A stretch of DNA of 64,000 nt from Petrachloros mirabilis ULC683 (lineage in GTDB: Bacteria > Cyanobacteriota > Cyanobacteriia > Thermosynechococcales > Thermosynechococcaceae), in contig NZ_WVIC01000009.1 in NCBI RefSeq assembly GCF_009939295.1, forward strand, positions 1 through 64,000, in the 5' to 3' direction. The notes under the pieces are model-generated. The model was given only the letters and a program-made list of their open reading frames with translations, was not told where the DNA came from and did not search any database. Shown here one piece after another: positions 1 to 64,000 of this stretch. The position numbers and the translations under genes were made by a program. Positions within the stretch are counted from its first letter, which is position 1. Every line of letters starts with the position of its first letter.

Positions 1-121
1 TGCGGCCTCTCAGAAATATTATTTGCTCTGCTAACTAACCTGCTGAATGTGGGTTGGTGCGGACGGTACAGAGATTGTCGGTGGGAGTTCAAGTTTATCT
101 GCAGCCGCACAACTTCACCGC

Positions 122-600
122 GTGCGGTTCGTTCATCCTAAGTGAGTAGCGATACCCAGGGACGGATGGCGAGGATAGAACCTCGACAACTGAATCACCG
201 TGAGGGTGAAAGTCCCTCTCTATAGGCGCAAGTAGTAACAGCATCACCCCTACGGTGGCGACTGGTTCTCAATCTGTAAAGCGGGGTAATGTCTTTGCAC
301 CCGACCGCTTAGAGCCTTTTCATTGAGATCGAGAGGTTATTTGCGGTGGGTGAAGCGGGTCGTTAAGATTGATCTTTTGTTGAACTGGGTTTGTTAAGGT
401 ACTGATGGGGAATGCTAAGGGACAAGCTTAACTGCTCTTAGTCTGAAAATCTAGCATACTCAGTCCGTCGCATTTGAGGGATTAAATCGCTATTGTGTAC
501 GCTTGCCGCCGCCCCAGGACAGCTTGCCAGGATCAAAGTGGAGTTGATAGGCTACAGGGAAGCTAAAGCAATCCCTCAGGGTCTGGCATTTCTGGGGTCG
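122..600 (+). ncRNA. Group II intron, 5' half (domains I-III), no reverse transcriptase
   Basis: This stretch reads like the 5' part of a cyanobacterial group II intron. It opens with a GTGCG-type 5' end at 122. At 202-218 it has the characteristic hairpin with a GAGGG stem, TGAAAGT loop and CCCTC stem. Further on come the TCAATCTGTAAAG segment (270s), the GCACCCGACCGC segment (296-309) and the GCATTTGAGGGATT segment (470-484). In intact relatives a reverse transcriptase/maturase ORF begins soon after this point. Here the von Willebrand A gene begins at 629 instead, and I see no domain V or VI. It is therefore a remnant that cannot splice alone. Boundaries, especially the 3' limit, are approximate. 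Bases 1-121 hold no gene I can recognise. Identification rests on remembered family patterns, not a covariance search. Confidence 0.62.
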
Positions 601-628
601 TCATCCTTTTATTTACCCAATCAATTCA

Positions 629-1294
629 ATGCTTGTTGGACAACCTGAATTTGTTGACAATCCCGAAAATCGTTGCCCAGTTATCCTTCTGGTGGACACC
701 TCGGGGTCTATGGCCGGTCAGCCGATTGAAGCACTCAATAGTGGGCTTTCGGCTTTTAAGGACGCTGTTCTCAAAGATGAGCAAGCTGCCCTCAGGGTGG
801 ATGTGGCCATTGTCAGCTTTGGCCCGGTGCAGTTGGAGCAAGACTTTGTTACTGTGGATCAGTTTACGCCCCCCTCACTCCAAGCCTATGGGCTTACCCC
901 CATGGGGGAAGCCATTGAATTTGCCCTGGATTTATTGGAAACGCGCAAACAAACCTATCGCAGTAACGGCATTCAGTATTACCGCCCCTGGGTCTTTTTA
1001 ATTACGGATGGAGCGCCCAATCCAGATTCCCCTTGGCAGCAAGCCTCACAACGGTTGCAAGATGCTGAAACCCAGCGGAAGCTATCGTTCTTTGCGGTGG
1101 GGGTACAGGGGGCAGATATGAATACGTTGCGTCAAATTTCTCCGTCAGAGCGGCCACCGCTTCTGCTCAAAGGACTCGATTTTCAATCGATGTTTCTTTG
1201 GTTAAGTGACTCTATGGTGCGGGTGTCGAGCAGCACGGTGGGGGGAGATATGGTGGCTTTGCCTCCGGTGGGATGGGGACAAATTACCACCTAG
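629..1294 (+). CDS. von Willebrand factor A domain protein, TerY-like
   Basis: A 221-residue protein made almost entirely of a vWA domain. The metal-ion-dependent adhesion site is complete: D23-x-S25-x-S27 in the DTSGS motif, T90 in GLTP and D127 in ITDG. There is no signal peptide or membrane segment, so it should act in the cytosol. The architecture and the next two genes (PP2C phosphatase, kinase) match the TerY-P triad, in which a vWA protein, a phosphatase and a Ser/Thr kinase form one phospho-signalling module. The partner bound by the MIDAS is unknown. The only usable start upstream of the MIDAS is the ATG at 629; no strong ribosome-binding site precedes it. The gene begins where the intron's reverse transcriptase would be expected. 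Confidence 0.88.
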   Translation: MLVGQPEFVDNPENRCPVILLVDTSGSMAGQPIEALNSGLSAFKDAVLKDEQAALRVDVAIVSFGPVQLEQDFVTVDQFTPPSLQAYGLTPMGEAIEFALDLLETRKQTYRSNGIQYYRPWVFLITDGAPNPDSPWQQASQRLQDAETQRKLSFFAVGVQGADMNTLRQISPSERPPLLLKGLDFQSMFLWLSDSMVRVSSSTVGGDMVALPPVGWGQITT

Positions 1295-1344
1295 GTGCTA
1301 TCGGACAGTTGAGTGGGGGTGCTCATGCCAATGAGAGTAAAGCT

Positions 1345-2130
1345 ATGGTCTGGAAAGCAGTTGTAGAGTCTACCATTGGAACCCGGCATTGCCAAAACCA
1401 GGTTCCGTGCCAGGACTATGGTGCGGTTCGGGTGTTGCATCCGGCGGTGGTCGGAGCCCTATCGGATGGGGCTGGTAGTGCCCAACATGCGGAAGTGGGG
1501 GCTCAAGTGGCGGTGGAGGTGTTTATTCAAGAACTCACGGAGCAACTGCCTGAGTGGTTGTCTCTTCAAGAAGCGGATCTTGCTAGTCAGGCAGAAGCCT
1601 TTTTTGTCGAAGGGATTAAGACGGTGGTTCAATCTCTGGAAACAGAGGCGGCGCGCTTGGGCTGTTCTGTGCAAGATCTGCACTGTACTTTGTTAGGGTT
1701 TGTGAGCACCCCCTATTGGATCGCTGCTATGCAAATTGGGGATGGGTTTATTGTGGTACGCCCTGAAGCTGATGCTTCCTATGAACTGCTGTTCCAGCCA
1801 GTCAAGGGGGAGTATATTAACGAGACGGTCTTTGTGACTTCGACTGAAGCCTTGAGCGCTATGCAGGTGGGGGTGCGTGCGGGTCAATATCCTTTTATTT
1901 GCGCCGCGACGGATGGCCTAGAGAAGGTGGCGATTCGGCTTCAGGGGTGGCTGCCCCATGCGCCCTTTTTTCAGCCTTTTCAAGATTGTTTGTCGCTGTA
2001 CGATGCCCAGCAGCAACAGGACTATGTGCAATCTTTTTTGAGTTCAGAGGCGCTCAATGCTCGCACTGATGATGATAAAACGCTATTGGCTTGTCTCTAT
2101 CAACCCGAGGAGGCCCCATGCGAGTCTTGA
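1345..2130 (+). CDS. PP2C-family serine/threonine phosphatase of the TerY triad
   Basis: A 261-residue protein phosphatase 2C domain, predicted to remove phosphate from Ser/Thr residues using two metal ions. The metal-binding aspartates are visible: D24 in QDYGA, D41 in SDGAGS, D133 in GDG, D190 in TDGLE and D242-D244 near the C-terminus. The reading frame is open back to 1273, inside the vWA gene. I place the start at the ATG at 1345, because the protein from there begins directly with the conserved N-terminal strand and the extra 24 residues look non-conserved. It follows the vWA gene by 50 bases, and its last 13 bases overlap the kinase gene, so the three are likely translated together. 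It presumably reverses the action of the adjacent kinase. Confidence 0.88.
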   Translation: MVWKAVVESTIGTRHCQNQVPCQDYGAVRVLHPAVVGALSDGAGSAQHAEVGAQVAVEVFIQELTEQLPEWLSLQEADLASQAEAFFVEGIKTVVQSLETEAARLGCSVQDLHCTLLGFVSTPYWIAAMQIGDGFIVVRPEADASYELLFQPVKGEYINETVFVTSTEALSAMQVGVRAGQYPFICAATDGLEKVAIRLQGWLPHAPFFQPFQDCLSLYDAQQQQDYVQSFLSSEALNARTDDDKTLLACLYQPEEAPCES

Positions 2131-4487
2131 CCCGTCGTTTTGCAGGCTGCTCTCTGACCCTGACCCAACAAATTGCGAACAGCGGTGAAGGTACAGTCTG
2201 GGAGACGAGCGAGGCTGGCTATCTGGCCAAGATTTACCATCAACCTACTCCCGATCGCATCCAAAAGTTGATGGTGATGGTTGCCCATCCTCCTGCTGAT
2301 TCGCGATCGCACCTATCTCCGGTGACTTTTGCCTGGCCTCAGGATTTGCTGGATGATGTCCGGGGGCAATGCGTGGGCTTTTTGATGCCCAAAATTGCTG
2401 AAAGTGTCCGGCTTTCGGTCATTTATAATCCTCGGTTGCGCAACCGCCAAGCTCCGCAGTTCAACTGGCAGTATCTACACACCACGGCGTTGAATGTGGC
2501 TTTGGCGATTGAGGAGCTGCACCAGAGCGGCTATGTATTGGGCGACATCAAGCCCCAGAATTTGTTGGTGAACAACGAGGCGCTCGTCTCAATTATTGAT
2601 ACTGACTCGTTTCAAGTTCGCAATCCCCAGAATGGTGCGCTACACCGTTGTTTGGTGGGGTCGGAGGGTTTTACGCCCGTTGAACTCCTGGGCCAAGATC
2701 TGGCTATGGTGGATCAAAGCGAAGTTCACGATCGCTTCCGCTTGGGCGTCATTATTTATCTACTCTTGTTTGGAGATCAACCCTTCAAGGGCAAATGGTT
2801 GGGATCGGGGGAGTCGCCCCAGCCCACCACCTTGATTCAAAAGGGCTATTGGCCCTTTGCCCCCCAAAGTTTGATTCGACCGGGCCCCACGACGATTCCC
2901 TTGGCGATTGTGCATCCCCAGGTGCAGGCATGTTTTCAGGCTTGTTTTACCCAGGGACATACCCAGCCCAATGCCCGACCTTCAGCGGCTCAGTGGGTGC
3001 AGGCACTGCGAGTGGCGATCGCAGCTTTGCGTTCTTGTCCTTTTGAGCGTAATCATCACTTCAGTACCCATCAAAGCCACTGCTATTGGTGCGATCGCAA
3101 ACGCCAACTGGGTCTTGATATCTTCAGTCCTAAAGCAGCCCCCACCAAGGGTGCCGTCTCTCGACAGCACCTAGCCCGCTCAAGGCTGCCACGCCCTTCT
3201 ACTCGGGGGCTCAAGTCAGCCCCGTTGCCCCAGCCCCAACTGTTGACCCAGGTGCTCAGAATAGCGCCCAATTCCATTCAAAGCCCCATAAAGTCTTCAT
3301 GGCGTTTCTCTCCCCCGTCAAAAACGGTGATTGGTGGCACCCTATGCACCCTGAGTTTGGTGGGGCTAGGACTGCTGCTGTTGCCGGAGTTGGAGAGCCG
3401 CAACCAGAGCCGTAGTCGTCAAACTCTAGGGCGTAACCTTACCGCCTTGGTGACCGCTTTTCAAGAGCATCTTCCCTGGACGGAGCGGCTGATACCAACC
3501 GTCGTAGAGGAGCCTGCTTCTGCAGTTGTGGTTGCAACCTCAGCTTCAGAGGCTTTACCAGAGCATAGCCATTGGGATGCCATAACCAGTTTAGCCCTTA
3601 GCCCGGATAACCATACCCTGGTCAGTGGCAGTCGAGATCTCACCCTGAAGGTTTGGGACTTTACCACTGGAGAGCTGCTGGCAACACTCTTAGATCACTA
3701 TGAACCCATCGTTTCTGTAGACATTAGTAAAGACGGGCAAACCCTGGTAAGCGTGAGCGCCAGCGGTAAAGTTTTTATTTGGGATCTGCCGACCCGTAAA
3801 CTGCTCCGCACCTTGGTGAGTCAGTCTCTATGGGTGACAGATGGAGCCGTGCGAGCCACGGCTATAAATGCTCAGGGCACCTTGCTGGCGAGTAGCATTT
3901 CTGGGGGTGCCCTCCTGTTGCAGAGTCTGCAAACCAATAAGCAAATCCGAATTCCATCCCAGTCCATTGCCTCAGAGCAAGCCATTGCCATGACCCCTGC
4001 TCCCCATAAGCTGGTTAGCAGCTCTAGTACGGGGAATCTGAACCTCTGGGATGCTCAAACAGGGGATTTGTTGCTGAGTTTTCCGGGCACCACCCAGAAT
4101 TTACCCCTCGAATTTATTCGCACCCTGGCGTTGAGTCCCAATGGCAATGTCTTGGCCAGTGGCAGTTGGAGTGGCTCCATTCGGTTATGGAATCCGCAAA
4201 CTGGCCAGGTGGTGGGAACTCTCTCTGGACACGAGGATTCTATTTCTGCGCTCCAAGTTAGTCCAGATAATCAGTTGTTGATCAGTGCGGGGCATTCCCA
4301 AATCAAAATATGGCATTTAGCCACTCGCAGGCTGCTCAGAACTATCTTGACCGACCAGATTGAGATCAAAACCCTGACGTTGAGTTCAGATGGTCGCTAT
4401 GTGATTGGTGGGGGTGAAAACCCCATCATCAAGGTGTGGGATCTCTCAACTGGAGACTTGGTGCGTACCTTTCCGCCCCATCCTTAA
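2118..4487 (+). CDS. Ser/Thr protein kinase with zinc cluster, membrane segment and WD40 repeats
   Basis: A 789-residue fusion. Residues 15-300 are a protein kinase domain: K38 in AKIY, catalytic loop GDIKPQN at 142-148 (D143), and a DTD at 161-163 in place of DFG. A short Cys/His cluster follows (C307, H321, C322, C325), as in kinases of TerY-P triads. Residues 404-422 are a hydrophobic segment that could cross the membrane. From about 485 to the end there are about six WD40 repeats ending in motifs such as LKVWD, IRLWN and IKVWD, which could form an extracytosolic or substrate-binding propeller. The start at 2118 is fixed by GAGGAGG eight bases upstream; an in-frame ATG at 2091 is less likely. 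It is the last gene of the vWA-PP2C-kinase operon. The substrate is unknown. Confidence 0.9.
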   Translation: MRVLTRRFAGCSLTLTQQIANSGEGTVWETSEAGYLAKIYHQPTPDRIQKLMVMVAHPPADSRSHLSPVTFAWPQDLLDDVRGQCVGFLMPKIAESVRLSVIYNPRLRNRQAPQFNWQYLHTTALNVALAIEELHQSGYVLGDIKPQNLLVNNEALVSIIDTDSFQVRNPQNGALHRCLVGSEGFTPVELLGQDLAMVDQSEVHDRFRLGVIIYLLLFGDQPFKGKWLGSGESPQPTTLIQKGYWPFAPQSLIRPGPTTIPLAIVHPQVQACFQACFTQGHTQPNARPSAAQWVQALRVAIAALRSCPFERNHHFSTHQSHCYWCDRKRQLGLDIFSPKAAPTKGAVSRQHLARSRLPRPSTRGLKSAPLPQPQLLTQVLRIAPNSIQSPIKSSWRFSPPSKTVIGGTLCTLSLVGLGLLLLPELESRNQSRSRQTLGRNLTALVTAFQEHLPWTERLIPTVVEEPASAVVVATSASEALPEHSHWDAITSLALSPDNHTLVSGSRDLTLKVWDFTTGELLATLLDHYEPIVSVDISKDGQTLVSVSASGKVFIWDLPTRKLLRTLVSQSLWVTDGAVRATAINAQGTLLASSISGGALLLQSLQTNKQIRIPSQSIASEQAIAMTPAPHKLVSSSSTGNLNLWDAQTGDLLLSFPGTTQNLPLEFIRTLALSPNGNVLASGSWSGSIRLWNPQTGQVVGTLSGHEDSISALQVSPDNQLLISAGHSQIKIWHLATRRLLRTILTDQIEIKTLTLSSDGRYVIGGGENPIIKVWDLSTGDLVRTFPPHP

Positions 4488-4504
4488 ATAGCTTTGCAAC
4501 TGGT

Positions 4505-4614
4505 GTTCCAATCCTCGCCCGACCCGGAGGCCGGACGCTACTTAAGTTCATTGCTAACAATGGTCTGACTACAATTAGTTCCAATCCTCGCCCGACCCGG
4601 AGGCCGGACGCTAC
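4505..4614 (-). CRISPR. Minimal CRISPR array: two 37-bp repeats, one 36-bp spacer
   Basis: Two identical 37-bp units at 4505-4541 and 4578-4614 flank one 36-bp spacer (4542-4577). Read on the minus strand, each repeat begins GTAGCGTCCGG and ends GGATTGGAAC, with a GC-rich palindromic core. The ATTG(G)AAC 3' end is typical of CRISPR repeats and sets transcription leftward, the same direction as cas2, which ends about 180 bases away. That 180-base gap (4615-4794) would be the leader. With one spacer the array is either nearly dead or heavily contracted. It lies 17 bases beyond the stop of the kinase-WD40 gene. Confidence 0.9.
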
Positions 4615-4794
4615 GGTAATAGTATCAAACCCTTGCACCAAAAGCACTTCGAGCTTAGGTAACGCAAACCTCTCAGAGTTTGGGGAAAATTAAACTGCGA
4701 TCGCAGCCCCAATCCACTCCAAAGCCTTGATCTGGCTTGATCGCGATCCCCCCTACCCTTTGAGCCGCACTCCAGGTTCGCGGAATTATATTGG

Positions 4795-5085
4795 CTAGAG
4801 AATGAGGGGTTCATCAAAATCTGTATAGTGATCAACACCAAACTGTTCAAAATATTGTTCCCGAGGAGAAGGAAGGCGATAAAACCGGAGATTATCGGTT
4901 TTAGTATCGATGATGCCAACCAGTTGAGCACGTAAGGTTTCATACTGAGCCTGACTTACCCGACACTCAAATACCGAAAACTGCACCCGTTGACCAAAAT
5001 TTTTACAGACCGTAGCCACCTTACGCAGCCGCCGCTTCCCTGCTTTAGTCTCTGTATTCACATCGTAGGCCACCAACACATCCAT
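4795..5085 (-). CDS. cas2: CRISPR-associated endonuclease Cas2
   Basis: A 96-residue Cas2 of type I-C length. The first strand VLVAYDV carries the conserved aspartate, and the RVQFSVFEC segment is the usual second half of the ferredoxin-like fold. Cas2 dimers bridge two Cas1 dimers in the spacer-integration complex. It is the last gene before the array and follows cas1 by 16 bases, the standard I-C order. It appears complete. Confidence 0.95.
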   Translation of the reverse strand: MDVLVAYDVNTETKAGKRRLRKVATVCKNFGQRVQFSVFECRVSQAQYETLRAQLVGIIDTKTDNLRFYRLPSPREQYFEQFGVDHYTDFDEPLIL

Positions 5086-5101
5086 GAACTTGCGTTTTCC
5101 T

Positions 5102-6133
5102 TTAACGCTGAATAAACGGCTGATAGGTCGGCACCTCTCCCCTTAAATGACGAGCCAACAACCTTGCCTGAATATGCCCCATCAAACCAAACGGTACCTT
5201 TGTTCCGATTACCGTATGAGAAATTTCTTCTTGTTTGCGCTTTTGATAGGCCGTCAGCAAAATTTTGCGAGCATCCTCTGTCAAAAAGATGGCTCCACCA
5301 GGACGTTCTATAAAATCGTCGGGCTTGAGCTGATTGCGGTTGATCAGAGTTAAAATAAGCCGACCAGCCAAGGGCGATCGCAGTTCCTCCATCAGATCCA
5401 GCGCTAGAGCAGGTCGTCCTGGCCTAACGGCGTGGAGAAACCCTACTTGGGGATCCAGCCCGACACCTTCACAAGCAGCAATGCATTCCCCCGCTAGCAA
5501 AGTGTAAACAAAAGACAACAAAGCATTGATGGGATCGCGGGGTGGGCGGCGCGATCGCTCCGTGAGGGCAAAAGCCTCTCGATTGAGACGCAGCATTGCT
5601 GTGAATGCAGAAAAATATGCCTTAGCCGCATAGCCTTCAATCCCCCGCAGTTTGTCTAGATCTGCTGCGCGCTCTGCATGGTGAATTGCTTCAGCATGAA
5701 CTTTGCCAGCTTCTTTTAGCGTCGATTGGTCGGTTAGGGCTTTTGCCTCACGGGCAGCGCGCATGAGCACACTTCTGGCATTTTGCAGCTTCCCAGCTAC
5801 CACATAGCGAGCAATTGACAGCACTCGATGGGGATCACGAACTGCATCGTGCTGAGCCTGCCGCAGCAATACATTTCCAGTGGTTTCCCCAGACAGCCGC
5901 GCTCTAAACCGACCATGCTCAGACAACCAGACCAAACTACGTCCATCTTGGGCACAACGATGAACCAAAAAGGGACTGATCAGCACATTGCCAAACGCAA
6001 CAATGCCGCCCAGATGATGCAGCGGGATTTGGAAAGTGGTTTTTCGCTCCAGTTCTAGCTTCAAGGTGTCGTGATCAAGGCGAAGATAGCTACCCTGGGT
6101 TTGGACATAGAGGGTATTGAGAATCTGCTTCAC
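5102..6133 (-). CDS. cas1: CRISPR-associated integrase Cas1, type I-C
   Basis: A 343-residue Cas1, the integrase that inserts new spacers at the leader-repeat junction. The metal-binding residues are present: E166 in RGIEGYAAK, H234 in FLHAVRPG and D246/E249 in LDLMEE. The N-terminal beta domain and the helical catalytic domain are both full length. Its start overlaps the cas4 stop by four bases, which suggests translational coupling. Nothing in the sequence suggests inactivation, in contrast to the broken interference genes of the same locus. Confidence 0.95.
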   Translation of the reverse strand: MKQILNTLYVQTQGSYLRLDHDTLKLELERKTTFQIPLHHLGGIVAFGNVLISPFLVHRCAQDGRSLVWLSEHGRFRARLSGETTGNVLLRQAQHDAVRDPHRVLSIARYVVAGKLQNARSVLMRAAREAKALTDQSTLKEAGKVHAEAIHHAERAADLDKLRGIEGYAAKAYFSAFTAMLRLNREAFALTERSRRPPRDPINALLSFVYTLLAGECIAACEGVGLDPQVGFLHAVRPGRPALALDLMEELRSPLAGRLILTLINRNQLKPDDFIERPGGAIFLTEDARKILLTAYQKRKQEEISHTVIGTKVPFGLMGHIQARLLARHLRGEVPTYQPFIQR

Positions 6134-6753
6134 GGCTCATCCTGCACCACAAAAGGATTATTGAGTTGGGCTGCTCGATCAAAACCACTCAGAGCCTGGG
6201 GCAAACAGGCATCAATGAGCGAACAGTCTTGACAACGGGCGTCATTCACAGGTGGCGGTAAGGTTTGGCCTGTGAGTAAACGTCTAACGGCTTGTATCGT
6301 CTCTAGCACCTGATCTCGCAGGGCTTGTGTCAACTCCACCTCTCGTCGCCGCTTGGAAGCATTGTGAAAGATCGCACCTTTGGGAACAGGGCAATTGAGC
6401 ATTTCTTCTAAGCACAGGGCTTGAGCACAGAGTTGAATATCATCAGCCAGACGGCGCTTGCGGGCACCGGATTTATATTCCACAGGATATGGGGTACCGT
6501 CGCTGCTAAATTCCACCACGTCTGCAATACCGGTAAGTCCGAGTTGATGAGACCACAGAGGCATGGCTCGCTCTACCCGGATTCCTTCAATTAGCTCGTA
6601 TTCTGGGACATTCACTTTTTCATGTACCCGCTGTCCTCGCAAAGTATAGAGGTTTTCATCCCAGACTTGCTCAATATGAATTAAGGCACATTGCCGAGGA
6701 CAAAATGCATGGTGCTGTAACGCACTGAGCATAATATAATCTTCAGTAATCAC
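6130..6753 (-). CDS. cas4: CRISPR-associated exonuclease Cas4
   Basis: A 207-residue Cas4 (Dna2/RecB-like nuclease with an iron-sulfur cluster), which processes prespacers and helps select PAM-proximal ends. Visible features are the N-terminal cysteine in FCPRQC, the nuclease motif VEYKSG, and the C-terminal cysteine group in ARCQDCSLIDAC. It precedes and overlaps cas1 by four bases, as in normal I-C loci. What lies upstream is abnormal: it should be cas7, but four unrelated small genes come between. Confidence 0.93.
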   Translation of the reverse strand: MITEDYIMLSALQHHAFCPRQCALIHIEQVWDENLYTLRGQRVHEKVNVPEYELIEGIRVERAMPLWSHQLGLTGIADVVEFSSDGTPYPVEYKSGARKRRLADDIQLCAQALCLEEMLNCPVPKGAIFHNASKRRREVELTQALRDQVLETIQAVRRLLTGQTLPPPVNDARCQDCSLIDACLPQALSGFDRAAQLNNPFVVQDEP

Positions 6754-6760
6754 TGTAATA

Positions 6761-6970
6761 CTACAGCCCTAGGTGAGCTATAACTTCCTCAGAAGAATGG
6801 GTAAGAGTTTCGCCACGGGCTTCTCGAATTTTTGTAAGTGTCTCCTTAAATTCAGGCTTAAGAAGCCGACCCTCATCAGGATCGATCAACATTTCTTGGA
6901 GAACCTCTTCCATAGTTTTATGAATTAAGGACTTGAATTCGTCGATTGTTAAATCTTTCACTTTTTCCAT
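6761..6970 (-). CDS. Small antitoxin-like protein inside the cas operon
   Basis: A 69-residue acidic, helical protein (starting MEKVKDLTIDEF, with an EEVLQEMLIDPDEG segment). Proteins of this kind are common in cyanobacteria, usually as the upstream partner of a RelE- or PIN-type toxin. No such toxin lies next to this copy; the downstream gene is cas4, eight bases away. A GTG three codons upstream (6979) is an alternative start, but the ATG at 6970 fits the family's usual N-terminus. It may be an orphan antitoxin or may simply ride in the operon. The antitoxin role is inferred from family context. Confidence 0.6.
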   Translation of the reverse strand: MEKVKDLTIDEFKSLIHKTMEEVLQEMLIDPDEGRLLKPEFKETLTKIREARGETLTHSSEEVIAHLGL

Positions 6971-6993
6971 GCTCTGCACCCCCTAGAACTGAA

Positions 6994-7437
6994 TCAGCAA
7001 TGCTCATCTGGAAAATAATCTTGGTTGAGGCTGTTATTGAGTGAGTAGGGACAAACTGACGGGAAAGTATCAAGATGGAGTCCTGTTTCATCTGCTGCTA
7101 GATTACGAGCTGCAACATAGCATTGGGGCATCACTGCCTCAAAATAAGGCTTTAAACTAGGACTTTCTACCAGTAAATCTTGAATCCTGAGCCGTTGCTC
7201 GCGGACAGTAGCTCGCCAACTGTTACTCCGCTGCTTGGGCTGATACTGCCACTTAAGGAGGTGCATCAGCAGGATTTCCAGGCGACTTTTCAATGCCCGT
7301 TTTTCAGACCGCCCCAAGCTTTCGATCTCCTCAGCAATATTGTTAATATCAAGTTCATGCCACTTGCCGGCCCGCAAGGCAACAGCCATTTTTTGAGTCC
7401 ATTGGTAGAAATCTTGATCGTAGGGTGTAGTTATCAT
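6994..7437 (-). CDS. DUF29 family protein
   Basis: A 147-residue DUF29 protein: the N-terminal YDQDFYQWTQ segment, the central NIAEEIESLGRSEKRAL motif and the basic KWQYQP segment are diagnostic. DUF29 proteins are abundant in cyanobacteria and often lie with toxin-antitoxin genes; their biochemical role is not established. Its start overlaps the preceding DUF5615 gene by four bases, so it is part of the same transcript. A second, diverged DUF29 gene lies at 31129-31602. Confidence 0.85.
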   Translation of the reverse strand: MITTPYDQDFYQWTQKMAVALRAGKWHELDINNIAEEIESLGRSEKRALKSRLEILLMHLLKWQYQPKQRSNSWRATVREQRLRIQDLLVESPSLKPYFEAVMPQCYVAARNLAADETGLHLDTFPSVCPYSLNNSLNQDYFPDEHC

Positions 7438-7814
7438 GATGAGTCTTTGTTGCGAATAGGAAGAATTCGTAGCCGAGATCGGCCCTCATCCACTGTGACC
7501 AAAGCTCCAGCTTCCAGAGCTGATTCAGACTGATACAAAGCCAGAATAACGAGATCTCCTACGGCACCTGGCAAAACATCTTTAGTTCTAAGTTGAATCA
7601 CGCTTGGGCTATTGACCTGGGTCACCGATAAAAGGGTGCCGAAGTCCATGTCATGGGTGAATACAACATAATCATTTTCAGCAGCCCAGGCCATGATCTC
7701 TTGATCGGAGGCGTTCATAGCACCAATTATTGACCAGTGAACGGCATCAACTCCTTTTGAGGCTAAGAAACTGACCCAGATTGGCGACAAATTCATGTCA
7801 ATCAACAGTTTCAT
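7434..7814 (-). CDS. DUF5615 family PIN-like toxin
   Basis: A 126-residue PIN-like protein of the DUF5615 (Mut7-C-related) type. The conserved acidic positions are visible: D5/N7 in LLIDMNLSP, D38 in SDQEIMAWA and D55-D57 in FTHDMDFG. Such proteins are predicted ribonuclease toxins paired with DUF433 antitoxins. The DUF433 gene lies immediately upstream and overlaps by four bases, which makes this a canonical module. Its position inside a CRISPR operon is unusual. Confidence 0.85.
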   Translation of the reverse strand: MKLLIDMNLSPIWVSFLASKGVDAVHWSIIGAMNASDQEIMAWAAENDYVVFTHDMDFGTLLSVTQVNSPSVIQLRTKDVLPGAVGDLVILALYQSESALEAGALVTVDEGRSRLRILPIRNKDSS

Positions 7815-8041
7815 GCAGTTTGCAATGGCACTTCAATTTCTTCAACGCGCCAAGCTGCATAGGCCAACGCTGCGTAGATATCATCTTGCTCAAGATAAGG
7901 ATAGGCGGCAAGAATCTCTTTCATACTGTGCCCTGAAGCCAACAGACCCAGGATTGTGCCGACTGTGACTCTTATGCCCCGAATGCAAGGCTTCCCACCC
8001 ATTATCTCTGGATTAAACGTAATTCGGTTCAAATTTTCCAT
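7811..8041 (-). CDS. DUF433 family antitoxin
   Basis: A 76-residue DUF433 protein, with the typical ITFNPEIMGGKPCIRG segment, the TVGTILGLLASG helix-turn-helix-like region and the YPYLEQDDIYAAL motif. DUF433 proteins are winged-helix antitoxins for PIN-like DUF5615 toxins and are expected to repress their own operon. It begins 13 bases after the cas7 stop, so the module is embedded in the cas transcript, with no visible gap for an independent promoter. Confidence 0.87.
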   Translation of the reverse strand: MENLNRITFNPEIMGGKPCIRGIRVTVGTILGLLASGHSMKEILAAYPYLEQDDIYAALAYAAWRVEEIEVPLQTA

Positions 8042-8054
8042 AGATTAGCTCACT

Positions 8055-8990
8055 TTAGATCAGGCTGGACAAACTAATATCAGTGGGCCGAGCCGCTTCA
8101 TTTACGGTAACGTCATAGTCGCTAAAGGTGCGGGGGCTGGTGATGGTGGCTTTTTTCTGGACTTGGATGCGCTCAAAGAGTTTATGGGCTGGGGCTTTGC
8201 CAATTTTATTATCGTGAGTGAAGATATAGAGTCCTCGGGGAGCCATCAACCCTCGACTGGCAGATCGATCCAAGTCCCACATGTTGATCAGGGCATCCCA
8301 AAAGAGGTTTAAATCGGCTTCTGTTACACCCGTTTGGGCTGCCAAATAAGGAGAATAGAACCCGTGAGCTTGGTAAAGGCCATAGGGAATAAAGGTCTTG
8401 CGGCCAATGGTTTGGAGCTTTTCTCGATCTTTTTCGTCAGTGACGGCGACTCGCGTGACGGCTAGATCTTGGGGCAAGACGGGGTCAAAAGACCGGGAAA
8501 AGGTAAGCTGCATGGGGCCACGCACTTGACCAGCATTCAAGCCGGTACTCATGACTGCGCCAAACATGCGCACGTCGTAGAAGTTTTGACACATCCAGGC
8601 TTGAGCTTTTTCTGCATTTTTACGGTTCTTGTCAGGTTTACCAGCCTTTTCATCTAGAAGTTCGGCTTTGACAGGATCGGTTGCTGGCTTCCCAGTGGGA
8701 ATATTCTGCTCTACGTAGGCGCGGCGAATTTGATTGTTGAGGACGCCGTGATGCTCCACAAAGATTTTAAGGCGCGCCGCTTCTGCTTCAGAAGCTTCGT
8801 ATTCGGCGTAGGTGGCTACATAGTTCCGGACTTTGCGTTTGAGGGCGACATCGGTGACTAAGCCCTGAAGAGTTTCAGGATCGGTGCGGGGCATGTTGCC
8901 GCCATCGGGATCGCCGTTGGGGTTGCCGTCAGTGACATCGAAGAGCAACACAAAGTCGTGGCGGTAGGCAGGATTGAGATAGGCAGTCAT
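8055..8990 (-). CDS. cas7: CRISPR backbone protein Cas7, type I-C (Csd2)
   Basis: A 311-residue Cas7 of the Csd2/I-C type, which coats crRNA as the repeating backbone of Cascade. The N-terminal LLFDVTDGNPNGDPD segment, the RMFGAVMSTG motif and the C-terminal region are full length, and I see no frameshift. It follows the truncated cas8c by four bases. Without Cas5 (which in I-C also cuts the pre-crRNA), full-length Cas8c and Cas3, it cannot support I-C interference from this locus. It may be a relic or may work with components encoded elsewhere. Confidence 0.93.
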   Translation of the reverse strand: MTAYLNPAYRHDFVLLFDVTDGNPNGDPDGGNMPRTDPETLQGLVTDVALKRKVRNYVATYAEYEASEAEAARLKIFVEHHGVLNNQIRRAYVEQNIPTGKPATDPVKAELLDEKAGKPDKNRKNAEKAQAWMCQNFYDVRMFGAVMSTGLNAGQVRGPMQLTFSRSFDPVLPQDLAVTRVAVTDEKDREKLQTIGRKTFIPYGLYQAHGFYSPYLAAQTGVTEADLNLFWDALINMWDLDRSASRGLMAPRGLYIFTHDNKIGKAPAHKLFERIQVQKKATITSPRTFSDYDVTVNEAARPTDISLSSLI

Positions 8991-8994
8991 AGCG

Positions 8995-9318
8995 TTACTC
9001 CTGAGTGGATTTGGCTTGTTTGGTGGCTTTGGCCTCGGCTCGGTTGTGGGCGCGCTGGTGGTAGTAGCCCAGGGCGAACAGGCTTTGCTGGTGCATGGAG
9101 AGGGTGGGGGGAAACTCGCAGAGTTCGGCCATGATGCTCTCTAAACGTTCTTCTAGGGCGTAGCAGGTGCCAGGGGTGTTTTTGCGGAGCTTGGATAGGT
9201 GCGATCGCACCCCCCGCAGCAGAGGCGAAAAAGCAGTGGCTGGGGTACTGGAAGCGGCACCGTAGTAGCGATCGGTGAGGGAGGCATTCAGATTGCCAAT
9301 GGCAGCTCGTTGAATCAT
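8995..9318 (-). pseudogene. cas8c: C-terminal fragment of cas8c (csd1)
   Basis: This 107-residue reading frame matches only the C-terminal end of Cas8c, the large PAM-recognising subunit: NLNASLTDRYYGAAS, a SPLLRG helix, and LSMHQQSLFALGYYHQR. Full Cas8c proteins are around 550-600 residues, so roughly four fifths are missing. An in-frame TGA lies directly before the first ATG (9318), so nothing upstream is coding in this frame. The deletion junction must lie between 9319 and the pth gene, whose 3' end is at 9379. cas5 and cas3, which normally precede cas8c, are also gone. Confidence 0.85.
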
Positions 9319-9378
9319 TCATGCTAATTTTTGGCGATTTTCCCAACCATGATTCAGGGTAATAAACTCTCTTTCACC

Positions 9379-10005
9379 TCAGATTATTTCGCTAAAGGTC
9401 AGGCCATTGTAGCGGTTCATTGCTGCTTCAACCCCCTGCTTCAGGCTTAGCTCAATAGCAGCAAGACTCTGCTGCTGCACTTCTGACATCACCTTGATTT
9501 CATCGGGTGAAAATCGACTCAACACATGGCTAACCGTGTCCCGAGCTTGAGCTGTGGTGCGAGGGTCGCCAATGCCCAGGCGTAAGCGCGGAAAAGCTGA
9601 GGTGCCTAGATGGGAAACTATTGATTTCATGCCGTTGTGGGTGCCTGCGGAGCCAGAAAGCCGCAGCCGCAACTTGCCCACAGGTAAATCCATGTCGTCG
9701 TAGATGACTAAAATCTCTGGGGGAGAAAGCTTATACCAATCTGCGATCGCACGTACCGACTGCCCCGACCGATTCATAAACGTCAGGGGCTTGAGTAACC
9801 GCACCTTGCGACCTGCCATCGCCAAACCCTCACCCAATTCCCCTTGAAACCGACGCTGCTCAGACAGGGAAATTTGCCAGCGCTGCGCCAGTGCCTCCAC
9901 CACGTCAAAGCCCACATTATGGCGGGTATGGGCATATTTGGCACCCGGATTGCCCAGCCCCACAATAACGCTGGGCAACACCAGTTCAGACCTTGCCTCT
10001 GCCAT
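9379..10005 (-). CDS. pth: Peptidyl-tRNA hydrolase
   Basis: A 208-residue peptidyl-tRNA hydrolase, which releases tRNA from prematurely dropped peptidyl-tRNA. Key features are IVGLGNPG near the N-terminus, the catalytic histidine in TRHNVGFD, LKPLTFMN, and DDMDLPVGKLRLR. The frame is open upstream to 10110, but that would overlap tatA by about 100 bases. The ATG at 10005, seven bases after the tatA stop, gives the usual length. It is co-transcribed with tatA. Its 3' end faces the deletion scar of the cas locus. Confidence 0.95.
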   Translation of the reverse strand: MAEARSELVLPSVIVGLGNPGAKYAHTRHNVGFDVVEALAQRWQISLSEQRRFQGELGEGLAMAGRKVRLLKPLTFMNRSGQSVRAIADWYKLSPPEILVIYDDMDLPVGKLRLRLSGSAGTHNGMKSIVSHLGTSAFPRLRLGIGDPRTTAQARDTVSHVLSRFSPDEIKVMSEVQQQSLAAIELSLKQGVEAAMNRYNGLTFSEII

Positions 10006-10012
10006 AAGCCCA

Positions 10013-10339
10013 TTAAACGTTAGATGTAGGAGAGGCTTCCGAAGATTGAGCAACCTCAGCAGGTTCAGACTGAGGTTCATCGGCAGCCTGAGACAGTTGG
10101 GGTCGCTCACTCGGAGAGGGGGTTTCTAGCTCAGCCTCCATGGCATCTTCTAGGGTACGACTGGCTTTCTCAGCTTCGCGCTTAAATTCACTCTCAAACT
10201 CCTTGGTAGCATCTTGAAAGCTCCGCAGCCCCTTGCCAAGACTTCGGCCAATTTCAGGGAGTTTCTTGGGACCAAAGACCAGCAACGCCACCACCAAAAT
10301 TAAGATCATCTCGGGCAAGCCGATGCCAAACACATTCAT
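10013..10339 (-). CDS. tatA: Twin-arginine translocase subunit TatA/E
   Basis: A 108-residue TatA-type protein: one N-terminal membrane helix (MILILVVALLVFGPKKLPEI), the FGPKKLPE hinge, an amphipathic helix rich in K/E, and a long acidic, proline-rich tail. TatA oligomers form the pore for folded proteins crossing the thylakoid and cytoplasmic membranes. It is followed closely by pth on the same strand. A strong terminator separates it from psbH upstream. Confidence 0.93.
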   Translation of the reverse strand: MNVFGIGLPEMILILVVALLVFGPKKLPEIGRSLGKGLRSFQDATKEFESEFKREAEKASRTLEDAMEAELETPSPSERPQLSQAADEPQSEPAEVAQSSEASPTSNV

Positions 10340-10401
10340 GGAAGTACCTCTAGATGCATTGCTCTGTTCTATCTTGCCGCAAAGCGATTCCCCTCAGCGA
10401 C

Positions 10402-10424
10402 AAAAAACCCCGGTGAGGCCGGGG
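10402..10424 (-). terminator. Rho-independent terminator of psbH
   Basis: Read on the minus strand, a GC-rich hairpin with arms GCCCCGG-type/CCGGGG and a short CTCA loop is followed directly by TTTTTT. It lies between the psbH stop (10483) and the tatA start (10339), so it should end the psbH transcript. Confidence 0.88.
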
Positions 10425-10482
10425 CATGTCAAACTCTCTTATCGTCAAAAACCTAATCAACTGACCGAATCGACGCCGCTGG

Positions 10483-10686
10483 CTAATTGGCGAAGCGAGT
10501 CCAGTTGACGTTGACGCCATCTAGCAATAGTTCAGAGTTGTATATTTGCAGAATAATCAGTAGGAAGACAAGGAAAAGTCCCATAAATACCGCCATGAGA
10601 GGCGTTGTGCCCCAACCTGGGACTACTTTGCCATATTCTGAATTTAAGGGTCTCAGCACATTGCCTAACCAGGTCTGTCTTGCCAT
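10483..10686 (-). CDS. psbH: Photosystem II protein H
   Basis: A 67-residue PsbH, a single-span thylakoid protein needed for photosystem II stability and the acceptor side. The N-terminal region ([15 protein letters not shown]) and the membrane helix ([17 protein letters not shown]) are standard. It is divergent from psbN, with about 78 bases between the start codons; this psbN/psbH head-to-head arrangement is conserved in cyanobacteria. Confidence 0.97.
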
Positions 10687-10764
10687 AGGTCACCTGTAAA
10701 CCGCGATCAATAGTAATTCTTTAACGTTCCGTAATATTATAGGGGATAGGTTACTCATATAACG

Positions 10765-10905
10765 ATGGAACAGTTAGACCCTGCAACAGTTCTTAGCATT
10801 ACGATTGCGGTCGTATTTGTCGCCATCACCGGCGTCTCGATTTACACGGCTTTTGGGCCACCCGCCAAGGATCTTGACGATCCCTTTGAGGATCACGAGG
10901 ACTAG
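10765..10905 (+). CDS. psbN: PsbN, photosystem II assembly factor
   Basis: A 46-codon gene. The protein begins MEQLDPATVLSITIAV, has one membrane helix (AVVFVAITGVSIYTAF) and the conserved end FGPPAKDLDDPFEDHED. PsbN is a small membrane protein required for assembly and repair of photosystem II, not a stable subunit. The head-to-head placement with psbH supports the call. The 288 bases downstream to hpnB contain no other gene I can see. Confidence 0.95.
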   Translation: MEQLDPATVLSITIAVVFVAITGVSIYTAFGPPAKDLDDPFEDHED

Positions 10906-11193
10906 ACCACTGGCTCGGCATGAGCCGTCGTTCGGGAGTTGATCTCCTCAGCGCTCCCTGTGTCTAATCCATTTGTTTCTCGGTGAGCCCACTCCGGTAG
11001 ACTCATTGAGCTTTGTGATGGCAACATCCAGTCACAAATGCCAGTCGTACAGGATTAGGGCTGAATTTAGATGTAATCGATTTCAGGGGACAATCCAAAC
11101 ATCCTCTGAGCTTTGATATCAAGTGCAGGATGAAGATTCTGTTTGCCCAGTCACGCATCTAGAGGGGATAGAGGCAGTTGAACAGGAGGACTC

Positions 11194-12408
11194 ATGGGCA
11201 TTGAAACCATCTGGTGGGGGCTAAGCCTGCTGTCATTGGCTATTTGGATGGTCTTATTGATTTTCTGGGGTCAGTTTTGGCGTGCGGATCAACGCCTGAC
11301 TAAGCAGGTTACCCAGGAACCCCAGCACTGGCCAACCGTTTACGCCATTGTGCCCGCGCGCAATGAAGCTGATGTGCTGCCTATGTCCCTGCGATCGCTG
11401 CTCTCCCAAAACTATCCAGGAAAGCTGCGGGTGGTGTTGGTTGATGATCAAAGTACCGATGGCACCGCAGCCGTGGCTGAGTCTGTTGCCCAACAGCTTC
11501 AGAAAACAGGACTTCTAAATGGCACGCTAACGGTGATCACCACCGAGCCACTGCCCCCCGGTTGGTCAGGCAAAATGTGGGCGGTGCATCAAGGGGTCGA
11601 ATCTGTGCTGGCCTCTGAGCCTTCCACGCAGCCCGAGTATTTGCTGCTCACCGATGCTGATATTTTTCACGATGCTGAAAACCTGAAAACCCTGACCAGT
11701 AAAGCTGTCCAAGATCAACTAGATCTCGTTTCCCTCATGGTGCTGCTGCGCTGTCAGAGCCGCTGGGAGCGTTTTCTGATTCCAGCTTTTGTCTTTTTCT
11801 TTCAAAAGCTATACCCGTTCCCCTGGGTGAATAGCCCCCATCGATCCACTGCCGCAGCAGCAGGTGGCTGTATTTTGCTGCGCCGAGATGCCCTGGTTGA
11901 AGCGGGGGGAATGGCCGCGATCAAAGATGCCTTGATTGATGACTGTGCCTTGGCAGCGGTGATTAAGTCTCGCAGTCAACAGGCTCCACACAAGGGTCGC
12001 ATTTGGTTGGGGCTTGACACTAAAACGAGAAGCCTACGTCCTTACGATTCCTTGAGTACAATTTGGGATATGGTGGCGCGCACCGCCTTTACGCAATTGA
12101 ACTACTCGACTGGACTGCTGGCGGTGGCGTTGGCGGGCATGATTTTGATCTATTTGATTCCCCCAATCAGCGTTGGTGTGGGGCTATGGAGTCAAAATTG
12201 GCCCCTGATCATTGAGGGAGCTGTCACTTGGCTACTCATGGCGCTGGCCTATTGGCCAACAGTCAGTCTCTATCGACTATCGTTTGGATGGGCACTGACC
12301 ATGCCTGCGATCGCAGTGCTTTATACCCTCATGACCTTAGATGGTGCCCTACGCCACTGGCAAGGACGAGGCGGTGCCTGGAAAGGCCGAGTCTATCCAG
12401 CCCGCTAG
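11194..12408 (+). CDS. hpnB: Family 2 glycosyltransferase, HpnB type
   Basis: A 404-residue GT2 enzyme with an N-terminal membrane helix and several C-terminal helices. Catalytic-site motifs are present: DDQSTDGT (nucleotide-sugar binding), LLTDADIF (DXD) and ALIDDCALA. This arrangement is that of HpnB, a glycosyltransferase associated with hopanoid gene sets. A squalene-hopene cyclase gene lies 11 kb away, so hopanoid synthesis is encoded, but the exact acceptor of HpnB is not well defined. A strong ribosome-binding site (CAGGAGGA) precedes the ATG. The exchanger gene downstream follows after 14 bases. Confidence 0.82.
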   Translation: MGIETIWWGLSLLSLAIWMVLLIFWGQFWRADQRLTKQVTQEPQHWPTVYAIVPARNEADVLPMSLRSLLSQNYPGKLRVVLVDDQSTDGTAAVAESVAQQLQKTGLLNGTLTVITTEPLPPGWSGKMWAVHQGVESVLASEPSTQPEYLLLTDADIFHDAENLKTLTSKAVQDQLDLVSLMVLLRCQSRWERFLIPAFVFFFQKLYPFPWVNSPHRSTAAAAGGCILLRRDALVEAGGMAAIKDALIDDCALAAVIKSRSQQAPHKGRIWLGLDTKTRSLRPYDSLSTIWDMVARTAFTQLNYSTGLLAVALAGMILIYLIPPISVGVGLWSQNWPLIIEGAVTWLLMALAYWPTVSLYRLSFGWALTMPAIAVLYTLMTLDGALRHWQGRGGAWKGRVYPAR

Positions 12409-12422
12409 TTACCACAACCCCT

Positions 12423-13592
12423 ATGATCGACACCGTAAAGCAACCTCAAGAGGTTCCGAGAACCGCCACCGTGACCGTGACCCAGTGGATTTTTATTGGC
12501 TTGCTTTTGTTTGTGCCTGTGTCTATTGCCGCCCACTTTTGCGAGTGGGGAGAGTTGGTCATCTTTTGCACTGCTGGCCTGGCCATTGTGCCCCTGGCCG
12601 CCTGGATGGGCAGAGCCACAGAAGAGATCGCCGTCGTGGCAGGGCCAGCCATTGGTGGGTTGCTGAATGCCACCTTCGGTAATGCCACGGAACTGATTAT
12701 TGCCCTGATTGCCTTACGGGCTGGCTTGGTTGATGTGGTCAAGGCCAGCTTGACCGGCTCGATTGTGGGCAACCTGTTACTGGTGATGGGCTTATCCATG
12801 CTTTTAGGAGGGTTGCGGTTTAAGGAGCAAGCCTTTCAGCCCGTGGTGGCTCGCATGAATGCCTCAGCTATGAACTTGGCTGTGATTGCGCTGTTGTTGC
12901 CCACTGCCATCCATGTCACCTCCGAGGGACTCGATTTAGCCGAGATCCAGCACTTGTCGATGTCCGTAGCCGTGGTACTGATTGTGGTCTATGGCCTGAC
13001 CCTACTGTTTGCCATGAAGACCCATAGCTACCTCTACGACGTGGGCATCGCTGAGTTTGAACCAGAGCCTCAAGCGTTTTCTGAGTCTGCTGAAGTCAGC
13101 TCTGCTCCCACGGGGAAATCTTCCCCACCCCGATTACTCTTCTGGATCGGCATTCTCCTCATGGCCACCCTAGCCGTCGCCGTCGAGTCTGAATTGTTGG
13201 TGGATAGCCTCGAAGCTGCAACCAACCAACTGGGACTGACACCGCTCTTTACAGGGGTAATTTTGCTACCCATTATCGGTAATGCCGCCGAACATGCGAC
13301 TGCGGTCACGGTTGCCATGAAAGACAAAATGGATCTTTCAGTTTCGGTGGCCATGGGGTCTAGTCTGCAAATTGCCTTGTTTGTAGCACCAGTGCTGGTA
13401 TTGGTGGGTTGGCTCATGGGTCAACCCATGGATTTAGACTTTAACCCCTTTGAACTGGTGGCCGTCGCGGTGTCTGTATTAATTGCCAACTCCATTAGCT
13501 CCGATGGTCAATCTAATTGGTTGGAAGGCACGCTCCTGCTGGCAGCTTACGCCCTGATTGCCCTGGCTTTTTTCTTTCACGCTCCTACTTGA
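12423..13592 (+). CDS. cax: Calcium/proton exchanger (CaCA superfamily, CAX type)
   Basis: A 389-residue membrane protein of about eleven helices with the two inverted alpha-repeats of cation/proton exchangers: GLLNATFGNATELI in the first half and PIIGNAAEHATAV in the second, each carrying the acidic ion-binding residue. It likely exports Ca2+ from the cytosol in exchange for protons. An acidic, low-complexity linker (around residues 215-240) joins the halves. The frame is open to 12228 inside hpnB, but the ATG at 12423 gives the right N-terminus. Confidence 0.9.
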   Translation: MIDTVKQPQEVPRTATVTVTQWIFIGLLLFVPVSIAAHFCEWGELVIFCTAGLAIVPLAAWMGRATEEIAVVAGPAIGGLLNATFGNATELIIALIALRAGLVDVVKASLTGSIVGNLLLVMGLSMLLGGLRFKEQAFQPVVARMNASAMNLAVIALLLPTAIHVTSEGLDLAEIQHLSMSVAVVLIVVYGLTLLFAMKTHSYLYDVGIAEFEPEPQAFSESAEVSSAPTGKSSPPRLLFWIGILLMATLAVAVESELLVDSLEAATNQLGLTPLFTGVILLPIIGNAAEHATAVTVAMKDKMDLSVSVAMGSSLQIALFVAPVLVLVGWLMGQPMDLDFNPFELVAVAVSVLIANSISSDGQSNWLEGTLLLAAYALIALAFFFHAPT

Positions 13593-13599
13593 TACTTTA

Positions 13600-13691
13600 T
13601 ATAGCGGTTCTCACCTGAGTGAGGTACCTACGGGGTGTGGGGGCACTGCCCCCTGCACCCCATGTACTCCATTGATCTGTAAACTGCTGTA
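13600..13691. repeat. Short inverted-repeat element, family A (92 bp)
   Basis: The element starts TATAGCGGTTCTCACCTGAG and ends with the complement of the other terminus (TGTAAACTGCTGTA). Compared with the intact copy at 47751-47858 it lacks part of the centre. It begins seven bases after the cax stop. The TATAGCGGTT ends and flanking TA suggest a non-autonomous, IS630-like element; no transposase is present in the window. Confidence 0.75.
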
Positions 13692-13759
13692 AGCCGACGA
13701 TCCCTTCGGTTTTGATGGTGCAACCCGAATAGGTTTGACTCTGAGTTTGTGCTTAGTGT

Positions 13760-13960
13760 CTACCGTGTATACATAAGTCTGAGAAAAACGATTTCACCCT
13801 GCATTTGCCCCCTACATCCCCCATTCTGGGGGACTGTGAGATATTCAGAACCCCCCAAATTACGCCCTTCGGGCACGCTTCGCGAGGGGGGGCAGGGGGG
13901 CGAGTGTAAGGATGTTAGAGGCTTTTAAATCATCTTCTTAGATTTGTGTGTACACAGTAG
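13760..13960. repeat. Miniature inverted-repeat element, family B (201 bp) with 11-bp target duplication
   Basis: The ends are CTACCGTGTATACATAAGTC and the inverted AATCTAAG/ACACACAAATC type terminus ending CACAGTAG. It is flanked by GTGCTTAGTGT (13749-13759) and GTGCTTAGCGT (13961-13971), an 11-bp direct duplication with one difference. The centre holds C-runs, G-runs and a CTTCGGGCACGCTTCGCGAG segment that also occurs at 25.1 kb. The 448-base gap between cax and argF is otherwise filled only by family A (13600-13691) and the argF leader. Confidence 0.85.
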
Positions 13961-14039
13961 GTGCTTAGCGTAGGGGGTATACTGAGAGCCTGTGATAGCG
14001 CCGCTAATGTGGTGATACTGGCTTGCCCTGGGAGAGAGC

Positions 14040-14966
14040 ATGGAGGCATTACAAGGCCGCGATGTGCTGAGTTTGGCTGATTTAAATGCGGTAGAAATTT
14101 TGTCTGTGTTGGACTTTGCGGCACAGCTCAAGGCGGGCACAGTGCAAGCTTACTGTCCTCAAGTATTAGGTCTATTGTTTACCAAAGCCTCCACCCGAAC
14201 TCGGGTCAGTTTCTCCGTGGCTATGTCCCGGCTGGGGGGGCAGGTGTTGGATCTGAGTCCGGGGCAAACCCAAATTGGACGGGGTGAACCCCTCAAAGAT
14301 ACGGCACGAGTGTTAGATCGCTACCTAGATGCGCTGGCTGTTCGCACCTTTGCGCAAGCTGACCTGGAGACGATTGCCAGCTATAGTCACATGCCCGTCA
14401 TCAATGCCCTCACGGATCGAGAGCATCCTTGTCAAATTCTGGCAGATTTACTCACCATTCAAGAACAGTTTGGCACCTTGGCTGGGTTGACCTTGGCCTA
14501 TTTGGGGGATGGTAACAATGTTGCCCATTCTCTTTTGTTAGGCTGTGCTTTGGTAGGCATGAATGTGGTGGTGGCCACCCCCACGGACTATGCCCCTTTG
14601 CCCGAAATTGTGGCGCAAGCGGGTGCGATCGCAGCGAACCGATCCCAAGTAAAACTCACCCAAGACCCCCAAGCTGCCGTCCAAGCTGCCCAAATCCTCT
14701 ATACCGACGTGTGGGCCAGCATGGGACAAGAAGATGAAGCAAAGCAGCGTCTACCCATCTTTGCCCCCTATCAAATTAACGCCGAGCTGCTGACCTTAGC
14801 AGATCCAAACGCCATCGTGCTGCACTGCCTACCGGCTCATCGAGGAGAAGAAATCACCACCGAGGTTCTAGAAGGCACGCAGGCTCAGATCTGGAATCAA
14901 GCCGAGAACCGTCTGCATACCCAACAGGCACTCCTGGCCAGCCTGCTTGGGGCAACCTTGCGTTAA
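14040..14966 (+). CDS. argF: Ornithine carbamoyltransferase
   Basis: A 308-residue ornithine carbamoyltransferase, joining carbamoyl phosphate and ornithine to give citrulline in arginine synthesis. Signatures: the carbamoyl-phosphate site KASTRTR, the HPCQILAD motif, DGNNV, and the ornithine/catalytic loop HCLPAHRGEEI. Length is normal. The family B element ends 80 bases upstream, so the promoter must lie within or immediately after the repeat. Confidence 0.96.
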   Translation: MEALQGRDVLSLADLNAVEILSVLDFAAQLKAGTVQAYCPQVLGLLFTKASTRTRVSFSVAMSRLGGQVLDLSPGQTQIGRGEPLKDTARVLDRYLDALAVRTFAQADLETIASYSHMPVINALTDREHPCQILADLLTIQEQFGTLAGLTLAYLGDGNNVAHSLLLGCALVGMNVVVATPTDYAPLPEIVAQAGAIAANRSQVKLTQDPQAAVQAAQILYTDVWASMGQEDEAKQRLPIFAPYQINAELLTLADPNAIVLHCLPAHRGEEITTEVLEGTQAQIWNQAENRLHTQQALLASLLGATLR

Positions 14967-15203
14967 GGGTTTTGTCAAAGTACGGCCATCTTCTGGTTCC
15001 AGGGGACCAAAACCGAACCTTTCCATCTATCCAGGCTTGTTAAGCTAAAACTATCCGCTTTGCCCTCAAGTCGGTCAATGAGCCAAAAAAACACGCCAAT
15101 TTAGAACCGATGACCCCTCAACATCGGGCAACTGCATCCTGAAATCGACCTGTAGGTTTGGGGTTAAACATTGCTCACATCAATTCTCCAAGGAGGAGAG
15201 CCT

Positions 15204-16187
15204 ATGCCTAGCACCGACTATAAAGACTACTACAGCATTTTGGGCGTGAGTAAGACCGCCAGCGAGACTGAAATCAAGCAAGTCTTTCGCAAACTAGCCC
15301 GGCAGTATCACCCCGACATGAATCCTGGAGACAAAGCTGCTGAAGCTAAATTCAAGCAAATCAGTGAAGCCTATGAAGTCTTGTCTGATCCAGAAAAGCG
15401 GCAAAAATACGATCAATTTGGCCAATATTGGCAACAGACCGGCAGCGGGCAACCCCGACCTGGCAGTGGCGACATGGATTTTGACTTTGGTCGCTATGGC
15501 AGCTTTGACGAATTTATCAACGAATTGCTAGGACGCTTTGGCGGATTTGGGGGGGGCACCCCGAGCGGCAACTATACCTATCGCACCTCTACCCAAAGCC
15601 CTGGGAGTTCTAGTGGCTTTCAGGATTTTTCGGGGTTTGAAACCCCCAGCACCTCTACAGACGCAGAAGCAGAGTTGCAGCTCTCCTTTTCAGAAGCATT
15701 GCGGGGTACCGAAAAACGCCTCATCCTTGGGGGCACCGAAACCATTACCGTGCGCATTCCCCCTGGAGCCAAACCTGGCACTCGAATTCGCGTCCGTGGC
15801 AAGGGTCAGATCAACCCAATTACTCGCAGTCGGGGAGATCTATACCTGATTGTGAAACTTGATTCCCATCCCAGCTTTCAGTTTGAAGGCGAGCAATTGG
15901 TCTGCGAACTCCCGATCACCGCAGATGAGGCTGCCCTGGGAGCCAAAGTGGATGTGCCCACTCCCGAAGGCACCGTCACCGTCAATATCCCCGCAGGCAT
16001 TAAATCCGGTCAAGCACTGAGACTGCGAGGAAAAGGCTGGCCACAACCCAAAGGGGGGCGAGGCGATCAAATTGTGAAAGTGCAAATTGTGGTGCCCAAA
16101 CCCCTCAGTTCGGCAGAGCAAGACCTATACGAGAAATTGGCCGCCAACCGTAGCTTTAATCCTCGGGCACATCTGCACGCGCTATAG
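15204..16187 (+). CDS. DnaJ-like co-chaperone (CbpA type)
   Basis: A 327-residue type B J-protein: an N-terminal J domain with the HPD motif (YHPDMNPGD), a Gly/Phe-rich linker (FGGFGGGTP), and the two beta-barrel substrate-binding domains, with no zinc-finger repeats. It would stimulate DnaK ATPase and deliver clients. The AGGAGGAG ribosome-binding site directly upstream fixes the start at 15204 rather than the upstream in-frame start at 15171. Confidence 0.93.
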
Positions 16188-16281
16188 GCAGATCGCTCAA
16201 ATTCCCATAAAGGATAGTAAACAACACTGGAAAACATGTTAGATTTTTATCTATAGTTTGGCCACCTGGGAGCATTGCGCT

Positions 16282-17211
16282 TTGAAGCAGGTTACCTTCC
16301 ATCAACTCAAGGTTTTCGAAGTGACCGCTCGACGGGGAAGCTTTACCCGTGCTGCTGAAGAGCTGTTTCTCACCCAACCCACCGTGTCTATTCAGATGAA
16401 GCAATTGACCAAAGCGGTGGGGCTACCCTTATTTGAGCAGGTAGGCAAGCGTCTCTTTTTAACCGATGCTGGACAAGAGTTGCTGGCAACCTGCCAGGAT
16501 ATTTTTGAGCGTCTGGATCAGTTTGACATGACCATTGCTGATCTCCAGGGACTCAAAAAAGGGCAGTTACGCCTGTGCGTCATCAGTACCGCCAAGTACG
16601 TAATTCCGCGACTTTTGGGGCCATTTTGTCGCCAGTATCCCGGCATCGAGGTTTCTTTGAGCGTCACCAATCACGAGCAAGTCTTAGAGCGTTTGCGAGA
16701 AAATCTAGATGATCTCTATATCCCCAGCCAAGCCCCCGAGCATCTGGATGTGAATTGCTTTGCCTTCATGGATAACCCATTAGTGGTGCTAGCCTCTCGC
16801 CAACATCCCCTAGCTCAGAAAGTCAACATTCCCATTGCCCAACTCAATGGTGAAGATTTTATTATGCGAGAGTCGGGTTCTGGAACTCGTCAGGCGGTTG
16901 AGCAGTTGTTTGAACGTCACAACGTTGCCGTCAATATGCGTTTAGAACTGGGCAGTAACGAGGCCATTAAACAAGCGGTGGCTGGAGGGTTAGGGATTTC
17001 GGTACTCTCTCGCCATTGTCTGGCTCTAGAAGGGTTCTCTGGACAAGTGATCACTTTAGATGTGGAAGAATTTCCCATTCGGCGTCACTGGCATGTGGTG
17101 TATCCCAAGGGTAAGCAGCTTTCGGTGGTGGCGCAGACTTTTTTTGAGTACCTACAAACCCAAGGCAAGCAAGTTCTGGCAGAGACAGCAAACCAGGATT
17201 ATTTAGCTTAG
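16282..17211 (+). CDS. LysR-family transcription regulator, CmpR/RbcR-like
   Basis: A 309-residue LysR protein. The N-terminal helix-turn-helix (FHQLKVFEVTARRGSFTRA, LTQPTVSIQMKQL) and the effector domain closely resemble CmpR and RbcR, cyanobacterial regulators of inorganic-carbon uptake and Calvin-cycle genes that sense metabolites such as 2-phosphoglycolate or RuBP. I cannot separate CmpR from RbcR by eye. There is no ATG in the right place. A TTG at 16282 with GGGAG nine bases before it gives an N-terminus matching relatives; TTG at 16258 is the alternative. Confidence 0.85.
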   Translation: MKQVTFHQLKVFEVTARRGSFTRAAEELFLTQPTVSIQMKQLTKAVGLPLFEQVGKRLFLTDAGQELLATCQDIFERLDQFDMTIADLQGLKKGQLRLCVISTAKYVIPRLLGPFCRQYPGIEVSLSVTNHEQVLERLRENLDDLYIPSQAPEHLDVNCFAFMDNPLVVLASRQHPLAQKVNIPIAQLNGEDFIMRESGSGTRQAVEQLFERHNVAVNMRLELGSNEAIKQAVAGGLGISVLSRHCLALEGFSGQVITLDVEEFPIRRHWHVVYPKGKQLSVVAQTFFEYLQTQGKQVLAETANQDYLA

Positions 17212-17266
17212 CGGCAGCGTCGTAGCGATATATAAGTGACCAAGAGCGGTTACTGCACGGGTCTTC

Positions 17267-17304
17267 CAAGAGCGTGCTTTGCACACGTTTCGCAAACGCT
17301 CTTG
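17267..17304. repeat. Hairpin with 9-bp arms
   Basis: CAAGAGCGT at 17267 and ACGCTCTTG ending 17304 form a perfect stem with a loop of about 20 bases. It lies 55 bases past the LysR stop. The remaining 445 bases to thrC hold a terminator (17545-17585) and no gene I can support. Confidence 0.6.
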
Positions 17305-17544
17305 AGATTTCCTGCTTCGTTGCCAGCTAAAAATGGTCAAAAAATAAATAAAAGTCCCTTCGGCGTCTGTAGCACCCATACCCATGATTGGCTTAGGATC
17401 TACGATTTGCGTCTTACACTTTCGTCGTAAGTAGCCGTTTCGAGGACTTGTCGAGCTATACGGGGGGATCGATAGCCCATCTAAGGCTGTAGTATAAACT
17501 GCTTTTTGCGGAAAGCAACAGTCTTTTGTGGATTCAAGAAAAAT

Positions 17545-17585
17545 TTTCCTTAATAAAAATTTTCTTTAAGGAAATAGATTTTTTT
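17545..17585. terminator. Bidirectional terminator between the LysR gene and thrC
   Basis: TTTCCTTAA and TTAAGGAAA form a 9-bp stem. On the plus strand it is followed by TAGATTTTTTT; on the minus strand by ATTTTT. It lies between two convergent genes, so it can stop both transcripts. Confidence 0.7.
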
Positions 17586-17655
17586 GCAGGCGGACAGTCG
17601 TCTAGTTTTACCCCATGGGGAGAAATCTGTGCCTCAGAGGGTTCAAGGTTAAGAC

Positions 17656-18750
17656 CTATGGCAATTGCATAATCTCAGCAATTTTCTCCAGGTTGGCAGG
17701 CACCCCAGGGTGAAAGTGATCTGAGCCTTGCTGAATGGCGGTGTCAGGATCTTTAAGACCGTTACCTGTAAGAACACAAACAACTGTGGCTGCTTCGGGA
17801 ACTTGATCTTTACACTTCAAAAGACCAGCTACTGATGCAGCACTGGCGGGCTCACAAAAAATGCCTTCTTGACTGGCTAACTTTTGATACGCCCTTAGAA
17901 TTTCAGCATCGGTTACAGCACTGAAGCTGCCTTGGCTGGCATGTTGAACTGCGATCGCACGCTCCCAGTTAGCCGGATTGCCAATCCGAATAGCCGTCGC
18001 CACTGTTTCTGGGTGCGACACCACGTGACCCTGCACCAACGGAGACGCCCCCGCCGCTTGAAAACCCATCATCCGAGGCAAGCGATCGCAGCGCCCTTCC
18101 TGGTGATACTGACAAAAGCCCATCCAGTACGCGGTAATATTACCAGCATTGCCCACCGGAATGCATAACCAATCCGGCGCATTGCCCAAAGCATCCACCA
18201 CCTCAAAAGCCGCCGTCTTTTGCCCTTCTAGACGGTAGGGGTTCACCGAATTAACCAAGGTAACAGGATACATCTCAGACAGATCCCGGACAATCTCTAG
18301 CGCTTGGTCAAAGTTGCCCTGAATCGCAATCACCTCAGCGCCATAGAGAAGCGCTTGAGCCAGTTTGCCCATTGCCACATAACCATCGGGAATAATAACG
18401 TAAGCTTTCAACCCCCCCCGTCGAGCATAAGCTGCCGCTGCCGCCGACGTATTTCCAGTACTGGCACAGATCACTGCCTGAGCCCCTGCCTCTTTGGCCT
18501 TGGTGACAGCCAAGGTCATCCCTCTATCTTTAAAACTTCCCGTCGGATTGAGGCCATCGTATTTAACAAACACCTGCACCCCTCGCCCCATCTCAGCCGC
18601 AATCGTCGGCACCGGAATCAAGGGCGTATTGCCCTCATGGAGCGTGATCACAGGAGTCTCTGGAGTTACAGGGAGATAAGGACGATAGGCTTCAATCAGT
18701 CCGGGCCAAGCACGGACAGCAAAAACAGGAACAACAGGACTTGAAATCAC
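17656..18750 (-). CDS. thrC: Threonine synthase
   Basis: A 364-residue PLP enzyme that converts O-phosphohomoserine to threonine. The PLP lysine lies in GSFKDRGM (about residue 74), with [23 protein letters not shown] and the phosphate loop [12 protein letters not shown] all present. Length is normal for the short bacterial form. Monocistronic, convergent with the LysR gene. Confidence 0.95.
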
Positions 18751-18957
18751 GGCAGTTGGAATGAACAGTGGTGTCCCTCAAGTGCTCAAAATAGCAACAT
18801 AGCAGGGTTCCCTTAGTGTACCCTGAAGCGCTCGGGAGCGATGGAGCTGATTTGCCAACAGCCAATTCACCCCCCAGGAGCCACCCTCGCACAGCGTTCA
18901 TGCAGAGTTCGCTAGCATAAAAGTATGACCCATCCCATCTCCAGGAGCTGTCTAGGC

Positions 18958-19389
18958 ATGGCTGCACAAGAACAGGTCAAACAGTTTGTCGCCAGTTGGA
19001 TGCAACTGGGCAAGCCTATTTGGATCCATGGAGGGCAAACCGCAGTCAAACCTAAAGTCATTCTCCAAGGCAATCAGTACAGTCGGGAATTTGAAGCCTG
19101 CTGGGTGATGATGCAATCCCCCGAAGCTGGTGACTGCTACTTGGAGGGGACGAACTACACCATTGCCAATTTGCTCAGCTCCGATTGGGAGATTTTATCC
19201 TGCGCTCGTTGCACCATGCCTATCCCTCTGCAATCTTTGGGGCAAAATGCAGTGCAATGCCCCTGCCACGATCTGGCCATGTGGCCCAACACTGAGCTGC
19301 CGCTGCCTCGTGCTCCCGTAGACAGCACCCACCATCTGCAACAGCTTCAACGGATGCTGCGATCGCGCGATGCCGAATCAGAACTCTAA
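18958..19389 (+). CDS. Conserved hypothetical protein with cysteine clusters
   Basis: A 143-residue protein of unknown function. It has a CARC pair near residue 90 and a CPCHD cluster about 20 residues on, which could bind a metal. The N-terminal half (about 40-80) is a mixed alpha/beta region without a motif I recognise. No signal peptide or membrane segment. The ATG at 18958 is preferred over the in-frame start at 18925. The pattern resembles proteins restricted to cyanobacteria, but I cannot assign a role. Confidence 0.7.
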   Translation: MAAQEQVKQFVASWMQLGKPIWIHGGQTAVKPKVILQGNQYSREFEACWVMMQSPEAGDCYLEGTNYTIANLLSSDWEILSCARCTMPIPLQSLGQNAVQCPCHDLAMWPNTELPLPRAPVDSTHHLQQLQRMLRSRDAESEL

Positions 19390-19399
19390 CTTCCTATCA

Positions 19400-19642
19400 C
19401 TACGGGCGACGTGACCTGTGGGGGAGCGGATCCGCAGAATCCCCACTCACCTGCCATAGAATTTTGGCCATCGCCACCAGCAAAACCCCTACTCCGACCG
19501 CAAACGCTAGAATGACCCCCACAGGCAGGGGAACCGAACGCCATAGCAAAAATCGCACGGACACAGCCGTAGCATTCTGCACCGAAAGAACCGCAATGGC
19601 AACTACCCAAGCGCCCAATATCACCGAGACCATTCCGTGCAT
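19400..19642 (-). CDS. LapA-domain (DUF1049) small membrane protein
   Basis: An 80-residue protein with two membrane helices (ILGAWVVAIAVLSVQNA and GVILAFAVGVGVLLVAMA), separated by the VRFLLW segment typical of LapA/DUF1049 proteins, whose bacterial relatives help lipopolysaccharide assembly. GAGGAAAG precedes the ATG. It is divergent from the gyrA-type gene and convergent with the cysteine-cluster gene. Confidence 0.82.
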   Translation of the reverse strand: MHGMVSVILGAWVVAIAVLSVQNATAVSVRFLLWRSVPLPVGVILAFAVGVGVLLVAMAKILWQVSGDSADPLPHRSRRP

Positions 19643-19848
19643 AGCTTTCCTCAGGGGGCTGAGTATCTATTTTCTCACGGCGGCTGATCCAATAGTCGTC
19701 CAACGTTACTAGGAGTGGCCATCCCACCTCAGCATGCAGGTCACTCGGGAACCAGCGGGGGAAACCTGTGCCCCGTGGCACATCGTCCCCACCTTGTTGC
19801 ATAGTACGGTTAACAACCCAATGATCGAGAGACACTCGAAACGCGCTC

Positions 19849-22332
19849 ATGGCTAAACAATTGAACTTTCTGGCAACCGGTAAGGTGATTTCCACCGCCC
19901 TGCACACCGAGATGGAGCAGTCTTACCTGGAATATGCCATGAGTGTGATTGTCGGGCGTGCCCTTCCCGACGTGCGAGATGGGCTAAAACCCGTGCATCG
20001 TCGTATTCTCTATGCCATGCATGAATTGGGGCTGACCCCAGATCGCCCCTATCGTAAATGCGCCCGTGTGGTCGGGGATGTCCTCGGCAAATATCACCCC
20101 CATGGAGATCAGGCCGTTTACGATGCCTTAGTGCGCTTAGTCCAGTCGTTTTCTAGCCGCTATCCCCTACTCAGCGGCCATGGCAACTTTGGTTCAGTAG
20201 ACAATGACCCCCCCGCCGCCATGCGTTATACCGAGACTCGCCTATCGGGGCTCGGCAATGCCGTATTGCTAAGTGAAGTTGGGGAAGAAACCGTTGAATT
20301 TATTGGCAACTTTGACAACTCCCAGCAAGAACCCACCGTTTTACCGGCACAGTTGCCAATTCTGCTCCTGAATGGTTGCTCTGGAATTGCCGTAGGCATG
20401 GCCACCAATATTCCACCCCACAACCTAGGGGAAGTCGTGGATGCCTTGATTGCCTTGATTGATCGACCCGATCTCTCCTTAGAAAACTTGCTGAGGCTCA
20501 TACCTGGCCCTGACTTTCCCACTGGCGGTGAAATCATTGGCACCGACGGCATTCATGACGCTTACACCACGGGACGGGGCAGTATCACCCTGCGCGGTGT
20601 CACGCACATTGATGAACAACAGCCCGGTCGCGGACGGCATCGACGCCCTATCTTGGTGATTACCGAGCTGCCATTTCAAGTCAATAAAGCAGGGCTAATC
20701 GAGAAAATGGCCGCTCTTATTAACCAGAAGAAGCTCGAAGGGATTGCTGACCTCCGGGATGAGAGCGATCGTGACGGCATGCGCATTGTGATTGAGCTAA
20801 AGCGAGATGTTCGCCCCGAGGACGTTTTAGAGCAACTCTATCGCCAAACCCCCCTGCAAACCAATTTCGGGGTAATCACCCTAGCTCTGGTCAACGGACA
20901 GCCTCGGGAACTGCCCCTCAAAACTCTGCTTCTGGAATTTTTAGATTTTCGTGAGCACACCCTACAGCGTCGCTATCAAAATGAACTCACCCAAGTCCAG
21001 CAACGACTTCATCTGGTGCAGGGCTTAGTACAGGCTCTCACCAACCTAGATGGGGTCATCGAGCTGCTGCGGCAGGCCACCGACGGCACCCACGCCAAAC
21101 AGCAGCTTCAGCAGTCTCTCAATCTGAGTGAGCGCCAGGCCGATGCTATTTTAGCCATGCCCCTGCGTCGCTTGACCAGCCTAGAGCAGCAAAATTTACG
21201 CACAGAAGTCTCTGAGCTAGAGCAGCGAATTCAGCGCTTAGAGCAGTTGCTCACTGATCGCCACGAACTTTTGAAAGAATTGAAAAAAGACCTGCGGGCA
21301 CTCAAGCGCCAGCATCAAGATGCCCGTCGCACCCAGATTCGCAATGAAGGCGAGGTCACCCTCGCCCTCGAACCGGTGGAAGATAACCAGCCTCGACGGT
21401 TAGAACTCTCCCAGAAGGGCTATGTGCGCTGCCTCTCCTTAGCCAAGCGCAATCGTTCTCCAGAGGCGGCTCCATCGGCTCAGTTGACCGAAGACTCCCG
21501 AGATTTGCCGACTTACTCCGAAGTTGTAGAGTCCAGGGATAACCTGGTGGTGTTTACCAGCAGCGGCAAAGCTTACCCTGTCAGCATTAGCGAGATGCCG
21601 ATGACGACCGCCAAAGGCAGAGGCGTCCCCTTAGTAACCCTGCTGCCAGAGTCTGCCCGTAGCGAAACCCTGGTCAGTCAAATTCTGGTCAGCCAGCTAG
21701 CCTCAGCCCATCATCTAGTGCTTCTCACCCGCCAGGGCAAAATTAAGAAGGTTGAGGCGGCAGAATTTCAAGAACTTACCGCCAGAGGGCTAAATGCTAT
21801 TAAACTGAAGCCCACAGATGAGCTCGGTTGGGTTTGTGCCCTGAGCCAAGAGACTGAAGTGGTGGTGGCTACGTCCGGAGGGCGTCTCCTGCGAACTGCC
21901 GTGACCAATCTTCCTGAAATGGGACGGGTCGCCCAGGGAAATCAAGCACTCAAGCTGCGCCAAGAGCAGTTAATTGGACTGGTGGCTCTACGACCCGACC
22001 AGGATTTAGTATTGGTGACACAAAAAGGCTATGGCAAACGGATTCCGCAAGATTTAGTCCGACCCGGCCAGTTAGGGGGGTTGGGTATACCCACGATGCA
22101 GTTCAAAACTAAATCAGATCAAGTGATGGCCTTGTTGCCAGCAGTGCCCCAAGCTCAGATCGTCTTAACAACCAATCAAGACCGAGTGGCTCACCTAGAG
22201 ATGGCTGCTTTAGATCTATGGGGTAAGGATGGAGCCGGCAGCCTATGGGTCAAGTTGCGACGAGACGAAAAACTGATCATGACCTGGCTCAAAAACCCTC
22301 AAGCCACCGATCTGGTCGCAGATCAAGGCTGA
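19849..22332 (+). CDS. Type IIA topoisomerase subunit A (GyrA/ParC family)
   Basis: An 827-residue topoisomerase A subunit. The catalytic tyrosine is Y127 (AAMRYTE), preceded by DGLKPVHRR and KYHPHGD. The coiled-coil gate and a C-terminal pinwheel domain are present. Cyanobacteria carry two genes of this family. In this one the GyrA-box position reads [11 protein letters not shown], without the full QRRGGRG motif needed for supercoiling, so it may act as a ParC-like decatenase or relaxase. The start ATG at 19849 is in the usual place. No partner B subunit is nearby. Confidence 0.88.
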
Positions 22333-22531
22333 AGCGACTGCGATCGCACAAAGCTATGCAGCCGCCTCTTAGACTTGAGGTTCATCGTCAGTTGAGTAAC
22401 TTCTGCCTAGCCTATTGTGAGACAGGAACTATCTTTTCGGATCTTCCCAATGGCAGACGTCACCGTAGCCATGGAGAATTGTCAAGCAGTCTTGCCTGTT
22501 CAGCTAAATTCTACCCTAGGATAGATGACAT

Positions 22532-23011
22532 TTACAATAACTTTCTTCCCATTTTTTGAATGATGGCGGCACGACCCGCCACCATTGCCCTTTGGGGCTG
22601 AAGCAAGACAAAGATTCGCCCCGTCAACCACCCAGAAAACCCAGGTCGGCGATAGATGTAGGAATCGGGGGGACGATCTGTTTGGGCGGCCATGGCCGCC
22701 TGATCCAGCTCAAAGCCCAATTCTGTTAAGGCACGTTCAAGCTGAGTTTGAAAGCGGCGTCGATTTTGATAAGCCACTGAAAAATGAGTGGTGCGATTAA
22801 AGAGTGTACCGAGAGTGCCGGCCATTGCCCCTGTAGCGACGGCAGGCATAAATAGGTGAGGGGAAGCAGGGTGCAGGTGTAAAGCCAAGGAGCCCACCAA
22901 GGCAGCAATCAAGGTCATGAGGCTGAAGTAGTACAAAAACGTCTGCACTGCACCTGGCCCAGTAAGAGACATATCAGTCTGAGGGTCGAGGTCAGAGTTG
23001 GGATCGCTCAT
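22532..23011 (-). CDS. Conserved membrane protein downstream of shc
   Basis: A 159-residue protein of unknown function. Two hydrophobic helices (VQTFLYYFSLMTLIAALVGS and the FMPAVATGAMAGTLGTLF region, residues 23-70) precede a soluble basic domain, and a third weaker hydrophobic stretch lies near the C-terminus. It starts 26 bases after the shc stop on the same strand, suggesting a shared transcript, so a membrane or hopanoid link is possible but unproven. Confidence 0.72.
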   Translation of the reverse strand: MSDPNSDLDPQTDMSLTGPGAVQTFLYYFSLMTLIAALVGSLALHLHPASPHLFMPAVATGAMAGTLGTLFNRTTHFSVAYQNRRRFQTQLERALTELGFELDQAAMAAQTDRPPDSYIYRRPGFSGWLTGRIFVLLQPQRAMVAGRAAIIQKMGRKLL

Positions 23012-23037
23012 ATTTGTGGGAAAAAACTGATAGAAGG

Positions 23038-24960
23038 TTATGCAGCAGGCGGAGCCAACAGGGTCTGATAGCGCCCTAGTGCCGTCAGGGGAAAATGCTG
23101 TTGATACAAATGGTATTTCAGGTAAAAGTGGCAGGGGAAGCCAGTGCCCGTAAAGTACGCTTCGTTCCAGGTGCCATCTTCCTGTTGGGTGTTAAGAAGA
23201 TACTGAACCCCGCGATCTAGAGCTTCGCTGGCATAGGTGCCTGTAGCCTCTGCGGCGGCCAGGAGTCCAATCAAGGCCCAGGCGGTCTGAGAGGCGGTGC
23301 TGGTGCCCTGTCCTTTCAGCGTGGGGTCGTTGTAGCTAAAGCAGGTTTCCCCCCAGCCGCCATCGTGGTTTTGGCAGCTCACCAGCCAGTCGGCACCCCC
23401 TTGAATTTGGGTGCGGTAGTCTTGGGGGGCGATTAGAGCTAGTGCGGCCAGAACCCCACTGGTGCCGTAGATGTAGTTGACGCCCCAACGTCCAAACCAG
23501 CAGCCTTCTCGCTCTTGTTCGCCCTTGAGGTAGTGCAGTGCCCGCTGAATACTGCGGGTACCTGTACTGACATCACAGCGGCTCACCATTTCTAGCACCC
23601 GCGCCGTCACGTCGGCGGTGTTGGGGTCAATCATGGCTTTGAGGTCACCGTAGGGCAACTGGTTCAGCCAGTCTTGGTCGTTGTCAAGATCAAAGGCGGC
23701 CCAGCCTCCAGGTCTACATTGCATCGTGGCAATCCACTGCACGGCTCGGTCGATGGCGGCCTGCTTGGCGGCTTCATCGGGGAGTTGGGCTCCATGGAGT
23801 GCCATGACTACGACGGCGGTGTCGTCTACATCGGGATAAAACTTGTTGTCAAATTCAAAGGCCCAGCCGCCAGGTTCACCCTGGCGATTTTTGACCCCCC
23901 AGTCGCCGTAGTCGAGAATTTGCTTTTGCAGCAGCCATTCGCCGCCTTTCACGAGGGCGGGATGGTCACGCTCTAAACCCGATTCGGCCAGGGCGCGCAT
24001 AACCAGGGCGGTGTCCCAGACCGGGGAAATACAGGGCTGAATCCAGTAGGCACTGTCGGTTTCTAGGACAAAGTTATCGACCGCCTGAAGCCCCCGTGCG
24101 ATGATGGGGTCGTGGACGTCATAGCCGAGAGTGCGCAGAGCCAATAGGGAATTGAGCATGGCGGGAATGATGCCTCCCCAGTCGCCAGTCACTTCCTGAC
24201 GCTCTAGCACCCAGCGCTCAGCCGCCTTGATGCCTTCTTCGCGCAAGGGCACTAAGCTCAAATCTTCGGCCAGCTTAAAGAGGCTATCTAGCCCTAAAAA
24301 GAGGTCGCGCCAGTCATTGCTGCGGGGCAGCTCAAAGGTGGCGCGATCGCGTCCCTCCAGATACAGCTCGTCCAAGTTAATCACCGGATCTACCCGATAC
24401 ACGGGCTTGCGATCCATGACAATCAGCAGCGGCACCGTGCTGCCCCGTGCCCAACTCGACATTTCATAGATAGTAAAGGGGCTGCCTTCGGGTAAAAGCA
24501 TTACCCAGGCCGGCAGTGAGGGGATGCCGCGCCACTCGTAACAGCCAATCAGAGCTAGGTGCAACTTGGTAAAGACCCGAGTTTTGCTGATCCCCCCTTT
24601 AGATAAAATAAAGTCTCGGGCATGGGTCAAGGTCGGGTCTTGAGCCGGAACGCCCAGCAACCGCAGAGCCATATAGGCTTCAACAGAGGTGCTGAGGTCG
24701 CCACCATCGCCATAGAACAGTTCCCAACCGCCATGGTCTCGCTGCTGCGATCGCAGATACCCCTCTACCTTGGCCATGGGACGGGCAGCATCCGTGCCCC
24801 AAATCTTATGGAGCAGCACCCCTTCAGCCGTAATCGTGACATTGGACTCCAGTTCAGCCCACCAGTATCCAGCTTCCTGTTGCTGGGAGAGGAGATAGCG
24901 CTGGCTAGCTGCGATCGCAGCTAGCAACTTTGTGGGATTAATTCCAGATTGAACTTGCAT
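23038..24960 (-). CDS. shc: Squalene-hopene cyclase
   Basis: A 640-residue squalene-hopene cyclase, converting squalene to hopene/hopanol at the membrane surface. The protonating DXDD motif is seen as PDVDDTAV (about residue 380), and several QW motifs (QQRDHGGWE, QNHDGGWGE, QQEDGTWNE) stabilise the barrel. It is full length. Together with the HpnB-type gene at 11.2 kb it shows hopanoid capacity. The gene reads away from cpeB, leaving a 425-base intergenic region that contains a truncated family B repeat (25091-25242). Confidence 0.96.
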   Translation of the reverse strand: MQVQSGINPTKLLAAIAASQRYLLSQQQEAGYWWAELESNVTITAEGVLLHKIWGTDAARPMAKVEGYLRSQQRDHGGWELFYGDGGDLSTSVEAYMALRLLGVPAQDPTLTHARDFILSKGGISKTRVFTKLHLALIGCYEWRGIPSLPAWVMLLPEGSPFTIYEMSSWARGSTVPLLIVMDRKPVYRVDPVINLDELYLEGRDRATFELPRSNDWRDLFLGLDSLFKLAEDLSLVPLREEGIKAAERWVLERQEVTGDWGGIIPAMLNSLLALRTLGYDVHDPIIARGLQAVDNFVLETDSAYWIQPCISPVWDTALVMRALAESGLERDHPALVKGGEWLLQKQILDYGDWGVKNRQGEPGGWAFEFDNKFYPDVDDTAVVVMALHGAQLPDEAAKQAAIDRAVQWIATMQCRPGGWAAFDLDNDQDWLNQLPYGDLKAMIDPNTADVTARVLEMVSRCDVSTGTRSIQRALHYLKGEQEREGCWFGRWGVNYIYGTSGVLAALALIAPQDYRTQIQGGADWLVSCQNHDGGWGETCFSYNDPTLKGQGTSTASQTAWALIGLLAAAEATGTYASEALDRGVQYLLNTQQEDGTWNEAYFTGTGFPCHFYLKYHLYQQHFPLTALGRYQTLLAPPAA

Positions 24961-25090
24961 GATTTAGTGCCTTGAGATGTGCCCAACAATCCGTGAGGAG
25001 GATGAGGATACAGATGTGGGGAACAAAAAAAGTCGTCAAGCCGCCATTGTAAACCCCAACGCCATCGTCAGGTCAAGGCAATCCCTCCTG

Positions 25091-25242
25091 TCCTTACACT
25101 CGCCCCCCTGCCCCCCTCGCGAAGCGTGCCCGAAGGGCGTAATTTGGGGGGTTCTGAATACCTCACAGTCCCCCAGAATGGAGGATGTAGGGGGCAAATG
25201 CAGGGTGAAATCGTTTTTCTGAGACTTGTGTGTACACCGTAG
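25091..25242. repeat. Family B element, one end missing
   Basis: This is the inverted counterpart of the 13.8-kb copy: TCCTTACACTCGCCCCCCTG, a GCGAAGCGTGCCCGAAGGGCG segment and ATCGTTTTTCTGAGACTTG are shared, ending in the terminus TGTGTACACCGTAG. The other terminus is absent, so the copy is truncated. It ends 143 bases before cpeB, so part of the cpeBA promoter region is repeat-derived. Confidence 0.8.
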
Positions 25243-25337
25243 CGATGGCACCCCATTCCCGGTGAGTATTAAGGATTGTTGCTTTGTTTTTCATAAATGA
25301 GACGAGCGTCCCCCTGCTCTTTTAAGGTCGAAATTGT

Positions 25338-25353
25338 CTTGTCTAAGGACAAG
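25338..25353. promoter_or_regulatory. Palindrome upstream of cpeB
   Basis: CTTGTC-TAAG-GACAAG, a perfect 6-bp-arm palindrome 32 bases before the cpeB ATG. It could be an operator or a 5'-leader hairpin. No equivalent is seen before cpeC, so a role in shared control is not supported. The ribosome-binding site AAGGAGAG lies at 25374-25381. Confidence 0.4.
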
Positions 25354-25367
25354 TTCTGTCCTGATAA

Positions 25368-25940
<573 letters not shown>

Positions 25941-26014
25941 TTCAAAGCCTGCGTATTGATCGCTGCAAACTTTTGAAATCAGACCCCAATCAGAATCTAT
26001 TTGAGAGAGGATAA

Positions 26015-26512
<498 letters not shown>

Positions 26513-26585
26513 TCGGGTAATGAACCCCATGGGCGATTCTCTGTGAAGATTGCCTCTGCACTAAACTGAGAACGACCCATTCTCT

Positions 26586-26658
26586 GCAAGCCCAGGTGCT
26601 CTTGGTGATTGACTCAACTCTTTGGTTGAGTGGTTGCAAGGAGCCTCTGGGCTTGTTG
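26586..26658 (+). promoter_or_regulatory. Large stem-loop between cpeA and cpeY
   Basis: GCAAGCCCAGG at 26586 pairs with the CTCTGGGCTTG segment ending near 26656. Nested inside is a second hairpin, ACTCAAC (26612-26618) with GTTGAGT (26625-26631). There is no run of T after it, so it looks more like an RNA processing or stabilising element than a strong terminator. The 428-base gap to cpeY has a C-run/G-run patch around 26785-26850 and no gene I can support. Confidence 0.6.
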
Positions 26659-26939
26659 CACGCGGCAGATAGGGGTGAACACCTCTGGGGGACTAAACCC
26701 CTCATACCAATTCCCTGAACATAAGCTACACATCATCTCCCTGAGGCAGCCTGAATCCGTTATGGATTTACAGACCTGGCACTACCCCCCTGTTCCCCTT
26801 AGTTCTAGCGCAGCGGCGCGAAGCGCGAGGGACGGCGGCAGGCGGGGGTGATGCAGAGCGTTTGATTCACAACTGGCTGACTCAATCTAAACTGGGTAGC
26901 TTCAAATTCAAGAATTGGTATCACCCAGAAGACAAACCT

Positions 26940-28214
26940 ATGGATAAGCGCTTTTTTAACTTTTTTAACCTGAGCGAAACCGAGGCAATTGACCTCCTTG
27001 ATACCCCCCAAAGCCAGATTGGGCCGGAGGACTCCCGCTACATTGCCGCTGCTCATCTGGTTAACTTTCCCACGGCACTGGCGATTCAAGCCTTGATCCG
27101 CGCGGTTGACAACACTGACCCAGGCTTAGATAACCGCATCGTGCGCCGTAAGTCCATCGAGACCCTAGGACGCCTGCGGGCCACTCAGGCGTTGCCCACC
27201 ATTCACGCTTGCCTGGCCGATCCAGACCCCTATACCGTTGAAAATGCAGTTTGGGCCCTTGGAGAAATTGGATCTCGGGATCCAGCGTTGCTGGAGGACG
27301 TAGCTCAACTGCTGGAGCGCCCTAAGCAACTGTATCGGGCCATTATTCACACCCTCAGCAAGCTTGGGTATCAGCCAGCGCTGGCACGTATCCAACGATT
27401 TACAGAGGCCGAAGATTCCCCGGTGCGGAGTGCGGCAATCACGGCTGTTTGCCGCCTGACCCAGGACTATACCGCCATGGTGAAGGTGGTGGGGTTGCTC
27501 CAACATCGAGAGGTGTTTACCCGACGGCTGTGTATCCAGGACTTGATGGATGCCCAATACTATCCGGCACTTAACCCCATTGCCCGCTGCCCGGTTTCGT
27601 TGGTCTTTCGCCTGCGCGCCATTCGGCATTTGAGCGATCAAGGTCTTGCCGCTGGGGCACTTACCTTTGCAGAGATCCAACCCGCCCTGGAACAAACTCT
27701 GCGCGATCACCCCCAGGATCTAGATCTAGTGCATCGCTATGATACTCTTCCGTCCCTGGGCGTTTTGATCCAAACCCTCTACGAAACTGATTTTGGCCGC
27801 TGCTATCTGGCCGCCCACACGATTCTGGCGCATTATTCTGAGGCCGCCCCTGAGGCGTTGTTTGCTACCTATGAAGAAGAAGCTTACTGTGATTATGGCG
27901 CTCATTTTCATGTGGTGAAGTTGATGGGCTGGCTCAAACATGCCCCTGCCTACGATCTGCTCATTGAAGCCCTGCATCATCCACAGCCCCAGTTTCAAAA
28001 ATCGCGGGCGGCAGCGGCCATTGCCCTGGGTGAGTTGGGAGATCAACGCGCAATTCCGCATCTTTTACCCTGCCTGGAGGCTGGCAACTGGGAACTCCGA
28101 TATGCTGCCATAATGGCGCTGGAACAACTGGGCGATCGCAGCGGTGTTCAGTTGCTTCACGACCCAGATTGGCTGATCCAAGCCAAAGCGCGCGACCTTG
28201 CCCAACACTCGTAA
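26940..28214 (+). CDS. cpeY: Phycoerythrobilin lyase CpeY
   Basis: A 424-residue E/F-type bilin lyase built of HEAT repeats. It starts MDKRFFNFFNLSE, the usual CpeY N-terminus, and continues with repeats such as VENAVWALGEIGSRDP and YAAIMALEQLGDRSG. Known CpeY, together with CpeZ, attaches phycoerythrobilin to C82 of CpeA. The frame is open back to a TTG at 26862, but the ATG at 26940 gives the conserved start. cpeZ follows after seven bases. Confidence 0.92.
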   Translation: MDKRFFNFFNLSETEAIDLLDTPQSQIGPEDSRYIAAAHLVNFPTALAIQALIRAVDNTDPGLDNRIVRRKSIETLGRLRATQALPTIHACLADPDPYTVENAVWALGEIGSRDPALLEDVAQLLERPKQLYRAIIHTLSKLGYQPALARIQRFTEAEDSPVRSAAITAVCRLTQDYTAMVKVVGLLQHREVFTRRLCIQDLMDAQYYPALNPIARCPVSLVFRLRAIRHLSDQGLAAGALTFAEIQPALEQTLRDHPQDLDLVHRYDTLPSLGVLIQTLYETDFGRCYLAAHTILAHYSEAAPEALFATYEEEAYCDYGAHFHVVKLMGWLKHAPAYDLLIEALHHPQPQFQKSRAAAAIALGELGDQRAIPHLLPCLEAGNWELRYAAIMALEQLGDRSGVQLLHDPDWLIQAKARDLAQHS

Positions 28215-28221
28215 CCCTCCT

Positions 28222-28839
28222 ATGTCAATTGATGCTCTCTTTGCACAACTCAAACACCCCAACCCTCACCTACGGGAGCAAGCCCTGTGGGAACTGGCAG
28301 AGCAGGATGATAAAACCACGATTCCCCGGTTGATGGAAATCCTGGACGAAGAAGATGTGGTATTTCGACGCTCAGCAGTGAAAGCCCTGGGTGCCATTGG
28401 TGCTGGTGCCGTGCCTGCCATTGTGGCGGCCTTACTGCACAGCGACAATGTGACCGTGCGAGGCAGTTGTGCCAAAGCCTTGGCTCAGATTGCCGTGAAT
28501 CATCCAGATATCACCTTTCCAACCGAGGGATTGCAGGGCTTGAAGCAAGCCCTTGGAGATGCCAACCCGGTGGTGCACATTGCGGCGGCGATGGCGCTGG
28601 GTGAAATTGGCGTCCCGGCTTTGGAGGCTCTAATTGAGGTGCTGCACACTACGGATAACCCAGCTCTGGCGGTGTCTGTGGTGAATGCGATCGCAGCCAT
28701 TGGTGACCCACGCGGCGCTGAAGTCCTGAGTGCCCTGACCCAGGATGACACCATCGACGCCTACGTCCGGGAAACGGCGGTGAGCGCCCTATCCCGAATT
28801 GAGCAGGTTAACTACTTTAAATCCAAGTCTCGTCCTTGA
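28222..28839 (+). CDS. cpeZ: Phycoerythrobilin lyase partner CpeZ
   Basis: A 205-residue HEAT-repeat protein with five or so repeats (FRRSAVKALGAIGAG, VHIAAAMALGEIG, VVNAIAAIGDPRG). CpeZ acts with CpeY and is a chaperone-like partner for CpeF in attaching phycoerythrobilin. The ATG at 28222 lies seven bases after the cpeY stop; the open frame upstream (28198) overlaps cpeY and is not needed. Confidence 0.92.
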   Translation: MSIDALFAQLKHPNPHLREQALWELAEQDDKTTIPRLMEILDEEDVVFRRSAVKALGAIGAGAVPAIVAALLHSDNVTVRGSCAKALAQIAVNHPDITFPTEGLQGLKQALGDANPVVHIAAAMALGEIGVPALEALIEVLHTTDNPALAVSVVNAIAAIGDPRGAEVLSALTQDDTIDAYVRETAVSALSRIEQVNYFKSKSRP

Positions 28840-28848
28840 GCTTTTCCG

Positions 28849-29135
28849 AAGCTAAACAATCAATGGAGTACATGGGGTGCAGGGGGCGCTGCCCCCTGCG
28901 TGGGGCTACCGTGTACACACAAATCTTGCCAAGATTCAAAATCTTTGCGCTCGCCCCCCTAGCCCCCCAATTCTGGGGGGAAATAGTCCAGTTATTGTTG
29001 ATCTCCCCCCAAACTTGGGGGGTCGGGGGGGCTAATGCAGAATGGAATGGGTTTATCCAGAGATGTGTGTACACCTTAGCTGCGTGGGGGTTCCACCCCC
29101 ATACCCCGTACCTCACTCAGGTGAAAACCGCTATA
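28849..29135. repeat. Family A element interrupted by a family B element
   Basis: The outer element begins in degenerate form about ten bases after cpeZ and ends AACCGCTATA at 29135. Its left part (to 28905) and right part (from 29080) together match the uninterrupted copy at 47751-47858. The interruption is a family B element at 28906-29079 plus a 10-bp duplication. These 300 bases between cpeZ and higB hold no other feature. Confidence 0.88.
28906..29079. mobile_element. Family B miniature element (174 bp), nested, with exact 10-bp target duplication
   Basis: The ends are CTACCGTGTACACACAAATC and the inverse of CTAAGGTGTACACACATCTC. The centre carries two C-run/G-run hairpins (AGCCCCCCAATTCTGGGGGG and CCCCCCAAACTTGGGGGG). 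It is flanked by CTGCGTGGGG at 28896-28905 and again at 29080-29089. The empty site, with one CTGCGTGGGG, exists in the copy near 47805. This is direct evidence of transposition. No transposase is encoded. Confidence 0.9.
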
Positions 29136-29139
29136 GAGC

Positions 29140-29421
29140 ATAATTCGGAGCTTTAGGGATAAAGAAACTCAAAAAGTCTTTGAGCGTAAACGTTCACGAA
29201 AACTGCCGTCAGATATTCAGCAAGTAGCGTTGCGAAAATTGCGAATGCTGAACCGCGCAGAAACCCTTCAAGATCTTCGGGTTCCGCCTGCTAATCGCCT
29301 AGAGCGGCTGGCAGGGAATCGTGAAGGTCAGTATAGTATTCGGGTTAACAACCAATGGCGGATTTGTTTTGTATGGCAAGATGGTGACGCTTTAGATGTA
29401 GAAATTGTTGATTATCATTGA
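29140..29421 (+). pseudogene. higB: HigB-type toxin with lost start codon
   Basis: The frame encodes a RelE/HigB mRNA-cleaving toxin: IRSFRDKETQKVFERKR, then LPSDIQQVALRKLRMLNRAETL, LERLAGNREGQYSIRVNNQWRICF and VEIVDYH. The expected start (before IRSFRD) reads ATA at 29140-29142, and an in-frame TAG at 29134-29136 lies right at the end of the family A repeat. The first usable start is a TTG at 29230, which would give only 63 residues and drop about 30 N-terminal residues. The gene is either silenced or makes a truncated protein. The antitoxin gene follows after nine bases. Confidence 0.8.
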
Positions 29422-29430
29422 GGCAAATCA

Positions 29431-29742
29431 ATGAGTGAAGCCAAGCTGACGCCTATTCATCCTGGTGAAGTGCTTTTAGAAGAATTTCTAAAGCCAATGA
29501 ACATCAGTCAAAACCAAATTGCTTTGGCTCTTCGAGTTCCCCCACGGCGTATCAATGAAATTATTCACGGAAAGCGACGTGTTACAGCAGATACCGCTCT
29601 TCGATTAGCACATTATTTTAATATGTCACCACGATTTTGGCTGGGGTTACAAATGGATTACGATCTGGATGTAGCCGAGGATGAAATTGGAGCACAACTG
29701 AAGCGGGATGTGGCAGTGATGACAGCCAAGGGGAATCATTAG
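29431..29742 (+). CDS. higA: HigA-type antitoxin
   Basis: A 103-residue HigA protein with an XRE-type helix-turn-helix: PIHPGEVLLEEFLKP, QNQIALALRVPPRRINEIIHGKRRV and ALRLAHYFNMSPRFWLGLQ. It would bind and neutralise HigB and repress the operon. It is intact although its toxin partner upstream has a damaged start. It ends 15 bases before the convergent cpeF gene. Confidence 0.92.
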   Translation: MSEAKLTPIHPGEVLLEEFLKPMNISQNQIALALRVPPRRINEIIHGKRRVTADTALRLAHYFNMSPRFWLGLQMDYDLDVAEDEIGAQLKRDVAVMTAKGNH

Positions 29743-29757
29743 CGCAATTGTTTCACC

Positions 29758-30660
29758 TTAAGCTTGCCGCCGCTCAATCTGACCCATGGCCAGTTTGGCC
29801 AGCACTCGAATTGACTCCATAGGATCCTCAAGCATCGACTGCAACGGTGCCAGGGTTGTAGCGTCTCCCACTTTTCCCAGAGTGGTGACCGCCGCTTGGC
29901 GCACCTCGCTATCGGCATCGCGGAGTGCCAGAATCAGATGGGGCAAGGCCGGGGCGTAGTTGAGTTGTCCCAGGGCTGCTGCTGCCTCAGTCCGAATCAC
30001 TGCTGCGGCATCTGTGAGAGCTGATACTAGCTGCTCACAGGCTCGAACATCGTTTTTTTCCTGAGCAACCTGGGCGATCGCACCCACTGCTGCACATCGG
30101 ACATCCACCGAGTCTGACTCCAGAGCCGGGTATAACAACTCAGCCGCTTCTGCTCCAATAAACGCCAGTGCCCAGGCAGCATGACCCTTGGTGCTTTCCG
30201 GGTGTTCAGAAGCAGCCAAAATCTCCAAGAGCGCAGGAACCGCCGTTTCACCCGTGCGAGCCAAAGCCCCCGCCGCCGAACCCTGCACCACCGTATCTTC
30301 ATCGTAGAGAAAGGCTTTCAGAAGGGTGGGCACGGCAGTCGGATCGGCAATTAAGGTCAGCGTCTTGGCCGCTGCCCGGCGCACCACTACATCGGCATGA
30401 TTGGCCAGAGCCTTGACCAGAAAGGGAGTTGCTGGCTCTCCGATGTCCCCCAGAGTTTCAGCCGCACGCAGCCGCACCAGACCCCGTGTATCACCCAATC
30501 CCTCTTCAACCAAGCGCTGGAGTGACTCAGCATCGTTGGGGTCAAAGGTGCCCAAGGTAATTTGCTCGTTCACTTGGTGCAAAAAGGCATCCGTTCTGGC
30601 TTGAGCTGCCAAAGTCTCGTTATTAGGGTCTAGGGTTTCCGGGTGAGGCGCATTACTCAT
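29758..30660 (-). CDS. cpeF: Phycoerythrobilin lyase CpeF (HEAT-repeat family)
   Basis: A 300-residue protein of about seven HEAT repeats (RLRAAETLGDIGEPA, VRRAAAKTLTLIADP, VRQAAVTTLGKVGD). Length and repeat layout match CpeF/MpeV-type lyases. CpeF attaches the doubly linked phycoerythrobilin at C48/C59 of CpeB with help from CpeZ. It reads toward higA and is followed upstream by a small gene of unknown function that likely starts the operon. A close paralog such as an NblB-like protein cannot be fully excluded. Confidence 0.82.
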   Translation of the reverse strand: MSNAPHPETLDPNNETLAAQARTDAFLHQVNEQITLGTFDPNDAESLQRLVEEGLGDTRGLVRLRAAETLGDIGEPATPFLVKALANHADVVVRRAAAKTLTLIADPTAVPTLLKAFLYDEDTVVQGSAAGALARTGETAVPALLEILAASEHPESTKGHAAWALAFIGAEAAELLYPALESDSVDVRCAAVGAIAQVAQEKNDVRACEQLVSALTDAAAVIRTEAAAALGQLNYAPALPHLILALRDADSEVRQAAVTTLGKVGDATTLAPLQSMLEDPMESIRVLAKLAMGQIERRQA

Positions 30661-30681
30661 GGAGAGGTTCCTTTTGGGGGT

Positions 30682-30921
30682 TTAGTTTTGGTTTGTTAGG
30701 GTTGCCTGCCGATTGCGCAGTTCCTGAAGCATGGTATCTATCCTGGCCAGATCCGGCTCCAGGTTAGACATCACAGTTGTCCGCAAAACTTTAGCCCGCT
30801 GTGCCATGGCCAGGGTGTCATTCACCAAGCGTTCTCGATATTGTTCGAGTTCGGTAATCATTTCTGCCACTTCTTCCGCCGTGGCCTGATCTAAAGGGAG
30901 AGGTTCTGGACTGTCCGACAT
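30682..30921 (-). CDS. Small helical protein upstream of cpeF, unknown function
   Basis: A 79-residue acidic, charged protein predicted to be almost all helix (AEEVAEMITELEQYRERLVN, then TMLQELRNRQ). The spacing of hydrophobic residues is consistent with a coiled coil. There is no signal or membrane segment. It ends 21 bases before cpeF on the same strand, so co-transcription is likely. An additional ATG lies one codon upstream (30924). I do not recognise a family; position suggests a helper in phycoerythrin assembly or expression. Confidence 0.7.
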   Translation of the reverse strand: MSDSPEPLPLDQATAEEVAEMITELEQYRERLVNDTLAMAQRAKVLRTTVMSNLEPDLARIDTMLQELRNRQATLTNQN

Positions 30922-31128
30922 CATCTTGATTCCTGAAGCTAAAATTTCTCAATTGGGGTGATATTCTGATGCGCTTTGATCTTCTCAGATTGTGACGCTG
31001 CCATCAAATCTATGTGTGATCAAACAGGATCAATATCGACACACTGCTGATGTTGGTATCTGACCTCACCAATGCTGCCTAATGCCCAAGTTCAGAGGCA
31101 TTGATCACGTAATCAGTCAAACGAACTC

Positions 31129-31602
31129 CTATTCAGGTTGCCAGGGGAGCCAGTTTTCATCTAGGGCTTGTTCTAGGGTAAAGTCGGGTTCTTCAGGAAT
31201 GAGGCTGGCATTTAGCTCACTTGCATTGAGAAAAAGCTTTCTGCCATTTTTATATTGCCTAACAAAACCATCCTTTATAAACGACTTCAAACTAGGGCTG
31301 GTCTCCAATGCTTCTTGAATTTGCAATCTAAAGTTGATGACCTCGCGTTTCCAGCCCCGTAGGCACAGCTCTCGTTCAGATTCCCAATACTTAATCTTGA
31401 GAAGATGTTCACACAGCCGCATTAGGTAACTCAAAATTGCATGTTTTTCACTTCTACCCAAGCTTTCAATTTCCTCAATCAAGTTTTCTAGGTCAAGCTT
31501 GCTAAAGTCTTGTGCTTTTAACTGAGCAGCGATTTCTTCCAACCAAAGTTGGTAGTCTGTGTCGTATAACAACGCAGGTTTGGTTTTAACTTGAGGTTCC
31601 AT
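31129..31602 (-). CDS. DUF29 family protein
   Basis: A 157-residue DUF29 protein: YDTDYQLWLEEIAAQ, the LENLIEEIESLGRSEKHAI motif and HLLKIKYW. Role unknown. It sits between the cpeF operon and pebAB, reading in the same direction as both but with gaps of about 200 bases on each side. It is unlikely to be part of pigment metabolism and may be a mobile insertion into the island. Divergence from the copy at 6994-7437 suggests independent arrival. Confidence 0.85.
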   Translation of the reverse strand: MEPQVKTKPALLYDTDYQLWLEEIAAQLKAQDFSKLDLENLIEEIESLGRSEKHAILSYLMRLCEHLLKIKYWESERELCLRGWKREVINFRLQIQEALETSPSLKSFIKDGFVRQYKNGRKLFLNASELNASLIPEEPDFTLEQALDENWLPWQPE

Positions 31603-31763
31603 GACTGAATGCCTCCATAGATGCCTTCATTGTATCGGGGGAAATTGTCAAATTTCTTGCAACAGTGATCCCAACCCCACTTGTCAGGTCAAATCAGTCG
31701 ATTTCTAAGGTCATTTCTGGAGTGGCAACTGTTACGATAGGGGACAGACTCTACAGCAGATGC

Positions 31764-32513
31764 TCATGAGCGAGGATGGGTTAATTGTCGTTCTAGATCA
31801 AATAAAAATCCATGGATATATTCTTCTGTCCATTCCGGCCCATAGAAGCGGGTAAACATGCCACGAGCAGGGTCTTTTTCGGCTCGATAGCGTAAGTATC
31901 TTAGCTGTGCTTGCTCAATAGCAGCGAGGGATTGGGGTTCGAGGATGGGTTCGGCCTGCTCTACAAAGTCAAGATATTGGTGGAGATAGGCAAGAAATGC
32001 TTCAAAAACGTGGGTTTCAACCACTTCGGTTTTTTCGGGGCGCGTCCACAGAAAGGCCGGTGAGAAAAAGGGCTGTGCTTCTGCGGGAAAGTCGCCGCCC
32101 CAGGGGAGATGCTGGCGAAAATGCTCAAAAGTCGGTAGCAGAGGCTGGGTGTATTTGGCCTGATACTGGGGGTCGTCTCGAAATAGGGGCTGCATGTCCA
32201 GGGCAATGAGGTGTCCTCCCGGTAAGGTTACTAGGTCAGCACCAAAGAAGGGCAGATCGTACTGAAGCTGCGGAAAAATAACGAAGTTCAAGACCTGCAA
32301 AGATTTGCCACCCTGAACATGGGCTGCCCGAATCTGACGCAGTTTGGGGGTCTGGAAGGCAACACTGGTGGTCACGACAGTTTCTTGATGCTTGCCCTTG
32401 CCCACTAGGGCAGATTTGGACTCAAACCCGGCTGGAATGGGATAGGGCTGGAGAGGCAGTCGCTCTTGGAGGCATGCGATCGCAGCACCTAAAAAAGGTT
32501 GATAGAGCGTCAT
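31764..32513 (-). CDS. pebB: Phycoerythrobilin:ferredoxin oxidoreductase PebB
   Basis: A 249-residue ferredoxin-dependent bilin reductase that turns 15,16-dihydrobiliverdin into phycoerythrobilin. Diagnostic segments: [39 protein letters not shown] and [15 protein letters not shown]. An in-frame TTG six bases upstream (32519) is an alternative start. The gene follows pebA by about 11 bases, and the two enzymes are known to channel the intermediate. Confidence 0.95.
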
Positions 32514-32524
32514 GAGCAATGAGT

Positions 32525-33256
32525 TTATGAGACAGCAGGCACCTCAAGGGGCACCGCATCCTCAAACAAAAATTCGTAGAGAAACCGCTCTGCCCACTCG
32601 TGTCCAAAATAGCTGCTAAACAGACCCGAAGCAGGATCTCGATCAGCACTGTACTGATCATAATCTTTTTGAGCCTGCACAATTCGTTGAATATCGACGG
32701 GCTCGGTAAACGGCTTAGCCGTCTCTAACATCTGCCAGTAGAGATCGAGGTAGTCCTTAAAGGCGGCAAACACTCGGGTTTCTACCGTTTGGGCATCTGT
32801 TTTGGCAAAGAGCAAATACTGGGAGAAGTATTGATTGGCATCGTAGAACTTCATTTCCAAGTTTTGAGCTAGATCGGGGTAGCGATCGCGCAGTTGCTTG
32901 AGCGGGTAAATATACTTTCTCAAGTAGTCTTCATCTTGAAATAGAGGTTGGAAGTCCATCACAATCAGGTTTTTGACCTGACCAAAAGACAAAAAATCAA
33001 TCCCCAGTAGTGGCAGTTCGTAGGCAGGATGGGGATATATCACACTGTTCAAGATTTGAGCACTGCTGCCAGCGTCAATATAGGTGTAGCGAATTTTGCG
33101 AAGTTCCGGACACTGATAGCACCAACTGCGAATGGTGGCGGGATTTTTGCCTCGACTGCTGACCTGACACTCCAATCCTGTTGGGATCAGGCGACTGCGC
33201 AAGTCGAAGCGTTGAAATAGAGACTGTTCCAGATGATTTAAAAACGGCTTATACAT
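32525..33256 (-). CDS. pebA: 15,16-dihydrobiliverdin:ferredoxin oxidoreductase PebA
   Basis: A 243-residue bilin reductase that reduces biliverdin IX-alpha at the 15,16 bond, the first step to phycoerythrobilin. Segments: [43 protein letters not shown] and [15 protein letters not shown]. The frame is open to 33331, but starting at 33256 gives MYKPFLNHL, the normal PebA N-terminus. First gene of pebAB. Confidence 0.95.
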
Positions 33257-33423
33257 GAGTGATGGCAGAACAGATCCATAGCGGACACATAGTTTTTGAG
33301 AATACGGGATGCTCAAGCAGGCAAGCTGCATTTTGAGAATAATGCAATATTACTTAACAAAGGAATTAATTAATGTAAACTAACTCTCCAGAACAGAAGC
33401 GGCTCCTACAGAAGAGCCTTGTG

Positions 33424-34020
33424 TTAAGCGGAGGGGGCAATGGCTCGTAGCTGGTTATTTTGGAGCAGTTCGGTCATTTGAAGCGGGGTGATGCAGCGAC
33501 GCTCCGAACAGTAGGTCATCAGGTAGACGCCATTAAGCATCCGAACCGTGCTAACTCGCACACGAAAATCTTCGGTAATAAACCAGCAGCGCTCCTGGCC
33601 CTGGTTCTGGTCGTAGTCCGTATCAATGGTCAAAATGCCATCCTGACCAAACCAGTAGCGGCTGACCACCGGAATTTTCTCCACATAGCCCTGGTTGCGT
33701 AACAGCCGACCCGCTTGGCCGCTGGCATCGACGGGAACATCAACTAAGATGGCAGCCTGATCGGGGTTCGGTGCTTGTTCGTCATGATTAGCCTGCCACA
33801 TAAAGCTAGCGCCCCCTTTGGCCAGAGCCGGATCAATGCCCTGCTGCTCGCAAATGCGCTGAACCCGGGGATCTTCGGAGGAGAGAACGGTGATATGAAG
33901 ATTGGACTCCCCAGATTCATCGGCCACGGTATCAAAGTGATGAACGGTTCGCTGGGTATACCAAACCCCTTCGCTCTGGCGGAAAAAGTTCATCATAGTT
34001 GTGGGGACAGAGAAAGGCAT
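33424..34020 (-). CDS. CpeS/CpcS-family bilin lyase, second copy
   Basis: A 198-residue lipocalin-like S/U-type lyase: NFFRQSEGVWYTQRTVHHF, GGASFMWQ, YWFGQDGILTIDTDYD, CWFITEDFRVRVSTV. These enzymes bind a bilin in a beta barrel and transfer it to the Cys-82-type site. It is distinct from the CpeS at 40111 (175 residues) and could be CpeU-like or specific for another subunit. The ATG at 34020 follows GGAGTG; the frame extends to 34035. It lies upstream of pebA on the same strand, about 170 bases away. The exact site specificity cannot be read from sequence. Confidence 0.82.
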   Translation of the reverse strand: MPFSVPTTMMNFFRQSEGVWYTQRTVHHFDTVADESGESNLHITVLSSEDPRVQRICEQQGIDPALAKGGASFMWQANHDEQAPNPDQAAILVDVPVDASGQAGRLLRNQGYVEKIPVVSRYWFGQDGILTIDTDYDQNQGQERCWFITEDFRVRVSTVRMLNGVYLMTYCSERRCITPLQMTELLQNNQLRAIAPSA

Positions 34021-34134
34021 GAGTGAACACTCCATTCTTCAGGGGCTATAGGGTTCCAGGTGCTGACATTCCCTATAGTAGGGGGGTGCATCCCACTTTC
34101 GTAGCCCTTACCCTAAATTCCCTCCCAGAACGGG

Positions 34135-34308
34135 CTACGGTGTATACACATCTCTAGTTCTCCGTGTTCCACGCTGCATTAGCCCCCCCAACCCCCCAAA
34201 ATTGGGGGGAGAAATCCGAAAGTTAGAACTAGTTCCCCCCAGAATTGGGGGGCTAGGGGGGCGAGTGCAAAGATTTTGAATTTTTCATGACTTGTGTGTA
34301 CACGGTAG
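34135..34308. mobile_element. Family B miniature element (174 bp) with 11-bp target duplication
   Basis: The ends are CTACGGTGTATACACATCTC and the inverse of CTACCGTGTACACACAAGTC. The flanks CCCAGAACGGG (34124-34134) and CCCAGAGCGGG (34309-34319) are an 11-bp duplication with one difference. It has exactly the same length as the nested copy at 28906. A further isolated terminus (GATGTGTGTATATGGTAG, 34511-34528) lies just before the pentapeptide gene. The 529-base gap between the lyase and that gene has no other recognisable content beyond a CTTCTCTTTTGGGAGAAG hairpin near 34350. Confidence 0.88.
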
Positions 34309-34549
34309 CCCAGAGCGGGAGAGGGGCTTTGAATCCGGCTCCCCTTCTTCTCTTTTGGGAGAAGGAGCTGGGGAATGAGGAAAAACTTGCAAAACTGAGA
34401 TGCACCCTAGTAGGGCGCTGTTGCCATCCAGACACGATCCTATAAGGGTGTTCTTGCACCGTACAATACTTCTGTTTCCAGGCGTGGGGAACTGAGGGCA
34501 AGCGGATCAAGATGTGTGTATATGGTAGCCAGAATAGGGGGCTAAACTC

Positions 34550-35353
34550 GTGCGTAGCCATTTCGGTGCGTTAGATAGAACAACCCAGCTAGCCGCCCTT
34601 AAAGCGGGTCAGGCGCAACAGCTCGATTTATACCAGTGCGATTTGCAGGGGTGTGAGTTGGTGGGGGTCGATTTCCGTCAGGCTCAGTTGCTGCGTGCCA
34701 ATTTCCAGGGAGCAAATCTGAGCCAAGCCCAGTTTGAGGAGGCTGATTTGCGGGGGGCAAACTTCCAGGATGCCAACTTGCAGGGAGCCAATTTGCAGGG
34801 GGCTTGCCTCTATCGGGTGGTGTTGCGGGGAGCCAATTTGACGGATGCCGATCTGGCTGAGGCAAAATTGGCAGCAGCTCTCTACGATGGAGACACGATC
34901 TGGCCCCAGGGGTTTGCCTATCAGTCTTCGGGGGCAATTGGGCCAGGAGCCAATCTGAATGGGGCGAAGCTCAATACCGCCCATCTGCGTGGGATAAACT
35001 TACAGAATGCAAGGCTCCTGGGAGCCTATCTGGGTGGCGCAAACTTAAAGGGTGCCAATCTCCGGGGTGCCCGACTGAGCAATGCCGATCTTCGTCGCGC
35101 TTTTTTGGCGGGAGCCTCGCTGCGGGGAGCAGGCTTAAATGGAGCCAACTTCCAGGGGGCAGATCTGCGTGCGGTTGACTTCACCCATGCTGAGTTTGAT
35201 CATCTCGAAAATATTGCCGGGGCTGACTTTACGGCGGTGCAGGGGCTAACTCAGGGGCAGCGATCGCACCTGCTCAGCCACCCAGAGACCGATCTAGACA
35301 CCTGGAATGCCTACACCCGCAAAACCACCCGTGAGAGCCTTATGACCCTGTAG
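34550..35353 (+). CDS. Pentapeptide-repeat protein
   Basis: A 267-residue protein dominated by pentapeptide repeats of the A(D/N)LXX type (ANFQG ANLSQ, ADLRG ANFQD ANLQG), forming a right-handed quadrilateral beta helix in two blocks (about 28-110 and 130-230) separated by a YDGDTIWPQGF segment, a known insertion in cyanobacterial members. No signal peptide. Function unknown. The start is a GTG at 34550 with no strong ribosome-binding site. A stray family B terminus lies 22 bases upstream, in its promoter. Confidence 0.85.
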   Translation: MRSHFGALDRTTQLAALKAGQAQQLDLYQCDLQGCELVGVDFRQAQLLRANFQGANLSQAQFEEADLRGANFQDANLQGANLQGACLYRVVLRGANLTDADLAEAKLAAALYDGDTIWPQGFAYQSSGAIGPGANLNGAKLNTAHLRGINLQNARLLGAYLGGANLKGANLRGARLSNADLRRAFLAGASLRGAGLNGANFQGADLRAVDFTHAEFDHLENIAGADFTAVQGLTQGQRSHLLSHPETDLDTWNAYTRKTTRESLMTL

Positions 35354-35356
35354 GGT

Positions 35357-35566
35357 TCAAGAACGAACCGCCTCCCAGCCTTGATTCAGCAGCGCCAGAA
35401 AAGTCGCGTACCCCTGGGAAAACTCGGGGGGATCGGGGCGCACATATTGGGGAAATTCCTGATAGAAGCGCCAGGGTTCTGAGGGATGATGCCGCAGGTG
35501 CAGTGCCGTGTCACTCGCGCCTGGCAGTTTCCAAATCATTTGGCCGGGATGAGATGAAGGCGTCAT
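35357..35566 (-). CDS. Small conserved hypothetical protein
   Basis: A 69-residue protein (MTPSSHPGQMIWKLPG, then SEPWRFYQEFPQYVRPDPPEF) rich in aromatic residues and proline. I recognise no family. It is convergent with the pentapeptide gene, four bases apart. The composition looks coding. It could be a remnant, but no frameshift is visible. Confidence 0.55.
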   Translation of the reverse strand: MTPSSHPGQMIWKLPGASDTALHLRHHPSEPWRFYQEFPQYVRPDPPEFSQGYATFLALLNQGWEAVRS

Positions 35567-35716
35567 AGAGGTTTTCTCCTTGATGGGTCAAATCCGAGCC
35601 AGTCTGAGCCAGATCAGCCACCCCAGATTGCGCTGGCAAACCGTAAAGTTCTGTCAAGATTGTTACGATAGCATTTCCCACATTCCTACCATCCGCATCA
35701 TCGCAGGCAAGGAGGT

Positions 35717-36031
35717 ATGACGCAGCACCTCAGCGACTACCAGAATCGATCTATCCGCCTTAGCAAAGAACGACTCGCCCACATTCTGGAACATCCAGAA
35801 ATGGTTGAGTTAGCATCTCAGATTGCCAAGGTTCTTCAAGAACCACAAGTGGTGCGACAATCCAGCAGCGATAGGAGAGTTCAGCTTTACTATTGCTACT
35901 ACGAACAATCGATGGTGGGGGCAAAATGGTTGTGTGTCGTTGTGAAACATTTACCCGATGATGCCCTCATCATTACCGCCTATCTCACAGACAAAATTAA
36001 ACAAGGAGTAGACCTATGGCAAAATCAGTAA
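35717..36031 (+). CDS. Small protein, possible nuclease toxin paired with DUF2283
   Basis: A 104-residue protein (NRSIRLSKERLAHILEHPEM, QVVRQSSSDRRVQLYYCYYEQ, VVVKHLPDDALIITAYLTDK). The pattern of a His-containing N-terminal helix and a beta-rich C-terminus resembles small RelE/barnase-like nucleases of the DUF4258 type. AAGGAGGT sits directly before the ATG. Its stop overlaps the next gene by 16 bases, typical of a toxin-antitoxin pair. Toxin identity is inferred from context; the fold is not certain. Confidence 0.65.
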   Translation: MTQHLSDYQNRSIRLSKERLAHILEHPEMVELASQIAKVLQEPQVVRQSSSDRRVQLYYCYYEQSMVGAKWLCVVVKHLPDDALIITAYLTDKIKQGVDLWQNQ

Positions 36032-36264
36032 CTGTTTGGTTTGACCCCGAAGCTGACTTTCTTGAGGTCAAATTTTCGGATGCTCCTGGTTATATGCGTG
36101 AAACTAACAACGATGCCATTATGGAGCGGGTGGATATAGAAGGAAATGGGATCGGTTTTTCTATTCTCAACGTTAGCCAACTGGCGAAAGGACACCCTTT
36201 GGTTGCTCAATTGACAGGTGCCTCTGGCTTCGAGCAGAGTGCTGTGGGAGAATGCCAACTGTGA
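36016..36264 (+). CDS. DUF2283 family protein (antitoxin-like)
   Basis: An 82-residue DUF2283 protein: VTVWFDPEADFLEVKFSD, NNDAIMERVDIEGNGIGFSILN. Members are often encoded directly after DUF4258 genes and are taken as antitoxins. The gene overlaps its upstream partner and ends 27 bases before the orphan phycobiliprotein gene. It may drive or merely precede that gene's expression. Confidence 0.82.
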   Translation: MAKSVTVWFDPEADFLEVKFSDAPGYMRETNNDAIMERVDIEGNGIGFSILNVSQLAKGHPLVAQLTGASGFEQSAVGECQL

Positions 36265-36291
36265 CAGACCCAAGGCGCGCATCAATTTACT

Positions 36292-36879
36292 ATGACCCAG
36301 CTCCCCCTCAGTGAAAAAGCACGGACGCTCATTCCCAAAGCCCGCATTGTCAGCTTTGTTACCTGGCAAGATACCCACCCGCCAGAACTGCTGCAACGGT
36401 TTCAGGCTGCTGACGACGAGGGTCGCTATCTCAGCGATGCGGACGGTGAAGCCATACAAGCCCTGGCTGCGGAGACCGGGACTTGGCTGCCGGTGGTGAA
36501 ACAACTCCGCGATCGCGCCCCCGATATTGTGGCCAAGGCCAGAGCCCAGGTGCTAGCTCAGTTCCCCAACATTACCGAACCTGGGGGCGGGCTTTATCCC
36601 CCTGAACGGGCTGATGCCTGCTGGCGAGACTTCTGGCACTTTCTGCGCTGCATCACCTACGGCATTGCCGGACAGCACACCGACTACACCAGCCCAGCAG
36701 GGCTGCAAGCCATGGAAGAACTCTACCAGGAGCTTCAAGTGCCCCTAGAGGCCATGGTTATGGGCTTAGAGGCGATCAAAACAGCTAGCCTTGAGGAAAT
36801 GGAGGCTCAGTCTCAATCTGCCCTGTCTCCCTACTTTGACCATCTGATTGCCCAATTGCGGCAGTTTCGGGCTCCATGA
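36292..36879 (+). CDS. Orphan phycobiliprotein-like protein
   Basis: A 195-residue protein with the phycobiliprotein globin-like fold but unlike any standard alpha or beta subunit. The bilin site is kept: C110-W-R112-D113 (ADACWRDFWHFLRCITYG) aligns with C-L-R-D around C80 of CpeB, keeping the chromophore Cys and the Arg/Asp that hold the bilin. A second cysteine is C120. The C-terminal MEELYQELQVPLEAMVMGLEAIK matches the equivalent helices of true subunits, while the N-terminal third (1-95) is divergent. It overlaps the HEAT-repeat gene downstream by four bases and lies 1.1 kb before cpeC. It could be a chromophore-binding accessory, sensor or degradation factor; I do not know a described function. 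Confidence 0.75.
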   Translation: MTQLPLSEKARTLIPKARIVSFVTWQDTHPPELLQRFQAADDEGRYLSDADGEAIQALAAETGTWLPVVKQLRDRAPDIVAKARAQVLAQFPNITEPGGGLYPPERADACWRDFWHFLRCITYGIAGQHTDYTSPAGLQAMEELYQELQVPLEAMVMGLEAIKTASLEEMEAQSQSALSPYFDHLIAQLRQFRAP

Positions 36880-37550
36880 CAGATTCCTCACTTCAGGATT
36901 GGGAAGCCTGGCTGCACGGCGGGTCTCTAGATCAATGCAAGGCGGCTCTGGATGCCCTGGCCAAGTACCCGGCGCATGAGGCGGTGCCGATCTTGCAGCG
37001 ATTGCTCACCCACCCCGATGTGGTGCGGCGTCGCTTTGCGGTCATGGGCTTGGGCAACCACCCCACCGCCGCATCCTGGCAGATTCTGACCACCTTGATC
37101 ACCCAAGAGCAAGACGACAATATTTTGGCCGAGGCGGCCAACACCCTCTGTGACTTTGGCGAAGCCGCTGTGCCCCTGTTGGTGCAGTTATTTGAGCGAT
37201 GTCCCCACTGGTTGACTCGTCAAACCATTCTGGCGATCTTGATGGATACCCAGCCCAACAATATTCTGCTCTCCGTCGTTCGCATGGGGCTGTTAGACAA
37301 AACCCTTACGGTGCGAGAAACGGCCATTCTGGCCCTGGGCAGCCTTCTGGATGGGGTCTGTCATGGGGAGGCGATGGTGCTGCTGACGGAGCTATCGGGC
37401 TCGTCAGTTTGGCGCGATCGCTGGCAAGCTGCGATCGCCCTTAGGCGTTCCCAAACCCCAGAGGCCAGAAAGCGTCTGGCGGCTTTGCGCCAGGACGATC
37501 ATCCCTGGGTGGTCGCCGCAGCCCTGGAAGCCACCTTGCAATCGAGTTGA
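36876..37550 (+). CDS. HEAT-repeat, bilin lyase-like protein paired with the orphan phycobiliprotein
   Basis: A 224-residue HEAT-repeat protein (ALDALAKYPAHEAVPIL, RRFAVMGLGNHPTA, ILALGSLLDG, RWQAAIALRRSQTPEARKRLA). It belongs to the broad group that includes CpcE/F lyases, CpeZ and NblB. The start overlaps the preceding stop (ATGA), so the two proteins are probably made together and may bind each other. The most economical idea is a dedicated lyase or chaperone for the orphan phycobiliprotein; an NblB-like pigment-removing role is the alternative. Confidence 0.75.
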   Translation: MTDSSLQDWEAWLHGGSLDQCKAALDALAKYPAHEAVPILQRLLTHPDVVRRRFAVMGLGNHPTAASWQILTTLITQEQDDNILAEAANTLCDFGEAAVPLLVQLFERCPHWLTRQTILAILMDTQPNNILLSVVRMGLLDKTLTVRETAILALGSLLDGVCHGEAMVLLTELSGSSVWRDRWQAAIALRRSQTPEARKRLAALRQDDHPWVVAAALEATLQSS

Positions 37551-37708
37551 TTGGGAAATCTCGCTCTTCAAACTAAAACATTAAGTTTTACAAATCTTTA
37601 TGAGAGCGCACCCAAGGTATATCAATATGGATCGTAACCTAGCGCAAGAAATGTTCTCACCATTGACTGCGCCCAAACGCGTAAATTCTCAGTGAGAGTT
37701 TGCGGTTT

Positions 37709-37870
37709 GCTCAGAGGCAGTTTGAGAAGTTGCTTAGACCTTGCACTTGCCCCCCTAGCCCCCCAATTCTGGGGGGAAATGAGCAGAGTTTTTGGCTTTC
37801 TCCCCCCAATTTTGGGGGGTTGGGGGGGCTAATGCAGGGATGAATGAGACTTTTCAGACGGCCTCTCAGC
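37709..37870. repeat. Family B-like core with different termini
   Basis: The core (GCCCCCCTAGCCCCCCAATT and CCCCCCAATTTTGGGGGG) is that of the 174-bp elements, but the ends are GCTCAGAGGCAGTTTGAGAAGT and the inverse of GCTGAGAGGCCGTCTGAAAA, not GTGTACAC. It lies in the 431-base gap between the HEAT gene and cpeC, upstream of the cpeC promoter. No clear target duplication was found. Confidence 0.7.
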
Positions 37871-37922
37871 TAACAAGGTCACCTCAAACTGCCCGTGCAT
37901 TGGGGGGTGTGACCCAAGTTAG

Positions 37923-37938
37923 TTTCCCCTAGGGGAAA
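37923..37938. promoter_or_regulatory. 16-bp perfect palindrome upstream of cpeC
   Basis: TTTCCCCTAGGGGAAA, 44 bases before the cpeC ATG. A second inverted pair, GTTAA...TTAAC, surrounds 37949-37965. Position suits an operator or a leader hairpin. The ribosome-binding site is AGGGAGA just before the start. Confidence 0.45.
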
Positions 37939-37981
37939 AATCAGCTTAGTTAATCCGTCGTTAACCAGGGAGAAACTGTTA

Positions 37982-38842
37982 ATGGCTTTTGGACCAGCTT
38001 CACGCTTAGGTGTTAGCCTATTTGACGAAACCCCGCCTACTGAGTGGATTCCCGGTCAGTCTGCTTCAGATGCTGAAACGGTGATTCGTGCAGTCTATCG
38101 GCAAGTTCTCGGTAACGCATACGTCATGGAAAGTGAGCGTCTCAGCGTTCCGGAATCTCAATTCAAACGGGGTGAACTTAGTGTCCGGGAGTTTGTGCGA
38201 CAAGTCGCCAAATCTGATTTGTACCGCTCTCGCTTTTTTACGAGCTGTGCTCGCTACCGAGCCATTGAACTGAATTTCAGGCACCTCTTGGGTCGTCCCC
38301 CCTTGGATCTAGAGGAGATGCGCACCCACAGCACCATTCTCGATACCGAAGGGTTTGAGGCCGAAATCGACTCTTACCTAGACAGTGATGAGTATCAAAA
38401 CACCTTTGGCGAAAACTTTGTCCCCTACGTGCGGGGCTACAAAACTGAAGCCTGCCAGAGCATGGTGCAGTTTACTCATACCTTTGAGTTGGTGCGTGGT
38501 GCTTCGAGCAGCAGCCTCAAGGGCAACATTGCCGGCAAGCGCCCCCGTCTCAATTCTTTGGTGATTCAGAAAGTTCCGACGCCAGTGGTTTCGCCCGCCA
38601 GTGACGGTGCGACTTTCCAACATCCGCCAGGAACAGCGAGAACTCGCTTTGGTTCTAGCATCGGTGATGATGGAAAAATGTATCGCATTGAAGTTACAGG
38701 ATACCGATCAAAGGTGGTCAACCCGGTGTCTAAGTTCCGTCGTAGCAACCAGGTGTATTACGTCCCCTTTGAGAAGCTTTCTCAAGAGTATCAGCGGATT
38801 CACCGGCAGGGTGGGGTAATTGCCAGTATCACACCGGTCTAG
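37982..38842 (+). CDS. cpeC: Phycoerythrin-associated rod linker CpeC
   Basis: A 286-residue rod linker. Residues about 25-155 are the phycobilisome linker domain (VIRAVYRQVLGNAYVMESERL, SVREFVRQVAKSDLYRSRFF, ELNFRHLLGRPP). The C-terminal 55 residues form a CpcD-type domain (MYRIEVTGYRS... EYQRIHRQGGVI). It joins phycoerythrin hexamers in the rods. First gene of cpeCD; both termini are conserved. Confidence 0.93.
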   Translation: MAFGPASRLGVSLFDETPPTEWIPGQSASDAETVIRAVYRQVLGNAYVMESERLSVPESQFKRGELSVREFVRQVAKSDLYRSRFFTSCARYRAIELNFRHLLGRPPLDLEEMRTHSTILDTEGFEAEIDSYLDSDEYQNTFGENFVPYVRGYKTEACQSMVQFTHTFELVRGASSSSLKGNIAGKRPRLNSLVIQKVPTPVVSPASDGATFQHPPGTARTRFGSSIGDDGKMYRIEVTGYRSKVVNPVSKFRRSNQVYYVPFEKLSQEYQRIHRQGGVIASITPV

Positions 38843-38844
38843 GG

Positions 38845-38925
38845 TTTTGTCAGGACAATTTTGACGGGTCGTAGACCTTCAAAATTTAACCCTACTCAAC
38901 TTTTCGGTACTCAGTTACCTGTCAA
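38845..38925. repeat. Intergenic repeat family C between cpeC and cpeD
   Basis: The segment TTTTGTCAGGACAATTTTGA, then ACCTTCAAAATTTAACCC and AACTTTTCGGTACTCAG closely matches 60020-60095 upstream of cofG, and part of it matches 49208-49252. It follows the cpeC stop by a few bases. No terminal inverted repeats were found. Confidence 0.65.
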
Positions 38926-39002
38926 ATTAAATTTGGCAGATCAGCAGATCACTAGAAAGCTTTCACGATTGGCGTCGATGGGGTGATGGTTTGTGGCATT
39001 CA

Positions 39003-39025
39003 GGGCAGGCTATGGCTGCCTGCCC
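39003..39025 (+). promoter_or_regulatory. Hairpin in the cpeC-cpeD intergenic region
   Basis: GGGCAGGC and GCCTGCCC form an 8-bp GC stem with a 7-base loop, 114 bases before cpeD, without a T-run. It may stabilise the upstream cpeC mRNA or attenuate transcription. Confidence 0.5.
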
Positions 39026-39138
39026 AAGACAAGTCATGCCGGTGGTGTGGCTGCCCCGTCACTCTATCCCGTTGATCGCTTAACCCTCAATCAAAAGCAA
39101 ACCTGTTTAGACGTGACTTTAGGAGACTGAATTTCACA

Positions 39139-39891
39139 ATGGCTGTATCTACCCAGTTTGAATTGTGGCCCACCAGCGGCCTGGATGAAGTCCAGACCAT
39201 TATTCGTGCGGTTTATAGGCAGGTGTTGGGCAATCCCCATGTCATGGAAAGTGAGCGCCTCGTGGCCGCTGAGTCCCAACTGTGCGATCGCGCCATTTCC
39301 GTGCGGGAATTTGTCCGGGCTGTAGCCAAATCCGCTCTATATCGCACCCGCTACTTTGAGTCCTGCGCCCCCTACCGCTTTGTCGAAGTCAACTTCAAGC
39401 ATCTCCTCGGTCGCGCCCCCCAAGATCAACGAGAAGTATCTGAGCATATCATTCGCTGCGTTGCCGAGGGCTACGAAGCAGAAATTGACTCCTACATCGA
39501 TAGCGATGAGTACCAGGCCGCCTTTGGTGAAAATGTAGTGCCCTACTATCGAGGGCAAGACAGTGCTGCCAACTCGAAGCAAGTCGGCTATATTCACAGC
39601 TTTGCCCTTGACCGGGGTCCAGCGCAGATCGACAGTGCCACCAAGGCGTCGCAACTCGTCTATGCAGTCGCCACCAATACGGTTCCCGCCGTCAAACCCT
39701 CTACCAGCCGGGGGGGGGCTTCTTCCGTGGCCGAAAAAACCTTCAAGATTTTGGTGTCTGGTTCCAAATTCGATAGTCCTCGGCGCACCAGCAATACCGA
39801 GTACATTGTGTCTGGCAGCAAAATGACCCCTCAAATTCAGCGCATTCATCGTGCTGGGGGCAAAATCGTCAAGATTACAGAAGTCATCTAG
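39139..39891 (+). CDS. cpeD: Phycoerythrin-associated rod linker CpeD
   Basis: A 250-residue rod linker similar to CpeC: linker domain at about 17-150 (IIRAVYRQVLGNPHVMESERL, SVREFVRAVAKSALYRTRYF, EVNFKHLLGRAP) and a C-terminal CpcD-type domain (FKILVSGSKFDS... IQRIHRAGGKI). AGGAGA precedes the ATG. It is followed by two terminators before cpeS. There is no cpeE gene here, unlike the cpeCDE cluster of Fremyella. Confidence 0.93.
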   Translation: MAVSTQFELWPTSGLDEVQTIIRAVYRQVLGNPHVMESERLVAAESQLCDRAISVREFVRAVAKSALYRTRYFESCAPYRFVEVNFKHLLGRAPQDQREVSEHIIRCVAEGYEAEIDSYIDSDEYQAAFGENVVPYYRGQDSAANSKQVGYIHSFALDRGPAQIDSATKASQLVYAVATNTVPAVKPSTSRGGASSVAEKTFKILVSGSKFDSPRRTSNTEYIVSGSKMTPQIQRIHRAGGKIVKITEVI

Positions 39892-39898
39892 GCGGATG

Positions 39899-39940
39899 GG
39901 TATGGGCACAGCCTCCTCAGGATCTGCCCATACCTTTTTA
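39899..39940 (+). terminator. Rho-independent terminator after cpeD
   Basis: GGTATGGGCA pairs with TGCCCATACC (10 bp), followed directly by TTTTTAA. It ends the cpeCD transcript. Confidence 0.88.
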
Positions 39941-40040
39941 ACTTAGATGGCATTTGCAAGCTTCCATTTCGGTTCCTTCATCAATTTTTCCTGGGGATGC
40001 TTGAGCTTAAGGCTTATAGGGTTTTCAGTCCGTCTCACAA

Positions 40041-40083
40041 CCTGTTTGCAAGGTCTAAGCAACTTTTCAAACAGGCTTTTTTA
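40041..40083 (+). terminator. Second terminator/attenuator in the cpeS leader
   Basis: CCTGTTTG and CAAACAGG form an 8-bp stem, followed by CTTTTTTAT. It lies 28 bases before cpeS, so transcripts entering cpeSTR from cpeCD, or from a promoter in between, would have to pass it. Confidence 0.82.
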
Positions 40084-40110
40084 TCACAGAATTTCAGCTC
40101 AGGAACTTAA

Positions 40111-40638
40111 ATGGATATTACCGAGTTCATTGCCCGGTCGATTGGGCACTGGCGATCGCAGCGAAGTGTCCATCACTTAGCCTTTGGTCACTTTGAAGCC
40201 GTACAGTCTGAAATTGAGATTGTGTCTCTTCGCCCAGAAGACTCATCCGTCCTGGATCTGTGCCAAACCCATAGCATCGATCCGCAAACAGTGAGTTCCC
40301 CCTTTCGCATGACCTGGGAAGGTCAATCAGACTGGGATGAAACAGAAGTGCTAGCCGGAAGCTGCATCCTGGTTCCAGTCCCCGATCCGCAAACGCCCAA
40401 CAGAGGTCAACTCATACGCGACCAAGGCTATGCAGAAACCATGGCCGCCGTGGGAGACTATCGCATTACTGAAGACAATGCCTTTATTCTAGTAACAGCT
40501 TACGACCGAGCCGCTGCGGAAGAAAAAATTTGGTTCATTAACCCGAACCTTCGCTGTCGAGTCTCCTGTATTAAAACCAGCGCGGGGACGGGAGTGGTCA
40601 CTGCTTCCTTTTCCACAGAAATTCGCCAAGAGACCTAA
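40111..40638 (+). CDS. cpeS: Phycoerythrobilin lyase CpeS
   Basis: A 175-residue S-type bilin lyase: MDITEFIARSIGHWRSQRS, LDLCQTHSIDPQTVSSPFRM, WFINPNLRCRVSCI. CpeS is known to attach phycoerythrobilin to the Cys-82-type site (C80 here) of CpeB. Order cpeS-cpeT-cpeR after linker genes matches the cpeCDESTR operon of Fremyella, which supports the name. cpeT follows after 11 bases. Confidence 0.9.
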   Translation: MDITEFIARSIGHWRSQRSVHHLAFGHFEAVQSEIEIVSLRPEDSSVLDLCQTHSIDPQTVSSPFRMTWEGQSDWDETEVLAGSCILVPVPDPQTPNRGQLIRDQGYAETMAAVGDYRITEDNAFILVTAYDRAAAEEKIWFINPNLRCRVSCIKTSAGTGVVTASFSTEIRQET

Positions 40639-40649
40639 ATCACGCCCCC

Positions 40650-41255
40650 ATGATGACACCGTCTCCCACTGAGCAACTCATGACTCTGGCCCATTGGATG
40701 GCCGGAGATTTTAGCAATGCTCAGCAAGTGTTTGCCAATCCTAAGGATTACGCCCATATCCATGTCTTGTTCCGACCCCTCCCCTACAGCTTCTTTGCTG
40801 GTATTGGCTTTTACTCAGAGCAGGTCTATGACTATGATTTGTGGCGACCCTACCGCCAAGGAATTCATCGGCTAATCGATCAAGGCGATTACATTTACAT
40901 TGAAAACTACAGCCTCAAAGAGGCGCATCTTTATGCTGGGGCGGCTCGTCATCCTGATATTCTGCAAACCATTACCTCTGAGGCTATTGAGCGGCGATAC
41001 CACTGCTCCATGATTTTCAGACGTCAGGGTGATTTGTATGTAGGTGGCGTTGAACCCGGTAATCGCTGCATCCTGGAGCGCAATGGTTGCCAAACCTACC
41101 TCGTCAGCGATGTGGAAATTTCAGAGAAGACCTGGGTCAGCCTGGATCGAGGACTGGATGTCAACACCCATGAACAAGTCTGGGGATCAACCCATGGCCC
41201 CCTGCGATTTGAAAAGCAAGAGAGTTTTGCCCATGAACTCCCAGCTCTCCCATAA
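40650..41255 (+). CDS. cpeT: Phycoerythrobilin lyase CpeT
   Basis: A 201-residue T-type bilin lyase: LAHWMAGDFSNAQQV, FRPLPYSFFAGIGFYSEQVY, CSMIFRRQGDLYVGGVEPG. CpeT-type enzymes act on the Cys-165 site of CpeB. The start could also be the second ATG (40653). Its last 23 bases overlap cpeR. Confidence 0.92.
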   Translation: MMTPSPTEQLMTLAHWMAGDFSNAQQVFANPKDYAHIHVLFRPLPYSFFAGIGFYSEQVYDYDLWRPYRQGIHRLIDQGDYIYIENYSLKEAHLYAGAARHPDILQTITSEAIERRYHCSMIFRRQGDLYVGGVEPGNRCILERNGCQTYLVSDVEISEKTWVSLDRGLDVNTHEQVWGSTHGPLRFEKQESFAHELPALP

Positions 41256-41604
41256 AGTTTCCGGTGCCAGCGTCGATCTGGAGCAGTCCCAGACTAAGCT
41301 GCTGCCCCCAGAAGCTCAAAAAAAGATGAAAGGCTGGATTCGCAGCCGCCATCTGATTTGCTCTGGCAACTTTTTTATTTTTGAAACGGTTGATTATAGT
41401 GCCATCGAGCGCTTCTTTGAATGCGTTGCTGGCCTGGGCGGCACGGTCATCGCCGTAGACACCATTGACAAGGTTTGGATTGGCGATCATCGACAAGTCT
41501 TTCTCTACCAGGCCAAGGCCAGCCTGCATACCCCCTGTCACGACCTCAAGCAATACTGGCTCAAATACGGCAGCTTTCGTACCCGGTTTGACGGGCAAGC
41601 CTGA
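41233..41604 (+). CDS. cpeR: Phycoerythrin operon activator CpeR
   Basis: A 123-residue CpeR: KKMKGWIRSRHLICSGNFFI, FFECVAGLGGTVIAVDTIDK, DHRQVFLYQAKASLHTP. In Fremyella CpeR is required for cpeBA and peb expression and links green-light induction of cpeCDESTR to the rest of the regulon. The open frame extends back to 41044 inside cpeT; the ATG at 41233 matches the family N-terminus with a slightly longer leader. Confidence 0.93.
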   Translation: MNSQLSHKVSGASVDLEQSQTKLLPPEAQKKMKGWIRSRHLICSGNFFIFETVDYSAIERFFECVAGLGGTVIAVDTIDKVWIGDHRQVFLYQAKASLHTPCHDLKQYWLKYGSFRTRFDGQA

Positions 41605-41756
41605 CCACCCACTTGTGTGGCTAGATTCTCACCGAAGAGATCGGTACTATGGACATGGACAAGAAAGCAGAGGTGCCTGGTTGTCCTTAACCCAGGCTGT
41701 CAAATCTCATTCCCCTCAAACGCCGATTCTTCAGATGCGAAGGAACCTACTGACTG

Positions 41757-42941
41757 ATGCCTACCATTGAAACCAGAACCGAACCCATGGTGATCAACAT
41801 GGGGCCACACCACCCGTCAATGCACGGAGTGCTGCGACTCGTGGTCACTCTGGATGGCGAAAACGTGGTCGATTGTGAACCCGTGATCGGCTATCTCCAT
41901 CGCGGCATGGAAAAAATTGCCGAAAACCGCACCAACATCATGTTTGTGCCCTACGTCAGCCGCTGGGACTATGCCGCAGGCATGTTCAATGAGGCGGTCA
42001 CGGTCAACGCCCCCGAGCGCCTAGCCGACATTAAGGTGCCCAAGCGAGCCAGCTATATCCGGGTGATCATGCTGGAGCTGAACCGGATTGCCAATCACCT
42101 GCTCTGGTTAGGCCCCTTCCTGGCTGATGTTGGTGCCCAAACGCCTTTTTTCTACATCTTTCGCGAGCGGGAGCTGATCTACGATTTGTTTGAGGCCGCC
42201 ACGGGGATGCGGTTTATCAACAACAACTACTTTCGCATGGGCGGTGTGGCGGCTGATCTCACCTACGGGTGGGTGTCCAAGTGTCTGGACTTCTGCGACT
42301 ACTTTTTGCCTAAGGTAGATGAGTACGAGCGCCTAATTACCAACAACCCCATTTTTGTCCGCCGCTTGGAAGGAATTGGCACAATCAGCCGCGAAGAGGC
42401 CATTAACTGGGGTCTATCTGGCCCGATGCTGCGTGGTTCGGGGGTGAACTGGGATCTGCGTCGGGTGGATCACTATGAGTGCTACGACGACTTTGACTGG
42501 GAAGTTCAGTGGGAAACCGATGGCGACTGTCTGGCTCGCTACGCGGTGCGGATTCGGGAAATGCGCGAGTCAGTCAAAATTATCCGGCAGGCACTCAAAG
42601 GATTGCCCGGTGGCCCCTACGAAAACCTGGAAGCCAAGCGCATGGCTGAAGGACGCAAATCCCAGTGGAATGAATTTGACTATCAATTCCTGGGTAAAAA
42701 ACTGGCTCCCACGTTTAAGATTCCGGAAGGGGAACTCTATGCACGGGTGGAAACGGGCAAAGGTGAACTAGGGATTTATCTAATTGGAAAAGATAATGGC
42801 TTCCCCTGGCGCTGGAAGATTCGTCCACCGGATTTCAATAATTTACAAGTATTGCCCCAATTGCTTAAAGGCATGAAGGTGGCTGATATTGTCGCCATTC
42901 TGGGGAGTATTGATGTGATTATGGGATCGGTTGATCGCTAA
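41757..42941 (+). CDS. ndhH: NAD(P)H-quinone oxidoreductase subunit H
   Basis: A 394-residue NdhH, the 49-kDa-type subunit of the NDH-1 complex that helps form the quinone site. It is full length: [42 protein letters not shown]-type helix ([10 protein letters not shown]) and the C-terminal [13 protein letters not shown]. It is on the same strand as cpeR after 152 bases but has no functional link to it. Confidence 0.97.
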
Positions 42942-42964
42942 GTTCGCAGGGTACTAGTATTCAG

Positions 42965-43047
42965 AGGCAGAAATAAGCCACCTATTTGAAAAAGCTCAAG
43001 CCTTTGCATGGCCTGAAATCCCCCTTTTACCTTCTTATTTCTGCCTT
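42965..43047. repeat. 83-bp element with 13-bp perfect inverted ends
   Basis: AGGCAGAAATAAG and CTTATTTCTGCCT are exact inverted repeats separated by 57 bases, starting 24 bases after ndhH. It could be an mRNA 3' stabiliser or a miniature repeat. No second copy was noticed. Confidence 0.6.
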
Positions 43048-43133
43048 GTTGGACTAGTTTCTGGTGAGCGCAATCGTTATCGAAATAGTGATAAAAAGAT
43101 GCCTATGCAGAGTACAGTTGTGAACAATTAGTT

Positions 43134-43451
43134 TTGGCTGATGATATTTTACAACGAGTTCGAGAAGCAGCAGACAAACGATTGTTGTTTCTACCTCATA
43201 CGATTAGGCAGATGGCGCGCCCAGATCGCATGATTGCAACGACTGAGGTTGAAGCAGTAGTCATCACAGGTGAGGTAATCGAGGATTACCCAGAAGACGC
43301 AAGAGGGCACAGTTGCCTCATTTTGGGATATGGGCGTGACGACCGAGCAATCCATGTGGTTTGCGCACCGAAAGATGAATATTTAGCTATCCTTACAGCA
43401 TATCTGCCTAATCCCAACCAATGGACATTAGATTTTAAAGGAAGACTTTAA
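43134..43451 (+). CDS. DUF4258 family toxin-like protein
   Basis: A 105-residue DUF4258 protein: LFLPHTIRQMARPDRMI, GEVIEDYPEDARGHSCLILGYG, AIHVVCAPKDEYLAILTAYLP. DUF4258 proteins are RelE-like mRNA interferases. The start is a TTG at 43134; no better one exists upstream. The YgiT-type antitoxin gene starts three bases after the stop. Confidence 0.82.
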   Translation: MADDILQRVREAADKRLLFLPHTIRQMARPDRMIATTEVEAVVITGEVIEDYPEDARGHSCLILGYGRDDRAIHVVCAPKDEYLAILTAYLPNPNQWTLDFKGRL

Positions 43452-43453
43452 GG

Positions 43454-43672
43454 ATGGAATGCCTTTGCTGTAAAGCCCAAATGCGACGTGGAACTGCCCC
43501 ATTCTCTATTGATCGAAATGGCTATCGAGTGTTTTGGGATAACATTCCGGCATGGGTTTGCGATCAATGTGGCGAGGCACTTTTTGAAGCCCGCGAGGTT
43601 GATTTGATCCAGGAAGCATTAGTCGGTTTGGATCGAGAGACGGCCACGTTAGTTGGTCATTCATCGCAGTAG
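43454..43672 (+). CDS. YgiT-type zinc-finger antitoxin
   Basis: A 72-residue MqsA-like zinc-finger protein: CLCCKAQM near the N-terminus and WVCDQCGEALFE in the middle, giving two C-x2-C pairs for zinc. It is the usual partner of DUF4258 toxins. The pair stands between ndhH and a secreted beta-propeller gene. Confidence 0.85.
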   Translation: MECLCCKAQMRRGTAPFSIDRNGYRVFWDNIPAWVCDQCGEALFEAREVDLIQEALVGLDRETATLVGHSSQ

Positions 43673-43963
43673 CCACATAACGTTCTAGTTGGAGCAAATT
43701 GATAAAGTTGGTTGTTGTTGCCCAAAAGATAATGGCAGCGGCTCAAGCAGAATGTTATTAGGAGTTGGTGGTGGGCTTGGGTGTATTGGTGGTTGTTTTT
43801 GTGGTGGCCATCCAAAATGCTGTGGGCGATTTTGGCTTTGGGTGGCGGCAATTGGAGCGATGACCCTAGGCTAGTCTTTGACCCTCGCAGCCCGCCTTAA
43901 GCTTCTCTTAAAAAAAATGCTTTAAGGTCAGGTGTCGTTGTTACGATTTAAATCGAAGCCCTG

Positions 43964-45679
43964 ATGCGCCTGACTTTGACTGCTTGCCTTTTGGCTACTC
44001 TTAGCTTTTTACCCGTTGCTGCTTCTGCCGTTGAGCCCCATGTATTGACAACCGAGGGGGCAGCTATTCGCCTAACGGTACTGGGCCAGTACCAATCTGG
44101 CGTTTATCTCCAAAGTGCAGCCGAAATTGTCACCTATGACCCTTCCACTCAGCGGGGTTTTGTCATTAATGCTGCTTCGGGAGAAGTGGATGTGCTAGAT
44201 CTGTCGAACCCCGCCACCCCCACCCTTGCCTTTACCATCGATGTTTCCGATTTGGGGGCAGATGCCAACAGCGTGGCGGTCAAAAACGGGGTGGTAGCGG
44301 TGGCAGTCGAGGCCAAAAACCGAGCTGATAATGGGTTGGTGGCTCTTTACGACACCAATGGTACGCGGCTGTCTGTTGTGGAAGTGGGGGCACTGCCCGA
44401 TGCGCTGACTTTTTCCCCCAATGGACGCTGGGTGCTGGTTGCCAATGAGGGGGAGCCTGTGGAAGACTATGCTCGTGATCCGGAAGGCTCAGTTAGCATT
44501 ATCGATCTGTCAGTGGGGGCAGCTAACGTTACCCAGGCCAATGTCCGGACTGCGGACTTCCGAGCATTTAATGGGCGAGAGGATGAGCTGCGATCGCAGG
44601 GCATTCGCATTTTTGGGCCAGGGGCCAGCGCCGCCCAGGATTTTGAGCCTGAGTGGGTGGAGGTGGCCGCCGACAACCGCACCGCCTATGTCAGTTTGCA
44701 GGAAAACAACGCCATTGGCGTTATTGATATTGAAAGCGCTCGGGTTACTGCGATTCATCCCCTGGGGTTCAAAGACTGGTCTGAGAAGGGTCAGTGGGCG
44801 GGTAATGGTTTTGATGCCAGTCGGCAAGGGGAAGTGAATATCCGTCACTGGCCCGTGTTTGGTATCTTCCAGCCCGATACTATTCGCATTTTTGAGACTG
44901 GGGGTGAGACTTACATCCTCACCGCTAACGAAGGGGATGCCCGTGACTATGACCAGGATCAGTGGTGGTCTGAGGAGTTTCAACTGAGCCGTCTGCGTCT
45001 GGATCCAGCGGCTTTTCCCAATGCCGAGATCCTGCAAGCACCAGATCAGCTCGGTCAGCTCATGGTGACTTCGACGATGGGGGTTGCCAACGACTGCAAT
45101 CCTTCCCTGACGACGGCTGAGGCCAAAGCTGCGGGTTATGAGAACGTGCGAGCTTACGTGGAAGCCGAGTGCGTCTACGATGCCATCTACACCTTTGGGG
45201 GGCGCTCTTTTGCCCTATTCCAGGTGACTCGCACCGGGTTAGAGCTGGTGTGGGATTCCGGAAGCCAGATGGAAGAAACCGTGCTGGCCCTGACGCCGGA
45301 GTTTTTCAACGCCGATCACCGGCACCGCGAGGTGCAACTGAAGCGCCGCTCCCCCAATAAGGGGCCAGAACCAGAAGGCATCGCCGTGGGGACGATTGGC
45401 GATCGCACCTATGCCTTCGTGGGGCTAGAGCGGGTGGGGGGGATCATGGTCTATGACATCACCAACCCGGCTGAGACGACCTTGGTGAAGTACATCAACA
45501 ACCGGAACTTTAGCCTGGCCACCAGCCCTGAAGGAGGCACGACCACCGATCTGGGCGCAGAAGGGCTGCATTTCATCCCCGCTGCCGATAGTCCCGATCC
45601 CCAGGGTCGCCCCGTGCTGATGGTGGGCAACGAAGTCTCCGGCACCACCACCCTGTTTGCGATTGACCAACTGGACTAG
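43964..45679 (+). CDS. Secreted choice-of-anchor I family beta-propeller protein
   Basis: A 571-residue protein with a clear signal peptide (LTACLLATLSFLPVAASA). The rest consists of beta-propeller-like blades (PDALTFSPNGRWVLVANEGEP, EWVEVAADNRTAYVSLQENN, GGETYILTANEGDARDYD), which define the choice-of-anchor I family. Relatives include extracellular phosphatases or esterase-like proteins; I see no proof of an enzyme active site. Probably periplasmic. A strong hairpin follows the stop. Confidence 0.82.
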   Translation: MRLTLTACLLATLSFLPVAASAVEPHVLTTEGAAIRLTVLGQYQSGVYLQSAAEIVTYDPSTQRGFVINAASGEVDVLDLSNPATPTLAFTIDVSDLGADANSVAVKNGVVAVAVEAKNRADNGLVALYDTNGTRLSVVEVGALPDALTFSPNGRWVLVANEGEPVEDYARDPEGSVSIIDLSVGAANVTQANVRTADFRAFNGREDELRSQGIRIFGPGASAAQDFEPEWVEVAADNRTAYVSLQENNAIGVIDIESARVTAIHPLGFKDWSEKGQWAGNGFDASRQGEVNIRHWPVFGIFQPDTIRIFETGGETYILTANEGDARDYDQDQWWSEEFQLSRLRLDPAAFPNAEILQAPDQLGQLMVTSTMGVANDCNPSLTTAEAKAAGYENVRAYVEAECVYDAIYTFGGRSFALFQVTRTGLELVWDSGSQMEETVLALTPEFFNADHRHREVQLKRRSPNKGPEPEGIAVGTIGDRTYAFVGLERVGGIMVYDITNPAETTLVKYINNRNFSLATSPEGGTTTDLGAEGLHFIPAADSPDPQGRPVLMVGNEVSGTTTLFAIDQLD

Positions 45680-45692
45680 TGGTCTGTCAAGA

Positions 45693-45723
45693 ATTATTTT
45701 GGGGGTGAAACCCCCAAAATAAT
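45693..45723. terminator. Strong hairpin after the beta-propeller gene
   Basis: ATTATTTTGGGGGT and ACCCCCAAAATAAT are perfect inverted arms (14 bp) around a GAA loop, 14 bases after the stop. It lacks a long T-run but is placed and shaped as a terminator. Confidence 0.7.
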
Positions 45724-45810
45724 AACCCCTTCTCTATCCCAGACTCATAAATTCAAGGCTGACAAAACACTAGGATAAGAGACTAGCAGGTTGGAGATAA
45801 AGGGGTGGGA

Positions 45811-46545
45811 ATGGACAACTTCCAGGTCGAGCATGAATATCCCAGGGTCTATGAATATCCCCCCCTTTTGGCTGGGCACCTGATCAAACGCTACCAGCGC
45901 TTTTTCGCAGACATTGAACTAGAGACTGGGGAGATAATCACGGCACATTGCCCCAACACGGGGCCCATGACCGGAGTTTGCTTGGCGGGCAGTCCCGTCC
46001 AGGTCTCCGTCCATGACAACCCCAAACGCAAGCTGAAATATACCTGGGAAATGATTTGGGTTGACGAAACCTGGGTCGGTATCAATACAGGTCTGCCCAA
46101 TCGGGTGACCCAACGGCTACTGGAGTTGCGCTGTATCCCAGCCTTGGCAGATTATGAACGTCTCCGACGAGAAGTTGTCTATGGTCAGGAGAACAGTCGA
46201 GTTGATTTTGTACTGACTACAGCAGCCGGGGAATCCCTCTATGTAGAAGTTAAGAATACCACCTGGTGCCAGGGTTCCCTGGGGCTGTTTCCCGATACGG
46301 TGACGACGCGGGGGCAAAAGCATTTGCGAGAGCTGAAAGCAATGCTACCCCAGACACGGGCCAGCATGTTGTACTTCATTAACCGAGGAGACTGTTCTGA
46401 GTTTGCCCCCGGTGATGAGGCAGATCCGGAGTATGGGCGGTTGCTTCGGGAAGCGGTTCAGGCAGGGTTAGAGGTTTATCCTTGCCGGTTTGAGGTTACG
46501 CCGACCCAGGTTTTGTACTTGGGATGTGCGTCTCTGGTGCTCTAG
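45811..46545 (+). CDS. sfsA: Sugar fermentation stimulation protein homolog SfsA
   Basis: A 244-residue SfsA: ITAHCPNTGPMTGVC, NPKRKLKYTWEM, NTGLPNRV and the nuclease-like VDFVLT...YVEVKNTTW motif. SfsA proteins bind DNA and carry a restriction-endonuclease-like fold; the biological role is unclear. Starts at 45805 (GTG) and 45811 (ATG) are both possible; the ATG is preferred. Its stop overlaps that of the convergent DUF389 gene by four bases. Confidence 0.93.
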   Translation: MDNFQVEHEYPRVYEYPPLLAGHLIKRYQRFFADIELETGEIITAHCPNTGPMTGVCLAGSPVQVSVHDNPKRKLKYTWEMIWVDETWVGINTGLPNRVTQRLLELRCIPALADYERLRREVVYGQENSRVDFVLTTAAGESLYVEVKNTTWCQGSLGLFPDTVTTRGQKHLRELKAMLPQTRASMLYFINRGDCSEFAPGDEADPEYGRLLREAVQAGLEVYPCRFEVTPTQVLYLGCASLVL

Positions 46546-47681
46546 TCTGAGTTTGCCGTTTCTGCCGTCGTTTCAAAGAACTCAGCAGGAATCACGGATA
46601 CAGTTAGATCAATGGTACGGCTCAGTTCGCTAGCTAAAAACTGCCGCACCAGCTCCACCTGCGTTTCAGTAATTGTCCCCGGCTGGGCGGTGACTTGCAT
46701 TTCAACGTAGAGGCGGTGGCGGCGAGGCCGAACTTGCAAAGACTCAATTTGAGTCCGCGAAAAGGTTAAGGTTTCGCGCTGTAACAGGCGCTCAATTTGG
46801 TTGCGGACGTTCTCGCGCAGCAAAATATTCCGCAAAGAGATGCCCAGGGGAATGACCAGCAGGATCAGACCTAAAACCCCTGCCAACAGACCCGATTTGG
46901 CTTTCTCTACGGAGCCATAACGCTGGAGCAAAAATACCAGGGCACCGCTAAAAATAATCCCGATCAGATTGGTGGCAAACAGAATCAACGATCCAACGCC
47001 GACCTCTTGACTGCCATAGGCAAGGCCAATTCCCACCACGCTTAGGGGGGGGACAAGGGCAACTGCGATCGCAACCCCTGGTAAAGCATCTGACACTTCA
47101 CTGCGCGACTTGGCATAGGCACCTGCAACCCCGGCGGCCAAAGCAACCCCCAGATCCAACAGAGAAGGACGAATGCGACCGACAATTTCAGGATTCAGAG
47201 TTCGTAGTCCCAGAATTTGAGTCAAGAGCATGGCAATCAGAATGTTCATAGCCACCCCCAAAGCCAGGGTCATACTGGCTCGTCTAAGGAGGCGACGGTT
47301 GGCCACCACAATGGCCAGGGCAATGCTAATAATCGGCCCCATCATCGGCGCAATAATCATAGCCCCAATAATGGTGGCGGCACTGCCTGCCAGCAAGCCT
47401 AAGGTGGCAATGACGCTGGACAAGCCCAAAAGAATAAAAAAACCAGCCGAGGGCACCGCCACTCGCCACAGATTACGGGTGAGATCCACCAGGGTGAGGG
47501 GTTCATCTTCTAGCCATTTCCATTCACCGCTGTTTTGATGCCAAAAATTCCAAATCGCTCGTTTCCAGCGTGCCAAGATGCGCAACACAAATATTTTGGA
47601 TGGTGGCTTTGGGGGAATTTGGGCAGGTGTCTCAGGTTCGGGCATAAACTCTGACGTAAAGTTTACTCTCAGGCTTAACAT
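46542..47681 (-). CDS. DUF389 family membrane protein
   Basis: A 379-residue protein with about eight membrane helices of the DUF389 family: TLGLLAGSAATIIGAMIIAP, MGPIISIALAIV, LPGVAIAVALVPPLSVVGIG. The C-terminal 90 residues are a soluble domain. Function is unknown; a transport role is often suggested. An internal ATG at 47645 is an alternative start that would drop 12 residues. Confidence 0.85.
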   Translation of the reverse strand: MLSLRVNFTSEFMPEPETPAQIPPKPPSKIFVLRILARWKRAIWNFWHQNSGEWKWLEDEPLTLVDLTRNLWRVAVPSAGFFILLGLSSVIATLGLLAGSAATIIGAMIIAPMMGPIISIALAIVVANRRLLRRASMTLALGVAMNILIAMLLTQILGLRTLNPEIVGRIRPSLLDLGVALAAGVAGAYAKSRSEVSDALPGVAIAVALVPPLSVVGIGLAYGSQEVGVGSLILFATNLIGIIFSGALVFLLQRYGSVEKAKSGLLAGVLGLILLVIPLGISLRNILLRENVRNQIERLLQRETLTFSRTQIESLQVRPRRHRLYVEMQVTAQPGTITETQVELVRQFLASELSRTIDLTVSVIPAEFFETTAETANSD

Positions 47682-47750
47682 AAAACTGTTAAATCTCAGA
47701 ATATCTTTGCCCTAGCTGCCAAAGCCACCTGAACATACCCATTGCTGATC

Positions 47751-47858
47751 TATAGCGGTTTACAGATCAATGGAGTACATGGGGTGCAGGGGGCAGTGCC
47801 CCCTGCGTGGGGGTTCCACCCCCACACCCCGTATTTCACTCAGGTGAGAACCGCTATA
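47751..47858. repeat. Intact family A element (108 bp)
   Basis: The ends TATAGCGGTT and AACCGCTATA are exact inverted repeats, extending imperfectly inward. The middle contains GCAGGGGGCAGTGCCCCCTG, a strong hairpin, and GGGGGTTCCACCCCC. It is the uninterrupted reference for the interrupted copy at 28849-29135. Flanking TA dinucleotides fit an IS630/mariner-like mobilisation. Confidence 0.85.
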
Positions 47859-47934
47859 AACGGTATGTCTTATGAAAAATCAGCCGCAGTTTCCTGGTGC
47901 TGATTCTGAAGAACTCTGGCGTGAGTCGCAAAAT

Positions 47935-48510
47935 CTAGTTGGTTTGAGGAGATTCAACCGGCGAGTCTGCTGGACTTTCGGGTGTGGTAGGTTCTGGATC
48001 TGCGATCGGTGGGACAGGATCGCTCGGCGTCACACTTTCTGCCGGAGGACTGGTTTCCCCAGTTGTGGCTGGAGGACTAGCCGGAGGCACATTAATCTCT
48101 GTGTTGATGTCTGGGGCAGGTTGCTGCGGAGATGGACTAGGGGGAACGGTGATGTTGATATTAGGTGGTTGCTGCCCCTCAGGTGTGGTCGGCTGCTCAG
48201 GAATCACCACTGGATCCGGGGCTGTCGGCTCTGGGCGTGTGAGTAGGTACCAAAATAAAACACCAAGACCCAGTACAGCAGTGACAATCACCCCAACTAA
48301 AACCCCTCGGGAGGCATTTTCAGTATCGCGATCGCGCAGAGCCTTCTCGACTCGCAATTGTCGTTCTTGTTCGACGAGGGCTGCTTCTGCCCGCTCTGCC
48401 CGCAACTTGTCGCGGTGGGTTTGCAGTGCTGGGTCAAGCCTTGGGTCAACCAAAGTCTCTTCAGGATCCTCAAAGACAGAATCAGATTGAGGATTGGGGA
48501 AATTAGACAT
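47935..48510 (-). CDS. Single-span membrane protein with proline-rich tail
   Basis: A 191-residue protein. Residues 30-65 are charged and helical (LRAERAEAALVEQERQLRVEK), one membrane helix follows (VLVGVIVTAVLGLGVLFWYLL, about 70-90), and the last 100 residues are Pro/Thr/Ser-rich, probably unfolded. It resembles the next gene in plan: soluble N-terminus, helix, proline-rich acidic tail with INITVP / INTEINVPP-type segments. Function unknown; the tail would lie outside the cytosol if the N-terminus is inside. Confidence 0.72.
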   Translation of the reverse strand: MSNFPNPQSDSVFEDPEETLVDPRLDPALQTHRDKLRAERAEAALVEQERQLRVEKALRDRDTENASRGVLVGVIVTAVLGLGVLFWYLLTRPEPTAPDPVVIPEQPTTPEGQQPPNINITVPPSPSPQQPAPDINTEINVPPASPPATTGETSPPAESVTPSDPVPPIADPEPTTPESPADSPVESPQTN

Positions 48511-48581
48511 TGCTTTAAACTCCTGAACCCATGAGGCAGACTAATTGACAAATGAATGCGTAGTAAAAATCTCGAAAGAGA

Positions 48582-48947
48582 TTAGTTATTTGAACCTGAG
48601 GGAGCTGAATCAGCAGGGCTATCCTCTTGAGGAGATGTTTGTGTTCCCTCGGGCAAATTTATTTCTGGGATGGTTACTTCTGGAGGAGAAACTTCTGGAA
48701 TTTCAATATTAATTTCAGGTGGTTCTGAGTTTGACTCGGGGATATTAATAATGTTTGGCTGCTGCTCAGTTGTCGCAGTATCTTGCCGGAGAAATACCCA
48801 AACGCCCAACCCAGCAACAATTACAAGCACCGCTCCCAACAAGACTCCTAGGGTTAAATTGGCGCTACTTTGACGAGACTGACCATCGACGTAGCCTTTT
48901 TTGTAATCAACTGGATTAGGTTCTTCTCTGTTGTAGCGAGTTGACAT
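48582..48947 (-). CDS. Single-span membrane protein with acidic, proline-rich tail (paralog-like)
   Basis: A 121-residue protein: short charged N-terminus (MSTRYNREEPNPVDYKKG), membrane helix (LGVLLGAVLVIVAGLGVWVFL) and a tail with repeated INIPE / INIEIPE / TIPEINLPE units. It lies 71 bases upstream of the similar 191-residue gene on the same strand, so a duplicated pair is likely. Confidence 0.72.
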   Translation of the reverse strand: MSTRYNREEPNPVDYKKGYVDGQSRQSSANLTLGVLLGAVLVIVAGLGVWVFLRQDTATTEQQPNIINIPESNSEPPEINIEIPEVSPPEVTIPEINLPEGTQTSPQEDSPADSAPSGSNN

Positions 48948-49207
48948 TTCTAAAACTCTCCAAAGCCTTAATGAAAGGGATCAGATGCTATTCAATTAGC
49001 ATCCATATAGATGCTTCCTGAATTTGGTTTGAATTTCAAAACCGAATTACTTTTTACATGTTTGATACTTTACAAGTATGACGGATAGAGACACTCACTC
49101 CATCTACCCGAAGCCGTAAGTTAGCTTCCAAAGACTCTATCTAGAGAAATAAACCCCAACTCGGAACACCAGCGCCCTAGCAGTCAAGGAATAGCTGCGC
49201 CTGGTGT

Positions 49208-49299
49208 GCCTGACGTTTCACCAGGAAGATTTTGATGGGTCGGAGATCCTCAAGTTCCACCCCCACACCCCGTACCTCACTCAGGTGAGAACCGCCATA
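49208..49299. repeat. Composite of partial family C and partial family A repeats
   Basis: Bases 49208-49252 match part of family C (GGAAGATTTTGATGGGTCGG); bases 49254-49299 are the right half of family A (GTTCCACCCCCACACCCCGT ending AACCGCCATA). The 381-base gap around it, between the proline-rich gene and the Uma2 gene, has no other feature. Confidence 0.65.
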
Positions 49300-49328
49300 A
49301 TTGATGGAATAACTGTGTCTAGCCAATC

Positions 49329-49880
49329 CTAGGCATTCAAAATCGCATCCACTGAAATATCTATACTTGGAAATGCCAGGGGCTGAATGATGCCACCCGT
49401 AAAGGTCTGTTTCGATAGATACTCGCCTTTTTTAGGATGACGAAACATCATAAGCTGTAGTCCTTTCAAATTCACCACCCAATATTCAGGAATATTGACT
49501 TCTGCATAAATCTTGGTTTTGATGTCAAGATCTGTCATCAAGCTGGAGTTGGCATATTCAACAATCCAGAAAATATTTTCGGGATAGGGATGATGCGATC
49601 GATACTCACGTCCTAGCCGTTGCACAATCGCTAGATCGGGTTCTGGCTCTGAATCGTTGGGTAGTGTGATCGGCTTTGCTTGACGAACTTTAGCGCGATC
49701 ACCTAATAACTTCGCCAAATATTCCCCAGCCTCATCGCTACAGTAGGCGTGAGGTTCACCCTCTGGAGCCATTTCAACAATTTCTCCTTTGAGCAACTCT
49801 ACCCGACGATCTTTTAAGATCTCTGCTTCGATCATCTGGTGGTAGTCTGCCACCGTCCATTTTGCAAGGGTAATTGTCAT
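49329..49880 (-). CDS. Uma2 family endonuclease-like protein
   Basis: A 183-residue Uma2 (DUF820) protein with the PD-(D/E)XK-like arrangement: ERVEL-like RRVELLKGEIVEM, SEPEPDLAIV, IFWIVEYANSS and KTKIYAEVNIPEYWVV. The family is strongly expanded in cyanobacteria; function is not settled. It stands alone, next to repeats. Confidence 0.88.
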   Translation of the reverse strand: MTITLAKWTVADYHQMIEAEILKDRRVELLKGEIVEMAPEGEPHAYCSDEAGEYLAKLLGDRAKVRQAKPITLPNDSEPEPDLAIVQRLGREYRSHHPYPENIFWIVEYANSSLMTDLDIKTKIYAEVNIPEYWVVNLKGLQLMMFRHPKKGEYLSKQTFTGGIIQPLAFPSIDISVDAILNA

Positions 49881-49972
49881 GGCGATCGCATCTCAAGTGA
49901 TACAGCAATCCTAAATCAATTGTGAATTAACCCGTGAGGTTAGGTTTTTTTTCAAAACGGTTTTCAATGCCC

Positions 49973-52066
49973 TCATCTTTGGAACCCATCACTGGAAGCC
50001 TCGCCAAAGAGGACTATCGAGCATTCCAGATCCCGCATCACTTGGGTGGCCACATCACTCACAGCTAGTCCTGCCACAGTTCGCCGCCGCAGCGATCGCA
50101 GGATTACCAGGTCAAAGGTGTCTGCCATTCGCAAAATCACCTGAGCTACGTCATCATGAGCCACCATCTTTAGCTTAAACAATCCGGGCTTTTCTGCCAT
50201 CTCTAGCAGCGCCATCAGTTGCGACTTAAACTCAAGGCGAATTTCTCCAGGGGTTTGGGGTGCATAAACATGTAGCAGCGTCACTGTGGCTTGATTTGTC
50301 TCCGCTAAAAATTGGGCGAACCGAGCAACCCGTAACGCAGACGGCGTTAAATCTCGTAGGGGCACCAAAATATGTTGAATGGCTGTTGGGGGTTGCAGCA
50401 GCCGCATCACGGCGACTGGACAATGGGATGACCAAAACACTTGATTGGCCAAATTGCCAAACAACCGAGCCCGTAGGCTGGTCATTTCGCCATAGCCCAT
50501 CACGATTAGATTGGCTTTGGTCTCTTTGGCTGACCGGTTAATGCCTTGGGCAATATCACTGTCAATGCGCAGGGTGGGGCGAACTTCAATCTTAAGCTGC
50601 TGCCCTAAGTCTGTTGCTCGATTGAGGAGACGCTGGTTTTGTGCGATCGCAGCATCTAACTCCGGTTCATCCATAAAAACTGAAGCTTTCACCACCACCA
50701 ACGGCACAATCACCCCCTGCTCATGATGCGCTAGAAGGGCTGCCAGCTCAATTAAGTAATCTTCGGTCTCAGGGTTATGAATAGGAATGACCACCGTAAA
50801 GGGGCCAGGAGTAACTTCTGTCCCTGGTATATGGGCGAGCGTTAGCACCTGCCCCATCCCGGGCAAAGGACGAGGGGCGGGCACCTGGATCATGGAGAGG
50901 CGACTGGCAAACCGAGCCGTCAACACTGGCCCCACCAAGGAGGTCACCAGCATCAGCACAATCACACTGTTAAAGATCGCCTCCGAAAGGAGCCCCACTT
51001 GAAATCCCACCAATGCCGCTGCCAGAGTCGCCGCAACCTGAGGGATTGACAGCGACCACATGGTTAGCATCTCCATGCGGCTGTAGCCAAACAGAAGTTT
51101 GGTGATTAGCGCAGCCACAAACTTGCTGCCTACCAGCCCCCCGACAATGGCAACCACCATCAACACATTGGTCGTCAGCGTCTCCATAAAGACTGGGATA
51201 TTCAGCAGCAGCCCCATATCTACAAAGAAAAAGGGAATGAACAGCACACTCCCCACAAATTCCACCTTGTCTTTGACCGGACTACCCCGCAGGACATCAT
51301 TGACCGCCAGCCCTGCCAAGAATGCCCCTACGATATTTTCTACCCGAATCACCTGGGCACCCGCCGCCGCCAAAAAGACCGCCAACAGAATAAACAAAAA
51401 CTGGTTGCCCTCCTCATCACTGCTGCGGCGAAAATAAATCTTGCCAGCCCAGTCAAATCCAAATAGCACCACGGCTGCATAGGCCAGTAGCGCCCCCAAT
51501 TGCAGCCCCAGATTTAACCAGGAAAACTCGCCTGCATCAATAGAAACACAAACCGCCAGCACCAATAGTGCCCCAATATCGGTAAAAATAGTGGCTCCCA
51601 CTGTTACCATTACCGACTCAGTTTTGACAATGCCCAAACGCCGCACAATGGGATAAGCCAAAAGCGTATGGGACGCCAATAAGGAGCCAATCAGCACCGC
51701 TGAGTTAGTACCAAACCCAAAAGCCAGACCAATCAGGGTGCCGGTCATCAACGGCACTGCAAAGGTTGCCAGGCCAAAGCTAAATGATCGGTTCCGAGTT
51801 TTGCGAAACTCTCCGAGGTCAATTTCTAGCCCCGCCACAAACATCAGGTACAGTTTGCCAATGTCAGAGAGCAGCTTCATGGTTTCTGATTCATGGGTGA
51901 GCAGCGCTAGGGCATAGGGTCCTAGCGCCACCCCAGCCACCAGCAGCCCTACCAGCCCCGGCATCCGCAGCCGCTCAAAAATTGGGGGAATGGTCAAGCT
52001 CACCAACAGCAGCAACGTAAAGATAAAGATGGGCGAGGCCAGCACCACCTCAGACAACTGTTCCAT
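49973..52066 (-). CDS. CPA2-type cation:proton antiporter with universal-stress domain
   Basis: A 697-residue membrane protein. The first 390 residues form 12-13 helices of a CPA2 Na+(K+)/H+ exchanger (PPIFERLRMPGLVGLLVAG, LIGSLLASHTLLAYPIV, FLAGLAVNDVL). Residues about 410-690 form two cytosolic universal-stress-protein-like domains (VTPGPFTVVIPIHNP, NLIVMGYGEM, HILVPLRDLTPSALRV). It likely exchanges monovalent cations for protons under ATP/AMP or stress control. Confidence 0.92.
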   Translation of the reverse strand: MEQLSEVVLASPIFIFTLLLLVSLTIPPIFERLRMPGLVGLLVAGVALGPYALALLTHESETMKLLSDIGKLYLMFVAGLEIDLGEFRKTRNRSFSFGLATFAVPLMTGTLIGLAFGFGTNSAVLIGSLLASHTLLAYPIVRRLGIVKTESVMVTVGATIFTDIGALLVLAVCVSIDAGEFSWLNLGLQLGALLAYAAVVLFGFDWAGKIYFRRSSDEEGNQFLFILLAVFLAAAGAQVIRVENIVGAFLAGLAVNDVLRGSPVKDKVEFVGSVLFIPFFFVDMGLLLNIPVFMETLTTNVLMVVAIVGGLVGSKFVAALITKLLFGYSRMEMLTMWSLSIPQVAATLAAALVGFQVGLLSEAIFNSVIVLMLVTSLVGPVLTARFASRLSMIQVPAPRPLPGMGQVLTLAHIPGTEVTPGPFTVVIPIHNPETEDYLIELAALLAHHEQGVIVPLVVVKASVFMDEPELDAAIAQNQRLLNRATDLGQQLKIEVRPTLRIDSDIAQGINRSAKETKANLIVMGYGEMTSLRARLFGNLANQVFWSSHCPVAVMRLLQPPTAIQHILVPLRDLTPSALRVARFAQFLAETNQATVTLLHVYAPQTPGEIRLEFKSQLMALLEMAEKPGLFKLKMVAHDDVAQVILRMADTFDLVILRSLRRRTVAGLAVSDVATQVMRDLECSIVLFGEASSDGFQR

Positions 52067-52151
52067 GAAGACTCGCTCAAATCCTTAGCTTAACCGGCAG
52101 ATCCGCTTCAGGCAGCATACTGAGCGACATTGCTCAGTTCAGCTTTTGAGC

Positions 52152-52595
52152 CTAGCGAATGCCGGTGCCGTAGGCAATCACTTCCAGCGCCACTAGACCA
52201 CTCTGTCCGGATTGATCGCCAAGGCTGGCGGTTTCCAGGCGCACATTAATGACTTGAGTGGCTCCCCAGGCAATGGCCTCTTCTTTCATGCGCAGTAAGG
52301 CTTCTCGACGGCCTCGCTCTAGGAGGGTTTCGTAAGATTCAATTCGTCCTCCCATCAGGTTAAACAGCAGTGCCAGAAAGGTCTTAAAGTAATCGCTGGA
52401 AATCACCACACTGCCCATAAAGAGTTGGGCTGCCTGGGCTGGAGGCAAGGGTGGCTTGGCACCTATATTCAGCAACATGACCCCTTGAGTCTGTTGCTCT
52501 CGCTGGGCTAAGTCTTCAAAGTGACGACGCTCTAGGAGGCTGCCAACGCTGTAGCCTATGGCCAGTAGACCCAAGAAAATCAGAAGCTCTATCAT
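52152..52595 (-). CDS. YbjQ/heavy-metal-binding-domain protein with membrane anchor
   Basis: A 147-residue protein: N-terminal membrane helix (IELLIFLGLLAIGYSVGSLL), then a YbjQ-type (DUF74) domain (VVISSDYFKTF, GGRIESYETLLERGRREALLRMKEEA, ATQVINVRLETASLG). YbjQ domains form pentamers; the role is unclear. It is a paralog of the gene just upstream. Confidence 0.82.
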   Translation of the reverse strand: MIELLIFLGLLAIGYSVGSLLERRHFEDLAQREQQTQGVMLLNIGAKPPLPPAQAAQLFMGSVVISSDYFKTFLALLFNLMGGRIESYETLLERGRREALLRMKEEAIAWGATQVINVRLETASLGDQSGQSGLVALEVIAYGTGIR

Positions 52596-52597
52596 GG

Positions 52598-52945
52598 CTA
52601 ATCGACCCGCACGGCAGTGCCGTAGGCAAAGAGTTCCGCTGCGCCTTGGGCAACCGAAGAAGTTGCAAAGCGAATATTGACCACAGCATTGGCTCCCAAC
52701 TGTTGCGCTTCGCTCGTCATTCGATCCAGGGCTTCTTCACGAGCCTCTTGCAGCAGTTCGGTATAGCCGCGCAGTTCACCGCCAACCAGATTCTTGAAGC
52801 CTGCCGCAATGTCTCGGCCAATATGCTTGGCTCGCACAGTACTGCCTTGAACCAAGCCTAAATGCTGAATAATAGTCTTGCCCGGCACCCCTTCTAAAGT
52901 AGTCAAAATTAGGGCTGCGCGAGAGAAAACAGGAGGACGATTCAC
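52598..52945 (-). CDS. YbjQ family protein
   Basis: A 115-residue soluble YbjQ (DUF74) protein: LTTLEGVPGKTIIQHLGLVQG, VKAKHIGRD-like VRAKHIGRDIAAGFKNLVGG, YTELLQEAREEALDRM, GANAVVNIRFATSSV. It lies two bases upstream of the anchored paralog, so the two probably assemble together. Confidence 0.85.
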   Translation of the reverse strand: MNRPPVFSRAALILTTLEGVPGKTIIQHLGLVQGSTVRAKHIGRDIAAGFKNLVGGELRGYTELLQEAREEALDRMTSEAQQLGANAVVNIRFATSSVAQGAAELFAYGTAVRVD

Positions 52946-53225
52946 GATAAGGCAGATCCTTGAGGTTAGATGAAGGTTAATTCAATGGTCTGCTCAAATT
53001 TTACTTCGTTTCAAGGGCATAGATGGCAATAGTTTTCCTGACCCGGATAGGCAATATTCCCATCAGTCAGTCTCTAGCTTGAGCTGGATCACCCATTCTC
53101 CGTATTTTTGCGAAGGTTTTGGCGATGCCAGGGAGATAGGTTCGGTAATTGCACTGTTGAAGATTTCGGATTCAGTGGCGGACACTACGAACTGACACTC
53201 CTCAAGCGCTACACGGGTTGCTTCT

Positions 53226-53438
53226 ATGGCCACTTCTGCTCAAGACCTCCTCATTGAATTTTTGCAAACGGATCTGGGGCTCTCCGCTGAGGTCATTGCG
53301 ATCGCAACTCGCAAGCAGGAAACCCTGATCAGCCAAATTCACATCACCCTTTGGCAATATGGTCTGATTTCGCTCCAGCAGTTGAACCGAATTTTTGACT
53401 GGCTAGAGCATGTAGGGGTAGCCCCCGACCTGGGATAA
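53226..53438 (+). CDS. DUF2949 family protein
   Basis: A 70-residue protein of the cyanobacterial DUF2949 type: LIEFLQTDLGLSAEVIAIA, LPMILWQYG-like ITLWQYGLISLQQLNRIFDWLE. Function unknown. Complete, monocistronic. Confidence 0.82.
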   Translation: MATSAQDLLIEFLQTDLGLSAEVIAIATRKQETLISQIHITLWQYGLISLQQLNRIFDWLEHVGVAPDLG

Positions 53439-53454
53439 GCCCGCTCTAAATGGT

Positions 53455-53532
53455 CAAAGTCCCCCAGAATGGGGGATTTAGAGGGCTAGACAGGCTGGAT
53501 AACAAAACCAAGGACTTGTGTGTACACCGTAG
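53455..53532. repeat. Truncated family B element
   Basis: It holds AGTCCCCCAGAATGGGGGAT, a shortened centre and the terminus GACTTGTGTGTACACCGTAG ending at 53532. The other end is lost. It fills the first part of the 329-base gap before the radical SAM gene; the rest is A/T-rich and shows no gene. Confidence 0.75.
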
Positions 53533-53767
53533 CTCCTCATGCAGATTCGTCGCTCAAGGCTGCATATCCTCATGTTAAGGTAAGAAACTAAGTAGATATT
53601 TACGAATCTACACAATCCCAATGATGTAGATAGACAAAAATCTATAAAAATACAGGATCCGACCTGACCGGATTCCTCAGACTTGCTAGCACTGAGTCTT
53701 AGAGTTGGGTCAGGTTTGCTGTGTTGGCTTCTTCTATACTTCTTGCCAAACGTTGGGTGATTAAGCA

Positions 53768-54742
53768 ATGGCTCCCCTGGTTGCAAACTACTACTTGACC
53801 TATCGATGCAACGCCCGTTGCCACTTTTGTGATATTTGGGCCTTAGATCCAGGTCAAGAAGCAAGCTTGGAAACAATTCAAAAAAACCTACAAGACCTGA
53901 AGCGACTCGGAGTGAAATATGTAGACTTCACTGGAGGCGAACCCCTACTGCGAGCCGATGTAGCCGAAATCTACCAAGAAGCGAAACGGCTGGGGTTCTA
54001 TACCAGCATGACCACCAACACCATTTTGTATCCCAAGAAAGCGCGTGAAATCCAGGGGCTAATTGATTTTCTCAACTTCTCCCTCGATGGCCCCGATGCC
54101 GATACCCATGATCAGTCTCGTGGGGTGCAAATCTTTGACACCCTCGTCGAATCAGTGAAGCTTGCCCAGGAACTCGGGGAATATCCCGTTTTGAACCACA
54201 CGGTCACGGCTCAAAACCATCAACGGATTGATGAGGTAGCAGCCCTGGGGCAAGAACTGGGCGTTCGGGTTTGGTTAAACCCAGCCTTTACCGCGCACAG
54301 CAACTATAACCACCGCAAAAATCCAACTCCGGAACTGGTTGAATCCATTGAAACCAGTGCCCGCCAGTATCCCAATGTAGGGTACAACAAAGCGGCATTG
54401 GAGCTGATTCGAGATGGGGGCAACGACACCCAAAATCCCCGCTGTAAAGCTGTTGATGCTGTTATTGCCATCTCGCCCAATGATGAGTTGCTGTTGCCCT
54501 GCTATCACTTTGCCCAGCAGGGGGTGCCGATTCAGGGACGACTGTATGAGCTGTATCGGGAGTCTGAGGTGGTTGACCAATATCGCCAATCTCAGGGCAA
54601 ACTATCAGTGTGCGAGGGATGTACGGTATGGTGTTACCTGATTCCGAGCTTTTTCAAAGGTTTTGATAAGTATTGGTGGTTGAACCAAGTGAGCTATGCC
54701 GGAGAATTCCTGGCCCGAAAACGATTCTTACAACGTGCCTGA
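53768..54742 (+). CDS. Radical SAM protein with C-terminal cysteine cluster
   Basis: A 324-residue radical SAM enzyme. The [4Fe-4S] motif is CNARCHFC (C14, C18, C21), followed by DFTGGEPLLR. A C-terminal group (CEGCTVWC, around residues 278-285) suggests a SPASM/twitch-like auxiliary cluster. Substrate unknown. Its last 47 bases overlap the start of mgdA in another frame, which implies translational coupling, so a link to glycolipid or membrane modification is plausible. Confidence 0.85.
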   Translation: MAPLVANYYLTYRCNARCHFCDIWALDPGQEASLETIQKNLQDLKRLGVKYVDFTGGEPLLRADVAEIYQEAKRLGFYTSMTTNTILYPKKAREIQGLIDFLNFSLDGPDADTHDQSRGVQIFDTLVESVKLAQELGEYPVLNHTVTAQNHQRIDEVAALGQELGVRVWLNPAFTAHSNYNHRKNPTPELVESIETSARQYPNVGYNKAALELIRDGGNDTQNPRCKAVDAVIAISPNDELLLPCYHFAQQGVPIQGRLYELYRESEVVDQYRQSQGKLSVCEGCTVWCYLIPSFFKGFDKYWWLNQVSYAGEFLARKRFLQRA

Positions 54743-56120
54743 TTCCCTGCATGACTTGCTGATGGAGGTTTCAGAGTTGTCTGACTCTGAAGTTGTACCG
54801 CTTTACCCGAGCGGAGAACATCGGCGGCGCAAGGCGGCACTGGTGCTGGCGCTCATCTGGAGCAGCACCCTGGCTCTACATGTCTATGTCGGTGGATTTT
54901 GGCTGATTCTGGGGTTGACGATGGTGATGGGGGTGCATTCCCTGCGATTATTAATCGCCCGTCCACCGAAGCTGCCCGCATCCCTGTCTTGGCAACATCC
55001 CGACCCAGATGTTCCTAGGGTGTCTTTGTTGGTGGCAGCCAAAAACGAGGCGGCAGTCATCGGAGCACTGGTGAAAGCGCTTTGTGAGCTAGATTACCCG
55101 CGCGATCGCTATGAGCTGTGGCTAATTGATGACAACAGTAGCGATCAGACCCCCACAATTTTGGATGACTTGGCCAAGCAATATTCCCAACTGCGGGTGC
55201 TGCACCGCACTGCCAAAGACCAAGGCGGTAAGTCTGGTGCCTTAAATCAAGTGCTGCCATTGACCCAGGGGGACATTATTGGGGTTTTTGATGCCGACGC
55301 CCAGGTGCCTCCAGATTTACTGCGACGGGTGGTGCCCTTCTTTAGTGAGGCACAACTGGGTGCGGTTCAAGTTCGCAAAGCGATTACCAATTACCGCACC
55401 AATTTCTGGACTCAAGGCCAAGCAACTGAAATGGCGCTGGATACCTTTTTTCAGCAGCAGCGCATTGCCATTGGGGGTATCGGCGAGCTGCGAGGCAATG
55501 GTCAGTTTGTGCGGCGACAAGCCCTAGAAGCTTGTGGCGGATGGAATGAAGCCACCATCACGGACGATCTAGATTTAACCCTGCGTCTGCACCTCAATCA
55601 GTGGGACATTGACTTTTTGCCTTTGCCCCCAGTTCAGGAAGAAGGAGTCACCTACTTCAGCGCTTTGTGGCATCAGCGCAATCGCTGGGCCGAGGGAGGC
55701 TATCAGCGCTATCTCGATTACTGGCCGCTGATGGCTCGCAATCGGCTTGGCCCCCAGAAAACGTTTGATCTAGTGATGTTTTGGATTACTCAGTATGGTT
55801 TACCCACGGCTGCGGTTCCTGATCTGCTCCTGGCCTTGGTGCGACAACAAGTGCCGCTGCTAGCACCAGTCACTAGCTTGACCCTGGCACTTTCGTTTTT
55901 AGGCATGTTGGCTGGGCTCAACCGCATCCGCCGCAGTCAAAAGTTGCCGTTCCGTCCCCTGAGCTTGGTGATTCAAGCCTTGCAGGGTACGGTGTATATG
56001 ATGCATTGGTTTTTAGTGGTGGCCAGCATGACCACTCGGGTTGCCATCCGGCCTAAGCGCTTGAAGTGGGTGAAAACGATGCATCAAGGGGAACAAGATG
56101 CCCAGTGGTTAGCTGAGTAA
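54696..56120 (+). CDS. mgdA: Monoglucosyldiacylglycerol synthase (GT2)
   Basis: A 474-residue GT2 enzyme with N- and C-terminal membrane helices. Motifs: DDNSSDQT, FDADAQV, ITDDLDLT and the processive-like QRNRW. The start MPENSWPENDSYNVPD and overall plan match cyanobacterial MgdA (Synechocystis Sll1377 type), which transfers glucose to diacylglycerol as the first step of galactolipid synthesis. The assignment is from remembered similarity; a generic GT2 is the alternative. Confidence 0.78.
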   Translation: MPENSWPENDSYNVPDSLHDLLMEVSELSDSEVVPLYPSGEHRRRKAALVLALIWSSTLALHVYVGGFWLILGLTMVMGVHSLRLLIARPPKLPASLSWQHPDPDVPRVSLLVAAKNEAAVIGALVKALCELDYPRDRYELWLIDDNSSDQTPTILDDLAKQYSQLRVLHRTAKDQGGKSGALNQVLPLTQGDIIGVFDADAQVPPDLLRRVVPFFSEAQLGAVQVRKAITNYRTNFWTQGQATEMALDTFFQQQRIAIGGIGELRGNGQFVRRQALEACGGWNEATITDDLDLTLRLHLNQWDIDFLPLPPVQEEGVTYFSALWHQRNRWAEGGYQRYLDYWPLMARNRLGPQKTFDLVMFWITQYGLPTAAVPDLLLALVRQQVPLLAPVTSLTLALSFLGMLAGLNRIRRSQKLPFRPLSLVIQALQGTVYMMHWFLVVASMTTRVAIRPKRLKWVKTMHQGEQDAQWLAE

Positions 56121-56280
56121 GGCTTCCTGGCATGAACGTGAGGCTTGACTGAGGATGCTCTGATTAGCCTGCTCTGGTTTGGGGTGCGTAGAATGTAAAT
56201 AGGTGCTGCAAATTAAGGGAAAATTCAGCCGTTCTCGCCTATTTATTTTGCTCTACTGTGCCCTTTTGGATTCGGAAATT

Positions 56281-58383
56281 ATGACTGGAACTGCGATCGC
56301 AGCCAATCCCCTACTTCAGGGTAAAGGACTGCCCCCCTTTGATCAAATGCAACCGGAACATGTGGTTCCGGCCATGACCCAACTCCTTCAGGAGCTCGAA
56401 CAAGCCCTGAACGAACTAGAAACCCAGGTCACCCCCACCTGGGACGGCCTCGTGGAACCCCTGGAACACCTAGGAGAACGCCTGCGCTGGAGTTGGGGCG
56501 TCGTCGGCCACCTCATGGGGGTAAAAAACAGTCCCGAACTGCGGCAAGCCTATGAAGCCGTTCAGCCCCAAGTGGTGGAATTTAGCAATCGCCTCAGCCA
56601 AAGCCGCCCCCTCTATGAAGCCTTTAAGGCCATGGCTGCCAGTGACCAGTGGGCTCAGTTTCAACCCGCCCAGCAACGCATTATTGAAACCGCCATTCTG
56701 GACGCGGAACTGTCCGGTGTGGGGCTAACGGGTGAAGCCAAAGAGCGCTTCAATGCCATTCAGTTAGAATTGGCAAACCTCTCCACCACCTTTTCGAACC
56801 ATGTGCTAGACGCCACCAACGCCTTTAGCCTCACCCTCACCGAAACGGCTGAAGTCGAGGGACTCCCCCCCAGTTTATTGAGCTTCGCAGCTCAAAGTGC
56901 CCGTGAGGCGGGTCATGAAGATGCCACCACCGAGAGCGGCCCCTGGCGCATCACCCTAGACTTTCCCAGCTTTGGCCCCTTTTTGCAGCACAGTCGCCGT
57001 CGGGATCTGCGGGAAAAGGTCTATCGCGCCTATATCAGCCGTGCCTCCGCCGGGGAGTATGACAACACGCCTCTAATTGAGCGCATCTTGGCACTGCGCC
57101 AGGAAGAAGCACAGCTCTTGGGCTATGACAGCTATGCCGAAGTCAGCCTAGCCGCCAAGATGGCACCCAGTGTGGATGCGGTTGAAAAGCTGATGGAAGA
57201 TTTACGTCAGGCCAGTTATGATGCCGCAGTGCAGGACTTAGACACCCTCAAAGCCTTTGCCGCCAGCAAAGGGGCACCCGAAGCCACAGATCTCAAACAT
57301 TGGGACATCAGTTTTTGGGCAGAGCGGCAGCGGGAAGAAAAGTTTACCCTCACCGATGAACAGTTACGACCTTACTTTCCCTTACCCCAGGTGCTAGAGG
57401 GACTGTTTACCTTAGTACATCGCCTCTTTGGGGTCACGGTCACCGCAGCCGATGGCGCAGCCCCGGTGTGGCATCCCGATGTCCGCTATTTCCAAATTGC
57501 GGACGAGCGGGATACTGTCATTGCCCACTTTTATCTCGACCCCTATAGCCGTCCGGCTGAGAAACGGGGCGGGGCTTGGATGGATGAGTGCCTCGGTCGT
57601 GGCCAGTGGCACCAGCCCGATGGCTCGACCAAAATCCAATTGCCTGTGGCTTATTTGGTGTGTAATCAAACTCCACCCGTAGAGGGTAAGCCCAGCCTCA
57701 TGACTTTTCGAGAGGTGGAAACTCTCTTTCATGAGTTTGGTCATGGTCTACACCACATGCTCACCCAGGTTGACTTTGCTGGGGCTGCTGGCATCAACAA
57801 TGTGGAGTGGGATGCCGTTGAGTTACCCAGTCAGTTCATGGAAAACTGGTGCTACGACCATGCCACCCTCATGGGCATGGCTCGCCACTATGAAACGGGT
57901 GAACCACTGCCTGAGGAATACTATGAGCGCCTGGTGGCCGCCCGCACCTATATGAGCGGCACTGCCACCTTACGCCAGTTGCATTTTAGCTGGGTGGATC
58001 TAGAGCTGCACGATCGCTATGGATCTGATGGGGATGAAACCATTAGCCAGGTGCGTCATCGCCTTGCCAAAACCACCACGGTATTGCCCCCCCTGCCTGA
58101 GGATGCGTTTTTGTGCTCCTTTGGGCATATTTTTGCGGGTGGCTACGCTGCGGGCTACTACAGCTACAAGTGGGCAGAAGTGCTCAGTGCCGATGCCTTT
58201 GCCGCCTTTGAAGAAGCCGGCCTAGAAGATGAAGCTGCGATCGCAACCACAGGCCGCCGCTTCCGAGAAACCGTGTTAGCCCTTGGCGGCAGTCAGCCCC
58301 CCATGGAGATTTTCAAAGCCTTTCGAGGTCGTGAACCCAGCACTGAAGCCCTGCTGCGCCATAGTGGTCTTGTTGCCGCCTAG
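56281..58383 (+). CDS. prlC: M3-family oligopeptidase A
   Basis: A 700-residue zinc metallopeptidase of the M3A (oligopeptidase A/thimet) group. The zinc site HEFGHGLHH lies near residue 500, with the third ligand glutamate about 28 residues on. It degrades short peptides, including cleaved signal peptides. The frame is open to 56203; the ATG at 56281 gives the usual N-terminus (MTGTAIAANPLL). Confidence 0.94.
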   Translation: MTGTAIAANPLLQGKGLPPFDQMQPEHVVPAMTQLLQELEQALNELETQVTPTWDGLVEPLEHLGERLRWSWGVVGHLMGVKNSPELRQAYEAVQPQVVEFSNRLSQSRPLYEAFKAMAASDQWAQFQPAQQRIIETAILDAELSGVGLTGEAKERFNAIQLELANLSTTFSNHVLDATNAFSLTLTETAEVEGLPPSLLSFAAQSAREAGHEDATTESGPWRITLDFPSFGPFLQHSRRRDLREKVYRAYISRASAGEYDNTPLIERILALRQEEAQLLGYDSYAEVSLAAKMAPSVDAVEKLMEDLRQASYDAAVQDLDTLKAFAASKGAPEATDLKHWDISFWAERQREEKFTLTDEQLRPYFPLPQVLEGLFTLVHRLFGVTVTAADGAAPVWHPDVRYFQIADERDTVIAHFYLDPYSRPAEKRGGAWMDECLGRGQWHQPDGSTKIQLPVAYLVCNQTPPVEGKPSLMTFREVETLFHEFGHGLHHMLTQVDFAGAAGINNVEWDAVELPSQFMENWCYDHATLMGMARHYETGEPLPEEYYERLVAARTYMSGTATLRQLHFSWVDLELHDRYGSDGDETISQVRHRLAKTTTVLPPLPEDAFLCSFGHIFAGGYAAGYYSYKWAEVLSADAFAAFEEAGLEDEAAIATTGRRFRETVLALGGSQPPMEIFKAFRGREPSTEALLRHSGLVAA

Positions 58384-58395
58384 GCATTCAACAAG

Positions 58396-58420
58396 GGTCA
58401 ACTCCTGTTAGGGGTTGACC
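58396..58420 (+). terminator. Hairpin after the M3 peptidase gene
   Basis: GGTCAACTCC pairs with GGGGTTGACC (9 of 10 bp), 12 bases after the stop. There is no T-run, so termination strength is uncertain. Confidence 0.5.
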
Positions 58421-58592
58421 GCAGACCATCATTGACCTCCTGGGTCAACATTCCATGGCTCACCATGTCAAAAACCTTGCCTTTCCGGGTCATTCTAGAG
58501 AATAATCATGGCAATCTGTTGCCCTTCGGTTATCGCCCTGAGGGTCGTACAGATTTCTGGAAAGACCCTGACCTTCATCCTGTTCGATCTCC

Positions 58593-59294
58593 ATGGATAT
58601 TGCGGATTGCTATCGGCTGCTTGAATTAAAGTCAACTGCCAACTTGGAAGAGGTGAAATCTTCCTATCGGCGGCTGGCACGGCGTTGGCATCCAGATGTC
58701 AATCCGGGTAATCAAAATGCCCAGGAGATGTTTATTCGGATTACCCAAGCCTATGAGCGACTGGTGAATCTAGTGCCAACAGTGACTCCTCCTAGACCCA
58801 CAGATTCAAGCCCATCCTCGGCTTGGCAGCCGTCTCCATCCATTAAAGTTTCGGTTCAGAACAGCCCGCCAGAACCGGTCAAAACACCGAATCGTGACGT
58901 TGCTGAGCCTCCCCCTTCCCCAGCCTCTGCTTCCCCAGACCCCCAATCTCCTGCTCCTCTAGACTCAGACACACCTGAGCCGCCGCCGCTCAGTCTCGCA
59001 GATCAAGAGCTCAAGCACAATGCCTATCAGCAACTCCAGGAATTCATTAAACATAAGCGCTTTCCCCGTGCGATCGCATTACTCGAAGCCCTCAACCACC
59101 GTCTGCCCCACGATCCAGAAGTACGCCAATGGCAGGCCATCATCTACCAGCGCTGGGGGCGGCAATTAATTTTGGATCGGAAGCTCAATCAAGCACGCGC
59201 CTATCTGAGAAAAGCTCTCAATACTGATCCCCATAACAAATCCCTGTGGGCAGAAGTCGAACAGGATTTTCGCTCCATGGAAAAAATCTTTTGA
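58593..59294 (+). CDS. J-domain protein with C-terminal TPR region
   Basis: A 233-residue protein. Residues 4-60 are a J domain with HPD (RWHPDVNPGNQ). A Pro/Ser-rich linker (65-130) follows, and then a helical region with TPR-like units (AIALLEALNHRLPHDPEV, ARAYLRKALNTDPHNKSLW). It would recruit DnaK to a specific client or membrane site; such J-TPR proteins are common in cyanobacteria. Start ATG at 58593. Confidence 0.85.
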   Translation: MDIADCYRLLELKSTANLEEVKSSYRRLARRWHPDVNPGNQNAQEMFIRITQAYERLVNLVPTVTPPRPTDSSPSSAWQPSPSIKVSVQNSPPEPVKTPNRDVAEPPPSPASASPDPQSPAPLDSDTPEPPPLSLADQELKHNAYQQLQEFIKHKRFPRAIALLEALNHRLPHDPEVRQWQAIIYQRWGRQLILDRKLNQARAYLRKALNTDPHNKSLWAEVEQDFRSMEKIF

Positions 59295-59459
59295 TTGATC
59301 GGTGGGATCCTCTTTTCGAGCGTTGTTGATTGCCTGCTGCCTAAACCTTGCAAGATTGCCGAGCGCTTTGCGGTAAAATGATTTCACTTGCATCGTTCAC
59401 ATGGTTGCCACTGATGATGGGTCAATTATGTTGAGCAATAAACCGGTTGGGAGAAGGTC

Positions 59460-59936
59460 ATGGGTTTTATTAAAAATTTATTCAATGGAATTCTAGGGTT
59501 TCTGAAGAGCTTGCTAAGCTTTGGCGGCAAAAAAAAGTCTAAACCGTTGAGTTCGGTAGCCGACGACATCGTCGCGGAAGTGAAGCAAGCCATGAATGGC
59601 AGCGAGTCGCCCTCACCCTCAGACTCCAGTGCTGAAAAGACTCCTGAAGCGGCACCGGCCAAGCCTGCAAAGGTCAAGTCTGCAAAGGCCAAACAGAAAG
59701 CCACTGCTGTTTTTCTAGATGCAGATGAGGCTCGGGGCTACGGGTCAAGCTCTGACTCCTCAGCGGCTGCACCTGCCCAGGCTTTGAATCTACCCAAGCC
59801 AAAAGTGACAGCCTCGAACAGCAAACCTCAAGCCTCACAAAACACTGACTCTGATTATTCCCAGTTTGGGGCTCGCCGTCGTCCAGGTTCTAACATGAAA
59901 TCATTCCTGGATATGGCCAAAACGGTTAAATCTTAA
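59460..59936 (+). CDS. Conserved hypothetical protein with amphipathic N-terminus
   Basis: A 158-residue protein. The N-terminus (MGFIKNLFNGILGFLKSLLS) is a strongly amphipathic helix followed by GGKKKSK, suited to membrane-surface binding. The rest is Ala/Ser/Pro/Lys-rich and probably unfolded, apart from a conserved-looking C-terminal segment (RRRPGSNMKSFLDMAKTV). I recognise the style from cyanobacteria but no function. Confidence 0.72.
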   Translation: MGFIKNLFNGILGFLKSLLSFGGKKKSKPLSSVADDIVAEVKQAMNGSESPSPSDSSAEKTPEAAPAKPAKVKSAKAKQKATAVFLDADEARGYGSSSDSSAAAPAQALNLPKPKVTASNSKPQASQNTDSDYSQFGARRRPGSNMKSFLDMAKTVKS

Positions 59937-60019
59937 TCCATCTGGGAATTCTTTTGCAAAACATGGCAGTGAGGTTCAGCACGGCCATGTTTTGTCGATC
60001 GCAAAAATAACTCAGTACT

Positions 60020-60095
60020 CCGTCAGCAAAATTTTGCAGGGTCACTGACCCTCAAAATTTAACCCCCATAAACTTTTCGGCACTCAGCTATTCCT
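60020..60095. repeat. Intergenic repeat family C upstream of cofG
   Basis: CGTCAGCAAAATTTTGCAGG, CCTCAAAATTTAACCC and AACTTTTCGGCACTCAG match the copy after cpeC (38845-38925). It ends about 40 bases before the cofG start. Confidence 0.65.
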
Positions 60096-60134
60096 CAAGA
60101 CAAAGTTCACAGACTACTCAGGAGGTTTAAGGCT

Positions 60135-61121
60135 GTGGCTGACGCTCAGGGCAACTTGGTAACATACAGTCCAGCCTTGACCTTAGTGCCCACTTACGAA
60201 TGTTTTAACCGCTGTACCTATTGCAATTTTCGCCAAGATCCTGGACAAGACACCTGGCTGGGCTTAGATGCGGCTGCTACTCAGTTGGCCGCTGTGCAGG
60301 CTCAAGGGTCTCACGAGGAGCCAGGAGTAGTTGAAATTTTGCTACTGAGCGGAGAGGTCCATCCTCAGAGCCCCAGGCGTCAGGCTTGGGTTCAACACCT
60401 CTATGACTTGGCGGCTCTAGCGTTGCGCCTGGGTTTTTTGCCCCATACCAATGCTGGCCCTTTAAGTCTAGAGGAGTGGAAATTCCTGAAAGCAGTCAAT
60501 GTGTCCATGGGGTTGATGCTCGAACAGGTGACCCCTAAGTTGTTAGAGCAGGTTCATCGTCATGCCCCCAGTAAGGTGCCCCGCCTGCGCTTACAGCAGA
60601 TGCACTGGGCCGGAGAGCTGGGAATTCCCTTTACGACAGGGCTGCTGTTGGGCTTGGGGGAAACAGAGTTGGATTGGCGAGATACCCTGATGGCCATTGC
60701 TCAAAGCCACCAGCAATGGGGTCATATCCAAGAGGTGATTGTTCAGCCTTACCAACCTGGGCATCAGGATCGGCTCCAAGGGCAGTCCGTTACTCCAGAG
60801 CAGATGATTGGGGCTGTGTCCCTGGCTAGAGACATTTTGCCCCAGGATATTACCATTCAAATTCCACCGAACCTGATGTCTCCAGAGCTGCTGTTGGCCT
60901 GTTTAGAGGCTGGAGCCCGTGATCTGGGCGGCATTGGCCCGCGAGATCATGTCAACCCCGATTATCCCTTTCAGCGATTGTGGGTTCTCCAAGATCTGCT
61001 CAGGCAGGTGGGCTGGCAATTACAGCCCCGCTTGCCGGTCTATGCACGGTTTGTGCCGGGATTGCCAAGACATCTTCAGGAGGCCATTGGCCGCTGGCAG
61101 GTGAGTCTGACTTCGGCCTAG
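60135..61121 (+). CDS. cofG: 7,8-didemethyl-8-hydroxy-5-deazariboflavin synthase subunit CofG
   Basis: A 328-residue radical SAM enzyme, one half of FO synthase (with CofH, not in this window), making the deazaflavin FO used as an antenna in cyanobacterial photolyases. The cluster motif is CFNRCTYC (YECFNRCTYCNF), with LLLSGEVHP, HTNAGPLS and GGIGPRDHVNPD. The start is a GTG at 60135 after a strong AGGAGG. Confidence 0.93.
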   Translation: MADAQGNLVTYSPALTLVPTYECFNRCTYCNFRQDPGQDTWLGLDAAATQLAAVQAQGSHEEPGVVEILLLSGEVHPQSPRRQAWVQHLYDLAALALRLGFLPHTNAGPLSLEEWKFLKAVNVSMGLMLEQVTPKLLEQVHRHAPSKVPRLRLQQMHWAGELGIPFTTGLLLGLGETELDWRDTLMAIAQSHQQWGHIQEVIVQPYQPGHQDRLQGQSVTPEQMIGAVSLARDILPQDITIQIPPNLMSPELLLACLEAGARDLGGIGPRDHVNPDYPFQRLWVLQDLLRQVGWQLQPRLPVYARFVPGLPRHLQEAIGRWQVSLTSA

Positions 61122-61187
61122 ACTGGGGCGGCAGGATAAAATATCTCGCCTGTGAAAACCCTTGAGTTTTGGAGTGATGACGTTCTC

Positions 61188-61538
61188 ATGTCTGTGCCCC
61201 CTAATCCCTGGGAAACTCCTCCTGTGGAGCTAGATCCAACTCTGGTTGAAATGTCTGCGCAATTGATGGCCAAGTCTGAGCCAACTGAGGTTGTGGAGGT
61301 GACAGAACCAGAGGGGTTGGATCTCCAGACCCAAGCCCTCCAGGAACTCCATCAAAAACTGGGGTATCTGCTCCAGCGTAATGGCCAGCTCGTCGCTGAA
61401 AATGCCCAATTAAAAGCGGCGAATCAGCGGCTCTTAGATCAACTTGTCCAGACTCGGCAGGCTCACTCCTGGCAGGCTCACTCCTGGATTCTCCAGGCTT
61501 GGCGGCGCTTAACGCAGGGAAAACCGACGCACGGCTAA
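61188..61538 (+). CDS. Small coiled-coil protein, unknown function
   Basis: A 116-residue protein: acidic N-terminus (ETPPVELDPTLVEMSAQ), a coiled coil (LQELHQKLGYLLQRNGQLVAENAQLKAA is its core, described by pattern of leucines every 3-4 residues), and a tail with a perfect internal duplication QAHSWQAHSW. A GTG 12 codons upstream (61152) is an alternative start. Its 3' end overlaps that of ftsX by 30 bases on the opposite strand. Confidence 0.65.
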   Translation: MSVPPNPWETPPVELDPTLVEMSAQLMAKSEPTEVVEVTEPEGLDLQTQALQELHQKLGYLLQRNGQLVAENAQLKAANQRLLDQLVQTRQAHSWQAHSWILQAWRRLTQGKPTHG

Positions 61539-62444
61539 GAGGCTGCCAGATAAGCCCACTAAGCTCCCAAAGGTCAAAAGAATTATGGGTAGTAAGAGTG
61601 CTTGGCCGGGTTGTAGTTGTAGCCCATGGGCTAGGGTCTGTAAAAAGTTTGGCTGGCGAGTGAGTAAATGCTGGGCGAACTGGCGGGTTGCCACTAAAAA
61701 CACCCAGGCGAGGGCAGCACCCCCCAAGCCAAAGGCTAACCCCTGGAGCAGAAAGGGCAGGTAAATCCAGGTGTGGGTGGCACCGACTAACTGCATGACT
61801 TCGATTTCCTGGTGGCGGGCAATCACGATGAGGCGAATGGTGGTGGTGATGACTGCGATCGCAGTGAGTGTGAGCAGACTCACCACAGCCCAGCTTACCC
61901 GGCTCAGCCCCTGGTTGAGATCCGCCAAATGTTGCAGGGCCTCATCCAAATAGCTGACTGAATCCACCCCAGGCACCCTCGCCAGACTAGAGACCAACTG
62001 AGGCACTGCCCCCACCGAGCGAGCGCGAACCACAAGTTCATCTACCAGGGGGTTTTCTCCTAGCCCTTCTGTGACGCCTTCAATATCAGCGGCACCTAGA
62101 TCTGCCAGCAGCCCCTGCCAGGCTTGCTCTTTTGGCACTATCTCAACATTGGCCACGCCTGGAAATTGGCCAACTGTGCCTTGGACAACTTCACCATCTG
62201 CCTCCGGAATCAGGTATAGGGAAATCTGCACATTAGAGCCCATCTGCTGCAAGAGGCCACTCACCTGCCACGAGGTCTGCAAACTGATGCCAAACAAAAA
62301 CAGCAGCACCGTCACCGTACTGATAGCAGCCCAGTTCATCCAGCCTCCCCGTTGCAGACCCCGCAGGGTTTCTTGCCCGAGGTATTCTACTTGCGTCCAG
62401 GCCAGTTTGGCAGAGCCGCGTAGGGGCATTCTTACGGTTCGCAT
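61509..62444 (-). CDS. ftsX: Cell-division protein FtsX
   Basis: A 311-residue FtsX: four membrane helices (WAAISTVTVLLFLFGI, then three in the C-terminal half such as AVVSLLTLTAIAVITTTI) and a periplasmic loop between the first two (about 60-175). With FtsE it forms an ABC-type complex that controls peptidoglycan hydrolases at the septum. Its start overlaps ftsE by 13 bases. Confidence 0.93.
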   Translation of the reverse strand: MRTVRMPLRGSAKLAWTQVEYLGQETLRGLQRGGWMNWAAISTVTVLLFLFGISLQTSWQVSGLLQQMGSNVQISLYLIPEADGEVVQGTVGQFPGVANVEIVPKEQAWQGLLADLGAADIEGVTEGLGENPLVDELVVRARSVGAVPQLVSSLARVPGVDSVSYLDEALQHLADLNQGLSRVSWAVVSLLTLTAIAVITTTIRLIVIARHQEIEVMQLVGATHTWIYLPFLLQGLAFGLGGAALAWVFLVATRQFAQHLLTRQPNFLQTLAHGLQLQPGQALLLPIILLTFGSLVGLSGSLLAVRRFSLR

Positions 62445-63208
62445 GGCGTTACCTGCTCTGAAGACAACACTTCTAGCCGACCTTGGTTGAGGTGAGCAAC
62501 TCGGGCTTGACCCCGCTCAATTAAATACAGGTCATGGGTCGTAATCATGACTGTAATTCCTAACTCGTTGAGCTTTTTCAAAATGCCGAGAACTTGCATG
62601 GCATTGTCGTGATCCAAGTTCCCCGTAGGTTCATCAGCCAACAGCAATCGGGGAGACCCTACAATGGCGCGGGCAATGCTAGCGCGCTGTTGCTCTCCCC
62701 CTGAAAGTTGACAGGGTAGGCAATTGGCCTTATTGCCGAGCCCTACTAGCCGCAGGGTTGGCTGTAGCCGACGTTCGACCTCATCCCGAGGAATTCCCTG
62801 CGATCGCAGCACAAAGCTGACATTTTCAGCCACCGTCCACCGGGAAATGAGCTTGTAGTCTTGAAACACAACGCCTAGACGGCGGCGCAGCATTGATAAC
62901 CGATTGCCGCGCAACCCCCCCACATTTTGACCTTCAACCCGTACTTCGCCTTGGTCGGCTCTCTCCTCCCCATAAATGAGCTTGAGCAAGGTTGACTTCC
63001 CCGAGCCAGAGGGCCCCGTGATGAATAAAAACTCTCCTTGCCTCACATTGAGGTGAATATTTTGCAGCCGAAATTGAGTTTGGAGAAAGACCTTGTTCAC
63101 CCCGCGCAACTGCACCGAATAGGCATGCTCTTTTGTGGGGGACGTCGGTGTCTGAGACTCCTGCAAAATAGTCTCAATCACAGATTGGCGCAATGGAGCT
63201 TGAGTCAT
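62432..63208 (-). CDS. ftsE: Cell-division ATP-binding protein FtsE
   Basis: A 258-residue ABC ATPase: Walker A GPSGSGKST, signature LSGGEQQR, Walker B LLLADEPTGNLD, and H-loop TTHD. The N-terminus is extended by about 30 residues relative to the shortest FtsE proteins (QESQTPTSPTKEHAY), so an internal start is possible. It forms an operon with ftsX and lies four bases after the glycosyltransferase gene. Confidence 0.93.
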   Translation of the reverse strand: MTQAPLRQSVIETILQESQTPTSPTKEHAYSVQLRGVNKVFLQTQFRLQNIHLNVRQGEFLFITGPSGSGKSTLLKLIYGEERADQGEVRVEGQNVGGLRGNRLSMLRRRLGVVFQDYKLISRWTVAENVSFVLRSQGIPRDEVERRLQPTLRLVGLGNKANCLPCQLSGGEQQRASIARAIVGSPRLLLADEPTGNLDHDNAMQVLGILKKLNELGITVMITTHDLYLIERGQARVAHLNQGRLEVLSSEQVTPCEP

Positions 63209-63212
63209 TGTT

Positions 63213-63962
63213 TTATCCGAATTTAGCCATCAGTGCCCGCCAGGCAAATTGAGGGAGTGCCAGCATCCGTCGCCACCGCCAAGGCTCTTGATAGAGCCGG
63301 TAGACCCACTCCAGGTTGTTATTTCGCAGCCACTTGGGGGCTCGGGTCTTGCGTTTAGCCCAAATATCAAAGCTACCGCCGACACCAATCCAAAGAGCAT
63401 GGGGGCAGAGATAACGATGTTGAGCAATCCAGTATTCCTGGCGGGGCACCCCTAAACCCACAAAAATAATTTGAGGTTGGCGGGTGCTGAGGGTCTCTAA
63501 GAAGGCAGGTGTGTCCTCTGATTTAAGATACCCATGTTGAGTTCCGACCAGTGCAAGCTTAGGCAATCTTTGCTGCCATTGCTCCGCAGCCGCACTCACA
63601 ACCTCAGGAGCGCCCCCAAAAAAGAACACTGACCAGGGTTGGGGTTGTGCAGCCGCACACCGCAGCAGCGCCTCTGACAGTTCAATGCCGGGACAACGGG
63701 GAATCTGCTCCCCATACAACCTCAAGTACAGAACAATGCCAGCACCATCGGGAATTACCAACTCTGCCGCTTCAATAATTTCAGCCAGAAGCGGATCAAC
63801 CTCCGTCTGCATAGTCATTTCGGCATTGAGCGTGACCACATGGGTGCCCAGACCCTGAATAATCCGTTGGGTCAACCACTGAAGGTAGTCAGGCAACAAA
63901 TCAACCGAAACGCCCAAGATCGAAAACTGGCGGGGTGCCTCAGGCACAAACGTAGATTGCAT
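63213..63962 (-). CDS. WecG/TagA/CpsF family glycosyltransferase
   Basis: A 249-residue GT26 enzyme: VTLNAEMTMQTEVDPLLAEI, PDGAGIVLYLRLYG, IFVGLGVPRQEYWI and GVGGSFDIWAKRK. Family members transfer N-acetylmannosamine(uronate) or related sugars to lipid-linked intermediates of surface polysaccharides. The frame runs to 63989; the ATG at 63962 is preferred. The last 38 bases of the window show no other feature. Confidence 0.88.
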   Translation of the reverse strand: MQSTFVPEAPRQFSILGVSVDLLPDYLQWLTQRIIQGLGTHVVTLNAEMTMQTEVDPLLAEIIEAAELVIPDGAGIVLYLRLYGEQIPRCPGIELSEALLRCAAAQPQPWSVFFFGGAPEVVSAAAEQWQQRLPKLALVGTQHGYLKSEDTPAFLETLSTRQPQIIFVGLGVPRQEYWIAQHRYLCPHALWIGVGGSFDIWAKRKTRAPKWLRNNNLEWVYRLYQEPWRWRRMLALPQFAWRALMAKFG

Positions 63963-64000
63963 AAGTATTGCTGACCTCGTGAGGCACAACGACTACCAAT

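Follow-up and report, generated by a model that had tools for sequence, protein, structure and literature searches.

The E. coli proteins YegL, PphC (YegK) and YegI comprise a vWA protein, a PP2C phosphatase and a kinase, encoded in that order with yegJ interposed in K-12, and we know of no signal or target for them. YegI is reported to autophosphorylate on serine, to be located in the membrane and to be dephosphorylated by PphC (PMC13232886, PMC12189002). According to PMC13232886, conditions that promote expression of yegI or pphC have not been defined, and deletion of yegI is reported to give no growth phenotype in the glucose control shift. A second set, TerY-P, is defined in the CoCoNuT paper (PMC11090510) as a TerY-like vWA protein, a PP2C phosphatase and a Ser/Thr kinase bearing a zinc element at its C-terminus.

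Kinases with WD40 repeats form a third point of comparison. PkwA of Thermomonospora curvata and the cbSTKII WD40 kinases have an N-terminal kinase followed by a C-terminal WD40 propeller, as does the kinase described here. A 2007 cyanobacterial survey lists WD40(6) or WD40(7) kinases for Trichodesmium, Anabaena, Nostoc and others; in contrast to the present locus, no vWA–PP2C triad is described for the cbSTKII WD40 kinases, and the terms 'vWA' and 'PP2C' are absent from the main text of the survey.

The triad studied here has a TerY-like vWA gene, a PP2C gene and a gene for a kinase with a C-terminal zinc element, and is thus a TerY-P type triad by composition, as the initial annotation had proposed. 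PpkA–PppA of type VI secretion is also a kinase and phosphatase set, and so, as described, is the KKP prophage module; both differ from the triad in their partners and context. The gene composition is shared with TerY-P (Anantharaman 2012, as cited in PMC11090510; antiphage variant, Gao 2020), in which the kinase carries a zinc ribbon alone or an OB-fold, whereas the kinase of this locus has a WD40 tail.

Gene layout and catalytic cores

The window, that is, the whole 64,000-nucleotide stretch analysed, starts at a contig end. The three genes are adjacent on its forward strand, with the location and spacing originally assigned to them. The first encodes a TerY/YegL-type vWA protein of 221 aa with a complete MIDAS (629-1294; Pfam VWA, 9.8e-11) and the second a PP2C phosphatase of the PphC (YegK) type, 261 aa long (1345-2130; PP2C_2, 2.8e-46). 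The third encodes a YegI-type Ser/Thr kinase of 789 aa (2118-4487) with a zinc cluster, one membrane helix and a WD40 propeller, as judged from homology and an AlphaFold2 model. The vWA and PP2C genes are separated by 50 bases, and the PP2C and kinase genes overlap by 13 bases.

The vWA protein is 53% identical to YegL of E. coli K-12 over 213 aa, the phosphatase 34% identical to PphC (1e-43), and the kinase with its zinc cluster 34% identical to YegI over 320 aa (9e-49). Judged from sequence, the triad is very probably a cyanobacterial member of the YegL–PphC–YegI family, and these E. coli proteins, not the antiphage TerY-P set, are its nearest characterised relatives. A phmmer search at E up to 0.01 found no solved-structure relatives of the vWA protein or the phosphatase.

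The active sites had been described as intact, and conservation bears this out. Each of the MIDAS residues D23, S25, S27, T90 and D127 shows conservation of at least 95% among 67 vWA proteins, and the same level is reached by the PP2C metal ligands D41, D133, D190, D243 and D244 among 65 proteins and by K38, D143, K145, N148, D161 and D163, which include the kinase lysine and catalytic loop, among 78 kinases. The catalytic loop reads GDIKPQN (GD143IKPQN148), with HR absent before the aspartate, and the DFG site, starting at D161, reads DTDSFQ. YegI lacks the catalytic-loop lysine and asparagine, both of which are present in the window kinase.

The kinase domain comprises residues 1-303 (2118-3026), as supported by conservation, by a Pkinase match of 4e-11 obtained with residues 1-340 alone and by a predicted model of the same residues with a mean pLDDT of 94.4. 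For this core, Foldseek gave only generic kinases; none of the matches listed exceeded a TM-score of 0.62, normalised by query length. Directly after the kinase fold follows a zinc cluster of the C-x-H-x-C-x2-C kind and then the membrane segment; YegI likewise has a zinc cluster followed by one or more hydrophobic segments. The cluster, C307-x5-H313-x8-C322-x2-C325 (3036-3092), had already been noticed in the initial annotation and is invariant across 47 aligned kinases, while a pattern search detects it in 76 of 77 related kinases.

Gene linkage and the kinase tail

In the 68 named loci whose upstream sequence exceeds 3 kb (11 further loci were too short and were left out), the vWA and PP2C genes both lie beside the kinase in 59, the vWA gene only in one and neither in eight. 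The kinase-WD40 form occurs in 14 of the 28 genomes of the window's own family. All three gene families are present in 13 of these 14 loci, and the 14th is interrupted by a contig end. Plasmid records already annotate vWA, PP2C and kinase genes side by side. In the open-licence literature searched, we found no description of a cyanobacterial vWA–PP2C–WD40-kinase module.

The tail of the kinase is far less constant. The C-terminus of YegI gives a weak helix-hairpin-helix match (9e-4, below the cut-off). The window kinase has a WD40 propeller there and no such element, so the two proteins have different tails. The tail also varies among close relatives, and we treated it as variable and as non-defining for membership of the module. 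Counted with an in-house profile seeded from only six repeats, 33 of 77 related kinases have at least four WD40 repeats, 38 have none and six have one to three. On the kinase tree, the WD40 label requires 16 changes, at least nine of them forced by starred branches, or 10 after six truncated or frameshifted rows are left out, the number being threshold-dependent. Elsewhere the WD40 tail is replaced by TPR, PDZ or membrane-only tails; TPR was found in 10/38 and PDZ in 3/38 kinases, nearly all of them without WD40. The roughly ten gains and losses, together with these replacements, point to a fixed core of kinase, phosphatase and vWA protein with an exchangeable tail, and we consider it reasonably likely that this tail acts as a sensor.

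Membrane helix, propeller and proposed mechanism

The membrane segment proposed in the initial annotation corresponds to a membrane-type helix at residues 402-425 of the AlphaFold2 model (3321-3392; hydropathy places it at 403-423). The propeller, at residues 489-785 (3582-4472; WD40, 8.9e-39), had been described as having about six repeats. Its presence is upheld, but the model contains 28 strands arranged as seven blades of four. Foldseek ranks the 7-bladed propeller 7bie first (TM-score 0.91, normalised by target length) and 5yzv second; the latter is given as a WD40 domain from a Thermomonospora protein, which we take to be PkwA.

The WD40 fold is normally cytoplasmic. In the window-type kinases, a single membrane helix precedes the propeller, suggesting that the propeller is probably outside the cytoplasm. 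The evidence on topology is indirect: among the 14 window-type kinases, whose rows are mutually related, the net charge before the helix exceeds that after it in 13, the exception being L057, and the propeller part is free of cysteine in 13. We regard a periplasmic propeller as evenly poised against other placements. The arrangement is not general: 12 of the 33 WD40-bearing relatives have a hydrophobic segment C-terminal to the propeller and eight have no such segment, so their propellers are presumably cytoplasmic.

These relatives are consistent with a different role, in which the propeller would dock substrates or partners in the cytoplasm instead of acting as a sensor, and the hydrophobic helix would be only a peripheral anchor. 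WD40 propellers are usually protein-binding platforms, which also fits this explanation. We nevertheless consider it somewhat unlikely for the window-type kinases, where the helix sits between kinase and propeller, the kinase side carries more positive charge in all but one of the 14, and cysteines are nearly absent from the propeller.

We prefer to see the triad as a signalling device. It is probably a reversible phosphorylation module of the YegL–PphC–YegI type in cyanobacteria, and the sensor–effector phospho-signalling role originally suggested for it is plausible. The membrane-held kinase would autophosphorylate and also phosphorylate targets, the PP2C phosphatase would reset the kinase, and the vWA protein may serve as a scaffold that depends on metal. 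In this scheme the zinc element would belong to the kinase core and the tail would be the input domain; a propeller outside the cytoplasm would detect a periplasmic signal from a protein or the wall. PASTA kinases, which use an external domain, offer a comparison, and we found no external WD40 propeller on a receptor kinase in the open-licence literature searched.

More tentatively, the vWA protein, the phosphatase and the zinc-capped kinase may form a widespread cyanobacterial chassis with swapped inputs, of which the window type would be an external-propeller receptor kinase. Its input options could be a WD40 propeller outside or inside the membrane, TPR, PDZ or membrane helices only. In the relatives from cyanobacteria the catalytic-loop residues are canonical and the tails have been exchanged naturally around a single constant core, which offers a direct way to find the signal-reading part.

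Genomic neighbours and the adjoining CRISPR locus

The relatives of the triad lie next to relA/spoT, ATP synthase, phycobilisome or ppx genes. In the Acaryochloris lineage, relA/spoT is upstream in seven loci and a gene for an AMIN-domain murein amidase downstream in six of the seven, both identities being confirmed by profile. This arrangement, and an extra-membrane propeller that would fit a wall signal, could indicate a housekeeping regulator of growth, the stringent response or the cell envelope that tunes its relA/spoT or amidase neighbour. We find this distinctly unlikely: the constant neighbours differ by lineage (ATP synthase, phycobilisome or ppx genes), so that their identity may reflect only chromosome stability, and the genome of the window carries relA and its best amidase match on contigs other than that of the triad. 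There, relA is 1.6 kb from the end of its contig. A join of this contig to that of the triad was considered and not shown, blastn of the two ends giving only 16 common bases.

On the other side, cas genes begin 0.3 kb downstream of the triad. The CRISPR array reported beside it exists, but has only two repeats (4505-4541 and 4578-4614); it adjoins cas2-cas1-cas4 and what is left of Cas8c, which spans positions 489-584 of the 588 in the model, and this type I-C locus looks decayed. Searches of 99 related stretches with tblastn detected no cas1, cas2, cas4 or cas7. Of the 69 kinase places in 194 genomes, only that of the window itself has a Cas1 within 10 kb among the matches listed; Cas1 is present in five of the 14 ortholog genomes. 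At least 41 of 51 kinase-bearing genomes have Cas1, against at least 79 of 194 overall, a comparison confounded by lineage and genome size. Since the relatives occupy housekeeping loci and their stretches lack these cas genes, the proximity of the CRISPR locus looks like a coincidence peculiar to this site.

PADLOC models gave no match to the vWA protein or the phosphatase at E up to 1, including the TerY model PDLC02224, which as a control reached only 0.032 with E. coli YegL. The kinase matched only other kinase models, e.g. PD-T4-6, mad6 and MkoA; the PD-T4-6 and MkoA matches fall on the kinase domain, and YegI matches both too. An antiphage TerY-P system, in which the kinase would sense infection, phosphorylate targets and stop phage growth, is therefore very improbable despite the shared three-gene composition, the nearby cas genes, the weak PD-T4-6 and mad6 matches and the protection from T7-like phages, and from Autographiviridae in P. 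aeruginosa, that TerY-P triads are reported to give.

The observations of the initial annotation are thus partly confirmed and its interpretation partly supported. The defence role drawn from the neighbours failed the tests applied here: the housekeeping flanks and the 99 stretches free of these cas genes speak against an association with defence genes, and the outcome that the annotation had named as refuting, widespread orthologs in housekeeping loci and not enriched beside defence genes, was largely borne out. Proximity to a CRISPR locus does not by itself make a TerY-P-like gene set a defence system.

The group II intron remnant proposed upstream of the triad also found no support, as Rfam gave nothing at the gathering level for the window or at E up to 1 for bases 1-700, and no reverse-transcriptase ORF was evident near the repeat copies when the ORFs of the fetched loci were read by eye. 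A short dispersed repeat, with copies in the same genome, occupies bases 50-120.

Relation of the triad to YegL, PphC and YegI of E. coli

The triad comprises a vWA gene at 629-1294 (VWA profile, 9.8e-11), a PP2C gene at 1345-2130 (PP2C_2 profile, 2.8e-46) and a kinase gene at 2118-4487 (WD40, 8.9e-39; Pkinase, 4e-11 for residues 1-340). A 50-base gap is followed by a 13-base overlap, bearing out the placement and packing proposed in the initial annotation. The metal and catalytic residues named there are kept across relatives (67 vWA, 65 PP2C and 78 kinase rows). Two motifs of the window kinase depart from the textbook form, with GD replacing HRD and DTD replacing DFG.

The three products match E. 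coli K-12 YegL (53% identity, E 2e-79), PphC (34% identity, E 1e-43) and YegI (34% identity, E 9e-49), respectively. The kinase alignment begins at the glycine loop and extends across the zinc cluster, a feature that YegI and the window kinase have in common. Given these identities and the common zinc cluster, we classify the triad, on sequence grounds, as a YegL-PphC-YegI-type module. Passages of PMC13232886 describe YegI as a Ser/Thr kinase bound to the membrane, which phosphorylates itself on serine and is dephosphorylated by PphC; its autophosphorylation is also reported in a passage of PMC12189002. A lysine and an asparagine of the catalytic loop are kept in the cyanobacterial relatives but absent from YegI (locus L138), so that the E. 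coli enzyme, rather than the cyanobacterial kinases, looks like the divergent one.

Parts of the earlier literature catalogue cyanobacterial WD40-kinases (2007; PMC2176072), remark on the association of WD40 and kinase domains in cyanobacteria (2017; PMC5587647), and describe TerY-P triads and phage protection by them. Furthermore, two Trichormus plasmid records annotate all three genes as adjacent. Our search of the open-licence literature found neither a link between the cyanobacterial set and YegL-PphC-YegI, nor tail exchange upon a constant core, nor an external propeller.

Distribution and tail exchange on the kinase core

A scan of a one-genome-per-species collection gave 209 relatives, from which the best 80 matches, in 79 loci, were retained; judged from record titles, all of these 80 are cyanobacterial. 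Gene linkage was judged in the 68 loci with more than 3 kb ahead of the kinase, the other 11 being too short. Both vWA and PP2C are present in 59 of the 68, vWA alone in one and neither in eight. Across the phylum, 51 of 194 sampled genomes have a kinase-core match at E up to 1e-30. Half of the genomes of the window's family (14 of 28) have the kinase-WD40 form, and 13 of these 14 loci hold the three gene families together; the fourteenth, L039, is interrupted by a contig end. Reading frames are broken in two loci of this family (PP2C in L044, vWA in L048). Fragmented PP2C or kinase frames, seen in L044/L068 (Acaryochloridaceae cyanobacterium SU_2_1), L114 and L129, could reflect decay or assembly error.

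WD40 repeats were counted with a home-made repeat profile in 77 kinases, excluding two of the 79 loci with a broken kinase frame of less than 400 aa. At least four repeats are found in 33 kinases, one to three in 6 and none in 38. Of the 33, 13 have the hydrophobic segment ahead of the propeller, 12 have it behind and 8 lack it. An alignment (A3) of 36 of the 38 kinases without WD40, the second copy from the window's own genome and L119, which carries one WD40 repeat, was scanned with Pfam, yielding TPR_1 in 10 and PDZ_6 in 3.

When WD40 presence is mapped on a tree of 81 kinase cores, the label requires 16 changes, against 26.7 for shuffled labels, and at least nine of the 16 are forced by well-supported branches. 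Scoring any repeat as WD40 and omitting six truncated or frameshifted rows leaves 10 changes. From these label changes, we infer that the WD40 tail has been repeatedly gained and lost upon a single kinase core.

In the second module copy of the window genome (contig C44, locus L050, about 2501-4769), a YegL-like vWA accompanies a YegI-like kinase that has no WD40 and, by eye, carries hydrophobic stretches at its C-terminus; the intervening PP2C is missing. The same reduced form is observed in Lyngbya confervoides (L117).

Predicted structure and topology of the propeller

An AlphaFold2 model of the full kinase (30 aligned sequences; mean pLDDT 79.5, pTM 0.49) contains the kinase fold, a disordered linker, a membrane-type helix (402-425), a second helix (430-449) and a propeller. 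The propeller has seven blades of four strands each (residues 489-785), rather than the roughly six repeats first counted. Foldseek ranks 7-bladed WD40 propellers first, with 7bie on top (TM-score 0.91 by target length) and 5yzv second. Because the pTM is low, the full model does not predict how kinase and propeller are placed relative to each other. Residues 1-340 modelled alone (47 sequences) reach a mean pLDDT of 94.4, and the zinc element forms a short hairpin and a helix.

In the window kinase and 13 relatives with the helix ahead of the propeller, net charge is more positive over the 30 residues preceding the helix than over the 30 that follow in 13 of 14 cases (the exception is L057), and the propeller part is cysteine-free, again in 13 of 14. 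Of the 12 kinases with the helix behind the propeller, 10 have cysteines in the stretch from residue 340 to the helix. The charge asymmetry and the missing cysteines, in rows that are related to one another, suggest that the window-type propeller is located outside.

Neighbouring genes and the defence reading

Neighbours were defined as gene clusters common to several loci and identified by profile on representatives. Seven Acaryochloris-lineage loci have relA/spoT upstream (with a broken frame in L087), and six of the seven also carry an AMIN/Amidase_3 amidase on the downstream side. In the Nostoc lineage, 14 loci are accompanied by ATP synthase genes; the operon is upstream in all 10 whose gene order was mapped, and some of these loci continue with genes for a phycobilisome core linker and allophycocyanin. 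Ppx/GppA and UbiA genes accompany six loci, downstream in all five with a mapped gene order.

A defence role had been proposed from the CRISPR neighbourhood; the housekeeping neighbours and the cas searches in the relatives speak against it. The window's cas1, cas2, cas4 and cas7 have no tblastn match at 1e-3 in 99 stretches (L034-L132, including some duplicate places, and L053, which lacks the kinase); CRISPR-like arrays are flagged in two (L093 and L104). Among the Cas1 matches listed, Cas1 lies within 10 kb of the kinase at one of 69 places in 194 genomes, namely the window itself (3.1 kb), and the next is at 32 kb. Since the window genome has five Cas1 among these matches, a chance neighbour is not remarkable. 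Cas1 is present, again among the matches listed, in 41 of 51 kinase-bearing genomes versus 79 of 194 overall, an association that may track lineage and genome size and that we do not read as functional. In PADLOC, whose library is limited to described systems, the window vWA and PP2C have no match at E up to 1, which argues against an antiphage set; the kinase matches PD-T4-6, mad6 and MkoA, among others.

The neighbouring type I-C CRISPR-Cas locus (4505-9318) has two repeats, cas2-cas1-cas4 and cas7; between cas4 and cas7 lie two genes, one DUF29 and one DUF5615 (PIN-like). Cas8c is represented by its last fifth alone (TIGR01863 positions 489-584 of 588), and the locus looks decayed. On the other side of the triad, a dispersed repeat of about 70 bases (50-120) has seven more copies in the genome (76-92% identity), which by eye mostly adjoin ordinary genes. 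Elsewhere in the window, at 25386-25940 and about 36000-40000, translations inspected by eye reveal phycobiliprotein-like and phycobilisome linker-like genes, accompanied by HEAT-repeat lyase-like genes.

Follow-up and report, generated by a model that had tools for sequence, protein, structure and literature searches.

Judged by its sequence, the apl open reading frame (ORF) in the phycoerythrin locus of Petrachloros mirabilis ULC683 encodes a protein of the Apl (AplA) type. These single-gene phycobiliproteins branch separately from every alpha and beta antenna subunit, and apl is inherited together with phycoerythrin. In our estimation, this identity and the phycoerythrin context are very likely both correct. 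The gene overlaps a HEAT-repeat gene, here called HEAT-B, in what appears to be a remnant arrangement, and Apl might act as an accessory factor; the explanation that unites identity, context, remnant and accessory mechanism we consider probable overall. The Apl family itself was already known. Our additions are its tracking with phycoerythrin, a usual partner that is not HEAT-B but a divergent HEAT paralogue (HEAT-A), and a DUF2656-ankyrin-HEAT unit before cpeC. The features discussed lie in a window of 64,000 nucleotides, the whole stretch of DNA that was analysed (Table 1).

Table 1. Positions of the features in and around the apl/HEAT-B gene pair
Feature	Position	Strand	Basis or remark
Pentapeptide-repeat gene, conserved upstream of apl	34550..35353	+	43-48% identity to the gene in the marine Synechococcus Unk5 position
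Weak DUF4258-like ORF and DUF2283 ORF, in the place of HEAT-A in relatives	35717..36264	+	End 27 bp before apl
apl, coding for a 195-aa allophycocyanin-like phycobiliprotein (AplA family)	36292..36879	+	ORF, PF00502, tree
Cys110 codon, predicted bilin attachment site in C-W-R-D	36619..36621	+	Invariant in 90/90 homologues
4 bp (ATGA) shared by the apl stop and the HEAT-B start	36876..36879	+	Sequence
HEAT-B, 224-aa alpha-solenoid; not NblB, no recognised lyase	36876..37550	+	PF13646, equivalogs, tree, model
cpeC-type phycoerythrin rod linker, first of cpeC-cpeD-cpeS-cpeT-cpeR	37982..38842	+	PBS_linker_poly and CpcD domains
CpeR-like gene	41272-41592		Named from its place after cpeT

Identity of the apl product

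As described in the initial annotation, apl encodes a product of 195 aa with a phycobiliprotein fold, and this product does carry C110, R112 and D113. The PF00502 globin profile matches residues 37-189 with 171 bits and is covered from its position 3 to its end. The nearest subunits are ApcD and ApcA, and residue 38 pairs with ApcD residue 9 in the alignment. Since the globin profile also spans residues 37-189, the N-terminus is an extension of 29 residues relative to ApcD/ApcA and not a replaced third, so that the description of an N-terminal third unlike alpha, beta or allophycocyanin subunits has to be abandoned. This extension is common to Apl homologues and is well kept outside the marine set. 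When the canonical subunit equivalogs (ApcA/B, CpcA/B and CpeA/B) were applied, the product stayed below every cut-off, the highest score being that of ApcA (84.6 of 270 bits). The E-values of both domains, PF00502 in apl and PF13646 in HEAT-B, rule out chance.

The AlphaFold model of Apl (pLDDT 91.7) had allophycocyanins as its best PDB matches. Superposition on allophycocyanin, for which an ApcA control fold was absent, gave TM values of 0.61/0.73 and an rmsd of about 8 Å, and in this model the N-terminal helical hairpin may be shifted. No viral homologues of the Apl fold were found at E<=0.001.

Homologues were taken from the best 80 of 229 relatives, together with their gene surroundings, and from marine-type loci with published gene order. 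C110, W111, R112 and D113 were unchanged in 90/90 aligned homologues, and where most antenna subunits have PGGN, these homologues have G, D, S, E, A or K as the residue after PGG. The usual alpha/beta contact residues D41, R119 and Y123 are retained, whereas PGGN is lost and the N-terminus altered; given the retained residues, Apl could still pair with an antenna subunit.

In a tree of 57 phycobiliproteins, the 30 Apl sequences, including six of the marine type, formed one clade (100/100) apart from the alpha/beta subunits. The marine sequences and that of locus L022 are on long branches, which leaves their branching order within the Apl clade unsure. The clade is identified through its marine-type members, which occupy the published aplA gene position. 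By the definition reportedly given by Montgomery et al. (2004; J Bacteriol 186:7420), Apl proteins resemble allophycocyanin, extend it by 28 residues at the N-terminus and keep the chromophore residues intact; F. diplosiphon AplA is said to bear a covalent bilin and to be absent from phycobilisomes. The marine loci analysed here have the order apl/cpcG/pentapeptide/cpeC, the same arrangement as described for marine Synechococcus aplA (PMC2246261). The class is recognised, with marine Synechococcus aplA located upstream of a cpcG gene in phycoerythrin II strains (PMC2246261, PMC6363710, PMC6776005). Calling the protein undescribed was thus mistaken, as the tree places it in a described family (PMC2246261, PMC6363710). 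The initial annotation was right in kind: the protein stands outside the usual antenna subunits, has an intact chromophore site and is linked to phycoerythrin. We found no role assigned to Apl proteins in the literature since 2004.

The host genome has its own apcA/B/D/F, cpcBA and cpeBA. Two divergent PF00502-family proteins of the host are encoded side by side on contig C47 (L010, G000:C47:50186-53590), and the one that was read has no chromophore Cys motif.

Co-occurrence of Apl and phycoerythrin

The initial annotation had proposed a survey against phycoerythrin genes, and for apl the link turned out to be very strong. Genomes were counted as Apl-positive on a strong full-family match, or on a weaker marine-type tier in one family (f2), and as phycoerythrin-positive when CpeB exceeded its cut-off. 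Among 291 cyanobacterial genomes, 69 of the 78 with Apl also had CpeB; nine had Apl alone, 14 had CpeB alone and 199 had neither (Fisher p ~3e-42, with species that are not independent). Of the 18 families with Apl, 17 contained at least one genome in which CpeB accompanied it. As nine Apl-positive genomes have no CpeB over the cut-off, the phycoerythrin link is not absolute. Six of the 14 genomes with CpeB alone belong to family f2 and are small (<2 Mb), which would fit Prochlorococcus, a group without phycobilisomes. With the near-exclusive co-inheritance with phycoerythrin across 17 families and the usual divergent HEAT neighbour, the loose label 'photoreceptor' can give way to a testable claim on how phycoerythrin is made.

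The HEAT-repeat neighbour

HEAT-B had been described as a HEAT protein of the lyase/NblB type. The HEAT part of this description stands: the ORF contains HEAT repeats (PF13646, E 4.7e-23), and its AlphaFold model is a confident alpha-solenoid (pLDDT 95.3). Its top structural matches are designed alphaReps, with CpcE only in 49th place (TM 0.51), and a sequence search of solved structures returned a designed alphaRep only. In a tree, the HEAT-B type formed a 100/100 clade nested in a larger HEAT family, apart from NblB and from the other two HEAT genes present at the locus. NblB identity was rejected on this separation and on a score of 52 bits against the NF045915 cut-off of 300; the true NblB of the host is encoded on another contig (309.9 bits). 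Identity with a recognisable lyase was rejected as well, since no CpcE, CpcF or CpeY model matched at E<=0.1 and the clade is separate.

Gene surroundings of apl in the host and in its relatives

The stated coordinates of the two ORFs, their four-base overlap and the position of the pair just upstream of cpeC were all confirmed. The overlap, an ATGA, may allow translational coupling, and it was absent from the other apl loci examined. The cpeC-type linker gene starts 431 bp downstream of HEAT-B and is followed by cpeD, cpeS, cpeT and the CpeR-like gene, which rules out that cpeR is missing from the locus. The pair is further surrounded by cpeBA, cpeY, two more HEAT genes, pebB, pebA, a CpeS-type gene and the pentapeptide gene. 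At 29758-30924 the window harbours a 300-aa HEAT gene, perhaps CpeF, with an adjoining 80-aa coiled-coil gene; this pair is kept in many Apl/phycoerythrin loci, and in Brasilonema, among others, it stands immediately upstream of apl.

The gene order of relatives did not support the overlapping HEAT gene as a dedicated partner, as initially proposed. A divergent HEAT paralogue is located within 3 kb upstream of apl in 51 of the 65 usable loci (HEAT-A, and once a C16-like type), whereas HEAT-B was found within 3 kb of apl in none of the 65. HEAT-B is missing from 56 of the 78 Apl-positive genomes. It occurs together with Apl in 22 of the 291 genomes and without it in four; with 22 of 26 HEAT-B genomes being Apl-positive, there may still be an indirect functional link between the two. 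Across the 65 loci and 291 genomes, a conserved Apl/HEAT-B pair is ruled out.

In relatives, HEAT-B is the third and last gene of a DUF2656-ankyrin-HEAT unit that is usually followed by cpeC (loci L053, L054, L074, L170, L172-L175, L177 and L178, not all from different genomes), and a few loci have no ankyrin gene or no cpeC. In a relative from the same family (L018), apl, DUF2656 and HEAT-B are consecutive. DUF2656 corresponds to PF10847 (e.g. L054:10735-11208). It tracks phycoerythrin, as 56 of the 65 genomes with DUF2656 (among the 291 cyanobacterial ones) have CpeB, and marine-type genomes carry it close to cpeB. It is perhaps the unk12/orf140 gene of earlier papers; we found no literature on DUF2656 itself. 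The phycoerythrin-linked ankyrin-repeat gene (L054:11193-11924), flanked by DUF2656 and HEAT-B and upstream of cpeC, stands directly 3' of apl in some cases (L086, L104 and L111). In addition, genes for a pcyA-like reductase, HEAT-C or hemH/heme oxygenase are found near apl in some genomes (L053, L054, L064, L074 and L170), HEAT-C being a third HEAT type whose nearest relative is the C28:31171 paralogue.

Neither DUF2656 nor the ankyrin gene was found in the host genome, and the detection of DUF2656 in 65 other genomes makes its absence meaningful. The divergent HEAT-A is missing beside the host apl as well, and its place is taken by the weak DUF4258-like and DUF2283-like ORFs, which overlap each other and have a toxin-antitoxin-like size and arrangement. 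Remnants of DUF2656, the ankyrin gene and HEAT-A were sought across the window, and apart from HEAT-B itself the only match was a weak one to the 28-kb HEAT gene. As DUF2656, the ankyrin gene and the divergent HEAT-A are all missing at this locus, the overlap is best read as a lineage-specific remnant and not as a conserved dedicated pair; in the simplest history, local gene loss would have left apl touching HEAT-B. The overlapping gene pair of one genome would point to the wrong partner.

Possible function of Apl

We tentatively propose that Apl works outside the antenna as a bilin-loaded accessory factor, either in phycoerythrin assembly or in bilin or light sensing. Apl would carry one covalent bilin at the predicted site Cys110, would remain outside the phycobilisome and would serve the phycoerythrin antenna by responding to bilin or light status. 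The HEAT alpha-solenoids, HEAT-A in most species and perhaps HEAT-B in the host, would act as adaptors or chaperones. The HEAT protein CpeZ probably plays such a role for phycoerythrin. No single mechanism, this one included, merits more than such a tentative standing.

A photoreceptor that signals light colour would agree with the description of AplA as a member of a new photosensor class of unknown function (PMC2246261), and we regard this as conceivable but rather unlikely. Apl lacks an output domain, and neither kinase nor response regulator genes recur among the identified neighbours. Apl is not known to show photochemistry. A role as bilin store, carrier or stress scavenger, buffering free phycobilins while phycoerythrin is made, would suit the tracking with phycoerythrin and the surroundings of apl, which include pebBA in many loci and pcyA, heme oxygenase or S/T-type lyase genes in some; a covalent site would be unusual in a carrier, however, and this role has a comparably low likelihood.

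It is unlikely, though worth stating, that Apl, DUF2656, the ankyrin protein and HEAT-A/HEAT-B together form a phycoerythrin accessory module, in which bilin-loaded Apl would signal the bilin or light status, and repeat-protein adaptors receiving this signal would control the expression or assembly of phycoerythrin linkers. We strongly doubt that Apl and HEAT-B make up a dedicated system of two genes with HEAT-B as lyase, chaperone or bilin remover for Apl. This would account for the 4-bp overlap, for the consecutive genes in L018, for the Apl-positive majority among HEAT-B genomes and for the ankyrin gene or DUF2656 directly after apl in some loci, but it conflicts with the many Apl genomes that do without HEAT-B and the four HEAT-B genomes without Apl, with the distance between the two genes in all usable loci, with the grouping of HEAT-B with DUF2656 and the ankyrin gene and with its poor resemblance to CpcE and the lyase models. 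A minor antenna subunit of phycoerythrin-type phycobilisomes, such as a rod-core or terminal-emitter component, is very improbable even with the affinity to ApcD/ApcA, the position beside cpcG-type and cpeC linkers and the retained contact residues, given the long separate Apl branch, an extension at the pairing end, the loss of the conserved Asn after PGG and the report that AplA is not associated with the phycobilisome (PMC2246261).

Comparison with known systems

Apl shares with ApcA and ApcD the globin fold, the C-x-R-D motif and about 25-30% identity; in contrast to them it has the extension, PGGG in place of PGGN and a W after the chromophore Cys, and it scores far under the equivalog cut-offs. 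HEAT-B is, like NblB, a small HEAT-repeat alpha-solenoid, but its score for that family is only about a sixth of the cut-off. With CpcE/CpcF and CpeY/CpeZ/CpeF it has in common the HEAT/PBS_lyase repeats and the phycoerythrin locus, whereas it matches no lyase model, forms a clade apart from the locus's own CpeZ- and CpeF-like genes and is a poor structural match to CpcE. The host Apl agrees with the described AplA/Apl proteins, among them those of marine Synechococcus, in being allophycocyanin-related, with an extension of about 28-29 residues, an intact chromophore site and phycoerythrin genes around it, and it belongs to one clade with the marine sequences. The host apl differs in being overlapped by HEAT-B and in having no divergent HEAT-A neighbour.
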